From positions 1 to 64,000 of the forward strand of contig JAFSTC010000048.1 in NCBI GenBank assembly GCA_017450705.1: a DNA stretch of 64,000 bases. The letters run 5' to 3'. This document shows, one piece after another, positions 1-64,000 of this stretch (the first letter of the stretch is position 1; every line of letters begins with the position of its first letter). A program made the translations under genes and the position numbers. Origin of the DNA: Lentisphaeria bacterium. GTDB lineage: Bacteria; Verrucomicrobiota; Lentisphaeria; Victivallales; Victivallaceae. Below the pieces are notes generated by a model. That model searched no databases. It had not been told where the DNA came from and worked only from the letters and a program-made list of their open reading frames with translations.

Positions 1-33
1 CAGCCCGTTCAACCCAACCCCAAGGAGGAAAAA

Positions 34-294
34 ATGAACGAAATGCCCAATGTTGTGACGACGCCGATTGCGTCGCCTGTCTCCCCGATCACCAACCCCG
101 GACCAGTGGTCACCAATACGCTGGACGATCTCGCCTCGGCGGTGGATGACTTCAAAGCCCGCCTCCGGGCCATGTGCGACGAATCGGCCCTGCTGGCCCG
201 CAAGGTCAAGGAAGCCGCTCTCGCCCAGAAGCAGAAGGAGCGGGATTTCGTTCAGGCCAAGCGCGTCCTCGAACGGATCCGCATGGCGATTTGA
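34..294 (+). CDS. Small charged helical protein of the mobile element
   Basis: Encodes 86 residues. The ATG follows a strong ribosome binding site (AAGGAGG, 5 to 6 bases upstream). The first 30 residues are Pro/Val/Thr-rich and probably unstructured. Residues 30-86 are rich in Ala, Lys, Glu and Arg and look like one long helix or coiled coil. No signal peptide, membrane segment or catalytic motif is visible, and I do not recognise a family. It is first in a same-strand run of small phage/plasmid-type genes, so a structural or nucleic-acid accessory role is possible but not shown. A terminator hairpin directly follows it. Confidence 0.7.
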   Translation: MNEMPNVVTTPIASPVSPITNPGPVVTNTLDDLASAVDDFKARLRAMCDESALLARKVKEAALAQKQKERDFVQAKRVLERIRMAI

Positions 295-316
295 CGCCCA
301 TAAACCACCAACCCCA

Positions 317-358
317 GAGGGGCCGGGAGCGCAATGCTTCCGGCCTCTCGTCTTTTTC
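317..358 (+). terminator. Rho-independent terminator after the first small gene
   Basis: A 14-base arm at 317-330 pairs with 336-349 around a 5-base loop (GCAAT), with few mismatches, and is followed by a T-rich tail (351-358). It sits just upstream of the ribosome binding site of the next gene, so it could set relative expression. Confidence 0.7.
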
Positions 359-374
359 TAAGGAGGAAAAAGAA

Positions 375-806
375 ATGCTGAAACTCAACGCCAGTTACAG
401 CAAGAAGGTCCCCGCGGACGGGGAGTACACCAGCCAGAGCTACCACGCGAGCATCGAGGTCGAACTTCCGGACGGTCTCAGCCAGGAACAGCTCAACGGC
501 AAGATCCACGAAACCTTTGCCATGGTGCGGGACAGCGTCGAAGCCGAACTGCACGGCAAAGGACCTGCCGGTCACGGCACGCCCGAACCGCAGGGATCCC
601 GCGATCCGGTTCCGCAGGGCAACCGGTCTGCGGGGGCTGACAACGCGGCTCCGGCGAGCCCCAAGCAGATCAGTTACTTGCTCTCGCTTGCCAGCCGTCG
701 CGGGATTACGCCTCAGCAGATCGCGGCCCAGAACAACGTTTCCGCCATCGACCAGCTCACCAGGCGTCAGTGCTCGGCGCTGATCGAACAGTGGAGGGCT
801 GCGTGA
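375..806 (+). CDS. Phage/plasmid-type protein with a C-terminal helical Q-x-x-x-L domain
   Basis: Encodes 143 residues. The ATG at 375 is chosen because AGGAGG lies 8 bases upstream. The N-terminal part (1-55) resembles a small beta domain with an acidic face. Residues 55-95 are a Gly/Pro/Gln linker. The C-terminal 50 residues begin ASPKQISYL and contain a TRRQCSALIEQW element. This block resembles the short helical tail often found on single-strand-binding or recombination-linked phage proteins, and a similar tail occurs in the protein at 7873-8238. Its stop codon overlaps the start of the nuclease gene (TGATG), which implies translational coupling. A DNA-binding accessory role is inference. 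Confidence 0.65.
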   Translation: MLKLNASYSKKVPADGEYTSQSYHASIEVELPDGLSQEQLNGKIHETFAMVRDSVEAELHGKGPAGHGTPEPQGSRDPVPQGNRSAGADNAAPASPKQISYLLSLASRRGITPQQIAAQNNVSAIDQLTRRQCSALIEQWRAA

Positions 807-1582
807 TGGACACGACACCGCATTGGAGTTATTCCGCGCTGAACACCTACCTTCAGTGCCCCATGAAATACGCATTTCGCTACGTCGAACACGCTCCGGA
901 GGAACGCTCCGGGGCGTGTTTCGCCTTCGGGCGGGCGTTTCATGCGGTGCTGTCGGAAAGGGCGATCCGGGGATCGGCGTTCACGCTCGATGACGCGAAG
1001 GAGAATTTTTTCGCGTTCTTCAAGGCAGAGACCGAAGCCGTCGGTCCCGCTCTCACCTACAAGCCGGACGAGACCTTCGACGGCTGTGTCGGTAAGGCGG
1101 GCGACATGCTGGCGGTCGCATTCGAGAACTGGCAGGACGACTACACGGTGAAAAGCGTGGCCGAGTCCTTCTCCGTGACCATCCCCGGCGTCGAAAGGCC
1201 CTTGATCGGCGAGTTCGATCTGGTGGTCGAGGAAGGCGGCAAGGAGCCCTGCATTGTGGACTGGAAGACCAGCAGTTCCCGGTGGCCCATGGGTAAAGCG
1301 GACTTCGAGCGTCAGGCGACGGCGTATTGTTACGCCTACCGCGCCAAGTATCAGCACACGCCGCTCTTCCGGTACGACGTCTACACCAAGACCAAGGCCC
1401 CGCAGGTGGGGAGCTGGTACACGGTGCGGACGGAGGACGAGCTCACCCGCTTTGCGGAACTCTGCCGTCAGGTGGAGCGTTGTGTCAACGCGGAAGCCTT
1501 CTACCGCAACGAAAACCAGATGAACTGCGGCGACTGTCCGTATCGGGACCGGTGCCGCAAAGGAGGTGCGAAATGGGACTGA
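806..1582 (+). CDS. RecB/Cas4-like PD-(D/E)XK nuclease with probable Fe-S cluster
   Basis: Encodes 258 residues, with the start overlapping the upstream stop. The N-terminus has the SALNTYLQCPMKYAFRYV pattern typical of AddB/Cas4-type nucleases, which supplies the first cluster cysteine. A central GEFDLVV, then IVDWKTS, gives the D...(D/E)xK active site. The C-terminus has CGDCPYRDRC, the last three cysteines of a 4Fe-4S cluster. In this family such proteins are 5'-3' or end-processing DNA exonucleases. Together with the helicase at 3385-5430 it could serve recombination or replication of the mobile element. Its 3' end overlaps the next gene by 10 bases. Confidence 0.85.
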   Translation: MDTTPHWSYSALNTYLQCPMKYAFRYVEHAPEERSGACFAFGRAFHAVLSERAIRGSAFTLDDAKENFFAFFKAETEAVGPALTYKPDETFDGCVGKAGDMLAVAFENWQDDYTVKSVAESFSVTIPGVERPLIGEFDLVVEEGGKEPCIVDWKTSSSRWPMGKADFERQATAYCYAYRAKYQHTPLFRYDVYTKTKAPQVGSWYTVRTEDELTRFAELCRQVERCVNAEAFYRNENQMNCGDCPYRDRCRKGGAKWD

Positions 1583-2301
1583 TGATGGGTGAAGGAAAAT
1601 TCGTCGGACGGGAAGAGATCGCCAACGTGCCGACACCTGCGGGTACGGTGAGCTGGCATCCTGTGGCCCACGGGGACGTGATCGACACCGTGGCCGAAGC
1701 GGTCAAGGCAAAGAACTGGCAGATCCTCGACGAGCAGTACGGTCTGGCCCGCGAGGGTCAGCGGATGTTCGGCGTCATGAGGGTCAACCGGAGCAGTTCG
1801 CCCGAGTGGTCCAGATGCATCGGCATCAGGAACAGTCACGATCAGAGTCTGGCCGTCGGATTGGCCGCGGGTGTTTCGGTGATGTGCTGTTCGAACCTCG
1901 CTTTCGGGGGGACGATGGTGCTCCATCGACGCCATACGAGCCGCATAGAGTTGGGCGATCTGGTGGTGGAAGCGGTGGAGGAATTGGAGATGGAATTTCT
2001 GAACTTGGAAACCGTCTCCGAGGACCTGAAACTCCATGAGGTGCGCCCCGACGAAGCCCGTGCGGTAATCGTGAGGGCCGCCGAGGTCGGAGCCGTCAAC
2101 AGCTGCGACATCGTGCCGATCTTCCGCGAGTTCCAGAAGCCCTGTCACGAGGAGTTTGCGGAACCGACGCGCTGGAGCCTGCTCAACGCCTTCACCGAGC
2201 ACGCCAAAAAATACAGCCCGGGGAGAGCCGATGTCTGCTACCGCGGACTGACCCGGCTTTTCGGGCTTGACGGCAATCGGCCGGAACTGTGGACCCGCTG
2301 A
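1573..2301 (+). CDS. DUF932-like phage/plasmid protein
   Basis: Encodes 242 residues. The ATG at 1573 has AGGAGG six bases before it, inside the end of the nuclease gene. The protein has a TPAGTVSWHPVAH opening, then a core with RSSSPEWSRCIGIRNSHD and a following hydrophobic strand with LAFGG. This resembles the DUF932 family of phage and plasmid proteins, often found near recombination genes and of unknown biochemical role. No membrane or export signal is seen. It is followed by a strong terminator at 2361. The family assignment is by motif memory, not by search. Confidence 0.65.
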   Translation: MGLMMGEGKFVGREEIANVPTPAGTVSWHPVAHGDVIDTVAEAVKAKNWQILDEQYGLAREGQRMFGVMRVNRSSSPEWSRCIGIRNSHDQSLAVGLAAGVSVMCCSNLAFGGTMVLHRRHTSRIELGDLVVEAVEELEMEFLNLETVSEDLKLHEVRPDEARAVIVRAAEVGAVNSCDIVPIFREFQKPCHEEFAEPTRWSLLNAFTEHAKKYSPGRADVCYRGLTRLFGLDGNRPELWTR

Positions 2302-2360
2302 ACCGGGAGAACCGCCACACTTCGGAGGAGACGGTGCGATCTCCGAAGTATCCCCAGCAC

Positions 2361-2391
2361 CCCGGGGGCTGAAACACGCCCCCGGTTTTTC
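2361..2391 (+). terminator. Rho-independent terminator downstream of the DUF932-like gene
   Basis: Perfect 8-bp GC stem (2362-2369 with 2378-2385), 8-base loop and a run of five T. It separates the nuclease/DUF932 unit from the next gene pair. Confidence 0.85.
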
Positions 2392-2417
2392 AACCCCATA
2401 TATGGAAAGGAATTGTT

Positions 2418-2882
2418 ATGGGACTGGACATTTATCTCTCGAAAAAGACCTTCATCGGCGCCATGTTCAAATCGTCGGAGGTCAGCGGAACGATCCTCCT
2501 CACCAAGAGGGGAAAACCGATCCCGATCAGGCCGGAGAGGGTGACCTATGTGACCGAGGACGTCTATCACGGGCGCAAGACCTACTGGCTTCAAGACTGG
2601 CTGAACCGCGAACTTCCGGAAGCACCGGGCAACGCGGAGGAACGCGAAATCGACGACGACGTGGTGGATCGCCTTCACCGGGCCTGCGTCGAGGTTCTGG
2701 CTCACCGGAACAAGCCCGATTTCAGGGAGGTCTGCAAGGAAAAACTCCGCTGCATCCTGAAGCCGGACATCGACCGGGAGGCGCTGGAGCAGTTTCTTCA
2801 TGAGGTGGAGGCACTGGCCCAAGCGACCTCTCCAGAAGAAAAGACGGACGACGCGGTGTTCGCCGTGTCGCTCTCCTGGTAA
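2418..2882 (+). CDS. Hypothetical mobile-element protein (MGLDIYL start)
   Basis: Encodes 154 residues, starting after AAAGGAA at 2405. The MGLDIYLSKK opening is common among small phage and plasmid proteins of unknown function. A strand-rich first half (to about residue 65) carries a conserved-looking YVTEDVYHGRKTYWLQDWL stretch. The second half is helical and acidic. No catalytic or export motif is visible. It is followed within 14 bases by a zinc-ribbon gene on the same strand and is probably cotranscribed with it. Function unknown. Confidence 0.65.
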   Translation: MGLDIYLSKKTFIGAMFKSSEVSGTILLTKRGKPIPIRPERVTYVTEDVYHGRKTYWLQDWLNRELPEAPGNAEEREIDDDVVDRLHRACVEVLAHRNKPDFREVCKEKLRCILKPDIDREALEQFLHEVEALAQATSPEEKTDDAVFAVSLSW

Positions 2883-2895
2883 GGAGGTGGCGGTC

Positions 2896-3180
2896 ATGAA
2901 CTGTCCTCGCTGTAACGGGAAGGCCTATCCCGTCAATACGGTCCGCGGCCCGGCAACGGTCATCGGAACCGGTGCGGGCGGTTACGTCGCCGCTGCCGCC
3001 GGAGCCAAGACCGGAGCCATTGTTGGAAGCCTGCTGTGTCCGGGCCTCGGGACGCTTCTGGGCATCCTCGTGGGTGCTGCCGGAGGTGCCGTTGCCGGGA
3101 ACACAGTCGGCAAGCTCGTGGACGAAAACGTGATCCGCAACTGGAAATGTCCTGACTGCGGGTACATCTGGAGGATGTGA
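2896..3180 (+). CDS. Zinc-ribbon / glycine-zipper small protein
   Basis: Encodes 94 residues, with AAGGAGG just upstream of the start. CPRC at the N-terminus and CPDCGYIW at the C-terminus form two halves of a split zinc ribbon. Between them is a Gly/Ala-rich segment (about residues 22-75) with small-residue periodicity, likely a paired membrane-inserting glycine zipper. The design suggests a small membrane protein whose two ends meet in one zinc site. It overlaps the next gene by one base. Function unknown. Confidence 0.65.
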   Translation: MNCPRCNGKAYPVNTVRGPATVIGTGAGGYVAAAAGAKTGAIVGSLLCPGLGTLLGILVGAAGGAVAGNTVGKLVDENVIRNWKCPDCGYIWRM

Positions 3181-3266
3181 TGAAACGCTGCCCTGTCTGC
3201 GGCTCCGACGACGTGCTCCCGTGGGACGATGGTTACATCTGCCGTGACTGCGGGACCGAGTTCTGA
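3180..3266 (+). CDS. 28-residue zinc-ribbon microprotein
   Basis: A 29-codon frame starts at the A of the upstream stop (TGATG overlap). It encodes MKRCPVCGSDD, then a short Trp/Asp turn, then CRDCG, followed by a stop. Two CxxC knuckles 16 residues apart would form a complete zinc ribbon. It follows another zinc-ribbon gene and precedes a terminator, so it is probably the last gene of the unit. It is too short for routine gene calling. The tight coupling and intact knuckles are the case for it being real. Confidence 0.55.
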   Translation: MKRCPVCGSDDVLPWDDGYICRDCGTEF

Positions 3267-3319
3267 GCCGCGTCCCCTCAACGAAGAGAAGTGGCGCAAC
3301 CATCGAGCCCTCCCAACGA

Positions 3320-3357
3320 CTGCAGAGCTCCGGTTGGAACTCTGCAGTTTTTTTCTT
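3320..3357 (+). terminator. Rho-independent terminator ending the first + strand block
   Basis: Stem 3320-3331 with 3336-3347 (one mismatch), 4-base loop and a T-rich tail from 3348. It lies between the convergent microprotein and helicase genes. Confidence 0.85.
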
Positions 3358-3384
3358 TCCCTTCTATTCGTTTTTTTGCGGATT

Positions 3385-5430
3385 TTACTGATTTTTCTCG
3401 GACTTGCGTTTCTTTTTATCATCCTCGGCCGGGCAGAACATCGCGGACTGAGATCGAAGCACATCGGCCAGAAAAGGAGAGGGTTCTTCCTGACGGCCGA
3501 AAGAGTTCCGATAATAACTGATGACCAGTTCTTTTTCGGCCCGCGTGACGCCCACATAAAGCAGACGGCGTTCTTCCTCATAATCGCCCTGGGGATCGGG
3601 GATGAGGGAAGCGTTGACCCCGGCGATGAACACTTTTTTGAACTGCCGCCCCTTCGATCCGTGCAAGGTCAGCAGGTGGACGTAATTCTGCTGTTCTTCA
3701 GTTTCCGTTCCCTCCTGTGCCGCAAAAGTCAGAAGATCCAGAAACAAACTCAGATCGTTACCCGATTTTTTCAGCAGTTTCCGGCATAAAATCCGAAAAT
3801 CATCAATATCCCGTTCTGCCTCGGAATCGGCTGCCGCAAATTCAGTCAAAATGGTTTCAAGTACAATGGTCAGAGAAAATCTCTCGCCGTCGATAAAACA
3901 CTGATTTACAGCGTCCAGAACTTTCTCGAACCAGTAACCGTGTACAGTCAGTTTGGCTTCATCTTCATCATCGTCATCAGCAAAAAGCATCAAGGCATCA
4001 GAGACCCATCCATCAACATACGCGAGTGTATCCCAAAACTCCGGCCAATGCTTCTCCGGTATCAGCGTTTCGTCCAAGGCGCTCATGGTCAAATAATTCG
4101 GAGCGTCAAGGAACCGCAAATGACGAATCACGGACTGGATCACAGGTCTTTGCAGCAATGGGGTCGCGCTGTCATAGCCGACCGGGATGTTCTTTTCGAT
4201 CAGGGCATCGCGGGTCGGACGCAAGGACTCGTGATTCCGGGCGAGTACGGCAATATCCGAATACTTCAATGGATGCGGCTGTGACGGATCGGCGGCAAGT
4301 TCGATGGAAGACGCTATGATCTCCACCTCACAAGATGGATCCGGACACTCTTTGACCATGACTTTGACGCCATCGGGATTAACCGCCTTCAACGTCTCAG
4401 GCTTACGGTTCGGAGCCGCTTCGATCAAACTTTTTGCCGCATCCAATATGGCCTGCGATGACCGGTAATTGTTGCTCAGAACGAAACGATGCACCTCACA
4501 GTCGAGAGATTCCAGCCAGTCGTACACGGGATTCTCAACTTCCCGTTCCCCGCAGATGCTCTGATCCGAGTCTCCCGCCAGAAAAAGATTCCGATAACGC
4601 GAGGTGATCATGTTCAGCAGTTTGAGTTCAGAAGCGGTAAGGGCCTGGGCTTCATCAACAAGGACGTAACGGTATCGGTCGGCGATCTGACTGTATACAT
4701 CCGGGTTATTCTTCATCACCCAGGCAAGTGCATTGGTCAGATCGTCAAAATCCAGCAGACAGTTTTCGCGCTGGTAAGAGAGAAAAGCGGACAATGAAGG
4801 ATCATCGCTTGCCATCCCGTACATCAGAGCCGAAATGTAAGGGAATGCACGCTTTTTCTGCCGGACGATTTTCTTGAGTTCTGCACCCGACAACTTGCCG
4901 TCAACGGTCGGATTATGGGTCCGGTTCCAAGTAATAAACAGGTTCCAATCGTCTTCGTTCATCACCCGAAAATCCTGGAATTCATACGGCAGCAGATTCC
5001 GGAACTTACGAAGGTTCCCGTAAACAAACCTGTGAAGAGAGGCAACCTGGGGTCTGTCCTGCGGTCTCTCGTTCAGGAAGGACCGGGCTATCTGATCGGC
5101 CGCCTGATGCGTCAAAGTCAGGATCAACGGTCTGCGTATCCCGTCTCGTCTGTAATGGGTCAGGTAACGGGCACGGAAGACAAGCGTGGTGGACTTGGCG
5201 GTTCCAGGTCCGGCCTCAACGTAATTGATCCCCTCCGTAGACAGAACGATCGCTTTCTGTTCTTCGCTGAGTTTGTCAAAGCCCATCACGGAAAGAGCGG
5301 TTTCCGATTGGTTGGGGACGATGCTGGTTTCGATCCGTTTTGAACCGCAGTAAGGGCAACGGACAACAGCGGTCTCTTCCGAAAAAGATTCCCGCTTGCA
5401 CTGATGACAGATAGTGTATGACGTATCCAT
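3385..5430 (-). CDS. UvrD/Rep-type superfamily 1 DNA helicase with N-terminal zinc ribbon
   Basis: Encodes 681 residues. I choose the ATG at 5430 because AAGGAGAA precedes it; an in-frame start 28 codons upstream lacks a site. Residues 8-28 form a zinc ribbon (CHQC, CPYC). The helicase core shows Walker A AGPGTAKST (residues 73-81), Walker B LVDEAQ, motif III LAGDSDQSI, motif IV NNYRSS, motif V LLTLHGSKG and motif VI YVGVTRAEKEL. The Walker A has Ala where the usual GK pair has Gly, which may slow ATP turnover. In the family these are 3'-5' helicases in repair or plasmid replication. It converges on the upstream block. Confidence 0.88.
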   Translation of the reverse strand: MDTSYTICHQCKRESFSEETAVVRCPYCGSKRIETSIVPNQSETALSVMGFDKLSEEQKAIVLSTEGINYVEAGPGTAKSTTLVFRARYLTHYRRDGIRRPLILTLTHQAADQIARSFLNERPQDRPQVASLHRFVYGNLRKFRNLLPYEFQDFRVMNEDDWNLFITWNRTHNPTVDGKLSGAELKKIVRQKKRAFPYISALMYGMASDDPSLSAFLSYQRENCLLDFDDLTNALAWVMKNNPDVYSQIADRYRYVLVDEAQALTASELKLLNMITSRYRNLFLAGDSDQSICGEREVENPVYDWLESLDCEVHRFVLSNNYRSSQAILDAAKSLIEAAPNRKPETLKAVNPDGVKVMVKECPDPSCEVEIIASSIELAADPSQPHPLKYSDIAVLARNHESLRPTRDALIEKNIPVGYDSATPLLQRPVIQSVIRHLRFLDAPNYLTMSALDETLIPEKHWPEFWDTLAYVDGWVSDALMLFADDDDEDEAKLTVHGYWFEKVLDAVNQCFIDGERFSLTIVLETILTEFAAADSEAERDIDDFRILCRKLLKKSGNDLSLFLDLLTFAAQEGTETEEQQNYVHLLTLHGSKGRQFKKVFIAGVNASLIPDPQGDYEEERRLLYVGVTRAEKELVISYYRNSFGRQEEPSPFLADVLRSQSAMFCPAEDDKKKRKSEKNQ

Positions 5431-5539
5431 ATTTCTCCTTATTTGTTTTGGGTTCGGGTTACCCAATACAATCTGCGGAGAAAGTAAAAAAATAACACGG
5501 CAACACTCTATCAATTAACGAGATATGTTTTTATCAACA

Positions 5540-6004
5540 TCACTTTGACTGCGGAATTTGAGCCGTGCCGTATGAGCGTTGATGCCAGTTCCCGGGGATG
5601 TGTTGCGGGCCGGTCGAACTCAGGAAGCGCGCCAGCCAGTCGCCCAGATCGTTTTGATTGTTTCCGTCGATGCGGATGGTGCCGGAAATCAGGTAAGGCA
5701 TAGCTGAATACCTCTGCCACAGCCTCGGGATGATGGTTGCACACTCCGCTTCGAAATGTCCCGCCCACTGTCCGCGACCGACGTGAACGAGCAGATACTG
5801 ATGCATGAGGAGGTTTTTCGTCCACAGATACCACGAGAACACGCCGTGCCGCGTGAGGCATCGCTGGACCGCCTCCAGAAATCCGCCGAACCCCTCGATC
5901 ATGGGGAAGCGGTATACGCTGACGACGAGCCACCCCAGCCGCTCCCGGGTTCTCTCGATGTAGGACAGGGATTTTTCAAGGAAAGTCGGGTATTGGTTTT
6001 TCAT
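5540..6004 (-). CDS. Hypothetical protein, possibly a divergent Gp2/YagK-type fragment
   Basis: Encodes 154 residues, with GGAG 8 bases before the ATG. It has LGWLVVSVYRFPM, then a helical stretch, then WTKNLLMHQYLLVHVG and a Trp-rich helix. This order of elements resembles the start of YagK/YfjJ (inovirus Gp2-like) replication proteins such as the one at 6992-7612, where a VxVxxR strand is followed by an HYH strand. The match is weak and the catalytic part is missing, so it could be a degraded paralogue or unrelated. It is divergent from the gene at 6145. Confidence 0.5.
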   Translation of the reverse strand: MKNQYPTFLEKSLSYIERTRERLGWLVVSVYRFPMIEGFGGFLEAVQRCLTRHGVFSWYLWTKNLLMHQYLLVHVGRGQWAGHFEAECATIIPRLWQRYSAMPYLISGTIRIDGNNQNDLGDWLARFLSSTGPQHIPGNWHQRSYGTAQIPQSK

Positions 6005-6087
6005 CGTTCCAGCTCCAGAATTTTGCTGTTTTGAGGCTGATTTTCGCTGTCCGAGATATTTTTTTCATAAAATAATGTTCTTTGGAT

Positions 6088-6115
6088 TTGCAAAATTAAA
6101 GATCGGCTGTATCTT
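6088..6115 (+). promoter_or_regulatory. Predicted promoter for the gene at 6145
   Basis: TTGCAA at 6088-6093 and TATCTT at 6110-6115, 16 bases apart. The region between the two divergent genes is AT-rich. Confidence 0.45.
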
Positions 6116-6144
6116 AACAGAAACACTAACATAGAGAGGTGATT

Positions 6145-6888
6145 ATGGCCGATATTTCCAAGCGTCCCCAAGCAAGCTCCTCCAAGTCTGCCCCCGACAT
6201 GCCTGTTTCACAAAAAGAAGTTCCTGCAACTCCCGCCCCCCAAAAGCTCGCAAAATTAGAGAAGTATGAGGCCCAAATCAAAGAAGGTATCATCAAATAT
6301 TACGAAATGGGGGCTCTTCTCCAGACGATCCGCGATGAAAAACTCTATGAATTGCGGGAATGTAAGACGTTCGCGGAATATTGCCGTAAGGTGTTTAATT
6401 TCGGCAGGGCATACGGATACCGCCTCATCGCCTATTGCCGAGTGTGGAATTTGGTCAGAGAAAACGCTGACGACAAAGTGCCAGAACACGTTATTCGTGC
6501 TTTATATTCGCTGAAATCCGATGAGGCAATAAAGCAGTGTTGGGATGAGGCAAAGAAGCAAGCAGGGGATGTATTGCCAACATATGACACCATAGAGGCT
6601 TTGGTGAAGGAAAGAAGGCAGCTTGAATTAATGTCGTCCAAGCAGTTCGATCCCCAAAAAGAAACGGACAAGATCTTCCTCTGCAGCATCAGAAGCAGCG
6701 TGAGTAAGAAAAACGTCGCGGCAGGAATAGTAGAAGCATCAGGCAAATCCTTTCGCAAAATCTACAACTCGATCAAAGAAGCACAAAAACGAGGAATAGA
6801 GTTTTCCGATAACGATCAGGCAACGTTGAGGGATGCATTAATAAACTCTCTTGAGTCGGTGTTCAAGAAGGACGACACAGGGAAGTAA
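6145..6888 (+). CDS. Plasmid/phage-type DNA-binding protein with FAEYC helix
   Basis: Encodes 247 residues. The ATG at 6145 follows AGAGAGG; a GTG two codons earlier is also possible. The first 35 residues are Ser/Pro-rich. Residues 38-110 contain the pattern LYELRECKTFAEYCRKVF then GRAYGYRLI, seen in many plasmid and phage proteins that fold as a helix-turn-helix domain and act in replication control or partition. The rest is helical and Lys-rich. The stop codon lies inside a perfect 24-bp palindrome. A replication or copy-control role for the element is inferred. Confidence 0.6.
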   Translation: MADISKRPQASSSKSAPDMPVSQKEVPATPAPQKLAKLEKYEAQIKEGIIKYYEMGALLQTIRDEKLYELRECKTFAEYCRKVFNFGRAYGYRLIAYCRVWNLVRENADDKVPEHVIRALYSLKSDEAIKQCWDEAKKQAGDVLPTYDTIEALVKERRQLELMSSKQFDPQKETDKIFLCSIRSSVSKKNVAAGIVEASGKSFRKIYNSIKEAQKRGIEFSDNDQATLRDALINSLESVFKKDDTGK

Positions 6889-6910
6889 GTGTCGCCCATG
6901 GGCGACACTT
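6887..6910. repeat. Perfect 24-bp palindrome at the gene end
   Basis: Twelve bases (AAGTGTCGCCCA) are followed at once by their reverse complement. The palindrome overlaps the TAA of the upstream gene and lies between two convergent genes. It has no T-tract, so it is a better candidate for a protein-binding site or a structural hairpin than for a standard terminator. Confidence 0.85.
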
Positions 6911-6991
6911 CGTACGAGCGATTAAGCAGGGATATTTTGTTGATCCCCACTCCCGTTAATGAGTAGTTGAGGTAGCCGCGCTCTCCCTTGC

Positions 6992-7612
6992 TCAGATCTT
7001 TTCCGGATCGCTTTGTCGTTTTCCATACTGCGAAACGAAAAACTTGCGAGTGGTGCTGGGCGTGGTATCTTCCGGGACATATTTGGTGACGTATGCCATT
7101 TGCCGGATCATCGTCTTTCTGGTGGTCTCAAAGCCCCCCGTTCCCCTCGCAAGCATATAGCCATTAGGTCGAGGGTTACCATTCCCGTCCTTGGTACAGG
7201 GATAGACCAGCTGCTTCTCGTGGATCTCCTCTTGTGCCATCCCCAATGCGTTGCCCCAGTGCCTCTCCGCCTTCTCGATGATCCTCTGTCTGCTCTCGTG
7301 GTTCTTCGCGTTGGTAAGGAGGTCGAGGTGGTAGTGTTGGTTGGGCTGATCTTTCTGTTCCCTGCGTCCGATGTACTGCGGATCATAGCCTTCCCGTCTG
7401 AGCTCTTTCGTCAAACCCTGCAATGCTCTGGAAAAGTCTCTGTTGCTCCCATCGCTCTCCATCTCCTGCGGATACCTGAAATCCATCCTCGTCTGCATCA
7501 CTCTCCCATGTCTTCTGCTCATGGAATCTATCATCTCAATTCCTTTGTTCAGATAGGTTTTGTAAAATCTGTATCCTGTTTCTTTCTGTTCTGTTATCTT
7601 CTTTCTTGGCAT
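6992..7612 (-). CDS. YagK/YfjJ (inovirus Gp2-like) replication protein
   Basis: Encodes 206 residues, with a GAGGG site before the ATG. The order is a basic N-terminus, MQTRMDFRYP, a linker, QHYHLDLLTN (an H-x-H strand like the HUH metal motif), a Trp-containing helix, and MAYVTKYVPE near the C-terminus, where a Tyr could be the nicking residue. This matches the YagK/YfjJ C-terminal family, thought to be rolling-circle-type initiators of cryptic prophages and plasmids. The AT-rich, hairpin-bearing upstream region (7613-7872) is a natural origin candidate. Catalysis is inferred from motif order. Confidence 0.72.
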   Translation of the reverse strand: MPRKKITEQKETGYRFYKTYLNKGIEMIDSMSRRHGRVMQTRMDFRYPQEMESDGSNRDFSRALQGLTKELRREGYDPQYIGRREQKDQPNQHYHLDLLTNAKNHESRQRIIEKAERHWGNALGMAQEEIHEKQLVYPCTKDGNGNPRPNGYMLARGTGGFETTRKTMIRQMAYVTKYVPEDTTPSTTRKFFVSQYGKRQSDPEKI

Positions 7613-7872
7613 ATAACCCTCTAACTGTATATGTGTTTTTCTCTTCTACTATTGATATTCATTTATGTTTTTTCTTTTCTATTTCACATATATATTTTTG
7701 TTCACACATGGAGTCTTTGTATGATGTTTTTATATATAGTGTACTATATAGAATCCCTCTGATGTACAAGCTCAAATGCACCTCAAGTTTTATTCCCGAG
7801 TTAGTTCCCACATATTATAGGGAATCAAATCGAAAAAAGATTCCAAAAAACTTAACACCATGGAGGTTTGCC
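7613..7872. other. AT-rich intergenic region, candidate replication origin
   Basis: About 260 bases, much richer in A+T than the flanks, between the replication protein gene and a divergent small gene. It holds a tight inverted repeat (8-bp arms 7733-7740 and 7743-7750, 2-base gap) and several TATATA runs. No ORF of note is present. It could contain the nick site of the replication protein and promoters for both genes. Confidence 0.4.
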
Positions 7873-8238
7873 ATGAAGATTAAAGTAATCGTAGAAGATG
7901 TCGGAGCCAATCACGCAACGGTCGAAATTGAAGAGGCCTGCGGAATGGACGGCCTGGAAAGACTGCTTGCCGGGGTCAATCGCGAACTGAACAGGATATC
8001 CGCAAAGAGGCCGGTGTCTCCAAGCAACTCGTTCGTTGACGGACAGGCGAAGGATACCGATTCCCCGCCGGCATCGGACGAAGCGTTAAAAGCTCTGTGG
8101 GGTGCCGCGATGTCCAACCATACCGATGTCAAGACCGTCTGTCGGGAATACGGTGTCGATCCGAAACGCATCAGCAAAGATGAGTGCTGGCAGATGACGC
8201 ACGATCTCAACGAGCGCTCCGGCTACGGACAGAATTAG
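7873..8238 (+). CDS. Small phage/plasmid protein with SSB-like helical tail
   Basis: Encodes 121 residues, with the ATG at 7873 after GGAGG (7862-7866). The first 35 residues form a beta-rich start (MKIKVIVEDVGANHATVEIE) followed by a helix. Residues 45-75 are a polar linker. The last 48 residues (ASDEALKALWGAAMSN to CWQMTHDLNE) parallel the tail of the protein at 375-806 in position and pattern. The two genes may therefore be diverged paralogues with a common DNA-processing role. It converges on the large helicase gene. Confidence 0.6.
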   Translation: MKIKVIVEDVGANHATVEIEEACGMDGLERLLAGVNRELNRISAKRPVSPSNSFVDGQAKDTDSPPASDEALKALWGAAMSNHTDVKTVCREYGVDPKRISKDECWQMTHDLNERSGYGQN

Positions 8239-8317
8239 CCCAAAAGAAGCGGGACCTACTGCCAGTTGTCACATACATCCTCGTGTATGCACAGACGGGG
8301 CACCTTTTCGTAACCTT

Positions 8318-11185
8318 TTATTCTTCAGCTTGTTCAAGGTCGCTTTCTTCTGTGCTTTCGGATTCGGTTTCCTTCGTCTGACCGTTCAAAATTCCAGTCA
8401 TCATTCGCGCGATTTTTTTCTGCCTGCGCTGCGTCGGAGTGTCAGCGATTTCAAAAATTTCCATGATCTTCCGGGCAGTCGTTTCCACTCTTTTCCGCTC
8501 AAGTTCTTCCTGCTGGGAGAGGATCGTTTTAACCTGCCGCACGTCTATCCCGAAATAGTCGGCCAAAATCTGCTGATTGAAAGCCTTGGACTTCGACGCC
8601 TGATACAGGGCTGCGTTACGTTCCTGCGTCGTGATCTCTTTTCCCTGTGCCTTTGAGCTTGTGCGAACCCATTTGAATACCGGATCGCCCTGTGCGTTTT
8701 TTTCGGTTTTCAGCATTATGTTGAACGGAATCTTGAATTCGGAGGGTATATTGCGTCCCTTTTCCACCTGGACGTTGATGGCGACTCCGCGCCTGGTGTT
8801 TTCTCCGAGTGCGTGCTGAAGCCTGATCACGTTGTCCACCGTGATCGTCTTCGCTCCTGACCCCCTCTGCTGTTCCCCGCTTTTTCCCGCATGGTGAATC
8901 AGGAGAATGGCGCAGTTATGAGCCGCCAGATCTTTCAGCCAGGAAAATATATTTTGCCATGATTTCGTCGTCTCTGCGAAATTGGTGAGGGTGGAAAGAT
9001 TGTCGAGGATCAAAAGTTTGGCATCCTCGGCTTGCACCCACTTTGTGATTTGCTCTCTTTGCGACTCGTGGCTGCTGAGATCCCACCCCTTCCCTTCGAG
9101 TAATTTATATTGGAAGCGAATTGATTTTTCCAGGCCAGGACATTGAGTTTTATAAAAATCGGCAAAGCTGCACAGCCGCTCCCGGAAATTACTTTCCGAC
9201 ATTTCTCCGTCGATATACAACACGGAGACGGGCTCCTTCGATTCCCATGCATGGGGGAACGAGTCGCCGAACACCTTGGTCCCGGAACTTGCGGCCAGTG
9301 CTATTGACATCGCGACCAGCGTTTTTCCAAGCCCTTCCTGGCTGTAGAGCAACGTGATGGTGTGCTCTTCGATAATCGGGAAGACCACATATTTGCTGTT
9401 GGACCGGGGGCGTTTGGTATCGGTAAAATCAAAAGAGCTGAGTTCCGCGTTTCTACGTCGCCTGACGCTGACTTCTTCCGTTTCCCGATTCAATGCGATG
9501 TGATCTTTTTCCGCAAGACCGTGGAATTCCTCCTCGCATATTGTCCTGAAGCCATCATTCTCACGCGTCACAAAACCGAGCCTGATATCTTCCTGCATCA
9601 GGCGGGACTCGAGCGTCAATCCGAGTTCGATCTGCTCCGGAGAGGTGTCGGGCAGGAAAAGGTAAACATTCCGTCCCCTTAAACCGGCCCATGCGACATC
9701 CTGCACAGAATCCAGTCCACCATACCAACTGCTGACAACGAGTTGCGAATTTCTTTCTTCCAGTTTCCTGCACCGTTGTTCCAGCTCGGCGATTTCCTGA
9801 TGGTCCTGCGCCTTTTTTTGCCCGACGAACTCCACGATCGCCTCGTAGCACGTACGGAAATTTTCAACAAAGAACAGAGGGTTTATTGCCTTGTTGACCG
9901 TGGAATTATTCTTTTTTTTGCGCACGTTTTCAATCACTTCCATCTCTGTCCGTGCATAACCAATGTTGCAATCGAAAAAAGCGCTGTCCCAAAATCCGGG
10001 TGAATTGAAAGCACCGGGATCACTGAACAATTCCCTTGCTGTATACATATTCCGTGCAGAACCAAAAATTTTCCCGAAGTTCTGCTGTATCATTTCCTTT
10101 TGATGATCATACAACTTCGAAGTCCCTTCGGAAATCTTACCGTGGACGTATGCCTCCACCTCCCTTGTAAAGTCGTTTTCTCCGTTATGGAACGTGTACA
10201 AACGCGATTCCCTTGCCCGTATCAAACTGATTTTGTCATGAATCTGCGTGATCGTGTCTTCGGAAAATTGATCTATGCGATGAGCCGCCAAAGGAGAAGT
10301 CAGCAAAAGAACCGGCGCATTGGGGTGAGCTTTGATTTGATTCAGATTCCACAATGGAGATGGTGCGGGGAACGGTATATTCAGGGCCTTTGGCGGTGTT
10401 TCCGGTCTTTTGCTCCAGTAGGTCAGAGGGCCTATTTCCCGGTCTTCCAGATAAGCGACTCTCCCCAGAAGAAGGTCATTCTCATAAAAATCGACGTATT
10501 CGTATCCGCTCAGCTCTCCCGGGTACATCGGTGCCTTGGTCAGTCTTCGGTACAACCAGCGGCGCTCCCGGTCAACGGCAATGTCCTCGCAAATTCCTTC
10601 GGGGATGTGGAACATATCGCACAGCAAGTCCACGGCAAGTTCACGATCCGAGAGGTGCTCCTGGATCATGTATAAACTTATGAGATCAACATCCGAGGCT
10701 TCAGCCGCGGAAATGTCCGTCCGGAAAATATCGCCGGGAGAGGCATCATGTTTGCCGACGACATTGGAAATCCCTTTCAGCGCAAGTGTCAGGACCGGAA
10801 GCAACCCGCTGGCGGATTTCCAATCTATTCCCAACTTTACCGCTTCGGTCATCATCGCAATCTCTGGCATGTCCGCCAATCGAAGACAATGTTCCGCGGC
10901 ATCGACAACCCCGCGCACATCCTTCAAATTGACGGTCTCCTTGTGACGGACCGGCCTTTTGGCAATCTTGAAATTGTCAAACACATAGTACGGTCCCTCG
11001 GTCTTGGCCTGCGGGAGCCATTTGATGAACTCGACGGAGCCGATTGTCGTCAGGAGCTTGAGATAAAGTTTGGACTCTCTGATTTTTTTCCTGACCTCTT
11101 CGGGGCATCTGACATGGAAAGGGACCATCGCGTCGGCGACATTGAGCGATGACAGCAACTCAAGATTCAAGCTTTGTTCTTCCAT
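8318..11185 (-). CDS. RepA/DnaB-like (KaiC-fold) helicase with long N-terminal domain
   Basis: Encodes 955 residues, with GGAGG before the ATG. The first 600 residues show no domain I recognise; they may be a primase-like or recruitment region. From about residue 610 there is a RecA-fold ATPase of the AAA_25 / RSF1010 RepA type: Walker A QEGLGKT, LYIDGEMSE, Walker B LLILDNLSTL, then LLIHHAGKSGEQQRGSG. The C-terminus is basic with a possible winged helix and an acidic end. Such proteins are hexameric plasmid or phage replicative helicases. With the replication protein at 6992 it would form the replication module. Confidence 0.78.
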   Translation of the reverse strand: MEEQSLNLELLSSLNVADAMVPFHVRCPEEVRKKIRESKLYLKLLTTIGSVEFIKWLPQAKTEGPYYVFDNFKIAKRPVRHKETVNLKDVRGVVDAAEHCLRLADMPEIAMMTEAVKLGIDWKSASGLLPVLTLALKGISNVVGKHDASPGDIFRTDISAAEASDVDLISLYMIQEHLSDRELAVDLLCDMFHIPEGICEDIAVDRERRWLYRRLTKAPMYPGELSGYEYVDFYENDLLLGRVAYLEDREIGPLTYWSKRPETPPKALNIPFPAPSPLWNLNQIKAHPNAPVLLLTSPLAAHRIDQFSEDTITQIHDKISLIRARESRLYTFHNGENDFTREVEAYVHGKISEGTSKLYDHQKEMIQQNFGKIFGSARNMYTARELFSDPGAFNSPGFWDSAFFDCNIGYARTEMEVIENVRKKKNNSTVNKAINPLFFVENFRTCYEAIVEFVGQKKAQDHQEIAELEQRCRKLEERNSQLVVSSWYGGLDSVQDVAWAGLRGRNVYLFLPDTSPEQIELGLTLESRLMQEDIRLGFVTRENDGFRTICEEEFHGLAEKDHIALNRETEEVSVRRRRNAELSSFDFTDTKRPRSNSKYVVFPIIEEHTITLLYSQEGLGKTLVAMSIALAASSGTKVFGDSFPHAWESKEPVSVLYIDGEMSESNFRERLCSFADFYKTQCPGLEKSIRFQYKLLEGKGWDLSSHESQREQITKWVQAEDAKLLILDNLSTLTNFAETTKSWQNIFSWLKDLAAHNCAILLIHHAGKSGEQQRGSGAKTITVDNVIRLQHALGENTRRGVAINVQVEKGRNIPSEFKIPFNIMLKTEKNAQGDPVFKWVRTSSKAQGKEITTQERNAALYQASKSKAFNQQILADYFGIDVRQVKTILSQQEELERKRVETTARKIMEIFEIADTPTQRRQKKIARMMTGILNGQTKETESESTEESDLEQAEE

Positions 11186-11535
11186 TCTCGGGAGCCTCCG
11201 TATCGTTGTCGGACTTTAGCCCAATATAGACGCAAAAGGGAATTTTTTCAAATTATCTTCGGTATGAAAAAGGAATAATAATCTTTAAAAATCACTGCAT
11301 TTTATTTAAGATTTGAACATAAACATATAAATATACTGTTATATCGACAAAGCAAATTATATAAAATCAAGCATAAATTCATGTTCAACAATATTCTTAG
11401 CGGCCAGTTGACAGTCACTGTGGATATCGTGGCAACCGGCAAAATCAGCAAACCGCCCCTTTGCGGGACGGCTTGATTTTTTTGTTTTACGATATATATT
11501 AAGAGTAGATATCAATTTTTATGGAGGCGGGGCTC
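11186..11535. other. AT-rich intergenic region between helicase and VapBC genes
   Basis: About 350 bases, strongly A+T-rich up to 11400, with no credible gene. It ends in a hairpin and T-run at 11441-11483. It must contain promoters for the leftward helicase gene and rightward vapBC. A small RNA ending at the hairpin, or a replication origin, is possible. Confidence 0.4.
11441..11483 (+). terminator. Terminator-like hairpin with T-run upstream of VapBC
   Basis: Outer arms AAAATCA (11441-11447) and TGATTTT (11474-11480) enclose an imperfect GC stem of CCGCCC with GGGACGG. The T-run continues to 11483. No upstream + strand gene is seen, so it could end a small RNA or block readthrough. Confidence 0.55.
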
Positions 11536-11766
11536 ATGGATACGGCTAAGATTTTCAAGACCGGCAGATCGCAGGCGGTGCGGCTGCCGAGACGTTACCG
11601 CTTCTCCGGTTCAGAAGTGGCGATCCGTAAAGAAGGCGACAAGGTCATCCTGTCGCCGATCTCGAAGAAAAGCGCTCTGGAGGCTTTCCTCGCTTTGCCG
11701 TGCTGTCCGGATTTCACCATCGAACGCAATACGGCGCAGCAGATACAGCCGCGGGAGTTGTTCTGA
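11536..11766 (+). CDS. vapB: VapB-type antitoxin (AbrB/SpoVT fold)
   Basis: Encodes 76 residues. The ATG at 11536 is preceded by GGAGG at 11523; an ATG five codons earlier overlaps that site and is less likely. The sequence MDTAKIFKTGRSQAVRLPR followed by VAIRKEGDKVIL is the classic swapped-hairpin DNA-binding domain of VapB antitoxins. The last 25 residues would wrap the toxin. The stop overlaps the toxin start (TGATG), the normal layout for coupled toxin-antitoxin pairs. It probably represses its own promoter and stabilises the mobile element. Confidence 0.9.
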   Translation: MDTAKIFKTGRSQAVRLPRRYRFSGSEVAIRKEGDKVILSPISKKSALEAFLALPCCPDFTIERNTAQQIQPRELF

Positions 11767-12158
11767 TGCGGTACATGCTCGATACCGACATCGCCTCGTA
11801 CCTGATACGCGGCGACCACCCCGGCGTGACTGAAAAGTTTACGGAGCTGTACGAGAGCTGTGTCATGTCCGGCATCACCGCGGCGGAGTTGCAATACGGC
11901 GCCAAGAAACGCAACAACCGGGCGCTGACTCAAAAGGTCCAGGCGCTCTGCAATCTCCTGACGATCATTCCGTGGAACGAGGAGGCGGCGAGCGTCTACG
12001 CCAAGCTGCGCGTCGAACTCGAAGCCGCCGGGACCCCCATCGGCAACATGGACATGCTGATCGCCGCCTCCGCCATCGCCAAAAATGCGACTTTGATCAC
12101 CAACAACATCGAACACTTCTCAAAGACCGCATCGCTTAAAATCGAAAACTGGTGCTGA
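11766..12158 (+). CDS. vapC: VapC-type PIN-domain toxin ribonuclease
   Basis: Encodes 130 residues, starting in overlap with the antitoxin stop. The PIN-domain acidic residues are all present: D6 in MLDTDI, E41 in TAAELQYG, D96 in NMDMLIAA, followed by TNN at 112-114. VapC proteins of this type are Mg-dependent endoribonucleases that cut tRNAs or rRNA when free of VapB. The pair sits between the replication module and the integrase and is a likely addiction module for the integrated element. The protein is full length and looks intact. Confidence 0.9.
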   Translation: MRYMLDTDIASYLIRGDHPGVTEKFTELYESCVMSGITAAELQYGAKKRNNRALTQKVQALCNLLTIIPWNEEAASVYAKLRVELEAAGTPIGNMDMLIAASAIAKNATLITNNIEHFSKTASLKIENWC

Positions 12159-12170
12159 AGATGATGTGAC

Positions 12171-12199
12171 GCCGTCTCCGCCGTACAGGCAGAGACGGC
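12171..12199. terminator. Hairpin between convergent vapC and integrase
   Basis: Perfect 8-bp arms (12171-12178 and 12192-12199) with a 13-base loop. There is no good T-run, so intrinsic termination is only possible, not clear. Confidence 0.4.
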
Positions 12200-12210
12200 A
12201 CAAGGCGCAA

Positions 12211-13572
12211 TTATGCCAATCGATGCACAATTTCCTCTTTTTGCTCGCTGGACAATACCTCTTCCAAGCACGCCACCAGCACGGGAAGTTTGGTCGCAGG
12301 AAGCCCGGAGATCAGCGCCGCAAACGGAGCGGTCTGTCCATCGGTTTTTTCGTATTGCGGCAAGGGAAGGCTGGCGATGACCTTCCGTTTGGATTCCAGC
12401 GAATAGTGCGTGTAATGTTCGGTCATGCTCTCGTTGGTATGCCCGACAATCGAACGGATCACCGCCAAATCGTTGCCCGCATTGGCGGCCAGCGAGCAGA
12501 ATGTGTGCCGAAAACTGTGGAACGAATAACGCCCTATATGCCGCATGCACCGTTCTCCCCGGGGGTTGGTGTAGACCTGGCGTCGGATCCCGTTGTCGGC
12601 TGTCTCCTTGGTCTGAATCCCGGATGCTTCCAAAAGTTTCGAGATATCCTGAGAGATGCCGGAGCTGTTTGTCCGATAGCGTGCGGCGACGTTGGGCAGC
12701 AGGTATTCGTCGCGCTTCCACTTTTTCGCCAGAGCAAACTCTTCCTGCAGGATCGGCGGGATCGGCAGTATCAGCTCGTGATGCAGACAACGTCGGGTCT
12801 TTGCGGGCTTGAAACGCACGGCGCCATCTTCGATGTAACTCCACTGAAAACAGGCGGCATCATGGAGACGCAACCCGAATGCGAGTCCGAGCAGCATCAT
12901 GATCCGCATTTCCGGTTTATAGAGCATGTAGTATTCCGGCTCGTCGAGTTTTTGGAAGATTGCCGTTATCTGCGCGGGAGTGAAAGGCTTGCGCCCCTCG
13001 GTCTCGGCCTGTTTGGCTTTCAGGCTCCGGAAGGGGGAATTGTCTTTGGTACAGGTCTTGAAGATCAGCTTCAAGGCCTGCAGGTGTTTGTTGTAAGTGC
13101 GTGCTGAGATGCCTTGCTGCCAGCAACCGAACATATAATTTGCCGCGACCTCTTCGGAGAGGTCGGCAAGTGACATGATCTGATGATCCCGGCAATACTT
13201 CAGGAAGAGCTCGAAAATGGAATGGTAGCTTTGCAGCGTCACCGCTCCGCTGTCCGGTCGATTGGGCTGATTGAGGTAAAACTCCCAGAGGTGCGGCAAG
13301 TCTACCGTCAGCTGAACGATCAACTGCTTCTCCTTAGCGACTTTGTCCATGTACTCGACTCGGGAATCGATCTGCCGGATGCGCGTAATATCCTGAAAGA
13401 TCTTTTCCGCCGCTGTCTCCGCCTCTTCCCTGACGGTTATGGGATTTCCCTCCGCGTCAACAAGTGTTATTGTTTTCTTGTGTCCGTTGCTTCCCGGGAA
13501 CTGATAAACATAGCGTCCGTTGGCACGTTTGAACACAGTCCCGAAACCTTTCGCCCGATGCGATTTTTTCAT
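12211..13572 (-). CDS. int: Tyrosine-family site-specific integrase
   Basis: Encodes 453 residues. The N-terminus has a small basic arm-binding-like domain (FGTVFKRANGRYVYQFP), followed by a helical core-binding domain and the catalytic domain. Visible catalytic residues are Arg in GLAFGLRLHD, Lys in KPAKTRR, HSFRHTF, GHTNESM and the nucleophile Tyr in EHYTHYS. The ribosome site is weak, so expression may be low. The gene start lies only 78 bases from a tRNA-Phe 3' fragment, the expected layout of an integrase next to its own attachment site. Confidence 0.92.
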   Translation of the reverse strand: MKKSHRAKGFGTVFKRANGRYVYQFPGSNGHKKTITLVDAEGNPITVREEAETAAEKIFQDITRIRQIDSRVEYMDKVAKEKQLIVQLTVDLPHLWEFYLNQPNRPDSGAVTLQSYHSIFELFLKYCRDHQIMSLADLSEEVAANYMFGCWQQGISARTYNKHLQALKLIFKTCTKDNSPFRSLKAKQAETEGRKPFTPAQITAIFQKLDEPEYYMLYKPEMRIMMLLGLAFGLRLHDAACFQWSYIEDGAVRFKPAKTRRCLHHELILPIPPILQEEFALAKKWKRDEYLLPNVAARYRTNSSGISQDISKLLEASGIQTKETADNGIRRQVYTNPRGERCMRHIGRYSFHSFRHTFCSLAANAGNDLAVIRSIVGHTNESMTEHYTHYSLESKRKVIASLPLPQYEKTDGQTAPFAALISGLPATKLPVLVACLEEVLSSEQKEEIVHRLA

Positions 13573-13593
13573 AGCCGATTCTGCCGTTTCAGC

Positions 13594-13620
13594 GCTGTTG
13601 GCTAACGATCGACTAACAGC
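13594..13620. repeat. Inverted repeat between integrase and attachment site
   Basis: GCTGTT at 13594-13599 and AACAGC at 13615-13620 flank GGCTAACGATCGACT. It lies between the int start and the att core and may be an integrase arm-binding site or the int operator. Confidence 0.4.
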
Positions 13621-13649
13621 TTGTCGATTTTCTCCTCAAAACAGGCGTA

Positions 13650-13694
13650 CTGAAAATCCCCGTGTCCCCAGTTCGATTCTGGGTCCGGCCACCA
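13650..13694 (+). other. Right attachment site: 3' half of tRNA-Phe
   Basis: Reads from the anticodon loop (CTGAAAA, anticodon GAA) through the 3' anticodon stem (TCCCC), a 5-base variable loop, a perfect T-arm (CCCAG, TTCGATT, CTGGG), the acceptor strand TCCGGCC and ACCA. No matching 5' half lies upstream: the expected GGCCGGA and D-arm are absent. This is the classic footprint of a tyrosine integrase that crosses over in the tRNA anticodon loop. The reconstituted tRNA-Phe should lie at the element's left end, outside the window. Confidence 0.85.
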
Positions 13695-13896
13695 TTTTTT
13701 TGCCCTGGTGGGCAAAAAAACACGAAGCCGCAAGGCTTCACTTCACTGTGCGAAGCACAACTTCACTCAAAAGCCGCAGGCTTTTCTTCACATTTTCACC
13801 ATTCCCGGAAGCCTTGCTTGTGAAGACGCTCCCTCCGTTCGCTTGTGAAGGCGCTCGCTGCGCTCACTTGTGAAGTTTGCTCGCTTTGCGAGTAAG
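13695..13896 (+). repeat. Multi-hairpin array, copy A (CTTCAC/GTGAAG spacers)
   Basis: Opens with a perfect 11-bp inverted repeat (13695-13705 with 13710-13720). Then come hairpins GAAGCC-GCAA-GGCTTC (13724), TGTGC-GAA-GCACA (13747) and AAAAGCC-GCA-GGCTTTT (13769), each followed by CTTCAC. The second half uses GTGAAG, the reverse complement of that spacer, before further hairpins, and ends in CTCGC-TTT-GCGAGTAAGGAT. Array B at 18927 has the same plan. The opening stem could also act as a terminator for the tRNA. Confidence 0.8.
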
Positions 13897-14083
13897 GATC
13901 GTGTCGAATGGATTCTCCGTTTGAGCTCAACACCGGAGATTTTCTCCCGCGAAAATCCGCGAAATTCTCCGTTTGGCGAATTCCGGGGACACGAGAATTT
14001 CGAGGTGAACGGAGCAAAATCCGCGTGTCTCCGTTCCCGAAACAGAGAAAAAATGCCGCCCCATTTATTACCGAATCAGAGAA

Positions 14084-14109
14084 TGCCCGTGTCCCCGGTT
14101 CGGTTCTGA
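14084..14109 (+). repeat. Partial tRNA-Phe-like sequence
   Basis: About 22 of 26 bases match the tRNA-Phe fragment from the anticodon stem through the T-loop at 13656-13681, then diverge. No CCA end or 5' half is present. It may be an older, decayed attachment site or a copied tRNA end. Confidence 0.4.
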
Positions 14110-14144
14110 CGAAAAAAATCGTCGCCACCGTCTCGGTGATTCAG

Positions 14145-14160
14145 AAATGCACGTGCATTT
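14145..14160. promoter_or_regulatory. Perfect 16-bp palindrome upstream of the nuclease-helicase promoter
   Basis: AAATGCAC followed by GTGCATTT. It ends 23 bases before the predicted -35 box, a suitable place for an activator or repressor dimer. Confidence 0.5.
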
Positions 14161-14183
14161 GTCATTTTTCGCATCGGGCGACC

Positions 14184-14212
14184 TTGAAAAAGCATTCCGC
14201 GCGGGATATAGT
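14184..14212 (+). promoter_or_regulatory. Predicted sigma-70 promoter of the GIY-YIG/DUF2075 operon
   Basis: TTGAAA (14184-14189) and TATAGT (14207-14212), spaced exactly 17 bases. A start near 14219 would give a leader of about 38 bases to the ATG at 14257. Confidence 0.7.
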
Positions 14213-14256
14213 ACGGCATTGTTATTTGCGTTAAATGGTTTTACGTGAGGATCGAT

Positions 14257-15123
14257 ATGAAACGCGGCAGGACGATTTCACTGTTTTTGCTTGACGGTTC
14301 GGTGACGGGGGCTATCAAATACACTTTGCCGAACTGGACCGGCGTCATCTATAAAATACCCCGTACTGCACTCGGAAGTTGCAAAAACCGTGAGCACTTG
14401 CAGCAGAGCGGCGTGTATTTCCTTTTCGGCAAGACCGAAGAGCGCAACGAGAATGTCGTTTATATCGGGCAGGCGGGGATCCGCAAGAACGGAAACGGCT
14501 TGCTGGGGAGGATCCTTGAGCATGCCCGCAATCCGGAAAAGGATTACTGGACCGAAGTGGTCGCCATCACCACCACCAATAATTCGTTCGGGCCGACCGA
14601 AATAAGCTATTTGGAAAATCAATTCACCAAATTGGCGACCGAAGCGAAGCGGTATATCGTCAAAAACGGCAACGATCCCAACCCCGGCAACATCACTGAG
14701 GAAAAGGAGAGCGAACTGGAAGAGTTCATCGAATATTCCAAAATCGTCATGGGGATCCTCGGCCACAAAGTTTTCGTTCCGCTGGATGAAATCACCGAAG
14801 ATACGCCGCGCGAGAATGTCGTCCGGCTTCATCTGAAAGAGCGCGGCGCAGACGCGACGGGGTATCGCACCAGTGAGGGGATCATTGTCTGCAAAGGCAG
14901 CAAGATCAAAGCAACTCCCGATTCCAGTTGTCCGGAATGGGCCAAGAAACTGCGCAACCAGAACAGCGCTTACATCGACAAGAAATTTGTCCTTACCAAG
15001 GACATTGCTTTCGACAGTCCTTCCGCCGCGGCTGGTTTTTGTGTATTCGGTTCGGCAAACGGGCGAATCGCTTGGAAAGACGAGTCCGGCAAGACCTTGA
15101 AGGAGCTCGACACGGAAGTCTGA
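14257..15123 (+). CDS. GIY-YIG nuclease with C-terminal DUF4357
   Basis: Encodes 288 residues. The ATG at 14257 follows GAGGA. GVYFLFG (52-58) and VVYIGQAG (67-74) form the GIY-YIG signature, Arg85 and Glu120 (ISYLENQF) supply the rest of a single-metal nuclease site. Residues about 215-270 (TSEGIIVCKGSKI to GFCVFGSANG) look like DUF4357, a domain often attached to restriction-type nucleases. The gene ends in a one-base overlap with a DUF2075 helicase gene. The pair sits in an island of different composition, so an anti-phage role is likely but unproven. Confidence 0.82.
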   Translation: MKRGRTISLFLLDGSVTGAIKYTLPNWTGVIYKIPRTALGSCKNREHLQQSGVYFLFGKTEERNENVVYIGQAGIRKNGNGLLGRILEHARNPEKDYWTEVVAITTTNNSFGPTEISYLENQFTKLATEAKRYIVKNGNDPNPGNITEEKESELEEFIEYSKIVMGILGHKVFVPLDEITEDTPRENVVRLHLKERGADATGYRTSEGIIVCKGSKIKATPDSSCPEWAKKLRNQNSAYIDKKFVLTKDIAFDSPSAAAGFCVFGSANGRIAWKDESGKTLKELDTEV

Positions 15124-17231
15124 TGGACCGATTCTATTATCAAAACAGTATTGCCGGATTTCTTGCCGACTCCGAGGACGCCGTTCTCGGGGCGCTGGCG
15201 AGAAACAATACGTTTGATTTGGTCGATCTGCAGCGCAATGCGTGGCTCTATGAGATCCGGTTTCTGAAAGATTTGCTGCGGGCGGAGTCTGCCGGGCAGA
15301 TCGTCTTCGAATACTCTATCCCCCGTTTGGGCAAGCGCATCGACGTAGTTTTGCTGCTGCATGGCATCGTCTTTGTCCTTGAGTTCAAAGTTGGTGCAGA
15401 CGGATACTTGCGTCAGGACTTGGAACAGGTATGGGATTACGCGCTCGACCTGAAAAATTTCCACGAGGCCAGCCGCGATTTGACCATCGTCCCGATTTTG
15501 GTCGCCACCGATGCGGAGAGTGCTTCAGTCAAAAAAGAGGTCTCCCGCTATGACGATCGGGTCTTCGAGCCGATTTCCGCCAATGCGGAGGCGTTGCCAG
15601 AGATCATCCGGCAATTTACAAAAGAATACGCCTGCGATGCCGATTTGAGCCGCTGGGTGTTCAGCCGCTATATGCCGACGCCAACGATCATTCAGGCGGC
15701 AAGCTCGCTTTATCTCAATCACTCGGTCGCCGACATCACCAAAACGGAGGCTGCCGGCGAAAATTTGCAGCGGACGAGCGAGTTCGTGATGAATGTCATC
15801 GAACACTCGCGCACCAATCGCGAAAAGTCGATCTGCTTTGTTACCGGTGTGCCCGGCGCGGGGAAGACCTTGGTCGGCTTGAATATCGCGGTCCGGCAGT
15901 TCGAAAAGAAAGATTTGGCGGTCTATCTCTCCGGAAATCAGCCGCTCGTTGCGGTTTTAAGTGAAGCGTTGGCGCGAGACAAAAAACGGCAAGAGGAAGA
16001 ACGCGATCCGAACAAGCGTTACAACTTGACCGATGCGCGGCGAGAGGTGAAATCCTTTATCCAGATCGTCCACCATTATCGCGACACCACGTTGGACAAG
16101 CTCAAAAAGCCAATCCTAAACGGCATTTTGGAAATTGATCCGGCGAAAGTTGACAGACACAAGAACGATGGTTATTCGGAAGTCGAGCATGTGGCGATTT
16201 TCGACGAAGCCCAGCGCGCGTGGACTCAAGAGCATTTGGCGAACTGGCTGAACCGCAAAAAAGGTTTTGCCGACTTCCCCATGTCCGAGCCGGAGTTTTT
16301 GATCTGGTCGCTGAACTTGCGCGAAGACTGGGCGGTTATCGTCTGTCTGGTCGGCGGCGGTCAGGAGATCAACACAGGTGAAGCGGGGATCAGCGAGTGG
16401 TTGCGGGCGATCAACGCGAGCTTCCCGGACTGGAATGTGTTTATCTCGGACGAACTGACGGGCAAAGAATATGCCGAGGGCGAACTGGAAGGACTGTTGC
16501 AAGCCAACAGTCACGTGGAGAGGAGTTCCGAATTGCATTTAGCGGTCTCCATGCGTTCCTTCCGTGCGGAGCAGCTTTCCAACTTCGTGCACCACTTACT
16601 GGAGGGCAATGTCCCCGAGGCGCAGCGGCTGCTTGCGACTTTGAAGGGGAAATATCCTATCGTACTGACCCGTGACCTCGATGCGGCAAAGAACTGGCTG
16701 CGGAAACAGGCGCGAGGCACGGAACGTTACGGCATGGTGGTTTCTTCGCAAGCGCAGCGTCTGCGCCCGCTCGCAATCGATGTCCGCTGCAAACCAGATA
16801 CGGTGCATTGGTTTTTGGATGATATTACCGACATCCGCTCCTCTCAGTTCCTAGAAGACGCGGCATCAGAGTTCGATGTGCAGGGCTTGGAGCTTGACTG
16901 GACCTGTCTGGTTTGGGACGGCGACCTGCGCTGGAACAACGGTGCATGGCAAAACTTCTCCTTCACCGGCAACCGCTGGATGAACATCCGCGCCGAAGAA
17001 CGTAAGGCATATCAAATCAACGCCTACCGAGTCCTGCTGACCCGTGCCCGCCAAGGCATGGTGATCTGCGTCCCCGAGGGAAATCCCGAAGACACCACCC
17101 GTCTTCCCGCCTTCTACGATGGTACATATAACTATCTCGGGCAAATCGGCATTGAAGAAATCGGAGGAAAAAGTGCCATGTGTAACACTGCAATAAATCT
17201 ATCAACGAATTTGCCCATTAGCTTTATATGA
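15123..17231 (+). CDS. DUF2075 (Schlafen-like) helicase with N-terminal PD-(D/E)XK-like nuclease
   Basis: Encodes 702 residues; the start overlaps the previous stop (TGATG). Residues 60-100 hold GKRIDVVLLLHG then FVLEFKVG, a D...ExK nuclease-like core. The SF1 helicase-like part has Walker A GVPGAGKT (242-249), Walker B AIFDEAQRAW and the C-terminal YRVLLTRARQGMVI motif. DUF2075 proteins are related to the helicase part of Schlafen proteins. With the GIY-YIG partner this gives two nucleases and one motor, a composition typical of phage-defence operons. I do not recognise the exact pair as a named system. Confidence 0.82.
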   Translation: MDRFYYQNSIAGFLADSEDAVLGALARNNTFDLVDLQRNAWLYEIRFLKDLLRAESAGQIVFEYSIPRLGKRIDVVLLLHGIVFVLEFKVGADGYLRQDLEQVWDYALDLKNFHEASRDLTIVPILVATDAESASVKKEVSRYDDRVFEPISANAEALPEIIRQFTKEYACDADLSRWVFSRYMPTPTIIQAASSLYLNHSVADITKTEAAGENLQRTSEFVMNVIEHSRTNREKSICFVTGVPGAGKTLVGLNIAVRQFEKKDLAVYLSGNQPLVAVLSEALARDKKRQEEERDPNKRYNLTDARREVKSFIQIVHHYRDTTLDKLKKPILNGILEIDPAKVDRHKNDGYSEVEHVAIFDEAQRAWTQEHLANWLNRKKGFADFPMSEPEFLIWSLNLREDWAVIVCLVGGGQEINTGEAGISEWLRAINASFPDWNVFISDELTGKEYAEGELEGLLQANSHVERSSELHLAVSMRSFRAEQLSNFVHHLLEGNVPEAQRLLATLKGKYPIVLTRDLDAAKNWLRKQARGTERYGMVVSSQAQRLRPLAIDVRCKPDTVHWFLDDITDIRSSQFLEDAASEFDVQGLELDWTCLVWDGDLRWNNGAWQNFSFTGNRWMNIRAEERKAYQINAYRVLLTRARQGMVICVPEGNPEDTTRLPAFYDGTYNYLGQIGIEEIGGKSAMCNTAINLSTNLPISFI

Positions 17232-17296
17232 AAACTATCCACCTGCTGAAAGAATCATTTTTGAGTCCAATATCAACTCCGTGAAAAGGAAAAATT

Positions 17297-17863
17297 ATGG
17301 CAAAGAAGAAAAATAAGTTTAAAGAAAAAATAAAAAAGGAATTTGAGTATTATTGCTCTATCAAAGAATCAGAGAAAAGGCTCACAGCCCGTACAATCCG
17401 TGTTTTTAATCGTGGGAACCATAGGGGATGCGAATCTGGGTGCGTTGATTTAGAAGCAGAAAAATTTAATCTAACATTGGAGGTTGAACGCAATTGCAAT
17501 TCAGCAAAAGATTTTAAGTTTAAAATATTCAACCATACTTTTATGGATGAACCGTGTTATCGCTTTGATTCAGATGGTGACGGTCATTTAAACAAAGGAG
17601 ATATATATTTGCCAGAGAAATTCGTTGAAACTCCTCATTTTCACAAGTATGACAAAAATGGCGACCTAATTGCATACAAAACAGATGATTGGATAACTGA
17701 CAAGGATAAACTTTTATCTGATCAGTGCGCGGCATTGGCATCTTTTGCCAATGAGGAAAATATTGTTTATGATGAATTGCCCAATATCTGTAATGAAGGT
17801 GAACTGTTTCCACCAGAAAATAAAATGCATGATCCATTAGAAGGAGAAGATTTCAATGAATGA
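17297..17863 (+). CDS. AT-rich hypothetical protein, first of a coupled pair
   Basis: Encodes 188 residues. AAAAGGA lies 8 to 9 bases before the ATG. The protein has a Lys-rich N-terminus, a middle with RVFNRGNHRGCESGC, and a Cys/His/Asp-rich section (CYRFDSDGDGHLNKGD, then HFHKYDKNGD) that could bind metal. The DSDGDGH and DKNGD stretches recall EF-hand-like loops but lack the full pattern. The gene is far richer in A+T than its neighbours and overlaps the next gene by 8 bases. It resembles the small partners found with DUF1828-type proteins. Function unknown. Confidence 0.65.
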   Translation: MAKKKNKFKEKIKKEFEYYCSIKESEKRLTARTIRVFNRGNHRGCESGCVDLEAEKFNLTLEVERNCNSAKDFKFKIFNHTFMDEPCYRFDSDGDGHLNKGDIYLPEKFVETPHFHKYDKNGDLIAYKTDDWITDKDKLLSDQCAALASFANEENIVYDELPNICNEGELFPPENKMHDPLEGEDFNE

Positions 17864-18716
17864 GATAATAACAAATATAACGCATCTCTTTCAAGATATA
17901 AAATGTGATTTTAATTTTCTCTGGAATTTTAAATTGCGGGGGAATACTGTTGAGATCATAACTCCATTTTCTACTCTGGCAAGAAATACGCTTTCTGTGT
18001 TTATCACGCAAAGAGAAAACCGTTTTATCGTATCAGATGGCAGACGTCTTTTTGATAATATTGAAGAAAATAATTTTGAAATAAATAGACGAAATGCTGT
18101 TTATTTAGATGAAATAGCATCGATTTATGAAGTAAAGAAGACAACGGAAAATCATCTTTACTTTAAAAGTACTGATAATATAAAACTAATCAGCTCATAT
18201 ATTTATGATATTGTTTTTTTTCAAAAAGCCGTGTTTGATAATATTTTTGCTGACGAGATGTTTTTTTTATCTGAGGTACAAGATGGTTGGTTTTCAACCC
18301 GGATGAACAATTTGTTATCAAAAAAGATTGATGAAAATAAAAAACATAACAGGTTGTTTTCTGTTCCCAAAGGGCATCCGCTTATGAAAGTGGCTGGGTT
18401 CAACACTGTTTTACAGTATCAGGGCTGTGCAACACTTTGGGCGGCTATGTACATTACAGGCTCAACTCAAGGAGTATATGCGGATCATATCTGCCGTGCC
18501 AATACTGGTTTTATGTATGTAAAGAACGAAACGACATTGAATTGTCAGGTTAAGCTCGCGGCAATATTTGATGAAGATGCAAAAGGCAATGATTCGCAAT
18601 ATGAGCGTATAAAATTTGCTAAAAGTGTCATGAATAATTCTTTTTCATTTTCGCGTTATACATATTTGGATTTCAACGCTATTGATGATCTTTCAAAATT
18701 ATATGAGTCTGCATAA
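17856..18716 (+). CDS. DUF1828-like protein, second of a coupled pair
   Basis: Encodes 286 residues, with the start inside the previous gene. Residues 1-95 contain VEIITPFSTLARNTLSVFI, then RFIVSDGRRLFDNI, the pattern of DUF1828: two strands followed by an Ile-x-Asp-Gly loop. The remainder is aromatic-rich, with WFSTRMNNLLSKK and a Lys-rich helix, and no catalytic signature. Low GC and different codon use mark this pair as recently acquired. Such two-gene units often travel in defence islands or as toxin-antitoxin-like pairs. That link is inference. Confidence 0.6.
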   Translation: MNEIITNITHLFQDIKCDFNFLWNFKLRGNTVEIITPFSTLARNTLSVFITQRENRFIVSDGRRLFDNIEENNFEINRRNAVYLDEIASIYEVKKTTENHLYFKSTDNIKLISSYIYDIVFFQKAVFDNIFADEMFFLSEVQDGWFSTRMNNLLSKKIDENKKHNRLFSVPKGHPLMKVAGFNTVLQYQGCATLWAAMYITGSTQGVYADHICRANTGFMYVKNETTLNCQVKLAAIFDEDAKGNDSQYERIKFAKSVMNNSFSFSRYTYLDFNAIDDLSKLYESA

Positions 18717-18926
18717 TGTTTCCACATTGATTTAGCCGACGAATTCCTGTGATGTTTTTGCCGTAGCAATATGGTGTATCCTTGTGTTTCCGGAGAAAGC
18801 GGAGAATGCGGTTTGGGGTGGGGAGCAAATTCTACGTTTTTGTCCTTGTGTTATCGGAGAATGTTTGCTTGTCAAAGAGTTGCAAAAGGTGAGGCCGGTT
18901 CGGATTTGGCGTTTATTGCGCCACCA

Positions 18927-19136
18927 TTTTTTTGCCCTGACGGGCAAAAAACATGAAGCCTGAAAAGGCTTCGCTTCATGGCACGCAGTGCCGCTTCATG
19001 CGGCGCCAGCCGCGCTTCATACGCCGTCCGGCGTGCTTCATTTCGCCTTTTCAGATGAAGCATTGCTCTGCATTCGCTCCGCAATATGAAGCAACTCCGC
19101 TTCGCTTCGTTATGAAGCGCTCGCTTCGCGAGTAGG
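18927..19136 (+). repeat. Multi-hairpin array, copy B (GCTTCAT/ATGAAGC spacers)
   Basis: Opens with an inverted repeat of 10 to 11 bp (18927-18937 with 18942-18951). It continues with GAAGCC-TGAAAA-GGCTTC (18955), GGCAC-GCA-GTGCC (18980), GCGGC-GCCA-GCCGC (19000) and ACGCC-GTCC-GGCGT (19021), each followed by GCTTCAT. The second half has three ATGAAGC spacers (19055, 19086, 19112) separating further stems, and ends in CTCGC-TTC-GCGAGTAGGGAT. Arm sequences differ from array A, yet pairing and order are kept. Confidence 0.85.
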
Positions 19137-19179
19137 GATGGTGTTGCCGTTTACAGCGCGGCTTCACCGCTTAGAAGGG

Positions 19180-19205
19180 CACGAAGCCGCAAGGCTTTGC
19201 TTCCT
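19180..19205 (+). repeat. Fragment of a third hairpin array
   Basis: CACGAAGCCGCAAGGCTT here is identical to the start of the first GAAGCC hairpin in array A, then diverges. It lies 44 bases after array B ends. Confidence 0.55.
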
Positions 19206-19299
19206 TGTCCGCCGCAGCCTTGGCGAAGGTGGATGAAGCTTTCCCGCTCCGCGAGTGCGGGCACATGACGCTGCACCCGTTCCGGCGGGGAAGGCGTGA

Positions 19300-21672
19300 T
19301 CACTTCGGGTATTTTTTGAAACCCCACATCCGCCGCACGACCGGATCGCCGGGCAGACCGGTCTGCAGGATTTGGTCGCGGATGACGATCTTCCGTTCGT
19401 CCGGAGCGGTGTTGTAATCGCGTCCGAGGCGGATCAGCGGGAGCCGCAGACGCTTGACCTCATTGCAGAAAGCTTCCATTTTCGGCCCGGAGTCCTGCTC
19501 GTCGGCGAGGAAAATGGCGATCGCTTTCACCAGGACCGTCTGCCGGGCGAGATCGTACTTGGCATGGGTCAGGTCCCATACGAGCTTGTCGCGGAAAGCC
19601 TGCACTTCGGCGGTGCGTTCGTACAGCCGTTCGAAAGCGCCCGCACGCAGCCACTCGAGCCCCTTCTGCTCGGCGAACAGGCGGAAGGTGCGGATCTCCG
19701 AAAGAAGCCTGCGGAAGCGGACGATCTCCGGCGTGAACTTGAATTCCGAGTAGATCGTCGGATCGTAGGGAGCGGGCAGCGCGTAGATGAATTCGAAGAA
19801 TCCTTCGATCCCGAGGAGCCGGTCATACTCTCCCGAGGGGGCGGTCCGCAGACGGAAGGGCATGGGCCGGTCCAGCGAGTCGCAGGCCAGGACTTTTTTC
19901 ATGACCTCGCGATCGCCGAAGACCCGCACATACGCCGGCAGGGCGGAGCCGGCATCGAATCCGGACTGTTTCAGCTGGCGGATCAGCGGGGCCAGATTGT
20001 CGGCCGTCGCCAGGACGGCGTCGAATGTCCGCTCCTGCTGCCGGCGCAGGGTGGCGATATGGGCGTTCACACTGCACTGCTCCAGCGACGGGAGATCCAG
20101 TTTGATTTTTTTCAGTGACGCGAAATCGAGGCCGCGGAGCAGAACGATGGCCCGGGCGGTCTCCTTCGCGGTGCGCTGCAGCATGGAAAGCGGGACCACG
20201 CACGTTTCGATCCGGATCCGGATGTTCGGTTCGGCGTCCCGTTTCAGCTTTTCCAGATCCTCGAGCACGGCCGTCAGCTCGTCCGGTCCGGATCCGAGCC
20301 GGGCCAGTATCGCGTCGAGTTTCTCCAGATATTTCAGGTTCGTCTCGATCTGCCGCCGCAGCGCCGCGGCCTCGGTCAGCAGCTTCGCCATGAAGGCCGG
20401 AGCCGGGGAGGGGAAAAGCCGTTCCGCCTCGAAGATGACCGCCGTCGACCGCTTCAGCCCGGCGATGTCCTCCCGGTTGCTGTCGTCGCGCATCGCCGTC
20501 TCGGCCCGGAGAAACGCATCCAGGAGCTTCTTGACGGCGAATGCCTCCTTGCGCATGGCCGGAGCCGTGGTGTCGTTCCAGCCCCAGATGTTGGGGTCGG
20601 CGTCGGTGATCATGCCGAGGATGCGCGCGGCCTCGATCCAGTTGCCCGCGCCCAGCGCCGATTTGGCCAGAAGCCAGTTTTTGCGGACGTTTTCCCAAAG
20701 GGTCATGGAGCGCTCCAGTTCGTGATACGCGACCTCGTTGTCTTTGGCGCCGCGCCGGGTCCGGGACTCCCGCAAAAGCTCCCGGGCCCGCGTGAAATTT
20801 TCCGCCGCCGCCTCGGAACGGGCGCTTTCAAGACAGCTGTCGGAAGAGGATTCGACCCCCAGCCACACCCAGTTGAGCGCCAGAGCGATGAAGATCGTCA
20901 CCGCGATGATGCCCAGACTGGACCAGATGCGGATCTGCGCGTGTTCGGTCCGGCCGTCCGCGAATTTGAAGTCGACGAAGGCGATGCTCACCACGTCGTT
21001 GTCCGCCAGCAGACGCTCGGTCGAGGGCAGGAGCCGGGTCCCGTTGACGAAAGTCCCGTTCCTGCTGCCGAGATCCCGGAGCCAGCAGCCGTCGGCCTTG
21101 GTGGTGAATTCGGCATGCTTCTGGGAGACCAGCTGGTTGTCGACGGCGATGTCGCACCCCGGAGCGGAACCGGCGGTCATCTTCGCCCGTACAAGGGGCA
21201 CCGACTGGCCTTTGCGGTCGGTGTTGAGGTAAAAGAGGCGGTGCTGCGCGGTCTGCACGCGTTTTACCCGTTCGACGAAAAGCGTGCAGTTCCCGATGGA
21301 GATCTGATCGTTCGGCGCGAGGATCTTTTCCCGGATCTGTTTCGATTTGCAGAATATCCCGTTGCGGCTGTTCGTGTCGCGCAGACAGAGCCGTCCGCCG
21401 CGCATCATGATCACCGCATGGTGTCCGCTGGCGACGCTGTCTTCCTTCGGGATCACCCAGGTGCATTCGGAACTGCGTCCGATGGTGATGGCCTCCGCGG
21501 CGGAAAAATCGGCCTGTTCATACAGCACTCTGCCGCTGAATTCCAGACGCAGGTTCAACTGTTCCGGGGCCTTTCTGCGCCAGGGCAGCCATCCTCCCCG
21601 CCGGTCTGCCGGGAGGCCGGCGGGACCGGATCTTTCTCCGGCGGCCCCGCCGGCGGGTCTCTCTGAATCCAT
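19300..21672 (-). CDS. Membrane protein with two FHA domains and large C-terminal region (copy 1)
   Basis: Encodes 790 residues, with GGAGAG before the ATG. FHA domain 1 spans about residues 45-133 (TIGRSSECTWVIP, SGHH, NSRNGIF). FHA 2 spans about 150-235 (GSAPGCDIAV, SQKHAEF, LGSRNGTFVNG). One membrane segment (254-272) follows, then about 500 helical residues with coiled-coil character. FHA domains bind phosphothreonine, so this is a likely reader of the Ser/Thr kinases in the same locus. It is paralogous over its length to the protein at 27774-30107; both end in GLPGDPVVRRMWGFK. It is the last gene of the pilus locus. Confidence 0.85.
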   Translation of the reverse strand: MDSERPAGGAAGERSGPAGLPADRRGGWLPWRRKAPEQLNLRLEFSGRVLYEQADFSAAEAITIGRSSECTWVIPKEDSVASGHHAVIMMRGGRLCLRDTNSRNGIFCKSKQIREKILAPNDQISIGNCTLFVERVKRVQTAQHRLFYLNTDRKGQSVPLVRAKMTAGSAPGCDIAVDNQLVSQKHAEFTTKADGCWLRDLGSRNGTFVNGTRLLPSTERLLADNDVVSIAFVDFKFADGRTEHAQIRIWSSLGIIAVTIFIALALNWVWLGVESSSDSCLESARSEAAAENFTRARELLRESRTRRGAKDNEVAYHELERSMTLWENVRKNWLLAKSALGAGNWIEAARILGMITDADPNIWGWNDTTAPAMRKEAFAVKKLLDAFLRAETAMRDDSNREDIAGLKRSTAVIFEAERLFPSPAPAFMAKLLTEAAALRRQIETNLKYLEKLDAILARLGSGPDELTAVLEDLEKLKRDAEPNIRIRIETCVVPLSMLQRTAKETARAIVLLRGLDFASLKKIKLDLPSLEQCSVNAHIATLRRQQERTFDAVLATADNLAPLIRQLKQSGFDAGSALPAYVRVFGDREVMKKVLACDSLDRPMPFRLRTAPSGEYDRLLGIEGFFEFIYALPAPYDPTIYSEFKFTPEIVRFRRLLSEIRTFRLFAEQKGLEWLRAGAFERLYERTAEVQAFRDKLVWDLTHAKYDLARQTVLVKAIAIFLADEQDSGPKMEAFCNEVKRLRLPLIRLGRDYNTAPDERKIVIRDQILQTGLPGDPVVRRMWGFKKYPK

Positions 21673-21773
21673 GATATCTCTCCGCCTTGCAAAACGTTCC
21701 GTTCGTTACCGGCTCCCCATGCCTTCCGCAGGGGGGATGAGCCGTCTTCAGATCCGCCGCCCTGCCGGCGCAT

Positions 21774-21992
21774 TCATTTGGACATCGAGTCCGAATACGC
21801 CTGCGCCTTTTGGGCGTCCGCGCTGCGGTCGGACTGCTGCCGGGCGTGCATTTGCGCCGCCTCCGAGTGATTGCCGGTCACCGCCCGCGCGGAGGTCACG
21901 AATCCGCCGCCGACCGCGCGGCTGAACACGACGACCGCCACGACGGTCGCCGCGGCGATCAGTACGGTCAGCAGAACATATTTCATAACCAT
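21774..21992 (-). CDS. Flp-pilin-like small protein lacking a prepilin leader
   Basis: Encodes 72 residues (second possible ATG at 21986). The hydrophobic helix MKYVLLTVLIAAATVVAV starts at the N-terminus itself, so the usual basic leader with Gly before the cleavage site and Glu at +5 is absent. The tail (TGNHSEAAQ to DSMSK) closely follows the tail of the main Flp pilin at 46311-46613, which supports descent from it. It may be an unprocessed membrane-anchored pilin relative or a regulator of assembly. It lies in a small module with two secreted-protein genes. Confidence 0.65.
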   Translation of the reverse strand: MVMKYVLLTVLIAAATVVAVVVFSRAVGGGFVTSARAVTGNHSEAAQMHARQQSDRSADAQKAQAYSDSMSK

Positions 21993-22026
21993 GGCAGGTC
22001 CGTCTTTCCGGCGCGGGCGTGTTCTT

Positions 22027-22761
22027 TCACCACGAGAGCTTGTCCAGCGTCACCGGACCGCCGCCGTTCCGGGAACGCGAACCGGACGGTGCGGATCCCG
22101 GAGCGATCGAGGGGCCCGCGGTATTGTTGATCAGTTTGTTGTACAGCTTGTCGGCGAAATTCTCCAGCGTCTTGGAGAACAGCGCCTTGGCGGCTTTGTC
22201 GGCGAGATATCCCCCGGCCACCGAGACGACCGCTCCCCCCGCGGCGATCGCCACCAGCGCCGCGCCCCCCGTCGCGGCGGTGGCCGCCACCACCGCCGGG
22301 ATCGCCGCAGAAACCGCCGCGCCGATCCCGATCCCGACGATGACACCGGCCGTCTTCAGCGCGGTGTCCCGGAAGGAGGTCTTGAACTTTTCCCGGTCCC
22401 GGCTGACGAGAGACGTCACCATGTTGTACACCGAGGGTGCCAGATCGATCGCATTGGCGATCCAGCCGAGTTTCTTCACCAGCGGCCCCAGCTTACCGAT
22501 GTTGGCGGTGATGAAGCTCTGCGCCTTCCCCGAGAGATTTTTCCAGATGGAGGACTGTTTGAGGAATTCGGCGAGTTTTCCGCCGACGGCCTTGTCCACG
22601 TCCTTGGCCCCGTCGAGGAATCCGTCCACGGCGGAGTTCGTGTTCTTGGACGTGTCGAGCACGGAGTCGTACGGCGACCCGGATTCGGCCGCGTTGAGCG
22701 GCATGCCGATCCCCGTCAGCGCGAGGAACACAAAAAGCACAAGTCCGGCGAGTTTTCTCAT
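22027..22761 (-). CDS. Secreted helical/glycine-rich protein of the pilin module (copy 1)
   Basis: Encodes 244 residues. The start at 22761 overlaps the upstream stop (ATGA) and has GGAGGA before it. Signal peptide about residues 1-25 (MRKLAGLVLFVFLALTGIG). The middle is helical and Lys-rich. Residues about 135-195 are an Ala/Gly/Val-rich hydrophobic stretch that could insert in a membrane as a hairpin. The C-terminus is Ser/Gly/Arg-rich. By position it corresponds to the protein at 42149-42733 in the second module. I do not recognise a family; a pilus-associated outer protein is plausible. Confidence 0.6.
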   Translation of the reverse strand: MRKLAGLVLFVFLALTGIGMPLNAAESGSPYDSVLDTSKNTNSAVDGFLDGAKDVDKAVGGKLAEFLKQSSIWKNLSGKAQSFITANIGKLGPLVKKLGWIANAIDLAPSVYNMVTSLVSRDREKFKTSFRDTALKTAGVIVGIGIGAAVSAAIPAVVAATAATGGAALVAIAAGGAVVSVAGGYLADKAAKALFSKTLENFADKLYNKLINNTAGPSIAPGSAPSGSRSRNGGGPVTLDKLSW

Positions 22762-23735
22762 TTCGCGTCCTCCCAGGCCTTGAGCAGCGTGCCGGATTCG
22801 TTGATGTCGAACCACTCCAGCGCGAACCTGCCGGTCTTGTCAACGGCGACGATGAAGATGAAGCGCGGCGCGCCCGGATTGAGATAGGCGAAGAGCGCGC
22901 TGTCTTTGGAGACCAGCGAATAGACCGGTTCGATGTTTTTGCGGACACTCTGCGGGATCTTTTCGATCATCCCGGCCAGGCCGGCCTCATCCCGGGCGCC
23001 GAAGACCTTCTTCAGCACTTCCGGTTCTCCCCGCCGGAGGGCGCGGAGCGCGATCAGGCAGTTTGCCAGACCCTCGCGGTAAGGCTCCGTCATCAGTTTC
23101 TTCGCCAGCAGCGTGCGGGCGGCGGAGCGGAGCCTGATGTGCCGGAATTCGGCGGCGCGGTCCAGGTCTTTCGTCAGACCGGAGAGATCCGGCACCCCTT
23201 TTTCCGGGAAAAGACTGTTGAACTTCGCCAGGGTCGCGGAGTAGACTCTCCAGAGCGTGACCGACAGCGGCGCTTCTTTCGGCGTGACGGGCTCCAGGGA
23301 ATCGGCGAACTTCTCCCCGCGGAAGGTCTCGCCGGTCAGGAACACGAACTCCGCGCCCCGGCGGTCGGTGCCCCTGCCTTCGGTGCGTACCAGCAGGATC
23401 GCGTCCTGCCACGGCGAATAGAAGGCCGTGATGCCCCGGTCCGGCTGCTGGGCGCCGACCAGGATCAGCGAGGTGTTGAAAAAGTCCGAGAGTTCATAAG
23501 AGCGCTGTCCGTCGAACGTGTCCGCCGTGAGGCGCTCGAATTCCGCGGCGGCCGGCGGCATGAACCACTTGCGGAACGCCGTTCGGGGACTGCCGACTGC
23601 CGCCGATCTCACGATCAGCGCCTGTCCTCCGGATTCCAGCATAGAAAGCTCCTTTCCCGCAGGGTCTTCCGCGTACAGCGGCAGCAGCGAAAGACCGGTG
23701 ACGACGAGCAGATTTCTCAAGTTCATCTTTCTCAT
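22758..23735 (-). CDS. Secreted protein with FxTGxxFRGE motif (copy 1)
   Basis: Encodes 325 residues from the ATG at 23735; an in-frame ATG three codons later is equally possible. The N-terminal 25 residues look like a signal peptide (LRNLLVVTGLSLLPLYAE). The central block GITAFYSPWQDAILLVRT, then EFVFLTGETFRGEKF, closely parallels the protein at 42759-43727 (GIYAFYNPLQDNLFLF, FVFMTGSRFRGE). The two are clear paralogues of an unnamed family. Placement between pilin-like genes points to pilus assembly or surface display. No enzyme motif is visible. Confidence 0.65.
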   Translation of the reverse strand: MRKMNLRNLLVVTGLSLLPLYAEDPAGKELSMLESGGQALIVRSAAVGSPRTAFRKWFMPPAAAEFERLTADTFDGQRSYELSDFFNTSLILVGAQQPDRGITAFYSPWQDAILLVRTEGRGTDRRGAEFVFLTGETFRGEKFADSLEPVTPKEAPLSVTLWRVYSATLAKFNSLFPEKGVPDLSGLTKDLDRAAEFRHIRLRSAARTLLAKKLMTEPYREGLANCLIALRALRRGEPEVLKKVFGARDEAGLAGMIEKIPQSVRKNIEPVYSLVSKDSALFAYLNPGAPRFIFIVAVDKTGRFALEWFDINESGTLLKAWEDAK

Positions 23736-23787
23736 TCCGATTTTTTCCGATGCGTTTTCCGACGATCTCCCCATGCGCCTCTTCCTT

Positions 23788-23815
23788 ACTATAGCATGGG
23801 TTTCACATATTTCAA
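23788..23815 (-). promoter_or_regulatory. Predicted promoter for the distal pilus module
   Basis: On the minus strand TTGAAA (23815-23810) and TATAGT (23793-23788), 16 bases apart. It would drive the genes from 23735 down to 19300 separately from the main tad operon. Confidence 0.6.
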
Positions 23816-23833
23816 CGTCCGGGAAAAGGAGGA

Positions 23834-24055
23834 TCAGGGGAACGGCTGGGCGACCATCCACATCAGGCGGCGGAACCAGTCGACGGCATAATTGCCGAAG
23901 AGACCGAAATTGTTTTCCTCGGTCACGGAGACGCCGGCCATTTCCAGCAGCGTCGTCCCCGCGTCTCCCACGGCCAGCGAGCCTCCCAGCAGGACGATCA
24001 CCGTGACGATGATGTATTCCATCAGCACGGAACCATCCGGTCTTCCGATCCTCAT
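23834..24055 (-). CDS. Flp-type pilin-like protein
   Basis: Encodes 73 residues, with GAGG before the ATG. It has a short basic leader ending in DG, then SVLMEYIIVTVIVLLGG: Gly at -1 and Glu at +5, the Flp/TadE cleavage pattern. The tail is short, aromatic and Trp-rich (WFRRLMWMVAQPF). It should be cut by the prepilin peptidase encoded at 45743-46291. The unusual hydrophobic tail suggests a minor pilin or a membrane-held pseudopilin rather than the main shaft protein. Confidence 0.72.
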   Translation of the reverse strand: MRIGRPDGSVLMEYIIVTVIVLLGGSLAVGDAGTTLLEMAGVSVTEENNFGLFGNYAVDWFRRLMWMVAQPFP

Positions 24056-24094
24056 GACGTCCTCTTTTTCCCTGCGGTCATCCGCGTCCGCGAC

Positions 24095-24976
24095 TTACTT
24101 GACCGACCGGTTGAACGTGGCTTTGTATTCGGGATGCTTTTTCAATTCGGCCTCTTCCAGCTGGTAGGCCAGGTTTTCGAAGGAGAGCTCCTCCAGTTTT
24201 TTGACGCACTCGGCCAGCTGCTGTCCGCCGGGGACCGAATAGTATTTCACCATCGCCTGGCGGGCACGCGACAGCCGCGACAGAAGCCTGCGGCTCATCG
24301 GGACCGTTTTGCATTTGACGTTTTCCTTTTCGAGGTAGATATCCAGATGCCGCGAGGTGAAGGTCCCGCTTTTGCTCGTATCCGTCGACAGCAGGACGAT
24401 CTCCGCCTGTCCCAGTTCGTTGGTCTTGACGCGCCAGTAGGTTTCCGACTCCGGACGCACGATCAGATACTCGTTGGCCAGGGGCTTGCGCTTCGTCTCC
24501 CGGTAGGAATCCACCCGCGTCCGCTCGACCTTGAGGGGGATCTCTTCGACCCGCGAACGGGATTCGAAATTCATGCACGGATTCATGCCGTCGAGAGAGT
24601 ATTTCAGCACGTTGGCCGACCACGAGAAGGGGAACATCCCGAAAGACAGCGCGCTGAAGACGTGGGAGACCAGCGCGACCGGGAAGAGACAGACGCCCGA
24701 AAGGACCTCATAAGACTCCCGCCAGCCCTGATAGGGGGTGTAAAGCGCGGAGACCTTCCTGACCTGATGCACCGTCACCTGGACATCCTCGACCTGTTCC
24801 ACCGTCACCTTGAACGAAGTGGAATCGGGGATCTCCCGGTCCATGGTCAGCACATACTGCGTTCCGGCCGCGCTCCGGGTATTTTCGGGCGTCTCCTTCG
24901 TCACGTCTTCCAGATGGTTCGCACACCCCGCGGCGAACAGCACGACGCCCGCCGCCATCCATGAAAGTCTTTTCAT
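24095..24976 (-). CDS. Lipoprotein of the tad locus
   Basis: Encodes 293 residues. The start at 24976 is chosen because it places a lipoprotein signal at the N-terminus: basic start, hydrophobic stretch, then FAAGC as the lipobox, with Cys about residue 18. Residues about 90-120 form a second hydrophobic segment with VCLFPVALVSHVFSALSFGMFP, which could be an amphipathic or membrane-dipping helix. The C-terminal half is helical. The position beside pilin and ATPase genes suggests a pilotin-like or periplasmic role in pilus assembly. No known family is recognised. Confidence 0.65.
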   Translation of the reverse strand: MKRLSWMAAGVVLFAAGCANHLEDVTKETPENTRSAAGTQYVLTMDREIPDSTSFKVTVEQVEDVQVTVHQVRKVSALYTPYQGWRESYEVLSGVCLFPVALVSHVFSALSFGMFPFSWSANVLKYSLDGMNPCMNFESRSRVEEIPLKVERTRVDSYRETKRKPLANEYLIVRPESETYWRVKTNELGQAEIVLLSTDTSKSGTFTSRHLDIYLEKENVKCKTVPMSRRLLSRLSRARQAMVKYYSVPGGQQLAECVKKLEELSFENLAYQLEEAELKKHPEYKATFNRSVK

Positions 24977-25031
24977 CTCATTTTTCCTTTTTTTTGTTTG
25001 CCGAGGCAGATCCTCTTGCAAGGTTACGGAT

Positions 25032-26048
25032 TCAATTGTCGGTGCGAATGAACTCGCCGGTGAAACGGCCGTTCCCGTCGGTCCCGGTCTGCCGCCACGC
25101 CCACTCTTCGGCCAGCGCGTACTCGCCGTGGTCCAGCGGCAGGACCCGGCTGATTCCCAGGACCTTGCGGCTGCCGTCGTCCAGGCGGCCCGTGTGGACG
25201 ACGTATTCCAGCGCCGCGACCACCTGATTGCGGATCGCGTTCAGCGGCAGGTCGAACCCCGCGTACATGGCGCAGGTCTCCAGCCGCAGCAGGCTGTCGC
25301 GGGCGCTGTTCGCGTGGATCGTCGACATGGAGCCCGAATGGCCCGTGTTCATCGCCTGGAGCAGATCCAGGGCCTCGCCGCCCCGGATCTCGCCGAGGAT
25401 GATCCGGTCCGGACGGAGACGCAGAGCCGAGTGGAGCAGATCCCTGAAGGTGACCTCGCCCTTGCCGTCCTTGTCCGGCCGGCGGGTCTCGAACGGGACG
25501 AGGTGCGGCTGACGCAGCTGGAGCTCGCAGGAGTCCTCGATCGTCAGGATCCGGTCGGCCGGGTCGATGTAGGAACTCAGCACGTTCAGGATCGAGGTCT
25601 TTCCCGAGCTTGTCGCGCCGCAGACCAAGATGTTTTTGCGTTTGCGCACCAGCGAGGCCAGATAGTCCAGCATCTCCTGCGAGATGCTCTGCCATTTCAC
25701 CAGATTCTCCGGCGAGAGGGAGTCCTGCCGGAATTTCCGGATCGACACCACCGTCCCGCACCGCGCCAGCGGCGGGATCACCACGTGGACGCGGGAACCG
25801 TCCGGAAGACGGGCGTCCAGACGCGGGTATTCCGCGTTCAGGACGCGCCCGACGGATTTTGCGATGTTGTTCGCCGCCGCCTGCAGGGCGGGTTCGCTGG
25901 GGAACGCGGACTCGACCTTCGTCAGGTGGCCCCCCTTTTCCACGTAGATGCTTCCCGGACCGTTGATCATGATCTCGCTCACCGCGGGATCGTCAAGCCA
26001 CGGTTTGACCGGCTCCAGAAACATGGCCAGATAAGAGACTCCGTTCAT
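25032..26048 (-). CDS. CpaF/TadA-type secretion ATPase (second copy)
   Basis: Encodes 338 residues, with GGAAAGG before the ATG. Motifs of the VirB11/CpaF family are intact: DARLPDGSRVHVVIPP, Walker A GATSSGKT (144-151), the Asp box TIEDSCEL, Walker B RIILGEIRGGE and the His box MNTGHSGSMSTIHAN. It is shorter than the other TadA here because it lacks the N-terminal region and FHA domain. Two motors in one tad locus could serve extension and retraction, or two different pilin sets. The start overlaps the end of the kinase-like gene by 56 bases. Confidence 0.9.
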   Translation of the reverse strand: MNGVSYLAMFLEPVKPWLDDPAVSEIMINGPGSIYVEKGGHLTKVESAFPSEPALQAAANNIAKSVGRVLNAEYPRLDARLPDGSRVHVVIPPLARCGTVVSIRKFRQDSLSPENLVKWQSISQEMLDYLASLVRKRKNILVCGATSSGKTSILNVLSSYIDPADRILTIEDSCELQLRQPHLVPFETRRPDKDGKGEVTFRDLLHSALRLRPDRIILGEIRGGEALDLLQAMNTGHSGSMSTIHANSARDSLLRLETCAMYAGFDLPLNAIRNQVVAALEYVVHTGRLDDGSRKVLGISRVLPLDHGEYALAEEWAWRQTGTDGNGRFTGEFIRTDN

Positions 26049-26964
26049 GCCTTTCCGCTCCTGTGTTCACAAGTTGCTGCAGTTTTCTGTTTTCCTCGTC
26101 GGCTGCCGCCGGATCCCCGGGGGGCAGGGGGACCGTGTGACTGAAGTCCAGCAGCACGGGCCGCCCGTCCTCCCGGAGCCCCAGATTCGCCCGGCGCAGA
26201 TCTCCGTGGCGCAGACCGCACCGGTGAAGCCGGTCCAGCGCCGTCTGAAAGCCCTCCGGAGAGTCCGTTTCACGCACGCAGGCTCCCGTCCGGCAGCGGG
26301 TGATGATGCACCACGGGGCCTCCCCGCGGGAAAAGGCGTAGAGTTCCGGGAAAAAAGGCTCCCCCGAAAACATCTCCAGCCACGCGAGTTCCCGGCGGAA
26401 CCTCGCCTCCGCGCCCGGGACGGGCAGTTTGACCGCGCATCGTTTCCCGCGAAAAACACCTCCGTAGACGGCGGATGTGCTTCCCCTGCCCAGGAAACAC
26501 CCGATCTCCGCGCCGTGAAAACGTCCGGGGACCGTCAGGTCCTTCCGGAGGGCTTGCCGCCCGTTCAGAACGGCCTCCGTCCAGCGGAACGCGCCCCCGC
26601 CGCACAGGGGACCTGTTTCCCGGGACCAGCGCCGCACGCTCTGCGGGAAGAGGGCGGGGGCGGCGGAGAAACGCATTCCCCCCAGCAGTTCCGCCATCCT
26701 GACGGCGGCGGCGCCCTCCCAGTCTGCGGCCGTGAGGCCGCCCTCCAGCACCCGGCCGCGCCGGGAGGGAGGGAACAGCCGCAGCAGATCCAGCGGCAGA
26801 AATCCGCGGCAGGAGATCCGGCTCACGCAATGCTCCTCGAGAAAGTGCAGCTCCGCCGCGATCCGCGCGCCGGATCCCGCAAAAGGCCCGGCGGGGTCGC
26901 CCGTCCCGCGGACGAGAACCGGACACTTTTCATTCAGTCGGCGGAGTGACAGCGTCGTCCGCAT
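25993..26964 (-). CDS. Kinase-like protein (degenerate Ser/Thr or RIO-type)
   Basis: Encodes 323 residues. The ATG at 26964 follows GGAGGAGGGG and lies inside the end of the PP2C gene. A glycine loop FLGRGSTSAVYGG, Lys in CAVKLP, catalytic GLRHGDLRRANLGL and metal motif LLDFSHT are visible. The HGD...N and DFS pattern, rather than HRD and DFG, is like aminoglycoside-type or Bud32-type kinases. The first 160 residues match nothing I know. It is translated with the phosphatase and CpaF genes, so it probably acts on pilus or FHA proteins. Activity uncertain. Confidence 0.7.
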   Translation of the reverse strand: MRTTLSLRRLNEKCPVLVRGTGDPAGPFAGSGARIAAELHFLEEHCVSRISCRGFLPLDLLRLFPPSRRGRVLEGGLTAADWEGAAAVRMAELLGGMRFSAAPALFPQSVRRWSRETGPLCGGGAFRWTEAVLNGRQALRKDLTVPGRFHGAEIGCFLGRGSTSAVYGGVFRGKRCAVKLPVPGAEARFRRELAWLEMFSGEPFFPELYAFSRGEAPWCIITRCRTGACVRETDSPEGFQTALDRLHRCGLRHGDLRRANLGLREDGRPVLLDFSHTVPLPPGDPAAADEENRKLQQLVNTGAERHERSLLSGHVSGAGQTVA

Positions 26965-27766
26965 CGTTCCCCTCCTCCCATGCCGCCCGGGACGGCGTCG
27001 ATTCTTTCTCCTTGAGGACATCTTCCGAAATTTCCGGAAGCCGTCCGAGAGATACCACCACGGCGGTGGCGTTGTCCACGCCGCCGCAGTCGAGAGATTT
27101 TTTGACCAGGGTCTCCGCAAGCTCCGCGGGGGGGGCCCCGGAACCCAGGACCTGTTTCAGCCCGTCGTCGCCGAGCAGCCGGTAAACGCCGTCGGAACAC
27201 AGCAGGAAAAGATCGCCTTCCCGCAGTTCCAGCTCGCGCGTTTCGACGAAAAAGTTCGCGCCGCATCCGACGGCATTGGTCAGTACGCCCTGAAATTTTC
27301 TGGCGAGGCGCTCCTCGGGGATCCCCATGGCCCCCGCCACGGTGTGGTCTGAAGAAAGCTGTTCGAGCGTCCGGCCGCGCAGACGGTAGCATCGGCTGTC
27401 GCCGGCGTAGAAGAGCATGGCTTTGTCGGGCTGGAAGGGATCGAAAAGGAGCGCGATCACCGTCGCTCCCATGCCCCGCAGGTGGTTCTTCTCCGCGTAG
27501 GCCTGGATCTTCGCATCGGCCTCGTAGGCCAGCTGCGCCGCGGCCGCCGGCTCCCTCAGGGGCGCGTGTCCCGCCTTGCGGAGCATGTCGATGACCATGG
27601 CGCTGGCCAGCTCCCCGCCTTCGCCGCCGCCCATGCCGTCGGAGACGGCGAAGAGGCCCGCCGCCGGCATACAGCACCAGGAGTCCTGGTTCTCTTTCCG
27701 CACCAGTCCCGTGTGGGTTGCCGCCGCCGCCGTGAAATACTTCTTGCCGAAAAGTGTGAAAGCCAT
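26930..27766 (-). CDS. PP2C-type Ser/Thr protein phosphatase
   Basis: Encodes 278 residues. Stp1/PrpC-type motifs occur in order: THTGLVRKENQDS, VSDGMGGGEGGE, ATVIALLF, LFYAGDSRCYRLR, LLCSDGVYRL and GGVDNATAVVV. The metal-binding Asp residues are all present, so it should be active. The acidic C-terminal tail (about residues 245-278) is extra. It should remove phosphate from Ser/Thr on proteins modified by the kinases encoded at 37669 and perhaps 25993. It is tightly packed between an FHA gene and the kinase-like gene. Confidence 0.92.
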   Translation of the reverse strand: MAFTLFGKKYFTAAAATHTGLVRKENQDSWCCMPAAGLFAVSDGMGGGEGGELASAMVIDMLRKAGHAPLREPAAAAQLAYEADAKIQAYAEKNHLRGMGATVIALLFDPFQPDKAMLFYAGDSRCYRLRGRTLEQLSSDHTVAGAMGIPEERLARKFQGVLTNAVGCGANFFVETRELELREGDLFLLCSDGVYRLLGDDGLKQVLGSGAPPAELAETLVKKSLDCGGVDNATAVVVSLGRLPEISEDVLKEKESTPSRAAWEEGNDADDAVTPPTE

Positions 27767-27773
27767 CCCTGAT

Positions 27774-30107
27774 CTACCTCGAATATTGTTTGAAACCCCA
27801 CATGCGCCGCACCACCGGATCGCCGGGAAGCCCCTGACTCAGGATCGAATCCCGGATCACGATCTTTTTTTCGTCCGGCGCCGTGTTGTACTCCCGTCCC
27901 AGTTTGATGAGAGGCATGCGCAGCTGTTTGAATTCGCGGGCGAATTCTTCCAGCCGTCCGTCGCCGACCTGTTCCCCGCGCAGGAATATCTCCATGGCCA
28001 GCGCCAGGACCCGCTGACGCTTCTGCGCGTATTTTCCCGAAGCGAATCCCTTCGCCAGATCGTCCCGCAGTTCGAGGATCGTCCCCGTGCGCTCGTACAG
28101 CCGTTCGAAAGCGCCCGCGCGCAGGGCGTCGTGGCCCTTCCGGTCCGCGAAGGTCCTGAAGGTGCGGATCGCCGACAGCAGATCCCGGAACTTCACGATC
28201 TCGGGACGGAAACGGCTCTCCCCGTACACCGACCGGTCGTAGGGCGCCGGAAGAGCGTAGATGTATTCGAAGAATCCCTCTATGCCCAGGAGCCTGTCGT
28301 ATTCGCCCGCCGGCTGTTCCCGCAGACGGGAGGGCATCCGGTGCTCCAGAACGTCGCAGTCAAAGACCTTTTTCATCACGGCTTCATCCTTGAAGACCCG
28401 TACGAAATCGGGCAGGCCGGGGTCCTCCGTCAGGCCGTTTTCGCGGAGACTCCGGATCAGGGGCTTCAGATTGGCCGCCGTCGCCAGCAGGATCTCGAAG
28501 CTGCGTTCCCTGTTTTTGCGCAGCGTGGCGATGTGCGCGTCGACGGCGCACTGTTCGAGCGAGGGCAGTTCCAGCCGGATCGCCTCCAGCCCGGCAAAGT
28601 CCAGCGCCTGCAGCAGAAGAAGGCCGCGTTTCACCTCTTTGCCGGAGCGCTGAAGCATGCCCAGCGGCGTCATGCATTTCTCGATCCGGAGCCGGATGGC
28701 GCTGTCCGCATTCTGCTTCAGCTCCTCCAGATCCCGCAGGACGAGAGCCAGATTTTCGGACTCCGGACCGATCCTGGCGAGGATCTCGGCCAGCTTGTCG
28801 AGACAACTCAGGTTCCGGTCGATCTGCCGGCGCATCGTGCCCGCGGCTTCCAGCAGTTTTTTCACGTAGGCGGGAGGGGCGGTCTTGAAGAAGCGCTCCA
28901 TGCCGCGGATGTTCTCCGCCGCCTTTCTCAGATCGGCGGCGTTCTCCTGATTCCTGTCGTCGGCGAGGGCGGTCTCGGCCAGCAGGAAGGCGTCCAGCAG
29001 TTTTTTTGCGGCGAAGGCCTCCTTGCGCATTTCCGGAGCGGCGGTGGTGTTCCAGCCCCACAGGTTCGGATCCGCTTCGGTGATCATGCCCAGGATGTGC
29101 GAGGCGCCCACCCAGTCGCCCGAGTCCAGGGCGTTTCTGGCTTTGGCCCAGTTGGAGAAGACCTTTTCCCACACGGCGATGGATTGTTCCAGTTCGCTGC
29201 AGGCGATCTGGCTGTTCTCCGCCCCGCGGCGGGTCCGGGACTCCTGCAGAAGTTCGCGGGCCCTGCCGAACCGGGTCGCCGCGGCCTCCTGTCTGGCCTG
29301 CTCCAAGCAGATCTCCGAGGAGCTTTTCACGCCCAGCAGCAGCCAGTTCAGCGCCAGCACGATGAAGATCGTCACCGCCACCACGCCCAGACTGTACCAG
29401 ATGCGTATTTTGGAGTGCTCCATGCGGCCGTCCACGAATTTGAAATCCACGAAGGAGATGCTGATCACGTCGTCGTCCGCCAGAAGACGTTCGGTGTTGG
29501 AGCCCAGTTTCGTCCCGTTGACGAACGTGCCGTTCTTGCTCCCCAGATCACGGAGCCAGCACCCGTCGGCCTTGATGGCAAACTCCGCATGCTTCTGGGA
29601 GACGAGCTGTTCGCCGATGAGCAGATCGCACCCCGGTGCGGAACCCGCGATCATCCGCGGCTTGTTCAGGGGGACGGCTTCCCCTTTTCTGGCCGTGTTC
29701 AGGTAGACGACTTCGTGGAGGACCGCCGTGGAACGCCTGACCTGTTCCACGAAAAGGGTGCAGTTGCCGATGGCGATCTGGTCGCCGGGAGCCAGGTTTT
29801 TTTCCTGTATCCGCTTCGACCTGTAAAAAATGCCGTTGCTGCTCCCCGTGTCGCGCAGGCAGAAACGGCCCTTGCGCATCAGGATCACCGCATGGTGTCC
29901 GCTGGCGACGCTGTCCTCATGGGGGATCACCCAGGTGCAGTCGGAACTGCGGCCGATGGTGATGGTTTCCGAGGGCAGCAGCTCGGGCGTCTCGTACAGG
30001 ACTCTGCCGTTGAATTCCAGCCGCAGAGCCAGACGTTCCGCTTTCTTTTTCCACCATGTTCCCCGCCGGGCCGGCGGGGCGGGGGGCTGCCCGGCCGTTA
30101 CTCCCAT
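27774..30107 (-). CDS. Membrane protein with two FHA domains and large C-terminal region (copy 2)
   Basis: Encodes 777 residues. The start at 30107 has GGAGGA just before it and overlaps the end of the upstream FHA gene by 10 bases. Layout equals that of the protein at 19300-21672: FHA 1 (TIGRSSDCTWVIP, GSSNGIF), FHA 2 (LRDLGSKNGTFVNG), one membrane helix (IFIVLALNWLLLGV), then a long helical region ending GLPGDPVVRRMWGFK. FHA 1 may not bind phosphothreonine the same way, as its loop is GSSNG. It is a reader for the locus phosphorylation system. It lies next to the phosphatase gene. Confidence 0.85.
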   Translation of the reverse strand: MGVTAGQPPAPPARRGTWWKKKAERLALRLEFNGRVLYETPELLPSETITIGRSSDCTWVIPHEDSVASGHHAVILMRKGRFCLRDTGSSNGIFYRSKRIQEKNLAPGDQIAIGNCTLFVEQVRRSTAVLHEVVYLNTARKGEAVPLNKPRMIAGSAPGCDLLIGEQLVSQKHAEFAIKADGCWLRDLGSKNGTFVNGTKLGSNTERLLADDDVISISFVDFKFVDGRMEHSKIRIWYSLGVVAVTIFIVLALNWLLLGVKSSSEICLEQARQEAAATRFGRARELLQESRTRRGAENSQIACSELEQSIAVWEKVFSNWAKARNALDSGDWVGASHILGMITEADPNLWGWNTTAAPEMRKEAFAAKKLLDAFLLAETALADDRNQENAADLRKAAENIRGMERFFKTAPPAYVKKLLEAAGTMRRQIDRNLSCLDKLAEILARIGPESENLALVLRDLEELKQNADSAIRLRIEKCMTPLGMLQRSGKEVKRGLLLLQALDFAGLEAIRLELPSLEQCAVDAHIATLRKNRERSFEILLATAANLKPLIRSLRENGLTEDPGLPDFVRVFKDEAVMKKVFDCDVLEHRMPSRLREQPAGEYDRLLGIEGFFEYIYALPAPYDRSVYGESRFRPEIVKFRDLLSAIRTFRTFADRKGHDALRAGAFERLYERTGTILELRDDLAKGFASGKYAQKRQRVLALAMEIFLRGEQVGDGRLEEFAREFKQLRMPLIKLGREYNTAPDEKKIVIRDSILSQGLPGDPVVRRMWGFKQYSR

Positions 30108-31834
30108 ATGTTCCTCCGGAGTGTGAAGTAGCGCAAGTCGTCGGGCGAGGAAAACACCGTCTTGCACAGCTCCATGACGGCATTTTCCTTGTGCCGGTTC
30201 CCGCTCAGTTTCGCGGTATTGTACTGGATCTTCTGGCCGTTGTACCAGATCGTCTGCATGGCGCGCAGCCGGCGGAGCTGGTTCAGGGCGTTGCGTTCCA
30301 GCGCGGCGTTGCGGTTCCTGCCGCTCTCCATGAGGACCCGCTGCAGCAGCAGATAGGTCCGGGCCCATTCGAAGGGAGCCTGTTTCGAGAGATGCCGCGA
30401 GATCTCATCCATCATGACGCCGGGATCGCCGTCGTACCGGTATTCCCGGTCTCCCTCCCAGTGGCACTGGAGATAGGCCTGCGAGAACTTCAGGAAAGGC
30501 GTGTTGGAAATGAAGCTCTGGCCTCTGGCCCGTTCGGACGAGGGGATCTCGGCCAGCCGGATGAACGCCTCGCTGCCCGTGCGGAAAAAGAGGACCTCCC
30601 CGTACCAGGAGCGTCCCTCCGCCTCCCGGCGGTATTCCACGCTCAGGCAGGGCAGACCGTTCTCCGAACCGATGAAGAAAACGTCGGAGATCTGCGAGAG
30701 GCTCCAGCGCTTGTTTTCGGTCTGGAACTCGGCCAGCATGGCGGAGAGCACCTCTCTGCGCTCCTGATTCAGGAAGGCCGGGGACTGTTTGCGGATGAAA
30801 AAGATCCGCAGCGGGACGGATCCGTCTTTGCCGCAGCGGGTGAAAATGGAGATTTTGTCCTTGCCCGCTTCGACCCGGGTCCGTCCCTCGAGGGAGGGAT
30901 AGGCCAGCGAAAAACCTCCGGCCCTGTGTCCCCCCGTCCCGGGATCGGCGAAGGCTCCCGCCGCGTTGCCCCGCGCATCGACGGGCCAGGTCAGAGAGAC
31001 CTCCTTCGGCGGCGATTTGAACATGTAGAGCGCGACGAGGAGCCCGACGGCCGCCAGAACCCCCAGCACGTATTTGAAGGTCTTGCCCGTGGAGCGTTTC
31101 CGGTCGGCGTTGCGGAGCAGATTCATTTCCTCCATGCTGGCCAGCCGGGTGTGCATGACATCCGTCTTGAAAGCGTCCCCCTGTCCGGCGGGGCTTTCGC
31201 CGGAGACGGGCGCCGCTGCCTCCGGGGACGGTCCCGTTCCCCCGGGATCGGTCCGGGTCTCTCCCGGACAGGTCTTCATCTCCCCCGGATCGGTCCGGGC
31301 CTCTCCCGGACAGGTCTTCATCTCCCCCGGATCGGTCCGGGTCTCTCCCGGACAGGTCTTCATCTCCCCCGGATCGGTCCGGGTCTCTCCCGGACAGGTC
31401 TGCGTCTCTCCCGGACAGGTCTTTCCCTGTTCGGGACGATCCGGGGAAGGAGCGGGAACGGCGGGCGCCGGCAGGGAAGCGCCGGGGACCAGCGTGGTCG
31501 CTTCGGAAGAATCTTCCTCCGGCGCCGGGGCCGCGGCGTCTCCGCCGGAAAAGAGGAAACCGATCTCGATGTGTTTGCCCAGAGCCAGTCTGTCGCCCTC
31601 CTTTATTTCCGTTTTTTCGAGCAGGGGGGAGCCGTTGAGCAGCGTGCCGTGGGAACTCAGGTTCTCCGCCGCCACGCCGTTCTGACGGACTTCGAGTTTC
31701 AGGTGTTTCCCCGAGATGTCCGGCTGGATCAGGTGGACGTCCGCCGAACGGGACCGCCCGGCGGTATGCTCTCCCGGAGCGAGGACGCTTTCCTGTGTCT
31801 TTTCGGAATCCGTGTAGATGATGCAGCGTATCAT
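30098..31834 (-). CDS. FHA-domain membrane protein with Pro/Glu/Thr repeats
   Basis: Encodes 578 residues, with GAGGGAAG before the ATG. The FHA domain spans about residues 1-95 (AGRSRSADVHL, SGKHLKL, SSHGTLLNG). Residues 139-198 are a tandem repeat of a TCPGETRTDPGEMK-type unit, four imperfect copies. One membrane helix (253-272) is followed by an about 300-residue outer domain with no recognised fold. The order puts the FHA domain in the cytoplasm. The repeat is a flexible, Cys- and Thr-rich spacer that might itself be phosphorylated. It is cotranscribed with TadC upstream and FHA copy 2 downstream. Confidence 0.8.
   Translation of the reverse strand: MIRCIIYTDSEKTQESVLAPGEHTAGRSRSADVHLIQPDISGKHLKLEVRQNGVAAENLSSHGTLLNGSPLLEKTEIKEGDRLALGKHIEIGFLFSGGDAAAPAPEEDSSEATTLVPGASLPAPAVPAPSPDRPEQGKTCPGETQTCPGETRTDPGEMKTCPGETRTDPGEMKTCPGEARTDPGEMKTCPGETRTDPGGTGPSPEAAAPVSGESPAGQGDAFKTDVMHTRLASMEEMNLLRNADRKRSTGKTFKYVLGVLAAVGLLVALYMFKSPPKEVSLTWPVDARGNAAGAFADPGTGGHRAGGFSLAYPSLEGRTRVEAGKDKISIFTRCGKDGSVPLRIFFIRKQSPAFLNQERREVLSAMLAEFQTENKRWSLSQISDVFFIGSENGLPCLSVEYRREAEGRSWYGEVLFFRTGSEAFIRLAEIPSSERARGQSFISNTPFLKFSQAYLQCHWEGDREYRYDGDPGVMMDEISRHLSKQAPFEWARTYLLLQRVLMESGRNRNAALERNALNQLRRLRAMQTIWYNGQKIQYNTAKLSGNRHKENAVMELCKTVFSSPDDLRYFTLRRNIWE
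31241..31420 (-). repeat. 42-bp coding tandem repeat in the FHA protein
   Basis: Four near-identical copies of a unit coding for 14 residues with TCPGE and TDPGEMK. Copies differ mainly by synonymous or single changes, so copy number may vary between strains. Confidence 0.8.
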
Positions 31835-31852
31835 GTGACAAACTTCCCTCTG

Positions 31853-32758
31853 TTAGAACAGCCCCGCCATGCCCGAGGATTGGACCCGCAGATAGATCGG
31901 AACGAATATGATGATGAAGACCGACGGCATGATGAAGAGAGCCATGGGGATCATCATCAGCGACGGGGCCCGCTGGGCTCGTCTCTCCGCCGCCGCCACC
32001 CGGACCCGGCGGATCTCCTCGGCGTTGATGCGCAGCGTTTCGGTGATGGACGACCCCATCTCCGTTCCCTGCACCACCGCGTTGACGAGACTGCGGAACT
32101 CGTCGATCCCCAGCCGGTCCGCCATGGCCTTGAGCGCGTCGTTGCGGTTGCTGCCCAGCTCCAGCATTTTCAGCGTGATCCCGAACTCCTGGGTGAGCGG
32201 CGCGGGGAGCGAGCGCTCCACGTAGTACCGGACGGCGGCCGAGAAATCCAGTCCCGCCGCCATGGCCGAAGAGATCAGATCGATGGCGAAGGGAAGCGCC
32301 CGGCGGATGGAGTTCTGCCGCGCTTCGGCCAGGTTCTGGATCTGGACCGCCGGGATCAGCCAGCCGGTGAAGCCGAAGATGAGGACGCCCCCGAGCATGT
32401 AGGGGGGATCCGTTTCGAGGAGCAGCAGTACGACGGCGCCGCAGACGCCCAGCAGGACCGCCCACAGCAGCTGACAGGCGAAGACATCTTCCGGATCCAG
32501 CGGCAGGGCCGCCCGTTTGATGTCCGCGGCGACGGTCTCGCTTTTCGTGCCGAAAAGGTCTTTCAGTCCCGAGCCGAAAGTATCCTTGAGGATCTTGATC
32601 TCATTGGGAAACCCGCTGAAGGTGAAGGGCAGGGGAAGATCCTTGCGGAGATTCTCCCGCTTCTTCGCCGTGAAAAAGAATTTCCCGCCCAGCACCAGCA
32701 GAAAGACGGCGAGAAAGCTCAGCACTCTGGCCAGCGTCGCGTAAATCTGTTCGTCCAT
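31853..32758 (-). CDS. tadC: TadC-type inner-membrane platform protein
   Basis: Encodes 301 residues with a T2SF (GspF/TadC) domain. There is an N-terminal membrane helix (about 9-28), a cytoplasmic stretch, two adjacent helices (about 98-140), the conserved cytoplasmic block RRALPFAIDLISSAMAAGLDF and GIDEFRSLVNAVVQG, then RAQRAPSLMMIPMALFIMP and a final helix. It forms the platform with TadB and couples the ATPase to pilin extraction. Spacing to tadB is 15 bases. Length is normal for the family. Confidence 0.9.
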   Translation of the reverse strand: MDEQIYATLARVLSFLAVFLLVLGGKFFFTAKKRENLRKDLPLPFTFSGFPNEIKILKDTFGSGLKDLFGTKSETVAADIKRAALPLDPEDVFACQLLWAVLLGVCGAVVLLLLETDPPYMLGGVLIFGFTGWLIPAVQIQNLAEARQNSIRRALPFAIDLISSAMAAGLDFSAAVRYYVERSLPAPLTQEFGITLKMLELGSNRNDALKAMADRLGIDEFRSLVNAVVQGTEMGSSITETLRINAEEIRRVRVAAAERRAQRAPSLMMIPMALFIMPSVFIIIFVPIYLRVQSSGMAGLF

Positions 32759-32773
32759 ATCGCTTCCCCTCTC

Positions 32774-33640
32774 TCAGATCTCCACGGAGACGATCTTTCT
32801 GATGAAAATGTAGCCGATGCCCTCGAGAAGAAGCACCGCGCCGATGGCCGCCCAGCCGAGGGCCGTTGTCACCAGCGGTTCCATGAGCCTGCGGTCCAGC
32901 AGGTAGAGGATGAGGAACGCCATGAGCGGCGCGCAGGACATGACGATGGATTCGAAACGTCCCTGGGCCGTCAGCGTGCTGATCTTGTCCTCCATGATGG
33001 AACGCTGGCGGATGGTTTCGATGATCTTCTCCAGAATGTCCGACAGACTGCCGCCCGTCTGCTGCGAGATCCCCACGGCGGTGACGAAAAGTCTCAGGTT
33101 GTCGTCGGGCATCCGCTTTTCCAGCCGTTCCAGGGCTTCGGTGAGATCCACGCCCAGCCGGTATTCGTAGAGGGTCATGGAGATCTCCTCCTGCATGACG
33201 CCGCCGATATCCCGGCCGACGACTTCCAGCGCCTGCGGCAGCGCCACGCCGGACCGCATGCCGTTGTTGAGGCCCATCACCACGTCCAGCAGTCTGCCCT
33301 TGAAGGCAGCCAGACGTTTTTTCACCTTGTTCCGGTAATAGAGCAGCGGCAGATAAAAGGCCGCGGTCCCCGCCAGAAGCACGACCGGCGGGATCGCCCA
33401 GAAGGTGACGCCGCCCACCAGCAGCAGGCAGAGCATGATCAGCGCGCCGACGACGGCGAAGCATATCCGGATCTTCCGGAGTTTCGGCTTGGAGATGAAA
33501 TACTCCAGCTGGCTTCGCCCGTCCCAGGAGCCGGAGCGCTCGGCGCCCTCGTGTTCCAGATCGGAGAAAAGCGTCCGGCAGAGGATGAAACAGATGCCGG
33601 AGACCGATCCGAAGATCATCAGCAGAACGACCCAGTTCAT
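32774..33640 (-). CDS. tadB: TadB-type inner-membrane platform protein
   Basis: Encodes 288 residues. It has an N-terminal helix, two central helices (about 60-102), then the T2SF cytoplasmic block with LLDVVMGLNNGMRSGVALPQAL, EYRLGVDLTEAL and GISQQTGGSLSDILEKI, and two C-terminal helices. The QTGGSLSDIL box is typical of TadB. It is the partner of TadC and of the TadA motor encoded just upstream. Intact and of usual length. Confidence 0.9.
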   Translation of the reverse strand: MNWVVLLMIFGSVSGICFILCRTLFSDLEHEGAERSGSWDGRSQLEYFISKPKLRKIRICFAVVGALIMLCLLLVGGVTFWAIPPVVLLAGTAAFYLPLLYYRNKVKKRLAAFKGRLLDVVMGLNNGMRSGVALPQALEVVGRDIGGVMQEEISMTLYEYRLGVDLTEALERLEKRMPDDNLRLFVTAVGISQQTGGSLSDILEKIIETIRQRSIMEDKISTLTAQGRFESIVMSCAPLMAFLILYLLDRRLMEPLVTTALGWAAIGAVLLLEGIGYIFIRKIVSVEI

Positions 33641-33664
33641 GATTCGCCTTTCCTCTCTTTGCCG

Positions 33665-35326
33665 TCAGACCCGGGGAACGAAGACGGACATATCCAGCTT
33701 CAGGTCCCCCTTCATGCGGAGTTTTTCCACGAAAGCCGGGATGTTGCCCGTGGGGTAGTACTCGCCGACGATCTTGCCGTTCTCGTCGTAGCCGGTCTGT
33801 TTGTAAACGAAAATATCGTGCATCAGCACCACGTCCTTCTCCCGGCCGGTGATCTCCGAGATCTGGACGATCTTGCGGGAGCCGTCGGGCAGGCGGTTCT
33901 GCTGGATGATCAGGTTCACCGCCGAGGCGATCTGTTCGCGGATGGCGGTGATCGGGAAGTCGATCCCGGACATGAGCACCATGTTCTCCAGCCGGGAGAC
34001 GGCATCCCGGGGCGAATTGGCGTGACAGGTGGTGAGCGATCCGTCGTGACCGGTGTTCATGGCCTGGAGCATATCCATAGCTTCGGCGCCGCGGCACTCT
34101 CCGACGATGATCCGGTCGGGACGCATGCGCAGCGCGTTGATGACCAGATCGCGGATCTGGATCCGCCCTTTGCCCTCGATGTTCGCGGGCCGGGATTCCA
34201 GCGAGACCAGGTTCCGGTGCGAGAGCTTCAGTTCCGCCGAGTCCTCGATGGTGATGACCCGCTCGTCCGCCGGGATGTACTGCGACAGCACGTTGAGCAG
34301 CGTCGTCTTGCCGGAGCCCGTTCCGCCCGAGACCAAAATGTTCTGCGCCGCCCGCACCGCCTCCCGGAGAAAGAGGTCGATCCCGGGCGTCATGCTGCCG
34401 AAGGCGATCAGATCCTCCGCGGAGAGTTTCTTCTTGGCGAATTTCCGGATCGTCACCGAGGCGCCCTTGAGTGCGAGGGGCGGGATGATGGCGTTCACGC
34501 GGGAGCCGTCGGGCAGCCGGGCGTCCACCATGGGACTTGCATCGTCGATGTGGCGGCCCAGAGGTTCCACGATCCGCTGGATGATGGTGTGCAGATGACG
34601 GTCGTTGAAGAAACGGGCGCCCGTTTCGTAGATCTTTCCCCTGCTCTCCACGAAGATCAGGCCCGGCCCGTTGACCATGATCTCATCCACCTTGTCCGAA
34701 CGGAGCAGGGGGGATATGGGACCGTAGCCGGTCAGTTCGTCCAGCAGGGCTTCCCTGAGTTTCTCCAGCGGGATGTCGCGGGGGAGCTCATGACGCAGTT
34801 CCTTCAGCGACAGGTCCAGCGCGGCGATGAGTTTTTCGCGCATTTCCCCGTTTTCGATCTGCTTGGTGGCGATCTCCTGGAGATTGAGTTTGCCCAGAAC
34901 GTAGTTGTGGATGCGGTTCTTGAGGGCCATGAGCTCGTCCGTGTAGAGCAGATTCGTGTCGTCGAAGTCGAAGGTGCGCGAGGTCTGTTTTTCTTCCTCC
35001 GCCGGCTGCTCCGGCTGCCGGGCCGTCTGGCGGACCGCCGCGGTCAGGCGGAGCCGGAAAGGACCGATGGTGACGGTGTCGCCCTGACCGAACTCCGCGG
35101 CGGCCTTGAGGGGGCCGTTCTGATTGGACGTTCCGATGGAGCTCCCCAGGTCGGCGATGAAATAGGTGTCCGGTCCTCCGAAGAGCCGTGCATGCTTCCG
35201 GGAGACGGAACTCCCGGGCAGGGTTATGTCGCAGTTCTCGGAACGGCCGAGGACCCATTCGCCCTCGCCGCTGCCCAGATCGATGTGTTTCACGCCGCCG
35301 TCAGCGTCGGTTATCTGCAGAAACAT
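33665..35326 (-). CDS. tadA: TadA/CpaF ATPase with N-terminal FHA domain
   Basis: Encodes 553 residues. Residues 1-98 are an FHA domain (VLGRSENCDITLPG, SSVSRKHARL, DLGSSIGTSNQNG). A linker is followed by the N-terminal CpaF domain (about 130-320) and the ATPase: Walker A GGTGSGKT (334-341), TIEDSAEL, Walker B RIIVGECRG (405-413) and the His box GHDGSLTTCHAN. It powers pilus assembly at the inner membrane. The fused FHA domain means that phosphothreonine on a partner, or on a kinase, could gate the motor. This is direct physical evidence for phospho-control of the pilus. Confidence 0.93.
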   Translation of the reverse strand: MFLQITDADGGVKHIDLGSGEGEWVLGRSENCDITLPGSSVSRKHARLFGGPDTYFIADLGSSIGTSNQNGPLKAAAEFGQGDTVTIGPFRLRLTAAVRQTARQPEQPAEEEKQTSRTFDFDDTNLLYTDELMALKNRIHNYVLGKLNLQEIATKQIENGEMREKLIAALDLSLKELRHELPRDIPLEKLREALLDELTGYGPISPLLRSDKVDEIMVNGPGLIFVESRGKIYETGARFFNDRHLHTIIQRIVEPLGRHIDDASPMVDARLPDGSRVNAIIPPLALKGASVTIRKFAKKKLSAEDLIAFGSMTPGIDLFLREAVRAAQNILVSGGTGSGKTTLLNVLSQYIPADERVITIEDSAELKLSHRNLVSLESRPANIEGKGRIQIRDLVINALRMRPDRIIVGECRGAEAMDMLQAMNTGHDGSLTTCHANSPRDAVSRLENMVLMSGIDFPITAIREQIASAVNLIIQQNRLPDGSRKIVQISEITGREKDVVLMHDIFVYKQTGYDENGKIVGEYYPTGNIPAFVEKLRMKGDLKLDMSVFVPRV

Positions 35327-35350
35327 CGTGTGACCTCACTTGCGGGCACT

Positions 35351-36862
35351 TCAGAACAGGCGCTGCCAGAAGCTCTTCTTTTCGTCGGCTTCCTTCGTGC
35401 GCTGCTCGTTGCTCTTGCCGGATTCTTCCAGAGTGTTGGCGGTTTCCGCCGAGGGAGGCATCTTGAGAGGCGGCGTCCGTCCGGCCACCTGGGGATAGAT
35501 CAGCAGCAGGACCTGACTGTCGTTGAAGGCGTCGGTTTTTTCGGCGCAGACCCAGCTCAGAACGGGGATCTTGCGCAGGAAGGGGATCCCCGACGGACCG
35601 GAACTCTCCTCGATCATGTCCCGCATGCCGCCCAGTGCCACGGTCTCGCCCAGTTTGGCCACGATGGTGGTGGAGACCTTGCTCTGCTTCAGATCGTAGT
35701 CGTTGTTTTCCTGAAGCGAGGGGGTGCTGATCTCGATCTGGATATCCAGTTTCACCCGGTCGCTGCCGATGAGGCCGCCCCGGACCCGCATGATGAAGCC
35801 GTAGGGCACGTCGTTCAGGGTCCCGGTCCCGCCGGAGCCGCCGTAGACGCGGACCTTGAGGGTCCCGCCCTCGTGGAGGACCTTGAACTCGTTGGAGCTG
35901 TTGCTCATGAAGCTCAGGTGTCCCGCTCTGTGGAACCTGCGGCAGCCGCTTTCGGCCATGAGATTCAGCAGGGTGCTCATGTCGGCGCCGAGATTGTAGC
36001 TCTGATTGGTCGATCCGCGGAAGATGGTGGAGAAATTGAAGCCCTGGGCGATCCGGACGCCGTTCTTGGCGAGATTCGCGCCGACGGCGCTGGTGTCGGC
36101 CTGCTTGACGCCGACGAAGACCGCGCCCACGTCCAGCAGCGTGGGTTTGACCGAGACCTTGCTGATGAAACGGACAGGTTTGCTTTTGTCCTTGCCGTCC
36201 AGAGAGATCCAGTCCTGTGTGGAGAGCAGCTGGTTGATGGTGTCCAGATCCTCCTGGCAGTAGACCGATCCCCGGAGGATCAGGGTGTTCCGCTCACTCT
36301 GGAGAGAAAGGGAGCCGGGGGAGAGATCCGTGACGTCCGAGACCACCTTGAACCCGGATTTCTCGAAAAGCTTTTTCAGCGAGAGCATGATCTCCGGCGC
36401 CGGGCGGAACACCGTGAGATTGGTGACGTTCGCGCCGTAGGCGGGCAGGACCTTGAGCAGCGTCTCCCAGCCGTCGACGCTGGAGATCTCTCCTTTGAGC
36501 ACCACCTTGTTGCCGTTGATGCTGATCTCCACTTCGGGAACGCTGTCCAGGTCCTTGCGCAGGGAGTTGAACACCTCGCGCACGTTGTCGATGACCGTCA
36601 CCGTGTAGAGCTTGGATACGGAACCCGAGGTGACGTGGAGATCGGATTTGCCCACGGCAAGTCCGGTGATCCGGATCTGGTCGTTGACGATGGGCTCAGC
36701 GGCGATGATGCTTTTGTCGGTGATGCTGACGTCCGCCGCCCGGAATCCGGGGGTGACGATGACGATCCCCTTGAGGGGCACGGAGATCTTTTCGCTTTCA
36801 TCGGCTTTCAGCGAGAAGAGCGCGCCCGCCAGGGCCAGCAGAACGAATATTTTTTTCGACAT
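35351..36862 (-). CDS. Tad outer-membrane secretin (CpaC/RcpA-like)
   Basis: Encodes 503 residues, with a signal peptide (MSKKIFVLLALAGALFSLKA) and AGGGAGG before the start. The order is an N-terminal pilus-secretin domain (about 25-95, with GKSDLHVTSG), a BON-like segment (EISINGNKVVLKGEIS), then the secretin core with VKLDIQIEISTPS, the VAKLGETVALGGM box and VLLLIYPQV. It forms the outer-membrane channel for the pilus. The region between the N-domains and core (about 160-260) is longer than in CpaC. The C-terminus is charged and might meet a pilotin such as the lipoprotein at 24095. Confidence 0.87.
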   Translation of the reverse strand: MSKKIFVLLALAGALFSLKADESEKISVPLKGIVIVTPGFRAADVSITDKSIIAAEPIVNDQIRITGLAVGKSDLHVTSGSVSKLYTVTVIDNVREVFNSLRKDLDSVPEVEISINGNKVVLKGEISSVDGWETLLKVLPAYGANVTNLTVFRPAPEIMLSLKKLFEKSGFKVVSDVTDLSPGSLSLQSERNTLILRGSVYCQEDLDTINQLLSTQDWISLDGKDKSKPVRFISKVSVKPTLLDVGAVFVGVKQADTSAVGANLAKNGVRIAQGFNFSTIFRGSTNQSYNLGADMSTLLNLMAESGCRRFHRAGHLSFMSNSSNEFKVLHEGGTLKVRVYGGSGGTGTLNDVPYGFIMRVRGGLIGSDRVKLDIQIEISTPSLQENNDYDLKQSKVSTTIVAKLGETVALGGMRDMIEESSGPSGIPFLRKIPVLSWVCAEKTDAFNDSQVLLLIYPQVAGRTPPLKMPPSAETANTLEESGKSNEQRTKEADEKKSFWQRLF

Positions 36863-36886
36863 GATATATCCTCCCTTTGTCGGTGT

Positions 36887-37636
36887 TTATTTTTTCAGAG
36901 TCTTGGGGATGGTGACGACCTCGAGGTCGTTCACCATGGAGCTGAAGGTCTCGGGCGTGACCATGCCGGCGTCCATGCGGTTGAGCGCCGTGGGATCGTT
37001 GCTGCGGCGGAGGACCGGGGTGAGCTCAGCCACCCGCGAGGCGGCGATGAGCGCCTGGGCCTGCTGGGGCGGCAGGAGAACGATGATGACGCCCTCCATG
37101 TTCTGATCCCGTTTTTCCGAGGGGATCTCCAGCACCCGGACTTTCGGGAAGAGCACCATGGTCACGTCCTTCTTGCCGGCGGGCACGCCCGCGCCGCCCT
37201 TGTGATCCAGCTTGAACGTTCCCACGATGGCCACCTCGTCGCCGCTCTGGAGCAGCGAGGCCATGGCCTTGTCGGCGATCTGGATGGCCACGGCCCACTC
37301 GCCTTCGCCCACCACGTTGCTCATGCCCTGCGAAAGGCCCACGTCCTGGATGAAGATGTAGTTGCCCTTGCGCACGGGCTGTTTCAGTTTCTGGCCGATG
37401 ATCATGGTGGAGCGGTCCCATCTGATCGCCTGGGCGGGAACGGCGTAGAGGGGGACCTCCTTGGGCATGAAGAAGCCCTCGGCAATGACCTCGCCCGCGG
37501 CCAGATTCCGGGTCGCGGCGACGATCCTGACCTTTTCCTCCTCCTTGGCGCTGTTGTTCGATATGATCTTGTTCACGGCGAAGACCGCCGCCAGTCCGAG
37601 AAGGACCGCGAGGATCAGGGGAATGGAGTTTTTCAT
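36887..37636 (-). CDS. cpaB: CpaB/RcpC-like pilus assembly protein with SAF domain
   Basis: Encodes 249 residues with an N-terminal membrane anchor (IPLILAVLLGLAAVFAV). The SAF domain (about residues 38-95) has AATRNLAAGEVIAEGFF and IIGQKLKQPVRKGNYIF, followed by the RcpC domain with GDEVAIVGTF and VRVLEIP. CpaB stabilises the secretin in the periplasm and may touch peptidoglycan. It is directly upstream of the secretin gene, the common tad order. Intact. Confidence 0.88.
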   Translation of the reverse strand: MKNSIPLILAVLLGLAAVFAVNKIISNNSAKEEEKVRIVAATRNLAAGEVIAEGFFMPKEVPLYAVPAQAIRWDRSTMIIGQKLKQPVRKGNYIFIQDVGLSQGMSNVVGEGEWAVAIQIADKAMASLLQSGDEVAIVGTFKLDHKGGAGVPAGKKDVTMVLFPKVRVLEIPSEKRDQNMEGVIIVLLPPQQAQALIAASRVAELTPVLRRSNDPTALNRMDAGMVTPETFSSMVNDLEVVTIPKTLKK

Positions 37637-37668
37637 ATCCGGTGGTTCCTTTCTTTATTTTTCGGAGA

Positions 37669-40600
37669 TCACTCTCTGATGTCTTCCAGTGCCTTGCCGC
37701 GGCGCACGGCGTCCTCGTTGCCCTGGGCGGCGGCCTTCTCATACCAGTATTTGGCCAGCTTCACGTTGATGGACACGCCGATGCCGTTCTCCCGGCAGTA
37801 GCCCAGCTGGAACTGGGCTTCCGGCAGTCCCGCCTCGGCGGCGGCCGTCAGATATTCGATCATCTTCGGATAGTCCACCGCTTCGCCGCCCTCGCCGTTC
37901 TTGCAGATCATCCCCATGCGGTAGAGCGCTTCGGGATCCTTGCCGGCGGCGGCCTTCTTATACCACGCCACGGCCGCGGCCATGTCCCGGTCGAGGCCGC
38001 CGCGGCCGTGTTCCGAGAAGAGTCCCATCCGGTACTGGGCGCGACAGTCGTTCAGGGGCGGTTCGGCGGCTTTTTTGTAGAAGACCAGCGCGTCGCTGTC
38101 GCTGGCGAACCAGCGGCCCTTGCCCTGCTCGGCCAGAAGCCCCTGCAGGTAGAACGCCTCGGGATGCTTGAGCTTGGCTGCGGCCTCGAGTTTTTCCAGC
38201 GCCTCCTTGTATTTCTCTTCCTTGATGAGGGCGCGGGCCGCGGCGACGTCCCGTTCGCCCGGCAGGACGGCCTTCGCCTTTGGGACCAGGGCGATCCTGG
38301 TGGTCGACCCGGGGAGGAGTTCCGGGATCTTCAGGATCTGTTCCTTCTCCTTCCCGACGCGCCACTTCAGAACGGCGCTCCGGAAGGGCGGCATGACGAC
38401 GCGTTTCCGAAGGGGCTCCCAGATGCCGGCGATGTTGATGAAGACCGGTTTTTTGATGGCTGTCTCCAATTCGATGACGGCATCCTGTTCGGTCAGGTAA
38501 AACTCCACATTGCAGCGGTCCTGGCCGGAGGAGACCGTCACTTTCTGCTCCTGCGGCGCGACGCCGCGGGCCCGGACCAGGATCGTGTGCGGCTGCCGGG
38601 TGAGGTCCAGCCGGAAGGAGAGCTCCGTCTTTTTCTCCCACGGACCGTCGTCGATCCGCAGTTCGAGGCCCTCTTTGCGGAGATACTCCAGCAGTTTGAC
38701 GTTGCCGTAACAGACGACGGCGCACGGGACCGTATCCCGGCGGAGAACGAGTTTGACGCCGCCGGCGGCCCTGGCCGGGGAGACGGAAAATTCACGCTCC
38801 GCGGTCTTGTATCCCGGCGCGGAGACTTTCAGCGTATACTGCCCCTCGGGCACACTGAATTTGATCCGGCCGTCCTCGGGGACGAAGGTGTTGGCGACCT
38901 GCCGGCCCTGTTTGCTGCTGAGGATCGCGTGAGCGCCCGCCGGGGAAAGCTCCGCCGTGAACACGATCTTTTCGGGCGGTTTGCGGACCGGCTTGGGCGG
39001 TCGGGGCTTGGGCTGGGGCTTGGGCGGCTGCGGCTGGGGTTTGGTCGGCTGCGGCTGGGGTTTGGGCGGCTGCGGCTGGGGTTTGGGCGGCTGCGGCTGG
39101 GGTTTGGGCGGCTGAGGCTGGGGGTTGGGCGGCTGAGGCTGGGGCTTGGGCGGCTGCGGCTGGGGTTTGGGCGGCTGCGGCTGGGGTTTGGACGGCTGCG
39201 GCTGGGGTTTGGTCGGCTGCGGCTGGGGTTTGGGCGGCTGAGGCTGGGGTTTGGGCGGCTGAGGCTGGGGTTTGGTCGGCTGCGGTTCCCCGTCGGGTTT
39301 TTTTTGAGGCGTCTTCTCTCCCGATGCCGGGAGGACCGCCGGGCCGTCGGGCGTCGGAACGCGGCCCTGGTTTACGGCGATCTCCCGGATGTCGGCGGGG
39401 CGTCTCTGCATGAGAAGCAGAGGCGTGCCTGCGACGATGATCGTCACGACGGCCAGGAGAAGGTAGAAAAATGCGGGTTTGCGCTGGAAGAACTCCGACG
39501 CCGCGGTCCCCCCGGGCACACGGCGCAGAACGCCGCTGCAGGAGAGGAGGAGTCTGCGCACGAACCGGGTGGAGGCCGGACCGCCCGTAACGGAGGTGGC
39601 GGAGCCGGGCGAATAGTTGCCTGCTCCGGAGCTTTCCAGAAGCTCCCGGATGCTCTGCTGGGGATCCAGGTCCGGCGGCAGAACGTTCAGCGCGCGGAGC
39701 TCGCGCAGGAGCACGTTCGGCGTGGCGGGCCGCTGTTTCGCCTCTTTGGCGAGCATGCGCATGACCAGTTTCGCCGTCTGGGGCGAGACCGTGTCGGTGA
39801 GGTTGCGGGGGTCGGGAACGGGGGCCGACACCAGTTTCGCCAGAATATCGTAGGTGCTCTTGCCCGGATAGGGGATCGAGCCCGTGAGCATCTCGTAAGC
39901 GGTCGCGCCCAGGCTGTAGATGTCCGCGCGCACGTCCACGGAGTGGGCGTCCATGGCCTGTTCGGGGGCCAGGTAGGCCGGAGTCCCCATCATGACATGG
40001 GACTTGGTCAGCTGGACGTTTTCCTCATTGTTTTTCGCGATGCCCAGATCCGCCAGTTTGACTTCGCCCCGGCGGGTGAGCATGATGTTGTCCGGCTTGA
40101 TGTCCCGGTGGACGATCTTCTGCTGCGCGGCCGCGGCCAGAGCGCTCGCGACGGCTTCGGCGATGATGACGGCGTGGACTTCGCTGAGCTTCGGGACGCT
40201 GCGCAGAACGTCGCGGACGGTCCCGCCGTCCACGTATTCCATGATGAGCCAGCAAATGCCCCGTTCGCGGTCCTCGCCCACGTCCAGCACGTTGACCACG
40301 TTGGGATGATTGATGGAACAGGCCAGTCTGGCCTCCCGGATGAAGCGGTCGACGAACTCGCCGCCCCGGAGATAGAGAGCGCCCGACAGCACCTTGGCCG
40401 CGCGGAACACCCGCAGCGTCTCGTGCCGGACCAGGTAGACGCTGCCCATGCCGCCCTGTCCCAGTTTGCGGACGACGGTGTAACGGTCGATGTGGTCTCC
40501 GGGCTGGAAGTCTCCCGTGGCGACGGTCCCGACGCGGGTCGAGACCGGGGTCTGCTGCAGGAGGACGGTGGTGCCCGTCTCCGTTCCGGAGGCGTTGTCC

Positions 40601-40791
40601 GCGGGAGCCGTGTCCGCGGGAGCCGTGTCCGCGGGAACCGTGTCCGCGGGAGCCGTGTCCGCGGGAACCGTGTCCGCGGGAGCTTCCGGCGCGGTTTTCT
40701 CCGCGGGTTTCTCCTCGTCTTCCTGCACGATGGTGAGCGCCGTTTCGTATGCGGAGGCGTTCAAATCTTCAGAAGGGTCTTTGTCGTTCAT
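37669..40791 (-). CDS. Transmembrane Ser/Thr kinase with PEGA and Sel1 repeats
   Basis: Encodes 1040 residues; the ATG at 40791 has GGAGAG before it. The kinase domain spans about 102-365: Gly loop GQGGMG (111-116), Lys133, HRDIKPDN (228-235) and DLG (248-250) in place of DFG. The membrane helix is 442-462. Outside lie a KPQPQPP-type proline-rich stretch (about 505-605), a PEGA domain (about 606-665) and Sel1/TPR-like repeats (about 880-1040). The outer part could sense the envelope or pilus and signal through phosphothreonine to the many FHA proteins here. PEGA and Sel1 often bind cell-wall or protein partners. Confidence 0.9.
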   Translation of the reverse strand: MNDKDPSEDLNASAYETALTIVQEDEEKPAEKTAPEAPADTVPADTAPADTVPADTAPADTAPADNASGTETGTTVLLQQTPVSTRVGTVATGDFQPGDHIDRYTVVRKLGQGGMGSVYLVRHETLRVFRAAKVLSGALYLRGGEFVDRFIREARLACSINHPNVVNVLDVGEDRERGICWLIMEYVDGGTVRDVLRSVPKLSEVHAVIIAEAVASALAAAAQQKIVHRDIKPDNIMLTRRGEVKLADLGIAKNNEENVQLTKSHVMMGTPAYLAPEQAMDAHSVDVRADIYSLGATAYEMLTGSIPYPGKSTYDILAKLVSAPVPDPRNLTDTVSPQTAKLVMRMLAKEAKQRPATPNVLLRELRALNVLPPDLDPQQSIRELLESSGAGNYSPGSATSVTGGPASTRFVRRLLLSCSGVLRRVPGGTAASEFFQRKPAFFYLLLAVVTIIVAGTPLLLMQRRPADIREIAVNQGRVPTPDGPAVLPASGEKTPQKKPDGEPQPTKPQPQPPKPQPQPPKPQPQPTKPQPQPSKPQPQPPKPQPQPPKPQPQPPNPQPQPPKPQPQPPKPQPQPPKPQPQPTKPQPQPPKPQPKPRPPKPVRKPPEKIVFTAELSPAGAHAILSSKQGRQVANTFVPEDGRIKFSVPEGQYTLKVSAPGYKTAEREFSVSPARAAGGVKLVLRRDTVPCAVVCYGNVKLLEYLRKEGLELRIDDGPWEKKTELSFRLDLTRQPHTILVRARGVAPQEQKVTVSSGQDRCNVEFYLTEQDAVIELETAIKKPVFINIAGIWEPLRKRVVMPPFRSAVLKWRVGKEKEQILKIPELLPGSTTRIALVPKAKAVLPGERDVAAARALIKEEKYKEALEKLEAAAKLKHPEAFYLQGLLAEQGKGRWFASDSDALVFYKKAAEPPLNDCRAQYRMGLFSEHGRGGLDRDMAAAVAWYKKAAAGKDPEALYRMGMICKNGEGGEAVDYPKMIEYLTAAAEAGLPEAQFQLGYCRENGIGVSINVKLAKYWYEKAAAQGNEDAVRRGKALEDIRE
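38977..39279 (-). repeat. 21-bp coding tandem repeat (proline-rich) in the kinase gene
   Basis: About a dozen copies of a unit coding for KPQPQP plus Pro, Thr, Ser or Asn. The G-rich complementary strand may cause slippage and length change between strains. Confidence 0.85.
40597..40680 (-). repeat. 15-bp coding tandem repeat near the kinase N-terminus
   Basis: Codes for alternating APADT and VPADT units (residues 38-65). The DNA units GTGTCCGCGGGAGCC and GTGTCCGCGGGAACC alternate, which suggests recent expansion. Confidence 0.85.
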
Positions 40792-41156
40792 GATCTCTCC
40801 TGCTCTCCCTCTGTCAGTTCTCCCCAGGCGAACCCGGTGAGGGCCGTATCCTTGCGCCAATACTGGAGCAGAATGCGCTTTCCGCTCCGTTCCCAAAGTT
40901 CCAGTGATTTCCGGTTGACCCGGTCCAATTCCACAGTTCTGATCTTCCGCCATCCCTGCCGGCGCAGCGCCAGGTCGAAACGGCTCAGCGCCGCCGCGTA
41001 GGTCAGCGGGATCGTTCCGCATTGACGCCAGGAGTTCCGGACGTCCGGAAGCGCCTCCGGGCAGGCCTCACGCGGCAGGACCAGCTCCGTCCCGGAGAGG
41101 ATCCCGCACACCGCGGCCGCGAACAGCAGAAACATGATCTTCATTCTCTTACACAT
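40788..41156 (-). CDS. Small secreted protein upstream of the kinase
   Basis: Encodes 122 residues from the ATG at 41156, or 118 from an in-frame ATG at 41144; both keep the signal peptide (MKIMFLLFAAAVCGILSG). The mature part has two Cys residues (EACPEAL and RQCGTI), a Trp-rich and Arg-rich helix, and an acidic end. No family is recognised. Its stop overlaps the kinase start by 4 bases, so it is translated together with the kinase and could be a periplasmic partner of it. Confidence 0.55.
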   Translation of the reverse strand: MCKRMKIMFLLFAAAVCGILSGTELVLPREACPEALPDVRNSWRQCGTIPLTYAAALSRFDLALRRQGWRKIRTVELDRVNRKSLELWERSGKRILLQYWRKDTALTGFAWGELTEGEQERS

Positions 41157-41164
41157 CCTCTCCT

Positions 41165-41827
41165 TCACAGGCTCCATGTGTCGAACTGGGGAAAACGGGT
41201 GAATTCCTCCGCCGGGCAGACGCTGCCGGGACTCCCCGGAACATCGCTCAAACCGCCCTCGCGGGAGAGGTAAGGCGTGGCGTACTCCGCATACCACGTG
41301 CGGGAAAGCTTCTGAGGCGTTTCTTCCCGTTTTTCGTAGTCCGTGCGGGCCAGGACCGAATGGGTCGGATCGCTGCCGGTCTCCCGGGCCCTGAAGGAAA
41401 CATTGTCCCACATGTTCTTGTCGGGCCCGTCATCGCCCAGCAGAACGATCCCGCCCTTGCGGGTCCCGGAGGCCCACACGGGCAGCTCCATTTTCAGCTC
41501 TGCGCTGCCCTGGAAGAGCCCGTACCACCCGGCGGTGTTCCGCTGCGACCGGAATCCTCCGATCGCCGTGCCGTCGGCAAACGCGCCGTCCCGGAAGAAG
41601 GCCGAGGACATTTCGGATCCGGCCGAGTCGTCATCCGCTCCGGCGAGGCGGCAGGCGCGGAACCACAGGGCGCAGCGGTCGGCGGCGGTGAGCCGGCTGC
41701 GGCCCAGCTCCAGCTCTCCCAGAACGAGGATCCCGCTGAAAAAAGCGATGAAAAGGGGGATCACGAGGATCGTCTCCAGCAGGACCGATCCTTTTTCGCC
41801 GCGCATGATTTTCGGAAGATCCGTCAT
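41165..41827 (-). CDS. TadE-like pseudopilin
   Basis: Encodes 220 residues. The leader MTDLPKIMRGEKG is followed by SVLLETILVIPLFIAFF: Gly at -1 and Glu at +5 mark a TadE-type prepilin site, with a hydrophobic helix after it. The mature domain is Trp/Asp/Gly-rich with no further motif. TadE/F proteins are minor pseudopilins cut by TadV and needed for Flp pilus assembly. It lies directly next to a pilin-like gene. Confidence 0.82.
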   Translation of the reverse strand: MTDLPKIMRGEKGSVLLETILVIPLFIAFFSGILVLGELELGRSRLTAADRCALWFRACRLAGADDDSAGSEMSSAFFRDGAFADGTAIGGFRSQRNTAGWYGLFQGSAELKMELPVWASGTRKGGIVLLGDDGPDKNMWDNVSFRARETGSDPTHSVLARTDYEKREETPQKLSRTWYAEYATPYLSREGGLSDVPGSPGSVCPAEEFTRFPQFDTWSL

Positions 41828-41828
41828 C

Positions 41829-42125
41829 TCAATTCCCCAGCCGTTCCACCTTTTCGCCGTGCATGTAGTCGGAGAAGACTTCGCCGACCACCTTGTCGTC
41901 TTTTTCCGCCTGCCGGAACTGTTCGAGCCCCTCGCTCAACTGCTCCTGCGGATAGCCGGACATGGCGTAGGAGACCAGGGCGAACTGCCTGGCCACCGAC
42001 CGGGAGAAGGCGATGACCATCATCACGGAGGCCGCCGCCAGCATGACGCACAGCAGCACGTACTCCATGGTGACCGCGCCGTCGCACTCTTTCCAGAGGT
42101 CCCGCATCCGTCCGAAAAACGCCAT
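41829..42125 (-). CDS. Flp-type pilin-like protein (second module)
   Basis: Encodes 98 residues from the ATG at 42125. The leader ends in KECDG and is followed by AVTMEYVLLCVMLAAASVMM: Gly at -1 and Glu at +5, then the helix. The tail (about residues 45-98) is longer than in classic Flp and rich in Gln, Glu and Lys. It should be processed by the local prepilin peptidase. It heads the second copy of the pilin plus two secreted-protein module. Confidence 0.78.
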   Translation of the reverse strand: MAFFGRMRDLWKECDGAVTMEYVLLCVMLAAASVMMVIAFSRSVARQFALVSYAMSGYPQEQLSEGLEQFRQAEKDDKVVGEVFSDYMHGEKVERLGN

Positions 42126-42148
42126 TTTGCCTGTCCCGCTTCTTCTTC

Positions 42149-42733
42149 TCAACGCCTGAACTGTCTCCGCCAGCCCCATGCGGCGCTCCCGCCGATATCC
42201 ATCATCAGCGCGCCGAATTTTTCCACGCTCTGACCGGCTTGGATGGCTTTCTGCTTCTCGCTGCCGGACATCCGCGTTATGGCATCGTAGGTGTGCTTGC
42301 CCAGTTCGTAGAGGATCGTGGTGCAGTCGGCCTCGTTGGTGAGACGCCAGCCGAGCAGTTTTTCCGAAGCGCCGCCGAAGAGCTCGGCGGTCTCGACGTA
42401 CTCCGTCGGCAGATATCTCCGCAGCCGCATGGCGAACTCCTTGGCGAACTTCGCCCGGTTGGACTGCAGTCCCAGCTGGATCAGATCCCAGCAGATGGAG
42501 GCCGCAAGTTCGGAGTTGGAGATGATGCCCGTCACTTTTTTGAAGGCGGCCACGCCTTTCGGACTGAGTTTTTTGAGATTGTCCTCGAGGGCCTCTTCTC
42601 CGGCTTTTTTGACGTTCTGCCGCACGACTTTTTTCAGAAACTCGGCGGCTTCCTCCTTGGTCATTTCGGCCCGGAGCGCTCCCGGCAGGATCAGCGCGGC
42701 GCAGAGGAGGGAAAAAACGATTCTTTTTTTCAT
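42149..42733 (-). CDS. Secreted helical protein of the pilin module (copy 2)
   Basis: Encodes 194 residues, with a signal peptide MKKRIVFSLLCAALILPGAL and cut near RAE. The rest is almost wholly helical, with Lys/Glu-rich stretches and two mature Cys (ASICWDL, EADCTTI) that could form a disulfide. Its gene order equals that of 22027-22761, though sequence similarity is weak and it lacks the glycine-rich hydrophobic part. No known family. Probable periplasmic or surface part of the pilus module. Confidence 0.6.
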   Translation of the reverse strand: MKKRIVFSLLCAALILPGALRAEMTKEEAAEFLKKVVRQNVKKAGEEALEDNLKKLSPKGVAAFKKVTGIISNSELAASICWDLIQLGLQSNRAKFAKEFAMRLRRYLPTEYVETAELFGGASEKLLGWRLTNEADCTTILYELGKHTYDAITRMSGSEKQKAIQAGQSVEKFGALMMDIGGSAAWGWRRQFRR

Positions 42734-42758
42734 CACTGACAGACTCCCTGTATGAAGA

Positions 42759-43727
42759 TCACTTGACATCGCAGACGAATTTTTCGCTCAGAGGCAGGCA
42801 GATGAAGAGGGGCTTGCCCTGAGCACGGAACTTGACCAGCACCAGCGTTTCCGGCAGCACCCGGGAAGCGAACCCGAGGAGCGTCTCCTGCTTCTTGTCT
42901 TTGAAATAGAGCACCGGCAGCATGCCCTGTTTCACCCGGGCGGGCAGCGCCGCATAGACCTTCGCGGGATAGGCGTCGTCGGCGGGAAAGGAGAAAAAGT
43001 CCTTCAGCGCTTTTTCCTCGCCCTTCCACAGCAGAAGAGCGGCCTCGCCGGCTTTCAGGGTGTCCGCTTGGGCCTCGTCCTTGACGAAGCGGCGCAGCAG
43101 CGCCAGTCTGAGGAAGGCGTTGGCGCAGACCTGTTCCGGGTCATCGGCCGCGGAGAGAGAGGCCAGCGAGAAGTTTTTTTCGGAGTCGGGGAACATCTTG
43201 TGGAATCTGGCCGCCACGGCGGAAACATTCTTTTGGAGAACGGCGTCAAGATCTTCCCGCGTGGGGGCGACGGCCTGAGGATATTCGCCCTTTTTCGGCG
43301 TCTCGCCCCGGAACCGGCTGCCCGTCATGAAGACGAAATCCTCGATCCGGGGGACGCGGTCGACATTGTCCGTCTGAAAGAGAAAGAGATTATCCTGCAG
43401 GGGGTTGTAAAAAGCGTAGATGCCGCTCTGGGCCGTCTGCGGCCCTTTGAGCAGCAGGGCGTGCGCGAAGAAATCCTCGAGGATGGGCCCTGAGCCGTCC
43501 GCTTTCGTCAGCGGCCCGAAGGTGTCGTTCCAGCGGCTGAAGGCGCCGGCGGTCATCCAGTCCTTGAGGGCCTTGCCCGGCATGGCGGCCGCGACCAGAC
43601 GGGCGGCGGCGACCCGTTCCGTGGGGGTCATGACCCGCTTTTCGGCTTTTCCCTCCGGGGCGCCGTGAACGGCGACGGCTCCCAGAAACAGTGCGGGAAC
43701 GAGCGCCCGCAAGATTTGTTTTTTCAT
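42759..43727 (-). CDS. Secreted protein with FxTGxxFRGE motif (copy 2)
   Basis: Encodes 322 residues. AAGGA precedes the ATG at 43727. Signal peptide: MKKQILRALVPALFLGAVAV, cut near VHG. The central region GIYAFYNPLQDNLFLF, then FVFMTGSRFRGE, aligns with the protein at 22758-23735, and both have a following helical Ala/Leu-rich half. The two are paralogues in parallel modules. The family is not one I recognise. Its repeated link with pilin-like genes suggests a dedicated function in pilus biogenesis or adhesion. Confidence 0.65.
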   Translation of the reverse strand: MKKQILRALVPALFLGAVAVHGAPEGKAEKRVMTPTERVAAARLVAAAMPGKALKDWMTAGAFSRWNDTFGPLTKADGSGPILEDFFAHALLLKGPQTAQSGIYAFYNPLQDNLFLFQTDNVDRVPRIEDFVFMTGSRFRGETPKKGEYPQAVAPTREDLDAVLQKNVSAVAARFHKMFPDSEKNFSLASLSAADDPEQVCANAFLRLALLRRFVKDEAQADTLKAGEAALLLWKGEEKALKDFFSFPADDAYPAKVYAALPARVKQGMLPVLYFKDKKQETLLGFASRVLPETLVLVKFRAQGKPLFICLPLSEKFVCDVK

Positions 43728-43755
43728 TTTTCCGATCCTTTTTTCATACGGTATA

Positions 43756-45216
43756 TCAATGGTGCAAGTGACGCCTTGCACTGTTCAGTTCGAGATTCGA
43801 GTACCCGGAGAAGTGGTTTCTTCCCGCGAACTGCCGGGTGGCGCCCAGTTTTCCGGCCAGGGAGCTCAGCAGATCTCCCCGGGCGGCGTCGTTTTCCCGG
43901 AGCGGCAGGAACATGGCGTCCCAGTCGGTGATGCGGAGATTTTCCCGGTCGGGGATGGCGTTCCTGTTGCGGTATTCCCCTTTGTTCCAGTCCGTCTGGT
44001 GATAACCGGCGCGGGCGCCCGAGACGGCCCACATGGTCTGCCCCCCGCCGCCCACGTTGAAGGCGGAGAAGATCCCGGCCTGTTCCCCGCCGCCGAAGAT
44101 GAAGGCGAAGGGATTGTTGAGGGGGCGGGAGACGCCCACCACCAGCGCGCCGTCCGGCTGGAAGAAATTCGGTTTCAGGATCTTGGGTTTTGCTGCGACG
44201 CCGGTGAAAAAAGCGTCCTGTGCCATGGCGCCCGTGACGGGAGCGGCCGGCAGCACGTGGATCCCGGCGAAAACGCAGCCGTGCTTGGAGTGCCACCAGA
44301 TCTGATTGTAGGTGTACCACATGGCGCTCAGGGAGTTCCCCGACTGTTCGTAATCGCGCTGGAACCCTTCTCCCCCTTTCAGCTGGAGCCACACGTCCGC
44401 GCCCCGGCCCAGGATGCTCTGGGCGGTGCCCGTGAATTCGCCGAAGCCGAAGAAGCGCTGTTCGTCCCGGCTCAGCGTCTCGAAATAGGTCCGGGCTTCC
44501 TGCAGATCATGGATGTGCCAGCGGATATCCCGTCTGTTCTTCACGCTTTTGTCGTTGTCCGTCAGGGAGACATCGGCCCTGACGGCGAACTCGACGGCGT
44601 TTTCGATGCGTTTTTTCAGGCCGGAGATCAGGTTTTCCTCGGCCTTGTTCATGGAGACGATGCAGTCCCTGAGCGAAGACAGGATCCCCGCCGGATTGCG
44701 CGCCCCGCCCGCGGTGCGGCCCGCTTCCAGCACGGGGATGAAAACATCCTGCGACCCGTTGAGGCGGATCAGCTGATGGACGACCTCTCCTCCGCCGCCG
44801 CCCGGGGAGACGCCCACGCGCCAGTTGGCGCCCTCGCTCCGGGGATGGCAGGCGCAGACGTTCTGATAAGCCTGCGTGGCGGCCCGGGAGTTGTTCCACT
44901 GTTCGAGAACTTTGTTCAGCCACATTTCCACGATATGGTCCATCTGGCGCCGGGTCATCATCACGTAGTTCCACGCCATGGCCCGGTTGATGACGGCGAT
45001 GCGGCTGATCGTGTCGGCCTGGACCAGGGCGGCCGAGTACGCGGCGGCGTCGGCGGCGTTCTGCAGTTCGATCCGCTGGCGGACCGTTTCGCCGCAGGCG
45101 TAGACGGCGAAGCCGAAAAGGAAGACGATGAGCGCCGCCGTCACCGTGAAGGCGAAGGCAACGCCGCTGTCGTCGCGGGCCAGTCCGCACAACCGCTGTT
45201 TCAAAATGGCCGTCAT
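43756..45216 (-). CDS. TadG-like pilus-associated protein
   Basis: Encodes 486 residues. A cytoplasmic start (RLCGLARDDSG) is followed by one membrane helix VAFAFTVTAALIVFLFGFAVY and then ALVQADTISRIAVINRAMAWNYV, the usual start of TadG/TadE-like proteins. The Glu at +5 is missing, so it may not be cut as a prepilin. The large outer part is Trp/Gly/Asn-rich without a von Willebrand motif I can see. It overlaps the upstream TadE-like gene by 4 bases. Expected role: envelope part of the Tad apparatus. Confidence 0.72.
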   Translation of the reverse strand: MTAILKQRLCGLARDDSGVAFAFTVTAALIVFLFGFAVYACGETVRQRIELQNAADAAAYSAALVQADTISRIAVINRAMAWNYVMMTRRQMDHIVEMWLNKVLEQWNNSRAATQAYQNVCACHPRSEGANWRVGVSPGGGGGEVVHQLIRLNGSQDVFIPVLEAGRTAGGARNPAGILSSLRDCIVSMNKAEENLISGLKKRIENAVEFAVRADVSLTDNDKSVKNRRDIRWHIHDLQEARTYFETLSRDEQRFFGFGEFTGTAQSILGRGADVWLQLKGGEGFQRDYEQSGNSLSAMWYTYNQIWWHSKHGCVFAGIHVLPAAPVTGAMAQDAFFTGVAAKPKILKPNFFQPDGALVVGVSRPLNNPFAFIFGGGEQAGIFSAFNVGGGGQTMWAVSGARAGYHQTDWNKGEYRNRNAIPDRENLRITDWDAMFLPLRENDAARGDLLSSLAGKLGATRQFAGRNHFSGYSNLELNSARRHLHH

Positions 45217-45746
45217 TCTTTCACCTTGTAGGGTTTCACCAGACTCATGCGTTCATGAAAAACCAGATGGGGACCGCTGAACTCGTCCCCGAATCGCCGC
45301 GTCGAGATGTGCGACCCCGTTTCCCCCTTTGTGAACGTCACGGGATCCAGGCGGCAGCCGATGATCTGCGAGGCGAAGGGGATGACCAGCGGGAAAGCGA
45401 ATTTCAGTTCGGCGTCGCATCTCCAGTTGTCTTCGGTGACCTTGAATTCGAGGAGCCTGTCCTTGACGTATTTCGCCTCGGGATCCGGCATGAGCACGCC
45501 CTCGCGGACCCCGTCGGGCGCGGCGGCCAGCCAGGCCAGGACCCGCAGGGCCGCCTTCCGGCCCTCCTCCTCGATCCGGCCCTCGGGCTGAGAAAGCGCC
45601 GCCCGGGCGGCGGCGTAAGCCGCGTAGGATGCGATCTGCCGGGCCGTGTGGATATGGGCGATCTGGAGCGCGCCGAAAGTCAATGCCAGCAGAAGGGGCA
45701 TTGCGATCACCGTTTCCATGAGCATGGATCCCGATTCGTTCGTCAT
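45213..45746 (-). CDS. TadE/TadF-like pseudopilin
   Basis: Encodes 177 residues. A very short leader MTNESG precedes SMLMETVIAMPLLLALTFG, with Gly at -1 and Glu at +5. The mature part begins with an Ala/Tyr-rich helix (SYAAYAAARAAL). The start overlaps the prepilin peptidase stop (ATGA), which ties its translation to its processing enzyme. It is a minor pseudopilin for Flp pilus assembly. Confidence 0.82.
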   Translation of the reverse strand: MTNESGSMLMETVIAMPLLLALTFGALQIAHIHTARQIASYAAYAAARAALSQPEGRIEEEGRKAALRVLAWLAAAPDGVREGVLMPDPEAKYVKDRLLEFKVTEDNWRCDAELKFAFPLVIPFASQIIGCRLDPVTFTKGETGSHISTRRFGDEFSGPHLVFHERMSLVKPYKVKE

Positions 45747-46291
45747 TTGAGATTTTCTCCGATCACGCGCAGCAGAAGGGTCGTCCAGACGCCGACGGCG
45801 ATGGCCACGCCGAAGGGGACGCGGCATTTTTCGTCGGATCCCGGCGGCAGGTTCTTCCGTCCTTCGGCCCGGTCGTAGCGCCAGTCGAAAGCGCATCTGA
45901 AAAAATGTTTCAGCCGGGCGGGGTCGGTCAGGCCCGCGATCTGCATGCCGATCCCGAGGAGCAGTCCGAAGACCGAGGTCAGGAGAAGCATGGGAAAGAC
46001 CGCCGGCCATCCCGTCAGCAGGCCCCCCGCGAAGAGGAACTTCAGATCTCCGGCGCCCGCGGCCCGCAGCAGGAAGGGGATCAGCAGGACCCCTCCCGCG
46101 ACGGCGCCGCCCAGAAGTCCGTTGAGGACCCGGGGCAGGCCGCCCGCGAGGAACAGAAAGACCAGAATGACCACGCTGCCCCCCAAAGTCAGATGATTGG
46201 GGAGCTTCCGGGTCTTCCAGTCGCTTCTGCCCAGCACGAAGAGCCACGGCGTCGCCGCTGCGATCGCGTAAACGGTGGACGTTATCTGCAT
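45743..46291 (-). CDS. cpaA: Prepilin peptidase (TadV/CpaA-like)
   Basis: Encodes 182 residues with about six membrane helices. The two catalytic Asp are visible: in GRSDWKTRKLPN and in GAGDLKFLFAGG (the GxGDxK motif of aspartic prepilin peptidases). It lacks the N-methylation domain of larger PilD enzymes, as is usual for TadV. It should cut the Flp, TadE and minor pilin precursors encoded around it. It follows the main pilin gene by 19 bases; the ribosome site is weak. Confidence 0.9.
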   Translation of the reverse strand: MQITSTVYAIAAATPWLFVLGRSDWKTRKLPNHLTLGGSVVILVFLFLAGGLPRVLNGLLGGAVAGGVLLIPFLLRAAGAGDLKFLFAGGLLTGWPAVFPMLLLTSVFGLLLGIGMQIAGLTDPARLKHFFRCAFDWRYDRAEGRKNLPPGSDEKCRVPFGVAIAVGVWTTLLLRVIGENLK

Positions 46292-46310
46292 CCGGGCGCG
46301 TGACGGGCTC

Positions 46311-46613
46311 TTACTTGTGCATGCTGTCGTGGAATTCGGAGGCCTTGGAGGCGTCCTGGGACTGCGTCTGCTGGGTCTGATCGAGAGACGTCTTGGCGCC
46401 GGAGTGGTCGCCGGTGGCTCCCTTGGCCGCCACGTCGAACATGCCCACGATGGTCTTGCCGAACATGGCAACGGCCACGACGCAGGCCGCCGCGATGAGG
46501 ACGGCGACGATGACGTACTCCATCATGACCGCGCCCTTCTCTTCACCGAAAAGTCTGCGGAGAGTTCTTCCTGCGAACGACTTGTGCCAGCGGTTGAACG
46601 ATCTGATCTTCAT
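46311..46613 (-). CDS. flp: Flp major pilin
   Basis: Encodes 100 residues. The start at 46613 has AAAGG before it and gives a basic leader of about 27 residues ending GEEKG, then AVMMEYVIVAVLIAAACVVAV with Glu at +5. The tail is Gln/Ser/Asp-rich. It is first in the locus, next to the prepilin peptidase and behind its own promoter, the usual place of the major shaft pilin. Its tail is similar to that of the leaderless protein at 21774-21992. Confidence 0.85.
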   Translation of the reverse strand: MKIRSFNRWHKSFAGRTLRRLFGEEKGAVMMEYVIVAVLIAAACVVAVAMFGKTIVGMFDVAAKGATGDHSGAKTSLDQTQQTQSQDASKASEFHDSMHK

Positions 46614-46744
46614 TTTGGACCTTTCCCGTATTTCAGGCCGGCGGCGCCGCAGACCGTCTGCGTACTCCTCCGGCCGTGTTGTTCCGCGGAGGAAAGTGTG
46701 CAACTTTCTGTATTTTCAGGGCGTTGCAAAAATCCTCCAAGGAC

Positions 46745-46774
46745 ATAATATGCCACCGATTTCCCAAAATGCAA
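46745..46774 (-). promoter_or_regulatory. Predicted promoter of the tad locus
   Basis: On the minus strand TTGCAT (46774-46769) and TATTAT (46750-46745), spaced 18 bases. It gives a GC-rich leader of about 125 bases before flp. Confidence 0.6.
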
Positions 46775-46979
46775 GGCCATCCGGGCCGGGATCGCGAAAA
46801 AAAACCGGGACCGCAAGGACCGCTTGAAAAGGATGTTGCGCAGGGATATTCTCGGGCGTGGAGTCCGGACGCCGTCTGTTCCGGGAAAAAGCGGGTCTCA
46901 CTTCTCCCGGTCGTCGTATATCCAGCCCGTGGAGAGGGCGGAGGGGGCGTCGAGCCTCCTCCCTTCGGGCTTCGGAGAC

Positions 46980-47305
46980 CGCTTCGGCTGCGCCTCCGCT
47001 CCGCCGGAGCCGCGCGGCGTTTCGCCGTTGCCGGGGGGGGCGCGGCATCGCCGTCCCGCAGGAAGACCTTCTTCTTCAGGAAGTACTTCAGGCATTCCGG
47101 AAGCTGGCTGTGGGCGGCGTCCGCGATCCGGAGATAGTCTTCCGGGGCGGAGAGGATCAGCCTCCACTCGCATCTTTCCTTTTCTGGGAGCGTCCCGACG
47201 AGTTCGCCGAAATAGCGGAGCTTTTCCGGGTCGTTCTTTTCCCATTCTGCGATCGGGCGCAGCATCCCGGCGAGGAACGCCCAGTCCTCGGCCTCCTGGG
47301 CCACA
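46980..47305 (-). pseudogene. Possible gene remnant (Trp/Glu-rich helical)
   Basis: A reading frame codes for EDWAFLAGMLRPIAEWEK, then ERCEWRLILSAPEDYL and a helical SQLPECLKYFLKKK end. This has normal protein composition, unlike the frames around it. Its 5' side is cut at a 20-base sequence identical to part of tRNA-His, beyond which only hairpin repeats occur. It has no start codon or ribosome site of its own. It reads like the 3' part of a broken gene. Real function unknown. Confidence 0.35.
47286..47305 (-). repeat. 20-bp exact copy of part of tRNA-His (candidate att core)
   Basis: Identical to 49383-49402, which covers the anticodon 3' side to the variable loop and first T-stem bases of tRNA-His. 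The identity stops on both sides. Same orientation, 2.1 kb apart. Confidence 0.6.
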
Positions 47306-47417
47306 CGGAGCGAAGCGACGTGCCGGAACGTAGCCGTGAGGCGGAGTGGAGGCAACCACCCCGCAAGCACAGGAGGCGCGCGATGGCGGGTGGCCCGCCA
47401 TCAGCGAAGCGCGGCCC

Positions 47418-47468
47418 GGCCTGTTTTTTTGTGCGAAAACAAAGTTTTCAGGCACAAAAAAAGAGGCC
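47418..47468. terminator. Long hairpin with T-rich and A-rich arms (possible bidirectional terminator)
   Basis: Arms 47418-47434 and 47452-47468 pair over 17 bases with one mismatch. An inner GAAAAC-AAA-GTTTTC stem (47435-47449) lies inside. Its TTTTTTT/AAAAAAA arms recall the opening stems of arrays A and B. Confidence 0.6.
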
Positions 47469-47627
47469 GCGCCAAAGCGCGCCTCCGTTGTTTCGTCACT
47501 GGGGTCGCAGAAAAAAAGCCAATTTTGCGTACATCGGGGCGAGGACTCGAATCCCCATCGATACAGAAAAAAATCAACCCGAAAAAACGCCTTTTTTATG
47601 CCCTCCTGCCTCAAAGTAGCGCCAAAA

Positions 47628-47727
47628 TTAACTTTCTCAACCCCCATGCAAAGTTAAGCCGTTTTTTGCCGTTTCCGAGGTCGTTCTGCTGAATTAACTT
47701 TATTCGCACCCCGCATAAAGTTAATTC
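47628..47727. promoter_or_regulatory. Two inverted repeats of TTAACTTT / AAAGTTAA
   Basis: First pair 47628-47635 and 47650-47657 (14-base gap). Second pair 47694-47701 and 47717-47724 (15-base gap), the latter extended to 13-bp perfect arms (47691-47703 with 47715-47727). Likely repressor or recombinase binding sites; the partner protein is unknown. Confidence 0.5.
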
Positions 47728-47827
47728 TTGCCCAAAAACATGAGGTCACCACGACACTGAGCCTGTCCCCATTGGCCGATGAAAAACCGCGGAAGCCGTC
47801 GGGATGACCACTTTTTTCTGAAAATCC

Positions 47828-47893
47828 TGAAATAAAGCGCTTGCATATTTCACGATGTCGCGTTATCTTGAAATAATGACAATCTGTATTTCA
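47828..47893 (+). promoter_or_regulatory. fic promoter with two TGAAATA-N11-TATTTCA operators
   Basis: Operator 1 is 47828-47852 and operator 2 is 47869-47893; both have 7-bp arms and an 11-base gap, with starts 41 bases apart (about four helical turns). A promoter TTGCAT (47841-47846), 17-base gap, TATCTT (47864-47869) lies across them. The layout fits a dimeric repressor, perhaps the winged-helix end of the Fic protein itself. Confidence 0.65.
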
Positions 47894-47909
47894 ACTTCGG
47901 AAGAGTGAT

Positions 47910-49055
47910 ATGAAGCGTGGTCTGCAAGGACACTATGAGACTGTCAGCACGGTAGGCGAGGAGGTAAAAGCCTTCATCCCCGACCCGTTGCCGCCGTTCC
48001 CGGCACTGGAGATAACCGGAGATCTGCAGAAAAAACTGGATGAGGCGGCTTTCCTTCTGGGAAAACTCGACGGCGTGGTCGATATGCTCCCCGATGTCGG
48101 GATATTCCTATATATGTTCATCCGGAAAGAGGCGGTGCTGTCTTCCCAAATCGAAGGCACCCAGTCGTCGCTCTCCGACTTGCTTCTGTTCGAGCTCAAG
48201 GAAAAACCGGGCGTCCCGGTGGATGATGTTCAGGAGGTCAGCAACTACGTCGCGGCGATGACCTACGGGCTGAAGCGGCTGGAAGAGGGCTTCCCGCTTT
48301 CACTGCGTCTACTCCGGGAAATCCATGCCGAATTGCTTGCCAAAGGCCGCGGGAGCAGCAAAAATCCGGGAGAATTCCGGCAAAGCCAGAACTGGATTGG
48401 CGGCACCCGTCCGGGAAATGCGTTTTTCGTGCCGCCCCCGCCGGAAGAGGCGGTCAGATGTATGGGCGACCTGGAAAAGTTCCTCCACGATGAAAATACT
48501 CCGCTTCTGGTGAAAGCGGCGTTGAGCCACGTCCAGTTCGAGACGATACACCCGTTCCTCGACGGCAACGGCAGAGTCGGGCGGCTGCTTATCACTCTGC
48601 TGCTCTGCAACGGCGGGGTGCTGAAACAACCGCTCTTGTACTTGAGTTACTATTTCAAGTCGCACCGCCAATACTACTATGATTTGCTGAACGGCGTCCG
48701 GGAAAGCGGCGATTGGGAGCGATGGCTGGACTTCTTCCTCGATGCCGTTATCGAAACGTCGCGGGAGAGCCACGAAATCATCCTGTCTCTGCACAATCAA
48801 ATCCAAAGCGACCGTGAAAAAATCGCCACCCTCGGCAGAGCTGCCCCCTCGGCTTTGGCAGTGCATCAGGCAATGCTTCGTCATCCGATATCTGACATTG
48901 CCAAGCTGAAAGAGTTGACAGGACTAACCAATGCCACCATCGGCAGTGCTCTCACTCGTCTGCTGGATTTCGGCCTCATCGAAGAAACCACCGGGAACAA
49001 ACGTAATCGCCTGTTCTCCTATGGTAAATACATGAATATATTGTATTTGCAATAA
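47910..49055 (+). CDS. fic: Fic-family protein with C-terminal winged helix (adenylyltransferase)
   Basis: Encodes 381 residues. The active-site motif HPFLDGNGRVGR (214-225) is complete. An upstream SSQIEG (78-83) is the inhibitory helix motif of class II Fic proteins, which block their own ATP site with Glu. The C-terminal 90 residues (LGRAAPSALAVHQAML to NRLFSYGKY) form a winged-helix-like domain able to bind DNA. Fic enzymes transfer AMP to target proteins. The two operators upstream suggest autoregulation. It sits alone between repeat-rich DNA and tRNA genes and may be a small mobile cargo. Confidence 0.9.
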   Translation: MKRGLQGHYETVSTVGEEVKAFIPDPLPPFPALEITGDLQKKLDEAAFLLGKLDGVVDMLPDVGIFLYMFIRKEAVLSSQIEGTQSSLSDLLLFELKEKPGVPVDDVQEVSNYVAAMTYGLKRLEEGFPLSLRLLREIHAELLAKGRGSSKNPGEFRQSQNWIGGTRPGNAFFVPPPPEEAVRCMGDLEKFLHDENTPLLVKAALSHVQFETIHPFLDGNGRVGRLLITLLLCNGGVLKQPLLYLSYYFKSHRQYYYDLLNGVRESGDWERWLDFFLDAVIETSRESHEIILSLHNQIQSDREKIATLGRAAPSALAVHQAMLRHPISDIAKLKELTGLTNATIGSALTRLLDFGLIEETTGNKRNRLFSYGKYMNILYLQ

Positions 49056-49358
49056 CGTTGCAATGTCATGTTTTTTTCTGCAAAGCGATGTAGAGAGCAG
49101 GAAATCGTTCCAAAAATCAACATTGGGGGGGAGGCATTCTCTGACTGTCCATTCTCTGGGGGAGGTCGCCTCTCGCGAACTAGCGGAGAATTTTGGCGGG
49201 CTTTTGTGAAAAATCAGGTCGGGACAGTCCCCCTTCTGGTTCTCTCCGGAGAATTTTAGGCGCCGGAAGGCGTTTTGCAACTGCCTTTGACACAGCGCTT
49301 TGTGACGGAAAACAAAAAAGTCCGGAATCAGAGGGCTGATCCGGACAGAGAATCGAGA
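49056..49358. other. Intergenic region between fic and tRNA-His
   Basis: No gene. Two copies of CGGAGAATTTT (49184-49194 and 49247-49257) lie 63 bases apart; the same CGGAGAAT core recurs beside the hairpin arrays. Confidence 0.5.
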
Positions 49359-49436
49359 TGGGGTGGTAGAAGGGACTCGAACCCTCGGCCTCCTGGGCCA
49401 CAACCAGGCGCTCTAACCAACTGAGCTACAACCACC
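49359..49436 (-). tRNA. tRNA-His (GTG)
   Basis: On the minus strand: an extra 5' G (-1) facing C73, D-arm AGCTCAGTTGGTTAGAGC, anticodon loop TTGTGGC with GTG, T-arm GAGGG-TTCGAGT-CCCTT (with a G-T pair) and encoded CCA. The acceptor has one T-T mismatch at pair 6-67. Confidence 0.9.
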
Positions 49437-49448
49437 ACAAAAAAGGAA

Positions 49449-49524
49449 TGGTAGCGGGTCACAGATTCGAACTGTGGACCTGCGGATTATGATTCCGACG
49501 CTCTAACCAGCTGAGCTAACCCGC
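49449..49524 (-). tRNA. tRNA-Met (CAT)
   Basis: 76 bases on the minus strand: acceptor GCGGGTT with AACCCGC-type pairing, D-arm AGCTCAGCTGGTTAGAGC, anticodon loop ATCATAA (CAT), T-arm CACAG-TTCGAAT-CTGTG and encoded CCA. It is elongator Met or, if lysidine-modified, Ile-2; the sequence alone does not settle this. Confidence 0.9.
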
Positions 49525-49534
49525 CGCCAAGCGT

Positions 49535-49564
49535 ATAATGTACCTCTTTTTTTCGATTTGTCAA
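49535..49564 (-). promoter_or_regulatory. Predicted tRNA operon promoter
   Basis: Minus strand TTGACA (49564-49559), 18-base gap and CATTAT (49540-49535), just upstream of tRNA-Met. tRNA-His probably follows in the same transcript. Confidence 0.65.
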
Positions 49565-49637
49565 CCGCAAAACGCAAAAAACGCGTCAAAAACCGCTTTG
49601 TTTCGCGGAAAAAGCGGCGGAAAGGGGACGGATCGTG

Positions 49638-49666
49638 TTGCATTTGCCGCGGGGAGGTGCTACATT
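49638..49666 (+). promoter_or_regulatory. Predicted promoter of the DUF2238 gene
   Basis: TTGCAT (49638-49643), 17-base gap and TACATT (49661-49666). Because of it, a GTG start at 49635 cannot be the real start. Confidence 0.5.
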
Positions 49667-49712
49667 GTGTCGGCAAAAGGCGAAGAGGGGGGCAGACAAG
49701 GGGGACTTGAAA

Positions 49713-50357
49713 TTGAAAATATCCCGATACGTGCCGCAGGGACTGTTTTTCCTCTATGTCGTCGAGGCGGCGGTGCTGGGCATTGCTCCGGTCGACCGCG
49801 GGGTGTGGTGGGCGGAGAACATCACGGTGTGGATCCCCGTCGCCGCGCTGCTGGTCATGTACGCGAAAGGGATCCGGTTTTCGAACACGGCCTGCTTCCT
49901 CATGTTCCTCTTCTTCGCGATGCACACCGTCGGGGGACATTACACCTTCGAGCACGTGCCCATGGGACCGGTCACGGACTTTTTCGGTTTCCGGCGCAAT
50001 CACTTCGACCGGGTCTGTCACTTTCTCGTCGGGGTTTTTGCCTTCCCCGTGCTGGAGTATTTCGAGCGGGAAAAGCTGGTGAAGGGCCGGCGTCTGCTGT
50101 GTTTTCTCGTCGTGATGTGCATTTTCGGGTTCGCGGCGATTTTCGAGCTGGCCGAATGGGCCTACGCGGAGCTGGCGGATCCGCAGTCGGGCACGCTGTT
50201 CCTCGGGTCCCAGGGCGACGTCTGGGATGCGCAGAAGGACATGCTCTGCGACGGGCTGGGCGCGATCGTCACGGCATTTTTCTACTGTCTCCTGCGGCCG
50301 CTGCTGGGGAAGACCGGACCGCTGAAGAAATCCGGAGGGAACTCCTCCCCGGAATGA
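49713..50357 (+). CDS. DUF2238 (YjdF-like) inner-membrane protein
   Basis: Encodes about 214 residues. I choose TTG at 49713, seven bases after GGGGGA; another TTG at 49707 is possible, and no ATG fits. About six membrane helices are seen. The family signature is clear: MHTVGGHYTFEHVP, RNHFDRVCHFLVG, FELAEWAYAEL and GDVWDAQKDMLCDGLGA. Many His, Asp and Glu sit near the membrane face, which could bind metal. The family is widespread but its function is unknown. Monocistronic, with a terminator-free 95-base gap to the next promoter. Confidence 0.82.
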   Translation: MKISRYVPQGLFFLYVVEAAVLGIAPVDRGVWWAENITVWIPVAALLVMYAKGIRFSNTACFLMFLFFAMHTVGGHYTFEHVPMGPVTDFFGFRRNHFDRVCHFLVGVFAFPVLEYFEREKLVKGRRLLCFLVVMCIFGFAAIFELAEWAYAELADPQSGTLFLGSQGDVWDAQKDMLCDGLGAIVTAFFYCLLRPLLGKTGPLKKSGGNSSPE

Positions 50358-50452
50358 TCGAAAATCCCGTACCGTGAAAAAAACCGCTTTTCACCGGGGA
50401 AGAAGCATTTCATTTTCATATCGTGAAATTTATTTTCCCGCAGGGAATTTCC

Positions 50453-50481
50453 TTGACAAGGTTTTTCCGCGGTGGTATATT
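50453..50481 (+). promoter_or_regulatory. Strong sigma-70 promoter of the catabolic operon
   Basis: TTGACA (50453-50458), 17-base gap and TATATT (50476-50481). Start expected near 50488, leaving a leader of about 170 bases. Confidence 0.8.
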
Positions 50482-50482
50482 A

Positions 50483-50656
50483 GCCGCCGAAAGCGGCACG
50501 GGGGAGAGAACGCGCGGACGGAAGGGCTCCGTGCGGGAGTCCCCGCATCGCGGGCGGCACGGGCCCGGAGGACTTTTTTCGGATGCTTCCCTGCGGGAAG
50601 GGATCGTCGGAGGAACTTTTTTTCAACCCTGCGAAAGGATATCGGGGATCTCACTC
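50483..50656 (+). promoter_or_regulatory. Structured leader with two possible attenuator hairpins
   Basis: The leader contains a GCCGC-CGAAA-GCGGC hairpin at its start, a nested stem (AGTCC with GGACT, inner CCCGC-ATC-GCGGG) ending in six T (50574-50579), and TTCCC-TGC-GGGAA at 50587-50599 with seven T at 50617-50623. Stem followed by T-run occurs twice before the first gene, which suggests transcription attenuation. Confidence 0.45.
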
Positions 50657-51421
50657 ATGGACATCAATCATCTCGAGCGTTTCAGGGCCACCGTGGCCGC
50701 GGGAAAAACGGCCGTCGGGGCCGTCGTCACGCTGGACGATCTGGCGGTCAGCGAGTGCGCCGGCGACTGCGGTCTGGACTTCGTCTGGATCGATGCCGAG
50801 CACGCGCCCCACACCCTCACCACCATCAAGGGTCACGTGACGGCCTGCCGGGGCACGGGGTGCGCCCCCTTCGTCCGGGTCGCGAAAAACGACGTCGGGA
50901 TCCTGAAGCCCGTCCTTGATCTGGCTCCGGCGGGGGTCATCATCCCCATGGTCGACTCGGCGGAGGAGGCGGCCTACGCCGTCGCCGCCTGCCGTTATCC
51001 CCGGACGGGGGAGCGGGGCTGCGGCGTGCGCCGGGCGATCCGTTACGGAAAGGACGATCTTTTCGACTATTTTTCCCGCTCCGAAAGGGAACCGCTGGTC
51101 ATCGTCCAGATCGAGCACGCGGACGCGGTGAAGAATCTGGATGCCATCCTCGAAGTTCCGGGCATCGACAGCATCTGCGTCGGCCCCTGCGACCTCTCGG
51201 GCAGCATGGGGTGTCTCTGCCGAATGGAGGATCCCGAGCTCAACAAGGTGATCGACGAGATCTGCGAAAAAACCAGAAAGGCCGGTCTCCTGCTGGGGAC
51301 GGCCGGCGGCCCCTTTGCCGCGTGGAAGCACCGCAAACTGGACTGGGTCGCCCTCGGCAGCGACTGGGGCGTCATGGCCCAGGGGTTCCGGAACATGCTC
51401 AAGGAAGCCGGCCGCCTCTGA
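50657..51421 (+). CDS. HpcH/HpaI-family class II aldolase
   Basis: Encodes 254 residues. The ATG at 50657 begins MDINHLERF; the upstream extension is leader RNA. Family motifs: DFVWIDAEHAPH, FVRVAKND, GVIIPMVDSAEEA, VQIEHADAV (metal-binding Glu) and SICVGPCDLSGSMG (metal-binding Asp). These enzymes cleave or form 2-keto-3-deoxy acids or similar substrates using Mg or Mn and pyruvate. As first gene of a glycan-related operon it may finish degradation of a sugar acid. The exact substrate cannot be read from sequence. Confidence 0.87.
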   Translation: MDINHLERFRATVAAGKTAVGAVVTLDDLAVSECAGDCGLDFVWIDAEHAPHTLTTIKGHVTACRGTGCAPFVRVAKNDVGILKPVLDLAPAGVIIPMVDSAEEAAYAVAACRYPRTGERGCGVRRAIRYGKDDLFDYFSRSEREPLVIVQIEHADAVKNLDAILEVPGIDSICVGPCDLSGSMGCLCRMEDPELNKVIDEICEKTRKAGLLLGTAGGPFAAWKHRKLDWVALGSDWGVMAQGFRNMLKEAGRL

Positions 51422-51451
51422 CGGGGCCGCAAACTTTAAGGAGAGGATACG

Positions 51452-54343
51452 ATGAAAAAACTGTTTCTTCAGATGACGGCGGTCTTCGCCGCCGTTCTCG
51501 CGGCCGCGCCGGTCCCCGATGCGGGGGCGAGACAGCTGCTGAAAAAATATGCCGAAGCCGGAAAAAACTATGCGCCCCGGTCCGGCAGATCCGCCTTCTT
51601 CGCCCGCGCCCAGCTGAAGTACGGACTGGAACGCACCGACTATCTCCGCCGCTGGACCGATTTTCCCCTGCTCCAGAACACCGATCTTGCCAAATTCGGC
51701 GACCGCAGCTTTATCAATCCCGCCGCGTGGAAGATCATGGCCAAAACGGTCGAAAACTACGGCATCGACGGCTTCGCCTTCTTCCCCTCCACCCGGGGGC
51801 GGGCGGATCTTTTCGGCAAGGCCGTGACGCCGGGGGCCTCCGTCGTCATTCTGCCCGAACTGATCGAGAAGGTGGGGCTGGAGACGATCGCCCCTCTGAT
51901 CGGGACCGCGCTGGCCAACAAAAGCGTCTACCGGCTGGAGGGCAAGGTCGTGCTCACCACCTCTCCCGGGGCCTCCGATCCCAAGTTCTGGACGGAAATC
52001 AAAAAAGGCTTGACCGAAAAGTTCGGCGACAAATTCCTGCTGATGCCCATGCACACGCTGCCCCGGGATCTCATCGGCGCGGGCGTCCCGACGATCACCG
52101 CCGGGGGCGTGGAAAAACTGGCCGGGATCATCCGCGACTGGCTGCGGCACTTCGACGGCTACTATTACAACCAGCCGCCGCTCAACGAATTCCGCCGCTA
52201 CGACTCTTCTTTCGACCGGGACGTGATGATCCCCCTGCTGCGGGGGATCCTCTCGGAGCCGGAATTCCGGAACAAATACCTGGCCTGGGGCACCAAGGTC
52301 GGGCACGAGAACCATTACGAAAAGGGCGCTTACACCTTCAACTGCGGCGGCACCTCGATGCTCCGGGGCTCCGTGGGCAGCGCCGTGAAAGCCGGGGCCG
52401 ACGTCGTCAATCTGGTGGAGTGGGACGAGGAGAACGAAAACACCAGTTTCCGCCCCACCGTCGCCAACGGTTTTTCCACGGGGCGCATCATGCGCTACTT
52501 CACCGCGGTCGCCCGGGGGACGCTGCCGACGCCGTTCCCCGGGGACGACACGGCGATCCCCAACGTGATCCTCTCTTACCGCCGCAGTCTGCCCGCCGGA
52601 GAGACCCTGACGCTGGAAGTCGTCAACGTGCCCGAGAAAGACCGCCCCGCGGCCATTCTGCCGGTGCGCCTCGTTCTCAAAAACATTTCGGGCGCCGTCG
52701 TGAAGACCTTCGAGGGGAAGCTCGACGGAGCCAAGCTGGACGAACTGCGCTTCAACGTCAAGGTCGCAGACGTTCTCGATGAACAGGTCCTGACCCCCGA
52801 ACTGACCGTGGCGGGGAGGACCTTCACGGGATTCACCCCCGCGGAACTGCGGGCCAACTACAACGCCGACTGCAAGTGGGTCAAACAGCCCCTGCGGGAT
52901 CTGGCGGACTGCTCCGCCGCCGTCAAAATCGCCGAAAAATACGCCGACGGACGGGTCAGGATCGAGGCGAACATCACGTCGAAGACGCCGCTCCATCACG
53001 TCGCGCTGATCGACAGCGGTTCGCGGGTCTACGTCCACAACACGCCCGAGGCCTTCCACGAGACCCCCGACAGGGTCGTCATAAGACTGATCGTCGCGGC
53101 CAAGCCCCGGGCGAAGATCGCCCCGAAGGGGACGATCCGCGTCCGCGGCGCCAAAAACCTGGTCTGCGGCGATTTCACCGGGCGGGACAAACGGTTCGTC
53201 GTCACCCGGCCCGACGGCTGGGATCTGCCGGGGGGCGTTTCTCCCGACAGCCGCAACATGATGCTGCTGGTCTGCTCCATGGACCGCGCCTCCGCGGCGG
53301 ACGCCGTTTTCGAGATCTCCGCGGGCGTGGAGGCGCCGAAATTTTCCGCCCGGCTCTTCGACGGCAAAATTCCGGCGGCGGACATCCTGAAGAAGGAGAT
53401 CTTCTCCGTCGCGAACAAGGGCATGAGTCTTCTGCTGCTGCACCACACCGATCTGCCCTTCGTTCTGCCGGGGCGCTTCGGCGGGAAAGAGGCGGCCTTC
53501 AGCGTGATCCGCGCGCCCTCTCTGCCCCAGTCGGTCTATTTCATCGAGGCCGTCGACGTGAACGGCAAGACCTTCCGCAGCGCCCCGGTGACGGTTTACA
53601 GGCCCTCCGGCAGGACCGCCGTCTTCTCCGCCTTCGACTTCTTCGGCAAGAAGCCGGTGGAGGTGCGCTGCGACGAAAACCTCTTGACCGTGCAGAAGAT
53701 CGAGATCTCGCCCCGGCACGGGACCGTGGTGAAAAATTCCGGCGGGAACGATCTCACCGGCATCGCCGGGAACCTGCCTTCGCTGGCCAACGGATTGCGC
53801 ATGCAGGGGGAGACCGATTACTACAGCAGTCTCGTGATCAAGTATCTGCGCATCCTCAAGGACGATCTGGATGCGGCGCCCAAAGTCGTTCCCGCGGGGG
53901 AGGAAAAATATGCCTGGCGCTTCGACGGCTCCCAAACCGTTTCCTTCCCCGTGGCGATGCTCTACCCCTTCAGCGGCTTCGAACTCGTCATGGATGTTTC
54001 ACCCGATGACCTGAAGGGGACGCAGACCCTCTTCACCAGCGGCAATGCGGGGTTCACGCTGGCCCTGCGGAACGGTCTCCCCCAGGCGCGGCTCTACCGG
54101 GGGAACCGCAGCGACAGGAACGTCGTCTCGGCCGCGGGCCCCAGGCTCGCCGCGAGGAAGACTTCGCGGATCGTCGTCCGCTTCGATCAGAAAACGATGC
54201 AGATATCCGTGGACGGCAGGGCGGGCCGTGCCGTGCCCTGTTCCGGATACCAGCTCTACCCGCGGGCCGTCTCCGTCGGAACGGGGGAGGCCGGAAACGG
54301 GTTCCGCGGCTTGGTCTCCCACCTGGAGCTCCGGCCCCTGTGA
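51452..54343 (+). CDS. Large secreted GH71/GH99-like glycoside hydrolase with LamG domain
   Basis: Encodes 963 residues, with AAGGAGAGG before the ATG and a signal peptide (MKKLFLQMTAVFAAVLAAAP). Residues about 30-350 contain ENYGIDGFAFFPSTRG, YYYNQPPLNEFRRY and VVNLVEWDEENENTSF, similar in style to GH71/GH99 alpha/beta barrels that move to a new location on alpha-glucan or mannan substrates. The middle part is beta-rich. The last 190 residues (FDGSQTVSFPV to GLVSHLEL) look like a concanavalin/LamG domain for glycan binding. The family call is tentative. Confidence 0.6.
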   Translation: MKKLFLQMTAVFAAVLAAAPVPDAGARQLLKKYAEAGKNYAPRSGRSAFFARAQLKYGLERTDYLRRWTDFPLLQNTDLAKFGDRSFINPAAWKIMAKTVENYGIDGFAFFPSTRGRADLFGKAVTPGASVVILPELIEKVGLETIAPLIGTALANKSVYRLEGKVVLTTSPGASDPKFWTEIKKGLTEKFGDKFLLMPMHTLPRDLIGAGVPTITAGGVEKLAGIIRDWLRHFDGYYYNQPPLNEFRRYDSSFDRDVMIPLLRGILSEPEFRNKYLAWGTKVGHENHYEKGAYTFNCGGTSMLRGSVGSAVKAGADVVNLVEWDEENENTSFRPTVANGFSTGRIMRYFTAVARGTLPTPFPGDDTAIPNVILSYRRSLPAGETLTLEVVNVPEKDRPAAILPVRLVLKNISGAVVKTFEGKLDGAKLDELRFNVKVADVLDEQVLTPELTVAGRTFTGFTPAELRANYNADCKWVKQPLRDLADCSAAVKIAEKYADGRVRIEANITSKTPLHHVALIDSGSRVYVHNTPEAFHETPDRVVIRLIVAAKPRAKIAPKGTIRVRGAKNLVCGDFTGRDKRFVVTRPDGWDLPGGVSPDSRNMMLLVCSMDRASAADAVFEISAGVEAPKFSARLFDGKIPAADILKKEIFSVANKGMSLLLLHHTDLPFVLPGRFGGKEAAFSVIRAPSLPQSVYFIEAVDVNGKTFRSAPVTVYRPSGRTAVFSAFDFFGKKPVEVRCDENLLTVQKIEISPRHGTVVKNSGGNDLTGIAGNLPSLANGLRMQGETDYYSSLVIKYLRILKDDLDAAPKVVPAGEEKYAWRFDGSQTVSFPVAMLYPFSGFELVMDVSPDDLKGTQTLFTSGNAGFTLALRNGLPQARLYRGNRSDRNVVSAAGPRLAARKTSRIVVRFDQKTMQISVDGRAGRAVPCSGYQLYPRAVSVGTGEAGNGFRGLVSHLELRPL

Positions 54344-54378
54344 CGGGGAAAACGGGGTAAAAAAAGAGGATATTTCCC

Positions 54379-56451
54379 ATGAAAAAAACGATCGGGCTGC
54401 CCCTCGGAACGGAGGCGGTGTACGACGCGGAGAACCGGCAGTTCACGCTGACTTCTCTCTGCGGCATGTCCTGCGGGCACAACGGACTGGAGGACGATTA
54501 TTCCTGCTCCGGCTCCGCCGTCATCTGCGTGGACGACCGGCGGCTGGAGGGCGCGAAACTCGAGTGCGAACTCGCCGCCGTCACCGAAACGGAGCTGGAA
54601 TTTTCCCTTTCCGACGCCGAAAAGACGGTCCGGATGGAGAATGTCTGGCACTTCGAGCCGGAGTTCGGCCTCATCTCCTGCCGTTCGGTCCTCGTCAACA
54701 CTTCGGACCGGCAGGTGGTGATCCGGCGGGCGCTGCCCCGGTGGGTCTTTGCCCCCGGAGATTACACGGTACTCCACCAGATGAACCGCTGGGGAGCCGA
54801 AAATCAGGAGCAGCGCCATCGGCTTCGCGGCGCGGATCTGATCCTCCACGGCCGGGCCGCCCGCGCCACCGTCGGGACGACGCCTTTCTGCGTTCTCCGC
54901 GACAACGAAACGGGGAAAGCCGCCGCCTTCCACGTGCTCCCCAAAGGAAACTGGGTCATCCAGGTGCATTCGGATATCCTGAGCAACGAATTTCCCTCTC
55001 CCGTCGTGGAGGCGGGACTGGCCGATACCGATCTCTTCTGGTTCCTCAATCCGGGGGAAAGGATCGAACTGCCCGAAGTGCTGATTCAAGAGGTCCCTTC
55101 CGACGGGCACGCCGGGGCGCTTCTGCACAAGTACATGATCCGCAAGCGGCTCCCGGCGGAACTCCATCTGCCGCCCGTCGTCTACAACAGCTGGCTCTAC
55201 CGCTTCACGGACTTCACCCGGGAGCAGCTCAGTTGCCAGCTGGCGGCGGCGAAGGCGGCCGGCTGCGAGGTTTTCGTCGTCGACGCGGGCTGGTTCGGTC
55301 CCGCGGTTGGCGACTGGCGCGAGAAGGTGGATCGGCCCTTTTTCGGCAATATGGCGGCCTTTGCGGACGAGGTCCGCGCCGCGGGCCTCAAGTTCGGGTT
55401 CTGGATGGAGCCCCAGCGCTGGCTGCCGGATGTGCCCGTCCGCAAGGAACACCCGGAGTGGTTCCCGGAGCACTCCGTGCGGATCGACCTTCTCCAGAAG
55501 CCCGCCGCCGAGTACTTTTACCGGGTCCTCGCGGACAACGTCCGCAAATTCGGCGCGGAATACATCAAGATCGACTTCAACGCAAGCGTCGGGTACGACC
55601 GCACGGGGACGGAGCTCGCCCGCTACTGCGCCGTGCTCCATGAGCAACTCGCGCGGCTCCGCAGGGAGTTCCCGGATCTTGTCATCGAAAACTGCGCCTC
55701 CGGGGCGCTCAACTGCGATCTCGTCACGGCGCAGCTGTACGACCTGGCCTTCGTCAGCGACAACGCCCACCCCTACGAGACGCTGCGGATCCGTCAGGGC
55801 GTGTTCCGGCGCTTCCTGCCGGGGCGGGTCCTGAACTGGATCGTCCTGCGTCCTGCGCCGGAGCGTTTCACGGCGGTTTCCGACGCCCGGCAGGTGCTGG
55901 CCTGCGCGGCGGCGACGTGGGACGAGGCCGCGCTTTTCGACTTCAAGTACGTCATGCTCTCGGGCCTGCTGGGCGTTCCGGGGTTTTCCGGAGATCTGGC
56001 GGCCTTTCCGCCGGAAACGCTGGAAAAGATTTCCGAATATGTCCGCTTCTACCGGGAAAACCGGGCGTTTTTCGTCGATTCCCACGTTTTTTCGCTGACC
56101 CCGCCAAGTTCCGGCGTCGCCGATTACGAAAATTATCTGGCCTTCCAGATGCAGGGGAACGACGTTTCCGATTCCCTGCTCTTCGTCTTCACCAACAGCG
56201 CCTCCCGCCGGGCCCTGCGGCAGTTCCGTCTGCAGGATCTGGCGCCGGATGCCGCCTACCGCGTGACCACGCTCTTCGAGGAGGAGAAAGAGGACTTCGT
56301 CCGCACGGGTGAGGAGCTCATGCGTTACGGCGTCGAGACCCGGATCCCCGAAAACCAGCACGTCCGCCACGCCGCGAAGCTTTACCGGATCTCGCGGCTC
56401 ACCGAAAATGCGGCCCCCGGGGCCGGTCAAAAACAAGGATTCGTTTCATGA
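54379..56451 (+). CDS. GH36 alpha-galactosidase-type enzyme
   Basis: Encodes 690 residues, without a signal peptide. The N-terminal beta-supersandwich domain (about 1-265) is followed by a barrel with NSWLYRFTDF, FVVDAGWFG, KFGFWMEPQRW, YIKIDFNAS (nucleophile Asp, K-x-D-x-N) and IENCASGALN to FVSDNAHP (acid/base Asp in SDN). These are all GH36/GH-D clan marks, so it should act on terminal alpha-Gal or alpha-GalNAc. It is cytoplasmic by lack of a signal, so substrates would be imported oligosaccharides. Its stop overlaps the ceramidase-like start. Confidence 0.88.
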   Translation: MKKTIGLPLGTEAVYDAENRQFTLTSLCGMSCGHNGLEDDYSCSGSAVICVDDRRLEGAKLECELAAVTETELEFSLSDAEKTVRMENVWHFEPEFGLISCRSVLVNTSDRQVVIRRALPRWVFAPGDYTVLHQMNRWGAENQEQRHRLRGADLILHGRAARATVGTTPFCVLRDNETGKAAAFHVLPKGNWVIQVHSDILSNEFPSPVVEAGLADTDLFWFLNPGERIELPEVLIQEVPSDGHAGALLHKYMIRKRLPAELHLPPVVYNSWLYRFTDFTREQLSCQLAAAKAAGCEVFVVDAGWFGPAVGDWREKVDRPFFGNMAAFADEVRAAGLKFGFWMEPQRWLPDVPVRKEHPEWFPEHSVRIDLLQKPAAEYFYRVLADNVRKFGAEYIKIDFNASVGYDRTGTELARYCAVLHEQLARLRREFPDLVIENCASGALNCDLVTAQLYDLAFVSDNAHPYETLRIRQGVFRRFLPGRVLNWIVLRPAPERFTAVSDARQVLACAAATWDEAALFDFKYVMLSGLLGVPGFSGDLAAFPPETLEKISEYVRFYRENRAFFVDSHVFSLTPPSSGVADYENYLAFQMQGNDVSDSLLFVFTNSASRRALRQFRLQDLAPDAAYRVTTLFEEEKEDFVRTGEELMRYGVETRIPENQHVRHAAKLYRISRLTENAAPGAGQKQGFVS

Positions 56452-57794
56452 AGATCGCTTTTTTCGACAAGATCATCTCGCCCGAGATCGGCAGCACCAT
56501 CGCCGGGTATGCCTTCGAGGACTATTCCGTCGCCAAACGCGACGACATCCACATGACGGGTCTGGGGTTGGACGACGGGGAAAACCGGGCGCTGATCCTC
56601 TCCTTCGATCTGCAGTCCCTGGACGGCTGGTTCATCCGCCGGATCCGCCGGGCCTGCGCGGAACTGCTGGGGACGAGGGAGGAACTGGTCCTTCTCAGCT
56701 GCACCCACAATCACTCGGGACCGGAGGCCTCCACGCCCATGGTGCGGTTCGAGAAACTCAACCGGTCCTATCTGGAACAGCTGGAGCGCTGGATCCTCGA
56801 GGAGGTGACGAAACTGGCCGCCGCGCCGTTCCGGGAGGTCCTCGCCTGTTTCTATTCCTCGTACTGCGACGAAAACGACAACCGCCGCTACACGGGGCCG
56901 GACAACACGGCAAGTTTTCTGCCCCACCGCCGGGAACTGCGGGAACTGGCCCGGGGATTCGCCGACAAGGAGTTCGGCGAGATCTGCTTTTTGGATACCC
57001 AACGGCGGGACCCCGTCTACATCATCGGCAACTACGCGGCGCACCCCCTGTCGGGTCACGCGCCGGGGCTGGGTGGCCTGACCATTTCCGCGGACTACCC
57101 CGGTGTTTTCCGCCGGTATATCGCCGAGGAGACCGGCGCGGGGAGCATGTTCATTTCGGGGGCCGCCGGGGACATGATCCCCAAGTGGGACGAGATGGGC
57201 TCCTCCGGCATGCTCCGGCTGGGCACAGCGCTGGCCCGGGAGGCTCTGGGCGGCGTCATCGACGCCCAGCGGAATCCCGCCCGCTTCCTCATGGAGGACG
57301 CCAAAGTCGGCGGCAGGATCGGTAAATTCACCGTGCCCATCCGGAAACAGTACATCGGCAAGCTCGCGCCGGAGTACGACGGCCTGACCGAGGTGACGCT
57401 GGAGGTCCAGTGCCTCGCCGTCGGCGACGTCTGCTTCGTCGGCGTGCCCGGGGAGCTCTGCGCCGAGCTGGGGCAGGAGATCAAATGGCACGCGCCCTTC
57501 CGCAAGGCCTTCGTCGCCTATTACGCCACGGCGGAGTTCAGCTACATCTGCCCGGGGAACTTTCTCGTTTCGGGCGGCTACGAGGGCAAGGCCCAGGCCT
57601 TTTCCTCCCGGGGCGGCCTGAAACTGGTGCAGTGCGCCGTGGACGCCATGTACGCTCTCCATGAGGAACTGTATCCTTCACCGGGGGAGGAGCCGTATCC
57701 GGATTACCTCGAACACCCGCTGGTCTGCCTGCCGCCCAACCGGGAAAAACTTCCCCATCTGGCCCTGCCGGGGCGGAAAAAAAACGAAAAATGA
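56448..57794 (+). CDS. Neutral ceramidase-like protein, cytoplasmic form
   Basis: Encodes 448 residues; the start overlaps the GH36 stop (ATGA). Motifs of the neutral/alkaline ceramidase N-terminal family: [12 protein letters not shown] (metal-binding His), [33 protein letters not shown] and [11 protein letters not shown]. The His ligands for Zn appear present. It has no signal peptide and lacks the C-terminal immunoglobulin-like domain of secreted ceramidases, so it may act on another amide in the cytoplasm. It is within the same operon as GH36. Confidence 0.78.
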
Positions 57795-58675
57795 ACGGCG
57801 CGGAGAGCCGGAGAACGGGGCTCCTGCTGGTCCTGACGGCCGGGATCAGCTGGGGGGTGCTGGGGATCTTCGTCCGCCGCCTGATGGCCCTCGGCCTGCC
57901 GGCGGCAGACGTGGCCGCCCTGCGCGCCCTGGGCGCGGCGCTTATTTTGAGCGCGTTTTTTTTCCTGACCCGCCGGGAGACCTTCCGTGTCCGGATCCGG
58001 GACCTCTGGTGCATGGCCGGGTGCGGGATCCTCAGCATCACCCTTTTCAACGTCTGCTACTTCGCCGCGCTGCGTCTGACCACCGTCAATATCGCAGTGA
58101 CGCTGCTCTACACCTCGCCCGCCTTCGTCATGGTCATGTCGGTGATGTTCTTCCGCGAGAAGCTCACGCTGCGCAAGATCGCCGCGCTGGCGGCGGTCCT
58201 GCTGGGGAGCGCGCTGGTCGGCGGCGTTTTCTCTTCCTCGGGGCCGCTGGACGGCCGGGTGCTCTTCTGGGGGCTGGGATCGGGTTTCTGCTACGCGCTC
58301 TACACGATCTTCGGCCGGTGCGCCCAGACCCGGGGCTACGGCAGCGCCGCGATCACGCTGTGGACCTTTCTCTTCTCCGGAGCCGCCGGGCTCTTCATCC
58401 CGAACTGGAGCGCCGCCTTTCGGACGGCTCAGACGGGAGGGGGCGCCTTCTGGACGGGACTGGCCGGGATGGTCCTGATCTCGACGATCCTGCCCTACGG
58501 GGCCTATACGGCGGGTTTGAAGCGGCTCACGCCCTCCACCTCGGCCATCACCGCCGCCGTGGAGCCGCTGGTCGGCACGGTCACGGGCGTGCTCGTCTTT
58601 CACGAGGGACTGACCCTCTCCGCCGCCGCGGGGATGGTCCTGATCCTCGGCGCTGTGTTCCTCTGCCGGGACTGA
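57791..58675 (+). CDS. EamA/DMT-family transporter
   Basis: Encodes 294 residues with ten predicted helices in two repeats. [14 protein letters not shown] and [31 protein letters not shown] mark EamA repeat 1; [29 protein letters not shown] marks repeat 2. The start overlaps the ceramidase-like stop by 4 bases. DMT exporters or importers move sugars, amino acids or nucleotide sugars; the operon suggests a small product of the glycan pathway. It is followed by the promoter of the next gene, so this operon may end here. Confidence 0.9.
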
Positions 58676-58690
58676 AAAACCGGAAAAACC

Positions 58691-58719
58691 TTGCAAAATC
58701 CCCGAAAATGGTGTATAAT
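58691..58719 (+). promoter_or_regulatory. Sigma-70 promoter with consensus -10
   Basis: TTGCAA (58691-58696), 17-base gap and TATAAT (58714-58719). It drives the prepilin-like gene at 58789 and perhaps those after it. Confidence 0.8.
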
Positions 58720-58788
58720 ATAGAAAAAATCGTCTTTTTCGCAATACGCTATGGGAAAAACATCTTTCTGAAAGGGGGATCCCGAGTC

Positions 58789-59511
<723 letters not shown>

Positions 59512-59533
59512 TCTGAAGAAAAAGAGGGATCCG

Positions 59534-60322
59534 ATGAAAAAGGCGGCGAAGATCACATCGCCCTCCGCGCCCGCCGGCGTCCCGGCGTCCTGCGGCGTCA
59601 CGCTGGTCCAGTGGAATCTCCACATCGGCATCGACATGGATTTCCGCTGGAACCTCAAGGCCCAGGCGGAGGTCCTCAACCGTCTCGCCGGGGACGTGAC
59701 GATCCTCAACGAGGTGGACAAGAACTGCCCCCGCACGGGCTTCACCGACATGACGAAGACCCTCGCGACTCTCACGGGCACGATGTTTTCCCAGTTCGGC
59801 GCCGCCCGGGCCCTGCCGCCGGAGGGGCTGTACGGGAACGCCGTCCTCTCCCGGTACCCCATGGAACTCATCGGCGCGTGGCTCATCCCCGCCCCCGCCG
59901 ACGAGAGCCGGAGCATGACGCTCATGAGGATCGACGCCCCCGTGCCCTTCCTCCTCGGCTTCACCCACCTCAACTTCCGGGACACGCCCGAGGAAAACGT
60001 CATCCGCACGGCGGCCGTCCGGAAGATCCACGATTTGATCGAAGCGCATATGCCGGCGCATCTGCCCGCCGTCCTCGCGGGGGACTTCAACTGCGAGCCC
60101 GGCAGCGATCCCGTGAAAGAGTTGGAAAAACTGGGGTGGACCATGGGCAAGCCTCTGGCGACGTTCCCGTCGAAAAAGCCCGTTTCCTCCATCGATCACA
60201 TCTTCTGCCGGGACGGCCGGGCGAAAGTCATCGACCGCATCCCCGTGGACGAGAAGACCGCTTCCGACCATATCCCCGTCGTCAACAAGCTCGAAATTTT
60301 TCGGACCGACCGCAACAGATAA
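59534..60322 (+). CDS. EEP-family phosphodiesterase, copy 1 (no signal peptide)
   Basis: Encodes 262 residues of the endonuclease/exonuclease/phosphatase family. Motifs: WNLHIGID, LNEVDKN (metal Glu), AGDFNCEPGSD, SSIDHIFC and SDHIPVVNK (catalytic Asp-His). The N-terminus MKKAAKITSPSAPAGVPAS is polar, so the signal peptide present in copy 2 has been lost or replaced. The family includes sphingomyelinase-like, inositol phosphatase and DNase enzymes; the substrate is not clear. It is over 80 percent similar to the next gene, showing tandem duplication. Confidence 0.85.
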   Translation: MKKAAKITSPSAPAGVPASCGVTLVQWNLHIGIDMDFRWNLKAQAEVLNRLAGDVTILNEVDKNCPRTGFTDMTKTLATLTGTMFSQFGAARALPPEGLYGNAVLSRYPMELIGAWLIPAPADESRSMTLMRIDAPVPFLLGFTHLNFRDTPEENVIRTAAVRKIHDLIEAHMPAHLPAVLAGDFNCEPGSDPVKELEKLGWTMGKPLATFPSKKPVSSIDHIFCRDGRAKVIDRIPVDEKTASDHIPVVNKLEIFRTDRNR

Positions 60323-60340
60323 AAACACCGGAACGCAGTT

Positions 60341-61138
60341 ATGAAACGCGCTGTCATCCTGTCGGCGGTCCTGCTGGCCGCCGCCGAACTTGCCGCGGGC
60401 CCCAGGGTCTGCGGTGTCACGCTGGTCCAGTGGAATCTCCACATCGGCATCGACATGAATTACCGCTGGAACCTCAAGACTCAGGCCGATGTCCTCAACC
60501 GCCTCGACGGGGACGTGACGATCCTCAACGAGGTGGACAAAAACTGCGCCCGGACGGGATACTGCGACATGACGAAAGAACTGGCCGTTCTGACCGGCAC
60601 GATGTTTTCCCAGTTCAGCGCCGCCCGGGCCCTGCCGCCGGAGGGGCTGTACGGGAACGCGATCCTCTCCCGGTATCCCATGGAACTTGTCGGCGCATGG
60701 CTGCTCCCGTCTCCCGCCGACGAGAGCCGGAGCATGACGCTGATGAAGATCAAGGCTCCCGTGCCTTTCCTTCTGGGTTTCACCCACCTCAACTTCCGCC
60801 AGACGCCCGAGGAAAATCTCATCCGGATTGCGGCCGTCCGGAAGATCCACGAATTGATCGAGCGGAACAACCCCGGCCGTCTGCCCGCGGTCCTCGCGGG
60901 GGACTTCAACTGCCGCCCCGGGGACGATCCCGTGAAGGAACTGGAAAAACTGGGCTGGACCATGGGCAAGCCCCTTGCGACCTTCCCCTCGAAAAAGCCC
61001 GTTTCCTCCATCGATCACATCTTCTGCCGGGACGTCCGGGCGAAAGTCCTCGACCGCATCCCCGTGGACGAGAAGACCGCTTCCGACCACATCCCCGTCG
61101 TCAACAAACTTGAAATTTTCCGCAGCATTCCGAAATAA
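60341..61138 (+). CDS. EEP-family phosphodiesterase, copy 2 (secreted)
   Basis: Encodes 265 residues. It has the same catalytic motifs as copy 1 (WNLHIGID, LNEVDKN, AGDFNC, SSIDHIFC, SDHIPVV) but carries a signal peptide, MKRAVILSAVLLAAAELAAG. So the pair would act in two compartments: one cytoplasmic, one exported. Similarity to copy 1 continues at DNA level across the body of the gene and ends at the signal region. Its signal coding sequence instead matches that of the next two genes. Confidence 0.87.
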   Translation: MKRAVILSAVLLAAAELAAGPRVCGVTLVQWNLHIGIDMNYRWNLKTQADVLNRLDGDVTILNEVDKNCARTGYCDMTKELAVLTGTMFSQFSAARALPPEGLYGNAILSRYPMELVGAWLLPSPADESRSMTLMKIKAPVPFLLGFTHLNFRQTPEENLIRIAAVRKIHELIERNNPGRLPAVLAGDFNCRPGDDPVKELEKLGWTMGKPLATFPSKKPVSSIDHIFCRDVRAKVLDRIPVDEKTASDHIPVVNKLEIFRSIPK

Positions 61139-61156
61139 GAAAAGAGGAGACATCTC

Positions 61157-63913
61157 ATGAAGAACACCGTTATCCTGTCGGCCGTCCTGCTCTGCGCCGC
61201 CTGTTTTGCCGCGGCCCCGCAGGAAGGGATCGCTTCCGCGCGGATCTTTGCCGTCGATTACACCAAAAGTCAGGAGACCGTCAAGGCGCAGTTTGCCAAG
61301 GGCAGCCCCGAGGGGCGGCTCCTGCCCGCCGGGCGGCCTCTGCGCTTCGACTTCGATCCGCTCTCGACCACCAACTACGGTCTTCAGGTGGGGGCTGACC
61401 GCGCCGCCGTGCGCTATGAGGGAAAGGGCAATTTTCCGGCCAAAGCCGGGAGCATCGAGATGACAATCAAAAACTGCGACTGGGAGTACAAGGATTCCCA
61501 AGTCCATATGTTCCTCAATCTCGTGTCGAAGGATGTCCTGCTCTGCGTCTACAAGCACCGTACCGACGGGATCGGCGTCTATGCCCGGAACAACCTGACC
61601 AAAAAGGCCCTCTTCCTCCGGCTCATGCCCAAGGACTGGCAGACGGGCAGCGTCCACCATTTGACCTACACCTGGGACGGAACGGGCAACTCGGCGCTCT
61701 ATCTGGACGGACTGCAGGTCCGCAAGGGCTTCGTCGAACTTCCCGAGACCGCCGCGCGGTACGTCGACATCGGTCCCACGGGGAAACTCGGCGCCGAGGG
61801 GCACACCGCCATCGGTCACGTGCGCATCTATGACCGGGCCCTGACCGAAAGGGAGGTCGTCGTCGTCGCGGGAGAACTCATCCCCGAACTCAAAAAGAAG
61901 GGGCTCGCTTCCGTTCAGGAGATCGTCATGGCCCCCAGCCCGTGGTTCAAGAACCGGGTGAGGCTCGGTCTGGAGGCGCTGGACGGAAATTATGTTCCTT
62001 CCCCCTTCGAACCCGTTTCCGCCAAGGGTTCGACCCTCTCCGCGTGGGGGCGAAAGTACGACTTCGGCGGCAGCGGCATCCTGGATCAGGTCACGGCCCG
62101 GGGCGAGAAGCTTCTGCGCAAGAGCGTCAACCTCACCGTCAACGGCAAGGAACTGAAACTGGGGGATTTCAAGGTCCTCAAGCAGGAGAAGGGCCGGATC
62201 GAATTCACCAAAACGGCGGCCAACGCCAGTCTCGCCGGGACTTTCGAGTACGACGGCATGGTGCATTTCCGCCTGACCCTCCGCCCGGGGGAGAGGGTTG
62301 AGGAGATGACGCTCCGGATGCCCATGGGGAAAAACGCCGCCGAACTTCTGCATTTCGTGGGCGCCACCGACCGCATCGGCGGGGACTACGGCCCCACCAG
62401 CCCCAAGGCGAGCAACACCATCGAACTTGCCCAAAATCCGGGCGTCCTCTGGCAGAAGCGCTTCGGGACCCACGTCTGGATGGGCTCCACCCGCAGCGGG
62501 CTCCAGTATTTCGTCGGCAGCGAGCAGTACTGCTATCCCCGCAAGCGGAGCGATCTCTTCGAAGTCGTGCGCAATCCGGACGGCAGCGCGGACTTTCTCG
62601 TGAAGATGGTCGTGAAACCCCTTCCCGACAACGCGCCCAAAGAGTTCACTCTCGATTTCGGATTCATCGCAACGCCGGTCAAGCCCCTTCCGGAAGGCTG
62701 GCGCGCCATGACCATGAGCGCCCAGTACGACGCCTTCAAGGGCAAGATCCGCGGCAGCATCCTCGTCTACTGGCCGGACGAGTGGGTCCAGATCAGTCTC
62801 GACCCGGAGGCCAGCCGGGGACTCAACAAAGAGCGTGTTTCCGCCAAGGTCCGGCGTGACCGGGCCGAGGGAAGAAAGATCGTTCCCTACTGGGACCGCC
62901 GGCATCTGCCCATCTCCCAGAAGAACAAGGTCAACCCCGACGCCGAGGGCATCTACCGGGAGTGGAGCCCCGATCCCCAGCGCACCCGGGCCAGCCGCGA
63001 CTGGATGCGCTGCGCCTCGACCACCGCCTGGTCCGATTACCTCGTGTGGTGCGTCGATCAGTGGGGCAAGGTCTTCGGGACCATCGACGGCGCGTATCTC
63101 GACGAAATGGCCCTCGATCCCAACAAGAGCGCCCGCTCCGGCGGCGGCTATACCGACTTCGACGGCGAGCGCCGCCCCACCTACTCGTGGAAAGCGGACC
63201 GCGACCTCTACAAGCGCATCCACTACATCGTCGCCAAAAACAACGGGAATCTTCCCCCGTGGGGCATCGCCCACTGTTCGGCCACGAACATGATGGAGCT
63301 CCTCTCGGGCTTCACCATCATGCTCACGGGCGAACACCTTTACAGCGGCTACTTCCCCGACGATCCCGTGCTGATCCCCCCGAAGCACGACAAGCTGTAC
63401 TATTACAGTTACAGTCTGCCCATGGAGCGTGTCCGCGGCGAATTCTTCCACCGCCAGTGGGGCGGGGTCATCACCTGGGCGCCCTGCCTCAAAAACCAGC
63501 GGGACATCATGACCCATCCCACGCCCACCCGCGACATGATGAGCCGCATCATGCACGCCGACGTGATCTTCTGGCCCCTGTGGTGCAACAAAAAAGAGAT
63601 CTACAAGGTGGAGGAGATCCGCCGCAGGTGGGACATCGGCGATCCCGCCGTCGAGTTCACGCCCTACTGGGAGAACAAAGTCATCACCAGCCCGACCCCC
63701 GATGTGTATATCAGCTTCTACGACAAAAAGGGTGAAAAGCTGGTGCTGGTGAGCAACCTCGCCCGCGTGCCGCAGAAGATCTCGATCCAGCTCCCCGCCG
63801 ACGCGAAGACGGCCGTCAACGCCGAGACGGGCAAGGAGATCCCGATCTCCGGAAGAAAAGTCGAGATCGAACTGCCCCGCAACGACTTCACTTTCCTCAT
63901 CGTCAAAAAATAA
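61157..63913 (+). CDS. Large secreted LamG-containing putative glycoside hydrolase
   Basis: Encodes 918 residues, with AGGAGA before the ATG. Signal peptide: MKNTVILSAVLLCAACFAAA. Residues about 60-240 form a concanavalin/LamG domain (RYEGKGNFPAKAGSIEMTI, HLTYTWDGTGNSALYLDG, HTAIGHVRIYDRALTE). A beta-sandwich follows, then a barrel-like part with WSDYLVWCVDQWGKVF, TIDGAYLDEMALDPNKS and HCSATNMMELLSGFTIM. The YLDEM motif could hold a catalytic acid, as in many GH barrels. The last 70 residues are a small beta domain. No specific GH family can be named with confidence. Confidence 0.7.
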   Translation: MKNTVILSAVLLCAACFAAAPQEGIASARIFAVDYTKSQETVKAQFAKGSPEGRLLPAGRPLRFDFDPLSTTNYGLQVGADRAAVRYEGKGNFPAKAGSIEMTIKNCDWEYKDSQVHMFLNLVSKDVLLCVYKHRTDGIGVYARNNLTKKALFLRLMPKDWQTGSVHHLTYTWDGTGNSALYLDGLQVRKGFVELPETAARYVDIGPTGKLGAEGHTAIGHVRIYDRALTEREVVVVAGELIPELKKKGLASVQEIVMAPSPWFKNRVRLGLEALDGNYVPSPFEPVSAKGSTLSAWGRKYDFGGSGILDQVTARGEKLLRKSVNLTVNGKELKLGDFKVLKQEKGRIEFTKTAANASLAGTFEYDGMVHFRLTLRPGERVEEMTLRMPMGKNAAELLHFVGATDRIGGDYGPTSPKASNTIELAQNPGVLWQKRFGTHVWMGSTRSGLQYFVGSEQYCYPRKRSDLFEVVRNPDGSADFLVKMVVKPLPDNAPKEFTLDFGFIATPVKPLPEGWRAMTMSAQYDAFKGKIRGSILVYWPDEWVQISLDPEASRGLNKERVSAKVRRDRAEGRKIVPYWDRRHLPISQKNKVNPDAEGIYREWSPDPQRTRASRDWMRCASTTAWSDYLVWCVDQWGKVFGTIDGAYLDEMALDPNKSARSGGGYTDFDGERRPTYSWKADRDLYKRIHYIVAKNNGNLPPWGIAHCSATNMMELLSGFTIMLTGEHLYSGYFPDDPVLIPPKHDKLYYYSYSLPMERVRGEFFHRQWGGVITWAPCLKNQRDIMTHPTPTRDMMSRIMHADVIFWPLWCNKKEIYKVEEIRRRWDIGDPAVEFTPYWENKVITSPTPDVYISFYDKKGEKLVLVSNLARVPQKISIQLPADAKTAVNAETGKEIPISGRKVEIELPRNDFTFLIVKK

Positions 63914-63939
63914 CCCGACAACAAGGAAGAGAGGGAGCT

Positions 63940-64000
63940 ATGAAAAACACCGTCATCCTGTCGGCTGTCCTGCTCGGCGCGTTTGCCGCCGAACTCGCCG
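63940..64000 (+). CDS. Start of another secreted protein (cut by window end)
   Basis: Only 20 residues are in the window: MKNTVILSAVLLGAFAAELA, a signal peptide preceded by GAGGGAG. The DNA of this signal is almost the same as that of the gene at 61157, so it is probably another paralogous exported enzyme of the same locus. Confidence 0.8.
   Translation, partial: MKNTVILSAVLLGAFAAELA

Follow-up and report, generated by a model that had tools for sequence, protein, structure and literature searches.

Arrays of hairpins and repeated words behind tRNA genes of Lentisphaeria: probable copies of a mobile element with a PF05635 (23S_rRNA_IVP) partner protein

In the intervening sequence (IVS) of the Coxiella 23S rRNA gene, GACAGAT heptamers are located just before the S23p ORF, and their number varies between strains (PMC4990558). 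Proteins of this family, PF05635 (23S_rRNA_IVP), were called without known function in that study of 2016, and one solved relative, from Xanthomonas, is a toroidal homopentamer (PMC4990558); the family is also homologous to Avd of diversity-generating retroelements (PMC10053308). Here two arrays, A and B, from a Lentisphaeria genome are described, which are probably non-autonomous or relic copies of a mobile element of tRNA 3' ends whose heptamers are read by an IVP protein. A literature search, with subscription journals largely outside its range, found nothing specific on this element.

The window, i.e., the whole stretch of DNA analyzed, comprises 64,000 nucleotides (Lentisphaeria bacterium, assembly GCA_017450705.1, contig JAFSTC010000048.1, positions 1 to 64,000). 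A first-pass annotation had placed array A at 13695-13896 and array B at 18927-19136; both are present there and are related to each other. They follow the common plan which it had described: a T7GCCC/GGGCA opening stem, a GAAGCC/GGCTTC hairpin, hairpins separated by a word, a switch to the reverse complement of that word, CTCGC/GCGAG and GAGTARGGAT. The word is CTTCAC/GTGAAG in array A and a heptamer, GCTTCAT/ATGAAGC, in array B. The 3' end of array B had been set too short by about 40-50 conserved bases. The features in and around the arrays are as follows:

13649..13700, forward strand: tRNA-Phe 3' half with T-run, matching the complete tRNA-Phe of another contig (C116:42190-42241) at all 52 bases
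13695..13720, forward strand: opening stem of array A, TTTTTTTGCCC-TGGT-GGGCAAAAAAA (sequence and fold)
13721..13899, forward strand: array A, A-type, hairpins separated by CTTCAC, then by GTGAAG, with the end CTCGC/GCGAG-TAAGGAT
14077..14108, forward strand: degenerate second tRNA-Phe fragment 3' of array A (87% over 14079-14108)
18870..18926, forward strand: probable degenerate tRNA 3' half ending GCGCCACCA (weak alignment; CCACCATTTTTTTGCCC is common to A)
18927..18951, forward strand: opening stem of array B, TTTTTTTGCCC-TGAC-GGGCAAAAAA (sequence and fold)
18953..19136, forward strand: array B, B-type, hairpins with the heptamer GCTTCAT/ATGAAGC and a mid segment, CGCCTTTTCAG, which is complementary to hairpin 1
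19137..19175, forward strand: conserved 3' extension of array B, GATGGTGTTGCC...GCGCGGC..CCGCTT (alignment)
19180..19211, forward strand: start of a further A-type array, truncated (84% to array A)

Each array of the window starts at a tRNA 3' end, that of array B being a probable degenerate tRNA, since GCGCCACCA-T7 follows there on a poor, weakly tRNA-like remnant. Predicted folds reached -77.7 kcal/mol for array A (z -4.2 against dinucleotide shuffles) and -97.1 kcal/mol for array B (z -5.5). A scan of the window with Rfam 15 brought only two tRNAs over the gathering score and no family match for the arrays, and a known RNA family was therefore rejected.

Further copies in the same genome, obtained by BLAST with both arrays and from tRNA 3' flanks, are located behind tRNA-Ala(CGC), tRNA-Ser(GCT), tRNA-Val(TAC), tRNA-Pro or tRNA fragments; relatives of array A were found by BLAST on C21 and C19 of this genome and at tRNA-Ser loci of the genus. 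Copies of the B-type are present in 21 of the 34 genomes of the genus, with up to 12 per genome. When 84,980 species genomes were scanned with a gapped pattern, a method which leans to canonical copies, 79 matches were obtained, 78 of them in gut MAGs of Lentisphaeria and the PVC group; the lone match in an Acidobacteria MAG (L183) had no tRNA nearby and looks like chance. Of the 79, 58 immediately follow a complete tRNA or tmRNA gene, always on its strand and in most cases at a distance of 22-47 bases; for at least 15 others, reading of the sequence showed a tRNA tail of CCA and T-run in front. Many different tRNAs serve as targets. Pattern, BLAST and family searches together yielded over a hundred copies, most of them of 200-700 bp and without an integrase seen beside them. 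In a Kiritimatiellae MAG (RGIG990, L128) a B-type array is found directly behind the tmRNA gene, whose 3' end resembles that of a tRNA.

The genomes compared are mostly MAGs, and among them no clean pair of an empty and a filled site with both flanks conserved was found; insertion is thus inferred from the distribution of copies. The search for empty sites which the first-pass annotation had recommended returned, with conserved downstream flanks, only matches from element to element and no empty site. For array B the neighboring FHA gene was of no use, as its homologues were mostly distant paralogues. IMG/VR contained neither a match to the array pattern nor a relative of the B-type protein, and a phage element was rejected; two "phage" records with homologues proved to be unannotated fecal scaffolds.

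Other repeats are located at tRNA 3' flanks as well. A second type of short element (about 150-215 bp) occurs behind tRNA-Pro, tRNA-Gln(CTG) and, in tandem, tRNA-Leu(TAG), each unit ending in a duplicate of the local tRNA tail (L026/C36, L045/C94, L072/C39, L074/C76, L146). A third type, in the same genome as the window, begins right after the CCA of tRNA-Met, tRNA-Leu(TAA) and tRNA-Thr(CGT) (L036, L047, L018) with a palindrome such as TTACTTTTCTTCTCCCGGTGAGAAGAAAAGTAA; behind tRNA-Met the copies are in tandem.

The covariation which had been read from arrays A and B alone holds across 52 distinct complete B-type relatives. Their anatomy consists of the opening stem, hairpin 1, usually three strong hairpins separated by GCTTCAT, the mid segment, and weaker hairpins separated by ATGAAGC. 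The outer stems of first-half modules average 5.0 bp, compared with 0.63 in shuffled modules. Hairpin 1 is complementary to the mid segment and covaries with it; their longest complement is 8.3 within an element and 5.0 between elements with different first hairpins. Hairpin modules vary from copy to copy and are shuffled between them: 48 different orders were counted in the 52 elements, with modules from a shared pool, and it follows that modules recombine. In all 13 cases in which the opening stem extends into the tRNA (permutation 8e-5), where CA, GA or CG precedes CCA, its right arm complements the local tail exactly; this match was left by copying or pairing at the target. Pairing is kept, as had been claimed, either by the selection on structure then invoked or by a copying process.

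Alignment of the loci downstream exposed a shared ORF beyond the array, which matches PF05635 (E 2e-24; 86.3 bits, curated cut-off 33.8) and TIGR02436, four-helix bundle protein (E 9e-27; 93.4 bits, cut-off 24); the closest solved chain is 2rld (E 8e-28). Full-length relatives are composed of the tRNA, the opening stem, the heptamer/hairpin array (about 200 nt), a promoter and the PF05635 ORF. When the genus was searched for PF05635 independently of arrays, mostly loci with an array, and often with a tRNA upstream, were recovered. The A-type arrays, mostly behind tRNA-Ser, go with one protein subfamily and the B-type arrays with another; on the protein tree the A-type rows form one group with 1 change (0 of 500 shuffles were as low), the branch support being only 54/75. 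An intact recognizable ORF is present in 10 of the 34 arrays with enough downstream sequence; behind the rest are ORFs with deletions, different genes or nothing. No PF05635 gene adjoins array A or B, and the only strong one in the source genome is located elsewhere, without such an array. In several loci (L099 from 1503, L190, L132, L163) the ORF is internally deleted, or its first residues, MEKSSNKL, are fused to an unrelated frame, as if cargo had been swapped at the ORF start.

Of 289 sampled genomes of the phylum, 221 encode PF05635 proteins, which are present in many others as well. In other collections, the nearest homologues of the protein are encoded behind arrays of the same plan but different heptamer words, on unrelated gut contigs; in two of these, tRNA sequence precedes the array. 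Such cases outside the genus are few and come partly from unannotated scaffolds. In one fecal scaffold (L301) a tRNA-Arg is followed by GTGATAT words and hairpins switching to ATATCAC and then by the ORF; L304 has a tRNA tail and ATTATTC words, and L303 has GTGAAAT switching to ATTTCAC. Over the 30 best-scoring PF05635 matches of the phylum, the 130 bases before the genes showed periodicity at 7, 14 and 21 (lag 7: 0.367, shuffled 0.269, z 12.8). No tRNA was found near these 30 loci, though heptamers are present, and thus the tRNA link is limited to certain lineages. Degenerate tandem heptamers with no tRNA near are widespread before PF05635/four-helix-bundle genes (the phylum-wide loci L247-L276, and L297, L298, L302), AGCTTGG being one such word. 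On plasmids, long tandem heptamers precede the ORF in Bernardetia (TTAGTGA, about 14 times) and Treponema (many GRTGAAA-like words). Since heptamers precede the gene in gut contigs, on plasmids, across the phylum and in the Coxiella IVS, they look like a general partner of the protein family, with the hairpins and the tRNA address as special developments.

RNA structures under selection tolerate G-U pairs. In the array stems 642 Watson-Crick, 3 G-U (G-T) and 6 A-C pairs were counted, versus 751 Watson-Crick, 34 G-U and 2 A-C pairs in the acceptor stems of the tRNAs at these loci (34 of 798 pairs counted as G-U; Fisher 1e-6). The near-absence of G-U pairs from the arrays and their presence in tRNA stems of the same genomes favor pairing at the DNA level over the RNA level; the scarcity could partly reflect young, related copies. 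A structured RNA, which had been one of three guesses on the nature of the arrays, is for this reason rather unlikely. It would be transcribed as a tRNA 3' trailer or small RNA, would fold, and would act in tRNA maturation or as template or guide of the element, with the opening stem cut by RNase III as in rRNA IVSs. Its merits are the constant co-direction of array and tRNA, fold energies far under those of shuffles, compensatory changes in the stems and the precedent of rRNA IVSs encoding this protein family, which RNase III removes after transcription (PMC4990558). However, the stems contain as many A-C as G-U pairs, unlike the tRNAs, some opening stems would take the CCA end of the tRNA itself into the pairing, and Rfam offered no family. 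A promoter-like sequence belonging to the ORF follows the array (TTGCAA-N17-TATATT as read from the alignment), which also disfavors a structured RNA.

The first-pass annotation had regarded the arrays as the two ends of a 5-kb accessory island of foreign composition. Low GC was indeed found, but it spans about 3.3-18.9 kb and is not a self-contained 5-kb block; array A lies within this larger island and array B near its right edge. On the GC profile and the positions at tRNA 3' ends, the arrays were rejected as island ends; what they mark are tRNA 3' ends, where they occur alone, in tandem or with varied cargo. The genes next to array A and between the arrays are:

12211..13572, reverse strand: tyrosine recombinase of the phage-integrase family, belonging to the larger island (PF00589, E 1.3e-16), ending beside the tRNA-Phe fragment
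14245..15123, forward strand: cargo, candidate defence protein PDC-S14 (DUF4357)
14928..17231, forward strand: cargo, Schlafen-group-3 helicase, PDC-S41
17297..17863, forward strand: cargo ORF without family
17856..18716, forward strand: cargo ORF with a weak PDC-M24B match (7.5e-7)

The segment of 3.3-13.7 kb contains the integrase and the tRNA-Phe fragment, the complete tRNA-Phe being on another contig; a second end was not found within the window. A 955-aa protein with an AAA_25/KaiC-like ATPase domain (8318-11185, reverse strand) is also encoded inside the island. Two FHA-type proteins with 63% identity are encoded close together on the reverse strand (19300-21672 and 27780-30098); elsewhere in the genus, most of their homologues are distant. 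Behind array A, PDC-S14 and PDC-S41 make up a candidate defence pair. Homologues of each were found singly in two other species, directly 3' of a complete tRNA-Phe and B-type array for PDC-S14 (L124) and 3' of the same combination for PDC-S41 (L175); the tRNA-Phe site is thus a point of exchange. At tRNA-Ser(TGA), three genomes have a common upstream gene and three unrelated downstream regions, two of them with different arrays.

Transfer RNA 3' ends are classic integrase targets. The arrays could accordingly be arm-type or accessory sites of tyrosine-recombinase islands which use these ends, with no life of their own, and the adjoining of integrase gene, 52-bp tRNA-Phe fragment and array A would agree with this, as would the duplication of the tRNA tail by other short elements here. 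Yet in the stretches read directly behind arrays no integrase was present, no tRNA-tail duplication was read at their distal end, and the array type tracks the IVP subfamily; such a role is unlikely. The second of the three guesses, a folded single strand of DNA acting like attC, may still apply, but the window integrase scored far under the cut-offs of XerC and integron-integrase models (38 bits against 265 for the integron integrase).

Palindromic, multicopy and intergenic arrays might also be REP/REPIN-like sequences whose mover is a Y1 (RAYT) transposase. Alternatively, they might be a retroelement that depends on a reverse transcriptase and has an Avd-like helper, given the homology of PF05635 to Avd (PMC10053308). 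Both are very unlikely, since Y1 transposases were found in only 11 and reverse transcriptases in only 8 of the 34 genomes of the genus, and the array-rich genomes G017 and G012 as well as the source genome have neither, with the qualification that these MAGs are incomplete. Either enzyme as an obligatory mover was rejected on the same grounds. Ordinary intergenic clutter, i.e., terminators and random palindromes gathering behind tRNA genes, would suit the variable tRNA 3' flanks with their several repeat types, but is refuted by the tRNA/tmRNA linkage (58 of 79 copies) and Watson-Crick stems far over shuffles, and is hardly tenable beside common modules, a fixed plan across many species and a fixed ORF family.

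For a mobile element with an IVP protein, to which a self-mobile palindromic element, the remaining guess, had come nearest, the following working can be proposed. The element would insert at the 3' end of a tRNA gene, just beyond its CCA and native T-run and in the same orientation as the gene. The IVP protein would bind the repeated heptamer words and the array would be extruded as hairpins in the DNA, so that first-half words may pair with second-half words in a ladder of four-way junctions. This nucleoprotein could tag the element, which would then be joined to tRNA 3' ends, possibly by a tyrosine recombinase or by host repair; it could also let arrays exchange modules and cargo, here the candidate defence module. 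A wider and quite tentative idea is that of a transposase-less class over several phyla, in which a pentamer of four-helix bundles would read a heptamer array and guide the element to 3' ends of structural RNA genes; rRNA IVSs, plain four-helix-bundle genes with heptamer repeats and tRNA arrays would then perhaps form a single family that moves in a new way.

With heptamer arrays as a likely DNA partner of PF05635 proteins, tRNA 3' ends as a target and arrays matched to proteins in pairs, binding and mobility become directly testable. The origin of rRNA intervening sequences may find an explanation, and tRNA 3' flanks are indicated as places where candidate defence genes are exchanged.

Among known systems, diversity-generating retroelements differ in that no linked reverse transcriptase was found here. 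With REP, BIME and REPIN sequences the arrays share multicopy intergenic palindromes and a partner gene family; here, however, the partner is PF05635 and not a Y1 transposase, the target is the tRNA 3' end and the modular array is much longer. Like integron attC sites they are modular arrays of multi-hairpin DNA which could act as a folded single strand, but they have no linked integron integrase, keep a fixed plan with one heptamer per family and are tied to tRNA genes. Genomic islands integrating at tRNA genes have the same target and a cargo which likewise includes candidate defence genes, in contrast to the small size of most copies here and the lack of an adjoining integrase. By the curated cut-offs, the ORF of full-length relatives is a member of the four-helix-bundle family (PF05635/TIGR02436). 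In comparison with the 23S rRNA IVSs of Leptospira and Coxiella, the arrays are 3' of tRNA or tmRNA genes and not inside an rRNA gene, the heptamers are interspersed with hairpins and change over to their reverse complement, a genome has many copies, and the ORF has its own promoter-like sequence; as in those IVSs, the element is small and adjoins a structural RNA gene, PF05635 (S23p/IVP) is encoded in full-length relatives, the ends form a stem, the ORF is often decayed, and heptamers are found directly before it, as GACAGAT is in Coxiella (PMC4990558).
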